Source of the DNA: an uncultured beta proteobacterium
GTDB taxonomy: Bacteria; Pseudomonadota; Gammaproteobacteria; Burkholderiales; Rhodocyclaceae
Length of the DNA: 5,023 nt
Assembly (NCBI GenBank): GCA_903932755.1
Contig: CAIZHL010000537.1
Coordinates: forward strand, 1 to 5,023
Reading direction: 5' to 3'
Part shown: piece by piece, positions 1 through 5,023 of the stretch
Layout of the letters: every line of letters begins with the position of its first letter
Position numbering within the stretch: the first letter of the stretch is position 1
Notes under the pieces: generated by a model
The model's database searches: none
What the model was told of the DNA's origin: nothing
Seen by the model: the letters and a program-made list of their open reading frames with translations, nothing else
Position numbers and translations under genes: made by a program

Positions 1-42
1 CTTCGACAGTGCAAACGAAATTCGGAACGGCGTCAGCATTAT
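1..42 (-). other. Possible out-of-frame continuation of senA
   Basis: Downstream of the senA stop, the minus-strand frame shifted by -1 (codons starting at 46-44) is open to the window edge. It reads LNNADAVPNFVCTVE. The ADAxxN pattern resembles the ADALYN/ADALFDS-type stretch that follows the DinB metal histidine in many SenA/EgtB proteins, though at a shorter distance than usual. A frameshift in the AT-rich TTAAATAAT run (minus strand, about 46-38) would join the two frames. The match is only a few residues, and the original frame is also open after its stop, so this is suggestive and not proof. The first 60 bases are about 47% GC, lower than the rest of the window. Confidence 0.35.
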
Positions 43-270
43 TTAATGGAGATGCGGATCGATTACAAACTCCATGAACCAGGCGACGTGGCCGAGTTCC
101 CACAGCGGCGGATTGATGATGTCGAGGCAGGGTACCTGCCGCGGGTCAGGTGATGTGTCAGGCGGCCAGGCCGCCCAGTCGTCGAGCAGGCTGATCGTAT
201 AATCGCGCGCATCCTGCAGTGCTTCGGCAAGCAGGCTTTTTCCGGCAGTCCTCAGATCAGGCGTGTCCAT
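43..270 (-). CDS. senA: SenA/EgtB-like selenoneine synthase, N-terminal part only (truncated or frameshifted)
   Basis: Encodes 75 residues that look like the start of a DinB-type domain of the EgtB/SenA family. In this family a non-haem iron enzyme joins hercynine to a thiol (EgtB) or a selenosugar (SenA). The key stretch is residues 53-66, NPPLWELGHVAWFM, where His61 matches the first metal-ligand histidine of the family. The other two iron-ligand histidines and the whole C-terminal FGE-sulfatase-like domain are missing, because family members are usually around 400 residues and this frame meets TAA at 45-43. The ATG at 270 is preceded by GGAGGG (281-286, minus strand) at 10 nt spacing, so the start is well supported. 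Assignment to SenA rather than EgtB rests on the adjacent senB and senC, not on this fragment itself. The stop lies in an AT-rich patch, and a -1 frame continuation is possible (see 1-42). It may be a pseudogene, an assembly error or a contig-end artefact. Confidence 0.7.
   Translation of the reverse strand: MDTPDLRTAGKSLLAEALQDARDYTISLLDDWAAWPPDTSPDPRQVPCLDIINPPLWELGHVAWFMEFVIDPHLH
198..203 (+). promoter_or_regulatory. Candidate -10 element for senB-senC, inside senA
   Basis: A perfect TATAAT on the plus strand, 59 bp upstream of the senB GTG, inside the senA coding sequence (the codons for Asp-Tyr-Thr). Such a hexamer is uncommon in GC-rich coding DNA. No convincing -35 hexamer lies at 16-18 bp upstream and there is no TGn extension, so an activator would probably be needed. 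Sequence match only. Confidence 0.35.
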
Positions 271-1228
271 CGAATCTCATCCCTCCGTCGCCATTATCAG
301 CCCGGCGCTGGCCAGTGCCAACAACGGCAACTGGCATACCGCACGGCGCTGGGCGCGTTGCCTGGCGCCCAGCGCGCGGGTGGAGATAGCACAGGAGTGG
401 CGTGGCGCCAGCGCCGACTTTTTGATTGCGCTGCACGCCCGCCGCTCGGCGCCGTCGATCGCCGCCTTCGCCGGGCGCCATCCGGAGCGTCCGCTGGTGG
501 TGGTGCTGACCGGGACCGATCTTTACCGCGACATCGCCACGGATGCGGCGGCTCAGCGGTCGCTGGCGCTGGCCAGTCGGCTCGTGGTGTTGCAGGCGGA
601 AGGCGTGCGGGCCCTGCCGCCCGAGTATGCGGCGAAGACCACGGTGATCTACCAGTCGGCGCGCAGCCTGCTGCCGGGGCGGCGCAGCCGGCGCCATTTC
701 GACCTGGCGCTGATCGGCCACATGCGTCCCGAGAAGGATCCGCTGACCGCCCTGCGTGCGCTGCGCCTGCTGCCGGCCGACCTGCCGGTGCGGCTGTTCC
801 ATGTCGGCGGCGAACTCGATCCTGCACTGGCGGCCGAGGTGCGCGCCCTGGGCGCGACCGAGCCGCGCTATCGCTGGCTCGGCCCGCTGTCGCAGGCGGA
901 AACCCGCCAGCGCCTCAAGCGTTGCCGCCTGCTGCTGCTGCCTTCGCTCATGGAAGGCGGCGCCAACGTGCTGATCGAGGCCGTGACCAGCGGCGTGCCG
1001 GTACTGGGCAGCGACATTCCCGGCAATCGTGGCATGCTCGGCGCGGCTTACCCGGGCTGGTTTCCGACGGGCGATGCGGCGGCGCTGGCGGCAATGATTT
1101 CCCGCGCCGTGCGCGATCCCGCCTGGTACGCCGGCTTGCACCGGCACTGCGCCGACAGGGTATCCTTGTTCTCCCCGGCGCAGGAATGCGCCGCCGTCCG
1201 CAGTCTCCTCGCAATGACAAGGTTATAA
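263..1228 (+). CDS. senB: SenB-type selenosugar synthase (glycosyltransferase, GT-B fold)
   Basis: A 321-residue glycosyltransferase-like protein. Characterised SenB proteins use selenophosphate and a UDP-sugar (UDP-GlcNAc and related) to make a 1-seleno-sugar, the selenium donor for SenA. Visible motifs are an N-terminal strand VAIISPALASANNGNW (9-24) as in the TIGR04348-type putative glycosyltransferases, TGTDLYRD (83-90), GHMRPEKDP (152-160), and a C-terminal GT4-like E-x7-E motif with Glu231 and Glu239 in EGGANVLIEA, followed by SGVPVLGSDIPGNRG (243-257). There is no signal peptide or membrane segment, so it is cytosolic. The GTG at 263 is the only ATG/GTG/TTG/CTG start between the upstream in-frame stop at 200-202 and the conserved N-terminal strand; its Shine-Dalgarno is weak. 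The 5' end overlaps senA head to head by 8 bp. The stop TAA is 2 nt before senC, indicating one transcript and likely translational coupling. Function is inferred from family and context. Confidence 0.85.
   Translation: MSIESHPSVAIISPALASANNGNWHTARRWARCLAPSARVEIAQEWRGASADFLIALHARRSAPSIAAFAGRHPERPLVVVLTGTDLYRDIATDAAAQRSLALASRLVVLQAEGVRALPPEYAAKTTVIYQSARSLLPGRRSRRHFDLALIGHMRPEKDPLTALRALRLLPADLPVRLFHVGGELDPALAAEVRALGATEPRYRWLGPLSQAETRQRLKRCRLLLLPSLMEGGANVLIEAVTSGVPVLGSDIPGNRGMLGAAYPGWFPTGDAAALAAMISRAVRDPAWYAGLHRHCADRVSLFSPAQECAAVRSLLAMTRL
281..286 (-). promoter_or_regulatory. Ribosome binding site of senA
   Basis: The minus strand reads GGAGGG here, ending 10 nt before the ATG at 270. It is a near-consensus Shine-Dalgarno sequence at slightly long spacing, and it lies inside the senB coding region. 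It fixes the senA start at 270. Confidence 0.65.
293..321 (-). promoter_or_regulatory. Candidate sigma70 promoter for senA, inside senB
   Basis: On the minus strand, TTGGCA (321-316) and GATAAT (298-293) are separated by exactly 17 nt. Each hexamer matches the sigma70 consensus at five of six positions. Transcription would begin near 286, putting the senA Shine-Dalgarno at the very 5' end of the mRNA, which is tight. Because senA and senB overlap at their starts, a senA promoter has to lie inside senB, and this is the best candidate. Sequence match only. Confidence 0.45.
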
Positions 1229-1230
1229 AA

Positions 1231-2295
1231 ATGAACTCCCCCGGAATTCCCGCAGCACCGGTCCGCCTCACTTCTTTCAGCCACGGCGGCGGCTGCGGCT
1301 GCAAGGTGGCGCCCGGCCTGCTCACCGAAATCCTGCGCGGTGTGCGCAACTTTCCGGTGCCGAAGGAACTCATGGTCGGCATCGAAACCGCCGACGACGC
1401 GGCGGTGTATCGCCTCAACGACGAGCAGGCGCTGATCGCCACGACGGATTTCTTCATGCCCATCGTCGACGATCCCTACGACTTCGGCCGCATCGCCGCG
1501 ACCAATGCGATCAGCGACGTGTATGCCATGGGCGGTACCCCGATCATGGCCCTGGCCCTGGTCGGCATGCCGATCGACAAGCTGCCGCTGGAAGTGATCG
1601 GCAAGATCCTCGAAGGCGGCGAAAGCGTCTGCGCCGCGGCCGGCATTCCCATCGCCGGGGGCCACACCATCGATTCCGTGGAGCCGATCTACGGTCTGGT
1701 GGTGATGGGCCTGGTCCATCCGGACAAGGTCAAGACCAATGCCGGCGCCCGTGCCGGCGACGTGCTGGTCCTCGGCAAGCCGCTCGGCGTCGGCGTCATG
1801 TCGGCGGCGCTGAAGAAGGGCGCGCTCGATGCCGGCGGCTATGCCGCGATGATCGCCAGCACGACAAAGCTCAACACGCCGGGCCGCCACCTTGCGCATC
1901 TCGATGGCGTACATGCGCTGACCGACATCACCGGCTTCGGCCTGCTCGGTCACCTGCTCGAAGTCTGCCGCGGGGCAAAGCTTTCCGGCGTTCTCGACAT
2001 GGCGGCGGTGCCGCTGCTGGCCGACGTCGAGCGCCTGGCGACTGCGGGCTACATCACCGGCGCCTCGGCGCGCAACTGGATGGCCTACGGCGACGATGTG
2101 GCCCTGGATCCGGCGATCTCCGCCATGCAGCGCGCCCTGCTGACCGATCCGCAGACCAGCGGTGGCCTGCTGGTGGCCTGCGCGCCCGGGGCCGTCGATC
2201 AGGTGCTGGAGATGTTCCGCAATGAGGGCTTCGCCGCGGCCACCGTGGTGGGCCGGCTGGAAGCCGGGCCTGCTCAGGTGCGCGTGCTGCCCTGA
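1231..2295 (+). CDS. senC: Selenophosphate synthetase (selenide, water dikinase), SenC/SelD family
   Basis: A 354-residue protein, close to the usual length of SelD. It makes selenophosphate from selenide and ATP, with AMP and phosphate as by-products. It matches E. coli SelD along its whole length as I recall that sequence: glycine-rich GGGCGCK (19-25), with Cys22 equivalent to catalytic Cys17 and Lys25 to Lys20. Mg/ATP-binding aspartates are in ADDAAVY (54-60, Asp56), TTDFF (71-75, Asp73), TNAISD (91-96, Asp96) and TDITGFGLLGH (231-241, Asp232). Also present are AGGHTID (142-148) and DPQTSGGLL (306-314). The active-site residue is Cys, not selenocysteine. The ATG at 1231 follows AAGG (1219-1222) at 8 nt. 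The position 2 nt after senB suggests it feeds selenophosphate to SenB, hence senC. If it is the only copy in the genome it could also supply tRNA or selenocysteine pathways, and selD would be an equally correct name. Its 3' end overlaps the convergent egtD by 22 bp. Confidence 0.92.
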   Translation: MNSPGIPAAPVRLTSFSHGGGCGCKVAPGLLTEILRGVRNFPVPKELMVGIETADDAAVYRLNDEQALIATTDFFMPIVDDPYDFGRIAATNAISDVYAMGGTPIMALALVGMPIDKLPLEVIGKILEGGESVCAAAGIPIAGGHTIDSVEPIYGLVVMGLVHPDKVKTNAGARAGDVLVLGKPLGVGVMSAALKKGALDAGGYAAMIASTTKLNTPGRHLAHLDGVHALTDITGFGLLGHLLEVCRGAKLSGVLDMAAVPLLADVERLATAGYITGASARNWMAYGDDVALDPAISAMQRALLTDPQTSGGLLVACAPGAVDQVLEMFRNEGFAAATVVGRLEAGPAQVRVLP

Positions 2296-3272
2296 CGGGC
2301 GAAAAACAGCGCAAACCAGCCGCGCGGGTCGGTCCACATGCGGATGTCGGCAAATCCGGCCTCCGTCAGCAGGGTACTGAATCCGTCCGGCGAATACTTG
2401 TAGGAGTTTTCGGTGTGGATCCGCTCGCCGGCGGCAAAGCGCCGGATGCGGCGCCCGGACCCATCCGGCCAGCCGGCAGCGATGTCGCGCCTTGCCTCCA
2501 GATGCATTTCAATGCGCGCGGCGGCCTCGTTGAAAAAGGCCACGTGCTGCCATTCACCGATGTCGAAGTCGGCGTCGAGCCGGGCGTTGACGTGCCGCAG
2601 CAGGTTGCGGTTGAAGGCGGCGGTGACGCCGAGGGCGTCGTCATAGGCGGCATCGAGCAGCGCTTTTTCCTTGATCAGGTCGACCCCGATCAGGAGGCCG
2701 CCGGTGACGTCCATCTGTCCGGCCAGCCGCTCGAGGAAGGCGCGGGCATCGTGCGGGTTGAAATTGCCGATGCTGGAACCGGGATAGAAGAACATGCGCC
2801 GCTGCGGCGGCAGATCGTCAGGCAGTTTCAGTTCATCGGTGAAATCGAGGCCCAGTCCGGTCATGTCAATGGCCGGCAATTCGCGCTTGAGGTTCTGCAG
2901 CGAATCGCGCAGGAACTCGACCGAAATATCGACCGCGACGTAGCGTGCCGGAAGGACGCCGGCATGGAACAGTTTGCCGGCTTTGGCGCAACTGCCGCAA
3001 CCGAGGTCGATCAGCGTGCAGCCGGCACCCAGTGCTTCGCGGATGGCGGGCAGGTGCTCGCTGAAGATCGCGGCTTCGGTGCGGGTAGGGTAGTACTCCG
3101 GCAATTCGGTGATGGCCTCGAACAGGCGCGAACCGAGCGGGTCGTAAAAGAACTTGGGTGCGATCGTCGCTTGCGGCAGCAGCAAGCCGGCAGCAAGTTC
3201 TTCGCGCAAACGGGCCTTCTGGCGCGGCGAATCCCAGTCCAGAAGCTGCAGCAATTTGATTCCGGGGGTCAT
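2274..3272 (-). CDS. egtD: L-histidine N-alpha-methyltransferase EgtD (hercynine synthase)
   Basis: A 332-residue SAM-dependent methyltransferase (Methyltransf_33/EgtD family), close to the usual length of about 320. It trimethylates histidine to hercynine, the common precursor of ergothioneine and selenoneine. Visible motifs are KFFYDPLGSRLFEAI (40-54), PEYYPTRTE (58-66), SAM loop DLGCGSCAKAG (89-99), YVAVDIS (111-117, Asp115), FYPGSSIGNF (162-171), GVDLIKE (196-202), AYDDALGVTAAFN (209-221) and TENSYKYS (287-294). Compared with the mycobacterial enzyme, Asn170, Tyr210, Glu288 and Ser290 fall where the histidine-binding Asn166, Tyr206, Glu282 and Ser284 are expected (recalled, not aligned). 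The frame is open up to 3332, but the extra 20 residues lie over the end of the upstream gene and look unlike the family. The ATG at 3272, one base after that gene's TGA, is the sensible start and implies translational coupling. The 3' end overlaps senC. Cytosolic. Confidence 0.93.
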   Translation of the reverse strand: MTPGIKLLQLLDWDSPRQKARLREELAAGLLLPQATIAPKFFYDPLGSRLFEAITELPEYYPTRTEAAIFSEHLPAIREALGAGCTLIDLGCGSCAKAGKLFHAGVLPARYVAVDISVEFLRDSLQNLKRELPAIDMTGLGLDFTDELKLPDDLPPQRRMFFYPGSSIGNFNPHDARAFLERLAGQMDVTGGLLIGVDLIKEKALLDAAYDDALGVTAAFNRNLLRHVNARLDADFDIGEWQHVAFFNEAAARIEMHLEARRDIAAGWPDGSGRRIRRFAAGERIHTENSYKYSPDGFSTLLTEAGFADIRMWTDPRGWFALFFARQGSTRT

Positions 3273-3273
3273 C

Positions 3274-3984
3274 TCAGTCGGCCAGCAGCAAGAATACGGT
3301 GGGGCGCCTGTCCAGGTCGGGCGCCGCGCCACGCTGCCAGTCGGACATGCGGCGCGTGGCGATCCTTTCGCCGGGAAGGCTCAGATCGGTCGCCAGGCAC
3401 AGGCGCGTCTTCAGCCGGCAGTTGGCCAGCAGGGCTTTGAACAGTGCGCTGTTGCGGTAGGGAGTCTCGATGAATATCTGGGTTTGCCGGTTGCGGGCCG
3501 ATTCGTCCTCGAGTGCCACGATGCAACGGCCGCGCTCCGGTTCGCGCGCTGGCAGGTAGCCGTGGAAGGCGAAGCGCTGGCCCTCCAGTCCGGAGCCCAT
3601 CAGTGCCAGCAGCAGCGAGGACGGACCGATCAGCGGCTTGACGGTGATGCCCAGTTCGTGGGCACGGCGCACCAGCAAGGCGCCGGGATCGGCCACTGCC
3701 GGACAGCCTGCTTCGGACATCAGGCCGAGGTCGTGGCCGGCAGCCAGGGGCGCCAACAGGCGCTCGATGTCGGCAGGCGTGAGCGTGTCAGGCAATTGCT
3801 CGATCGCCAGCTCGCGCAGCGGCAGCGGATGGCCGAGCCGTTTGAGTTCGGCGCGCGCCGTCTTGGCATTCTCGGCGACGAAATGCGTCAGCCGGCAGGC
3901 GGCCTCGCGCGCCGTTGCGGGCAGGTAGTTTTCCCAGGGCGTGTCGCCGAGGGCGACGGGGAGCAGCCAGAGTGCGCCGGGCAT
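3274..3984 (-). CDS. SAM-dependent methyltransferase of the tetrapyrrole methylase/RsmI family
   Basis: A 236-residue protein related to RsmI, the 16S rRNA C1402 ribose 2'-O-methyltransferase, but shorter and clearly diverged. It starts GALWLLPVALGD (3-14), where RsmI has a GTLYIVPTPIGN-type strand. It then shows FVAENAKTAR (35-44) in place of AEDTRHT, MSEAGCPAVADPG (89-101) like the VSDAGTPLINDPG SAM-binding loop, LIGPSS (118-123), the GYLPAR block (142-147) and FIETPYRN (171-178) in place of FYESTHR. It lacks the C-terminal extension of true RsmI (about 280 residues). The gene pair maf-methylase recurs in betaproteobacteria as far as I recall, so it is probably a distinct subfamily with an unassigned substrate. 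The ATG at 3984 begins the conserved region and lies 11 nt after the maf stop; an upstream in-frame ATG at 4035 would overlap maf and add an Arg-rich, non-family leader. The TGA is one base before egtD. Confidence 0.85.
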   Translation of the reverse strand: MPGALWLLPVALGDTPWENYLPATAREAACRLTHFVAENAKTARAELKRLGHPLPLRELAIEQLPDTLTPADIERLLAPLAAGHDLGLMSEAGCPAVADPGALLVRRAHELGITVKPLIGPSSLLLALMGSGLEGQRFAFHGYLPAREPERGRCIVALEDESARNRQTQIFIETPYRNSALFKALLANCRLKTRLCLATDLSLPGERIATRRMSDWQRGAAPDLDRRPTVFLLLAD

Positions 3985-3995
3985 GGGTGCTGGGC

Positions 3996-4577
3996 TTAGG
4001 GCAGGGCCACGCCTTCGGCGCGCAGCATGTCGCACAGCGCGATCAGCGGCAGGCCGATCAGTGCATTGGGGTCATCGCCGCGCAGATAGGACAGGAGGGA
4101 AATGCCGAGGCCTTCGGATTTCGCGCTGCCGGCGCAGTTGAGCGCATCTTCCTTGTCCAGGTAGGCGTCGATTTCGGCATCGCCGAGGTCGCGAAAGCCT
4201 ACCTGCGTATCCACGCAGGACAATTGGACACGATCCGTGGCGCTGTTCAAGAGGCACAGCCCCGTGTGGAAGACCACCTCTTTTCCGCGCATCAGGCGCA
4301 GCTGGGCGATGGCATTCTCGCGGCTCCCCGGCTTGCCGAAGCGATGGTCGCCCTGGGCGGCCACCTGGTCGGAGCCGATGATCAGGGCGTCGGGGTAGCG
4401 TTTTACGACGGCGCGGGCCTTGGCTTCGGCAAGTCGCAGGGCGGTGGCAGCGGGGATTTCTTCGGGCAGCGCGGACTCGTCGGCTTCGGGCGCAATGGTC
4501 TCGAAGGGGATCTGCAGGCGCGCCAGAAGTTCGCGGCGGAAGGACGAGGTAGAGGCAAGAACGAGCAGGCGCGGCAT
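3996..4577 (-). CDS. yceF: Maf/YceF-type nucleotide pyrophosphatase (7-methyl-GTP pyrophosphatase)
   Basis: A 193-residue Maf-family protein, full length, strongly resembling E. coli YceF, which hydrolyses 7-methyl-GTP to the monophosphate and diphosphate and is thought to keep modified nucleotides out of nucleic acids. Visible are [11 protein letters not shown] (7-17), with the family's S-x-x-R-R phosphate-binding signature, IIGSDQV (66-72) with the catalytic base Asp70, GKP (81-83), [11 protein letters not shown] (103-113), [15 protein letters not shown] (147-161) with conserved Lys and Glu, and [16 protein letters not shown] (167-182). The last block is nearly identical to YceF and supports the m7GTP subclass over the dTTP/UTP (YhdE) subclass. 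The ATG at 4577 gives the canonical N-terminus; the Shine-Dalgarno is weak. It is divergent from yceD, as in E. coli, and first in the run maf-methylase-egtD. Confidence 0.93.
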
Positions 4578-4586
4578 GTTTCAGGC

Positions 4587-4616
4587 TTGAAAAAGCAGAG
4601 TCGAACATGATATCAT
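4587..4616 (+). promoter_or_regulatory. Sigma70-type promoter for yceD, with extended -10
   Basis: TTGAAA (4587-4592) and TATCAT (4611-4616) are separated by 18 nt, and TGA immediately before the -10 gives an extended -10. Transcription would start near 4623, leaving an 18-nt leader before the yceD ATG. This is the best promoter match in the window and lies in its only real intergenic gap (4578-4640). Confidence 0.6.
4607..4616. promoter_or_regulatory. Palindromic shared -10 element between maf and yceD
   Basis: ATGATATCAT is a perfect 10-bp palindrome, so both strands read TGATATCAT, an extended -10. On the minus strand it would start transcription near 4600, about 23 nt before the maf ATG. 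No recognisable -35 lies 15-18 nt upstream on that strand, so maf transcription would rely on the extended -10. It could alternatively be a repressor half-site pair. Confidence 0.4.
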
Positions 4617-4640
4617 CCGCCGCTTTTGCTGCGCGAGCGC

Positions 4641-5023
4641 ATGGCTGTGTCTGATTTGATTGCAGGAACAGTCATTGATTCACTCGAGTTCGCGCGCAGT
4701 GGTGGTGTGCTGGAACGTAGCGTCAGGCTGGATGAATTGCCGCGCCTGGCCGACGTTCTTGCCACGACGACAGGATTGATGTCGGTCCGGCTCGAAGGAT
4801 GGCGGGACGACAAAGGCAGGTCGTGGTTGGAGGTGAATATCTCGGGCGAGCCGGAACTGCACTGCCAGCGTTGTCTTCGCGGCGTGAAGTTCCCGCTGGC
4901 TATCAGCAGCAGGTTGCAGCTGATAGGGCCGGGGGCGGAGTGGCCGGACGACGATCTGGTCGATGCCGGTGCGGATGCCCTAGAAGCCGAAAAGGCCTTG
5001 GCGGGCATTCCGCTGTTAGAAGA
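4641..5023 (+). CDS. yceD: YceD/DUF177 family protein, N-terminal part (runs off window)
   Basis: The frame is open from the ATG at 4641 to the window end, showing 127 codons plus two bases of a protein normally around 170 residues. DUF177 proteins (YceD, linked to large ribosomal subunit/23S rRNA accumulation in bacteria and plastids) carry a CxxC pair, visible here as Cys75 and Cys78 in LHCQRCLRGVKFPL (73-86), after the typical VRLEGWRDDKGRSWLEVNISG region (49-69). After it comes an acidic segment (PDDDLVDAG, 102-110) and the start of the usual EAEKAL... C-terminal part. The Shine-Dalgarno (GCGAG) is weak; a TTG at 4626 is in frame but would leave almost no leader. The gene is divergent from maf, and in relatives rpmF, plsX and fab genes follow, so these are expected just outside the window. 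Confidence 0.88.
   Translation, partial: MAVSDLIAGTVIDSLEFARSGGVLERSVRLDELPRLADVLATTTGLMSVRLEGWRDDKGRSWLEVNISGEPELHCQRCLRGVKFPLAISSRLQLIGPGAEWPDDDLVDAGADALEAEKALAGIPLLE

Follow-up and report, generated by a model that had tools for sequence, protein, structure and literature searches.

A probable selenoneine (sen) locus with a cut senA and interlocked senA/senB starts in an uncultured Rhodocyclaceae bacterium

The DNA analysed here (the window, 5,023 nt) is one whole contig of a Sulfuritalea-like bacterium and very probably represents a selenoneine (sen) locus in which senA is cut, SelD is probably shared, promoters are likely embedded in coding sequence and egtD belongs to a maf run. The genes for SenB, SelD/SenC and EgtD are whole, and their products are predicted from sequence to be active enzymes. 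The pathway is of a known kind, with a likely unusual arrangement of its control signals. New here are the overlapping starts of senA and senB, which combine low synonymous variation with a conserved TATAAT. The following features were assigned.

1..68, no strand: unrelated contig-end sequence
69..270, minus: senA, first 68 codons
198..203, plus: TATAAT, candidate -10 of senBC, in senA codons 23-25
263..270, no strand: 8-bp overlap of senA and senB at their starts, head to head (GTGTCCAT)
263..1228, plus: senB, selenosugar synthase (Se-glycosyltransferase)
293..321, minus: TTGGCA-17-GATAAT, candidate senA promoter, in senB codons 11-20
1231..2295, plus: senC/selD, selenophosphate synthetase, Cys form (GGGCGCK)
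2274..3272, minus: egtD, histidine N-alpha-methyltransferase (hercynine supply)
3274..4035, minus: RsmI-related methyltransferase, conserved neighbour (TIGR00096 74 bits, below the cut-off of 168)
3996..4577, minus: Maf-family nucleotide pyrophosphatase, neighbour (TIGR00172 158 bits, cut-off 117)

Re-checking left unchanged the coordinates and strands that the first-pass annotation had given for the sen and egtD genes, and profile matches agreed with its proposal of a sen locus with SenB, SenC/SelD and EgtD plus a divergent SenA. The product of 263-1228 passes its own equivalog model (TIGR04348, 'selenosugar synthase SenB'; 414 bits, cut-off 300) and matches the solved SenB structures 8fbx, 8jjn, 8jjq and 8k5u (E = 2.4e-84, for 8fbx, to 7e-80), in keeping with the earlier assignment to SenB and not to ordinary GT4 enzymes. 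As read off the alignment to 8fbx, it keeps N17, N20, T23, H58, R155, K158, E231 and E239; passages of PMC10891094 and PMC10702425 name K158 as catalytic, together with further key positions. Against other papers, PMC11929427 describes SenB as reducing selenate, and the available passages of that source do not mention EgtD.

The product of 1231-2295 likewise scores as the SelD it was proposed to be, with 534 bits for NF002098 (cut-off 299) and 432 bits for TIGR00476 (cut-off 125), and matches E. coli SelD (3u0o) with E = 1.3e-94. Its SHGGGCGCK aligns with SHGAGCGCK of the E. coli protein, so that the catalytic Cys and Lys are kept; in the GCGCK loop of E. coli SelD we take the catalytic residues, Cys/Sec and Lys, to be C17 and K20. 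EgtD exceeds the cut-off of TIGR03438 (366 bits versus 290.9) and matches PF10017 (E = 2.8e-101) and structure 4pim (E = 6.8e-58). The genes are tightly packed: senB and senC are separated by 2 nt (positions 1229-1230), as first annotated, the convergent senC and egtD share 22 nt at their 3' ends, and 1 nt lies between the stop of the RsmI-like gene and the egtD start. The RsmI-like ORF had no match in a Pfam search, and an Rfam search of the window matched no family.

With these enzymes, SelD/SenC would convert selenide to selenophosphate, SenB would transfer the selenium to a UDP-sugar, forming a selenosugar, and EgtD would trimethylate histidine to hercynine. A whole SenA, as found in relatives, would then join selenosugar and hercynine into selenoneine. 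SelD/SenC would also feed selenocysteine synthesis through SelA.

The senA fragment at the contig end

The minus-strand ORF 43-270 matches the SenA model NF041186 over model positions 1-57 (E = 2.8e-14); its score of 53 bits against a cut-off of 420 is as low as expected for a fragment, and a Pfam search returned no match for it. It carries the motif LWELGHVAWF in the SenA N-terminus and aligns to the full SenA (394-400 aa) of seven relatives as far as codon 67/68. Because the window is a whole contig, the cut falls at the contig end and not at an arbitrary window edge. The complete SenA that is a feature of sen clusters is thus represented here by 68 codons, cut at the end of a contig from a 70%-complete assembly.

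SenA is related to EgtB and to the ovoselenol enzyme, and just 68 codons of the cut gene are present, which would suit an ergothioneine or ovoselenol locus whose cut gene codes for EgtB or for an ovoselenol enzyme that takes histidine as its substrate. We regard such a locus as highly improbable, since the sole NCBIfam match of the fragment is SenA and the proteins closest to it are full-length SenAs that exceed the cut-off of 420 bits. Moreover, we know of no role for SenB and SelD in ergothioneine synthesis, nor of one for EgtD in an ovoselenol route starting from histidine. We treat the fragment as senA.

Homology to SenA ends at base 69. Bases 1-68, which bring the stop at 43-45 into the senA frame, have a GC content of 44% against 67% in the rest of the window (none of the 4,887 other 68-nt windows is as low) and show no match to the SenA genes of the seven relatives. 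Profile and homology searches of the 70%-complete source assembly (603 contigs) found neither a complete SenA nor another SenA piece, and a Pfam model search of it found no FGE-domain protein; the FGE model does detect whole SenA of two relatives, L032 and L042, at 112-115 bits. The lack of any complete SenA-type protein, which the first-pass annotation had named as counting against its reading, holds for this assembly, in which 30% of the genome is missing and the gene is cut at a contig end. Complete SenA, over the cut-off, is present in 28 of the 31 genomes of the genus, and SenB in 30.

Bases 1-68 stem either from a chimeric join at the contig end or from the border of an insertion, and the break in senA is either real or an assembly error. 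An insertion-sequence end as the cause of the cut found no support, bases 1-75 being single-copy in the genome. Matches to bases 1-69 at E values up to 1 occur in at least 139 of 395 family genomes, that of the window included; at the 29 loci compared besides that of the window only pieces of 12-25 bases aligned, in unlike surroundings. The best match among those listed, the window's own genome excluded, covers 21/21 bases. Its E value of 2.4e-4, calculated for one genome, is roughly what a search of 400 genomes could yield, and the family matches are therefore read as chance. Among plasmids, 22 bases of the tail are common to three Rhizobium plasmids (E = 0.1), and an exact search of viral contigs for a 31-base core found nothing.

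Were senA truly broken by insertion or rearrangement, with bases 1-68 as the edge, the bacterium would make hercynine and selenosugar but no selenoneine. The sharp homology break, the foreign composition of the tail and the lack of a second SenA piece in the assembly speak for this. However, the break lies only 68 nt from a contig end, where assembly errors collect, in a fragmented and incomplete assembly, and the single-copy tail has no long relative among the matches listed in the 395 family genomes. We consider a truly broken gene rather unlikely. Without a second copy of the tail or a long relative in the family, no mobile element is shown.

SelD and EgtD within and beyond the genus

Gene layouts in relatives, drawn from tblastn matches, place SelD no more than 400 nt behind senB in 66 of 80 SenB loci, and two more contigs end first. 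SelD also keeps its place beside the rsmI-like gene and maf in eight genomes of the genus that lack senAB at this site. In the SelD tree its nearest kin are 19 SenCs of the same locus type and the SelDs of those eight genomes (28 rows; 99/93, starred), and all 46 other sen-linked SelDs fall outside this clade. At a deeper level, in a set without sen-free SelDs of Burkholderiales, all sen-linked SelDs belong to a group of 78 of the 100 rows (99/98, starred) that leaves out 22 of the 26 SelDs from other genera of the family; this tree omits 14 of 60 other SenB loci, for want of a SelD match or because the sequence was too short or too divergent, as well as 1 of 27 family SelDs. Judged by its phylogeny and neighbours, SenC is the SelD resident in the genus, at a chromosomal site of its own. 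Either senAB may have joined a selD that was already in place, or senABC may have come as a unit that later lost senAB.

SelA is present in the window's own genome. In ten genomes with the window's locus type and SelA, including G069, this SelD is the only one found, so the resident SelD probably also supplies selenocysteine synthesis via SelA. The window's own genome carries a second, fused SelD on contig C487, so that the SelD of the window need not be the sole source of selenophosphate here. G069 consists of one contig, is rated 100% complete and combines a single detected SelD with SelA and sen, which makes it directly testable there how selenophosphate is divided among proteins and a small molecule. 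A SelD that serves selenocysteine or tRNA selenation only, its place beside senB being accidental, would fit its persistence next to the rsmI-like gene where senAB is missing, and the SelA of the window's genome. Yet senB stops 2 nt ahead of it in the same direction, a SelD within 400 nt behind senB recurs in most SenB loci, and G181 (99% complete), G282 and G328 carry sen of the window's type with this SelD and gave no SelA match in a homology search. We find an accidental neighbourhood improbable and keep to a SelD that serves both routes.

The first-pass annotation took egtD beside the sen genes as what is specific to this locus. This did not bear out, as the association recurs inside and outside the genus: egtD and SenB share a contig in 21 of the 30 SenB-bearing genomes of the genus, and the association also occurs in 11 of 60 more distant SenB loci. 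By its layout, egtD is the last gene of the maf/rsmI-like run and not a senBC gene, and it is probably expressed together with that run. In the family sample, EgtD over the cut-off was found in 20 of 22 SenB genomes versus 20 of 79 others (Fisher p = 2.8e-8). In the EgtD tree, a starred branch sets off a group of 24 rows that holds the sen-linked EgtDs, with the exception of the very long-branched L056, and excludes five unlinked EgtDs of the genus; among the latter, that of G282 adjoins a SenA/EgtB-like gene (378.6 bits versus the SenA cut-off of 420) and that of G398 the remains of one. EgtD thus accompanies sen in more than one gene order, and this favors hercynine as the actual partner substrate.

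Interlocked starts of senA and senB

The 8-bp overlap of the senA and senB starts has the same form in 14 of the 21 loci of the window's type; in the other seven (L034-L038, L048 and L050) the likelier starts share CATG. In this head-to-head arrangement, each promoter is likely to lie within the first codons of the facing gene, as the motifs and the low synonymous variation suggest. TATAAT, the candidate -10 of senBC, stands at the same place in 19 of the 21 loci, the exceptions being L044 and L065, and in all five Gallionella-type loci; it was found in none of six type-2 sen loci of the genus and is absent from most other sen loci (present in 4 of 65 rows, this genome and G069 being two of the four). 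The Tyr codon within it is TAT in 19 of 19 cases, the sole uniformly TAT column among 14 conserved Tyr columns. This candidate has no recognizable -35, and the promoter scan of the window did not list it. The scan returned two sites in the window against a mean of 0.5 in shuffles; the senA candidate scored 10/12 as a promoter-like match, and its GATAAT is kept in 18 of the 21 loci.

The 5' coding parts of both genes show unusually little synonymous variation, in a comparison among sequences that share ancestry. The dip in senA, at residues ~18-30, ranks 1/385 among 9-codon windows and 2/377 among 12-codon windows. Gene starts are often biased in this way, and translation or RNA constraints near starts, not promoters, could account for both dips. 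That senB shows no -35 fits such constraints, as does the rsmI-like gene, which has no facing promoter and a similar dip with its lowest window at the start (1/244), though there it overlaps the maf end. Against them, senC, egtD, maf and yceD of the same loci show no dip (lowest windows in the first 30 codons ranking 38/341, 155/322, 23/182 and 70/160), and that of senA lies past the very start of the gene and spans TATAAT. Start constraints as the cause seem rather unlikely to us, and we favor mutually embedded promoters.

With such promoters, senA and senB would each be driven from inside the first codons of the facing gene, and egtD would be expressed with the maf/rsmI-like run. Tentatively, and with rather more doubt than conviction, we propose that there is one shared source of selenophosphate, that the embedded senA and senB promoters share or compete at one control point, that egtD is tied to a housekeeping run, and that ~125 bp (198-321) may set the split between selenocysteine and selenoneine. 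A limited literature search found, among the matches listed, no paper on the control of sen genes, for which the interlocked starts offer a small and precise target.

Relation to known systems

Our findings place the pathway to selenoneine in bacteria resembling Sulfuritalea and Gallionella. The sen cluster of Variovorax paradoxus DSM 30034 was reportedly described by Kayrouz et al. in 2022. According to passages of PMC9814287, PMC10702425 and PMC10891094, that cluster encodes SenA, SenB and SenC. The window resembles it in that SenB and SelD/SenC are encoded next to each other along with SenA, and in the same predicted chemistry. Unlike the V. paradoxus cluster, the window's locus includes egtD, its SenC is, by tree and position, the resident SelD of the genus, and its senA, which is incomplete in the contig, runs divergently from senB with the two starts overlapping. 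The SenB motif also differs, reading EGGANV in all 21 loci of the window's type versus the published EGGAHV of V. paradoxus.

The genus also has type-2 sen loci (L154-L159), in which senA and senB likewise occur with a SelD, but their SenB is only 48-53% identical to that of the window and their SelD forms the C-terminal part of a ~755-aa fusion with a pyridine-nucleotide oxidoreductase (TIGR03169, a model run on one of the six loci, L154). Their egtD adjoins senA in five of six cases (the contig of the sixth, L158, ends there), i.e., it stands on the senA side, unlike in the window. Ergothioneine-type egtB-egtD loci share the EgtD family and hercynine as an intermediate, whereas EgtDs encoded in sen loci form a branch separate from those that are unlinked in the genus.

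Gene layout and the predicted selenoneine pathway

The window, the whole 5,023-base contig G000:C536, belongs to an assembly of 2.8 Mb in 603 contigs that is 70% complete. The window's SenB shares 87% identity with the SenB of a Sulfuritalea MAG, and 17 of the 20 closest records are named as Sulfuritalea, Rhodocyclaceae or Rhodocyclales. The genes are laid out as follows.

263-1228, plus strand: senB, over the curated model cut-off and matching solved SenB
1231-2295, plus strand: senC (SelD), 2 nt behind senB, over the curated cut-off and matching solved SelD
270 downward, minus strand: start of senA, SenA-like for 68 codons
3272-2274, minus strand: egtD, over the curated cut-off and matching solved EgtD
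beyond egtD, minus strand: an RsmI-related gene and maf, the neighbours of egtD

Profile searches bore out the first-pass annotation of 263-1228 as SenB and 1231-2295 as SelD. As predicted from the enzyme families, SelD/SenC would turn selenide and ATP into selenophosphate, which SenB would join with a UDP-sugar to give a selenosugar (a reaction described in PMC10891094 and PMC10702425). EgtD would convert histidine to hercynine (PMC10903977), and SenA would couple selenosugar and hercynine to selenoneine (PMC9814287). SelD/SenC, SenB and EgtD are whole in the window; SenA is seen as a fragment.

This incomplete senA touches the defining feature of the locus. Frame 43-270 encodes 75 amino acids, SenA for 68 codons including the motif LWELGHVAWF, and at base 69 it departs from the SenA sequence of the seven relatives compared. 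The terminal 68 bases of the contig have 44% GC versus 67%, have no second copy within their own genome, and gave short, chance-like matches only against 395 family genomes. No additional SenA or FGE-domain piece was found in the 70%-complete assembly. The cut may be genuine, or it may come from a faulty end of the contig. Full SenA scores above the cut-off in 28 of the 31 genus genomes. Of the other three, the window's own genome has the fragment, G242 gave no match, and G395 gave two weak ones confined to the C-terminal part.

egtD beside the sen genes

SenB is present in 30 of the 31 genus genomes, and place comparison puts EgtD on the same contig, no more than a few kb away, in 21 of these 30 (16 with a locus like the window's, 5 with one of a second type, type 2). 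Five others (G256, G282, G305, G386 and G398) have EgtD on a different contig and the rsmI-like gene directly after senC; G317 and G378 also have it on a different contig, with contig ends intervening, and G397 and G242 bear SenB without EgtD. Among 80 SenB loci from named genomes, many of whose fetched stretches end early, egtD was seen in 24, of which 13 belong to the 20 closest loci and 11 to the remaining 60; it was seen in 13 of the 46 loci with at least 3.5 kb on both sides. Across the family sample, EgtD exceeds its cut-off in 20/22 genomes with SenB over cut-off versus 20/79 without (Fisher p 2.8e-8), and 12 of those 22 have the two near each other on a single contig. An EgtD tree was built with 30 rows, 3 of 33 sequences having been removed as repeats or broken. 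In it, window-type EgtDs form a single clade (100/99), and the sen-linked EgtDs, leaving aside the very long-branched L056, group together (24 rows, 100/98) apart from five unlinked genus EgtDs; the tree program issued a long-branch warning. From the genome counts, the family association and this tree, egtD is therefore a regular companion of sen, and the proposal that its position beside these genes is what is specific here is not supported. The five genomes without egtD at the sen locus have an EgtD elsewhere.

The window's egtD begins 1 nt past the rsmI-like stop and lies tail to tail with senC, with a 22-nt overlap. Because it runs in the same direction as the rsmI-like gene and maf and is opposed to senC, it is probably expressed from the maf side. 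Adjoining the unlinked EgtD of L172 (G398:C36:12574-13359) is a SenA/EgtB-like match with two stops that looks like a decayed gene; L170 (G282) has a whole relative at the matching place.

SenC and the SelDs of the genus

The window's SenC is the resident SelD of the genus. Eight genus genomes (loci L161 and L163-L169) carry a SelD 82-91% identical to it that adjoins the rsmI-like gene, with maf and yceD behind (the L169 contig ends before yceD). These stretches contain neither senA nor senB, L167 having only 500 nt on the would-be senB side. In a tree of 100 SelDs, the window, 19 same-type SenCs and these eight fall into one clade of 28 rows (99/93), within which three of the eight are placed among the SenCs. 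None of the 46 other sen-linked SelDs belongs to this clade; 44 group with three family SelDs in another (95/96). One step deeper, a group of 78 rows (99/98) takes in all of them and excludes 22 of 26 family SelDs; this SelD branch may therefore have an old association with sen.

A single SelD scores above the cut-off in 15 of the 31 genus genomes, 12 of which have SelA, and in 10 of these 12 the sole SelD is that of the sen locus. One of the 10 is G069, whose genome is a single contig with a completeness rating of 100%. In those 10, we infer, one SelD has to supply SelA and, provided that sen works, SenB as well. The window's genome has SelA on C308 and a second SelD, an oxidoreductase fusion, on C487. 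In the G317 assembly, L178 (G317:C64) has egtD and, about 3 kb away, a SelD with 79% identity to the window's; L179, on another contig, has senA and senB together with a partial SelD at 90% identity. G317 has either two SelDs or two mixed strains. Twelve of the 80 SenB loci (e.g., L058, L060, L066 and L070) have at least 400 nt behind senB and no SelD of the window's kind there.

Interlocked starts and comparison with known sen loci

senA and senB lie head to head, and in 14 of 21 loci (the window and its 20 closest) their start codons overlap by 8 bp as in the window (GTGTCCAT and variants); the likelier starts in the remaining seven have the palindrome CATG in common. In five Gallionella-type loci, 6 nt separate the senA start codon from the first in-frame senB ATG. 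Thus, no intergenic DNA for promoters exists between the two genes. TATAAT occurs on the senB strand within senA, 65 bp ahead of the senB start, in 19/21 loci, a count inflated, like the other motif and variation counts, by the shared ancestry of the loci. It recurs in 5/5 Gallionella-type loci and is missing from 6/6 type-2 loci and 61 of 65 other rows, the four exceptions including L015 (this genome) and L018 (G069). The Tyr codon bearing it is TAT in 19/19; over the 14 conserved Tyr columns, TAT accounts for 34% of the codons, and none of the other columns is uniformly TAT. On the senA strand, within senB, lies TTGGCA-17-GATAAT, GATAAT being conserved in 18/21 loci.

Synonymous variation is lowest at residues 19-27 of senA (rank 1 of 385 9-codon windows) and 16-24 of senB (rank 1 of 315; 11-19 third); widening the windows to 12 codons gives rank 2 of 377 for senA and rank 1 of 311 for senB. 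At this width the start-region dip is absent from senC (38/341), egtD (155/322), maf (23/182) and yceD (70/160), and present in the rsmI-like gene (1 of 244), at its overlap with the maf end. The simplest reading of these patterns is two mutually embedded candidate promoters for senA and senB, no -35 being seen for that of senB.

L160 (G242:C16; senB 8073-9035) has a full SenB (419 bits versus a cut-off of 300) about 1 kb from selA, and G242, 99% complete, gave no match for SenA or EgtD; this SenB is an orphan selenosugar synthase, perhaps with selenosugar as end product. The genus also has another kind of sen locus (type 2), seen in L154-L159 (G369, G151, G205, G294, G378 and G400), where SenB has about 50% identity and the SenC is a SelD fused C-terminally to a pyridine-nucleotide oxidoreductase (TIGR03169). 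A fusion of this sort also occurs in the window's genome, on a 7-kb contig (L162) with no sen gene. Seven Polaromonas loci (L068, L071, L077, L078, L091, L096 and L107) space senA and senB about 2.2 kb apart, with room for more genes.

The selenoneine pathway is already known, from Variovorax. By word search, EgtD is unnamed in the main texts of PMC10891094, PMC10702425, PMC11448449 and PMC11929427, and is named once, in an ergothioneine context, in that of PMC10903977. The SenB motif published as EGGAHV (PMC10891094) is EGGANV in the window (263-1228) and in 21/21 loci of its type.
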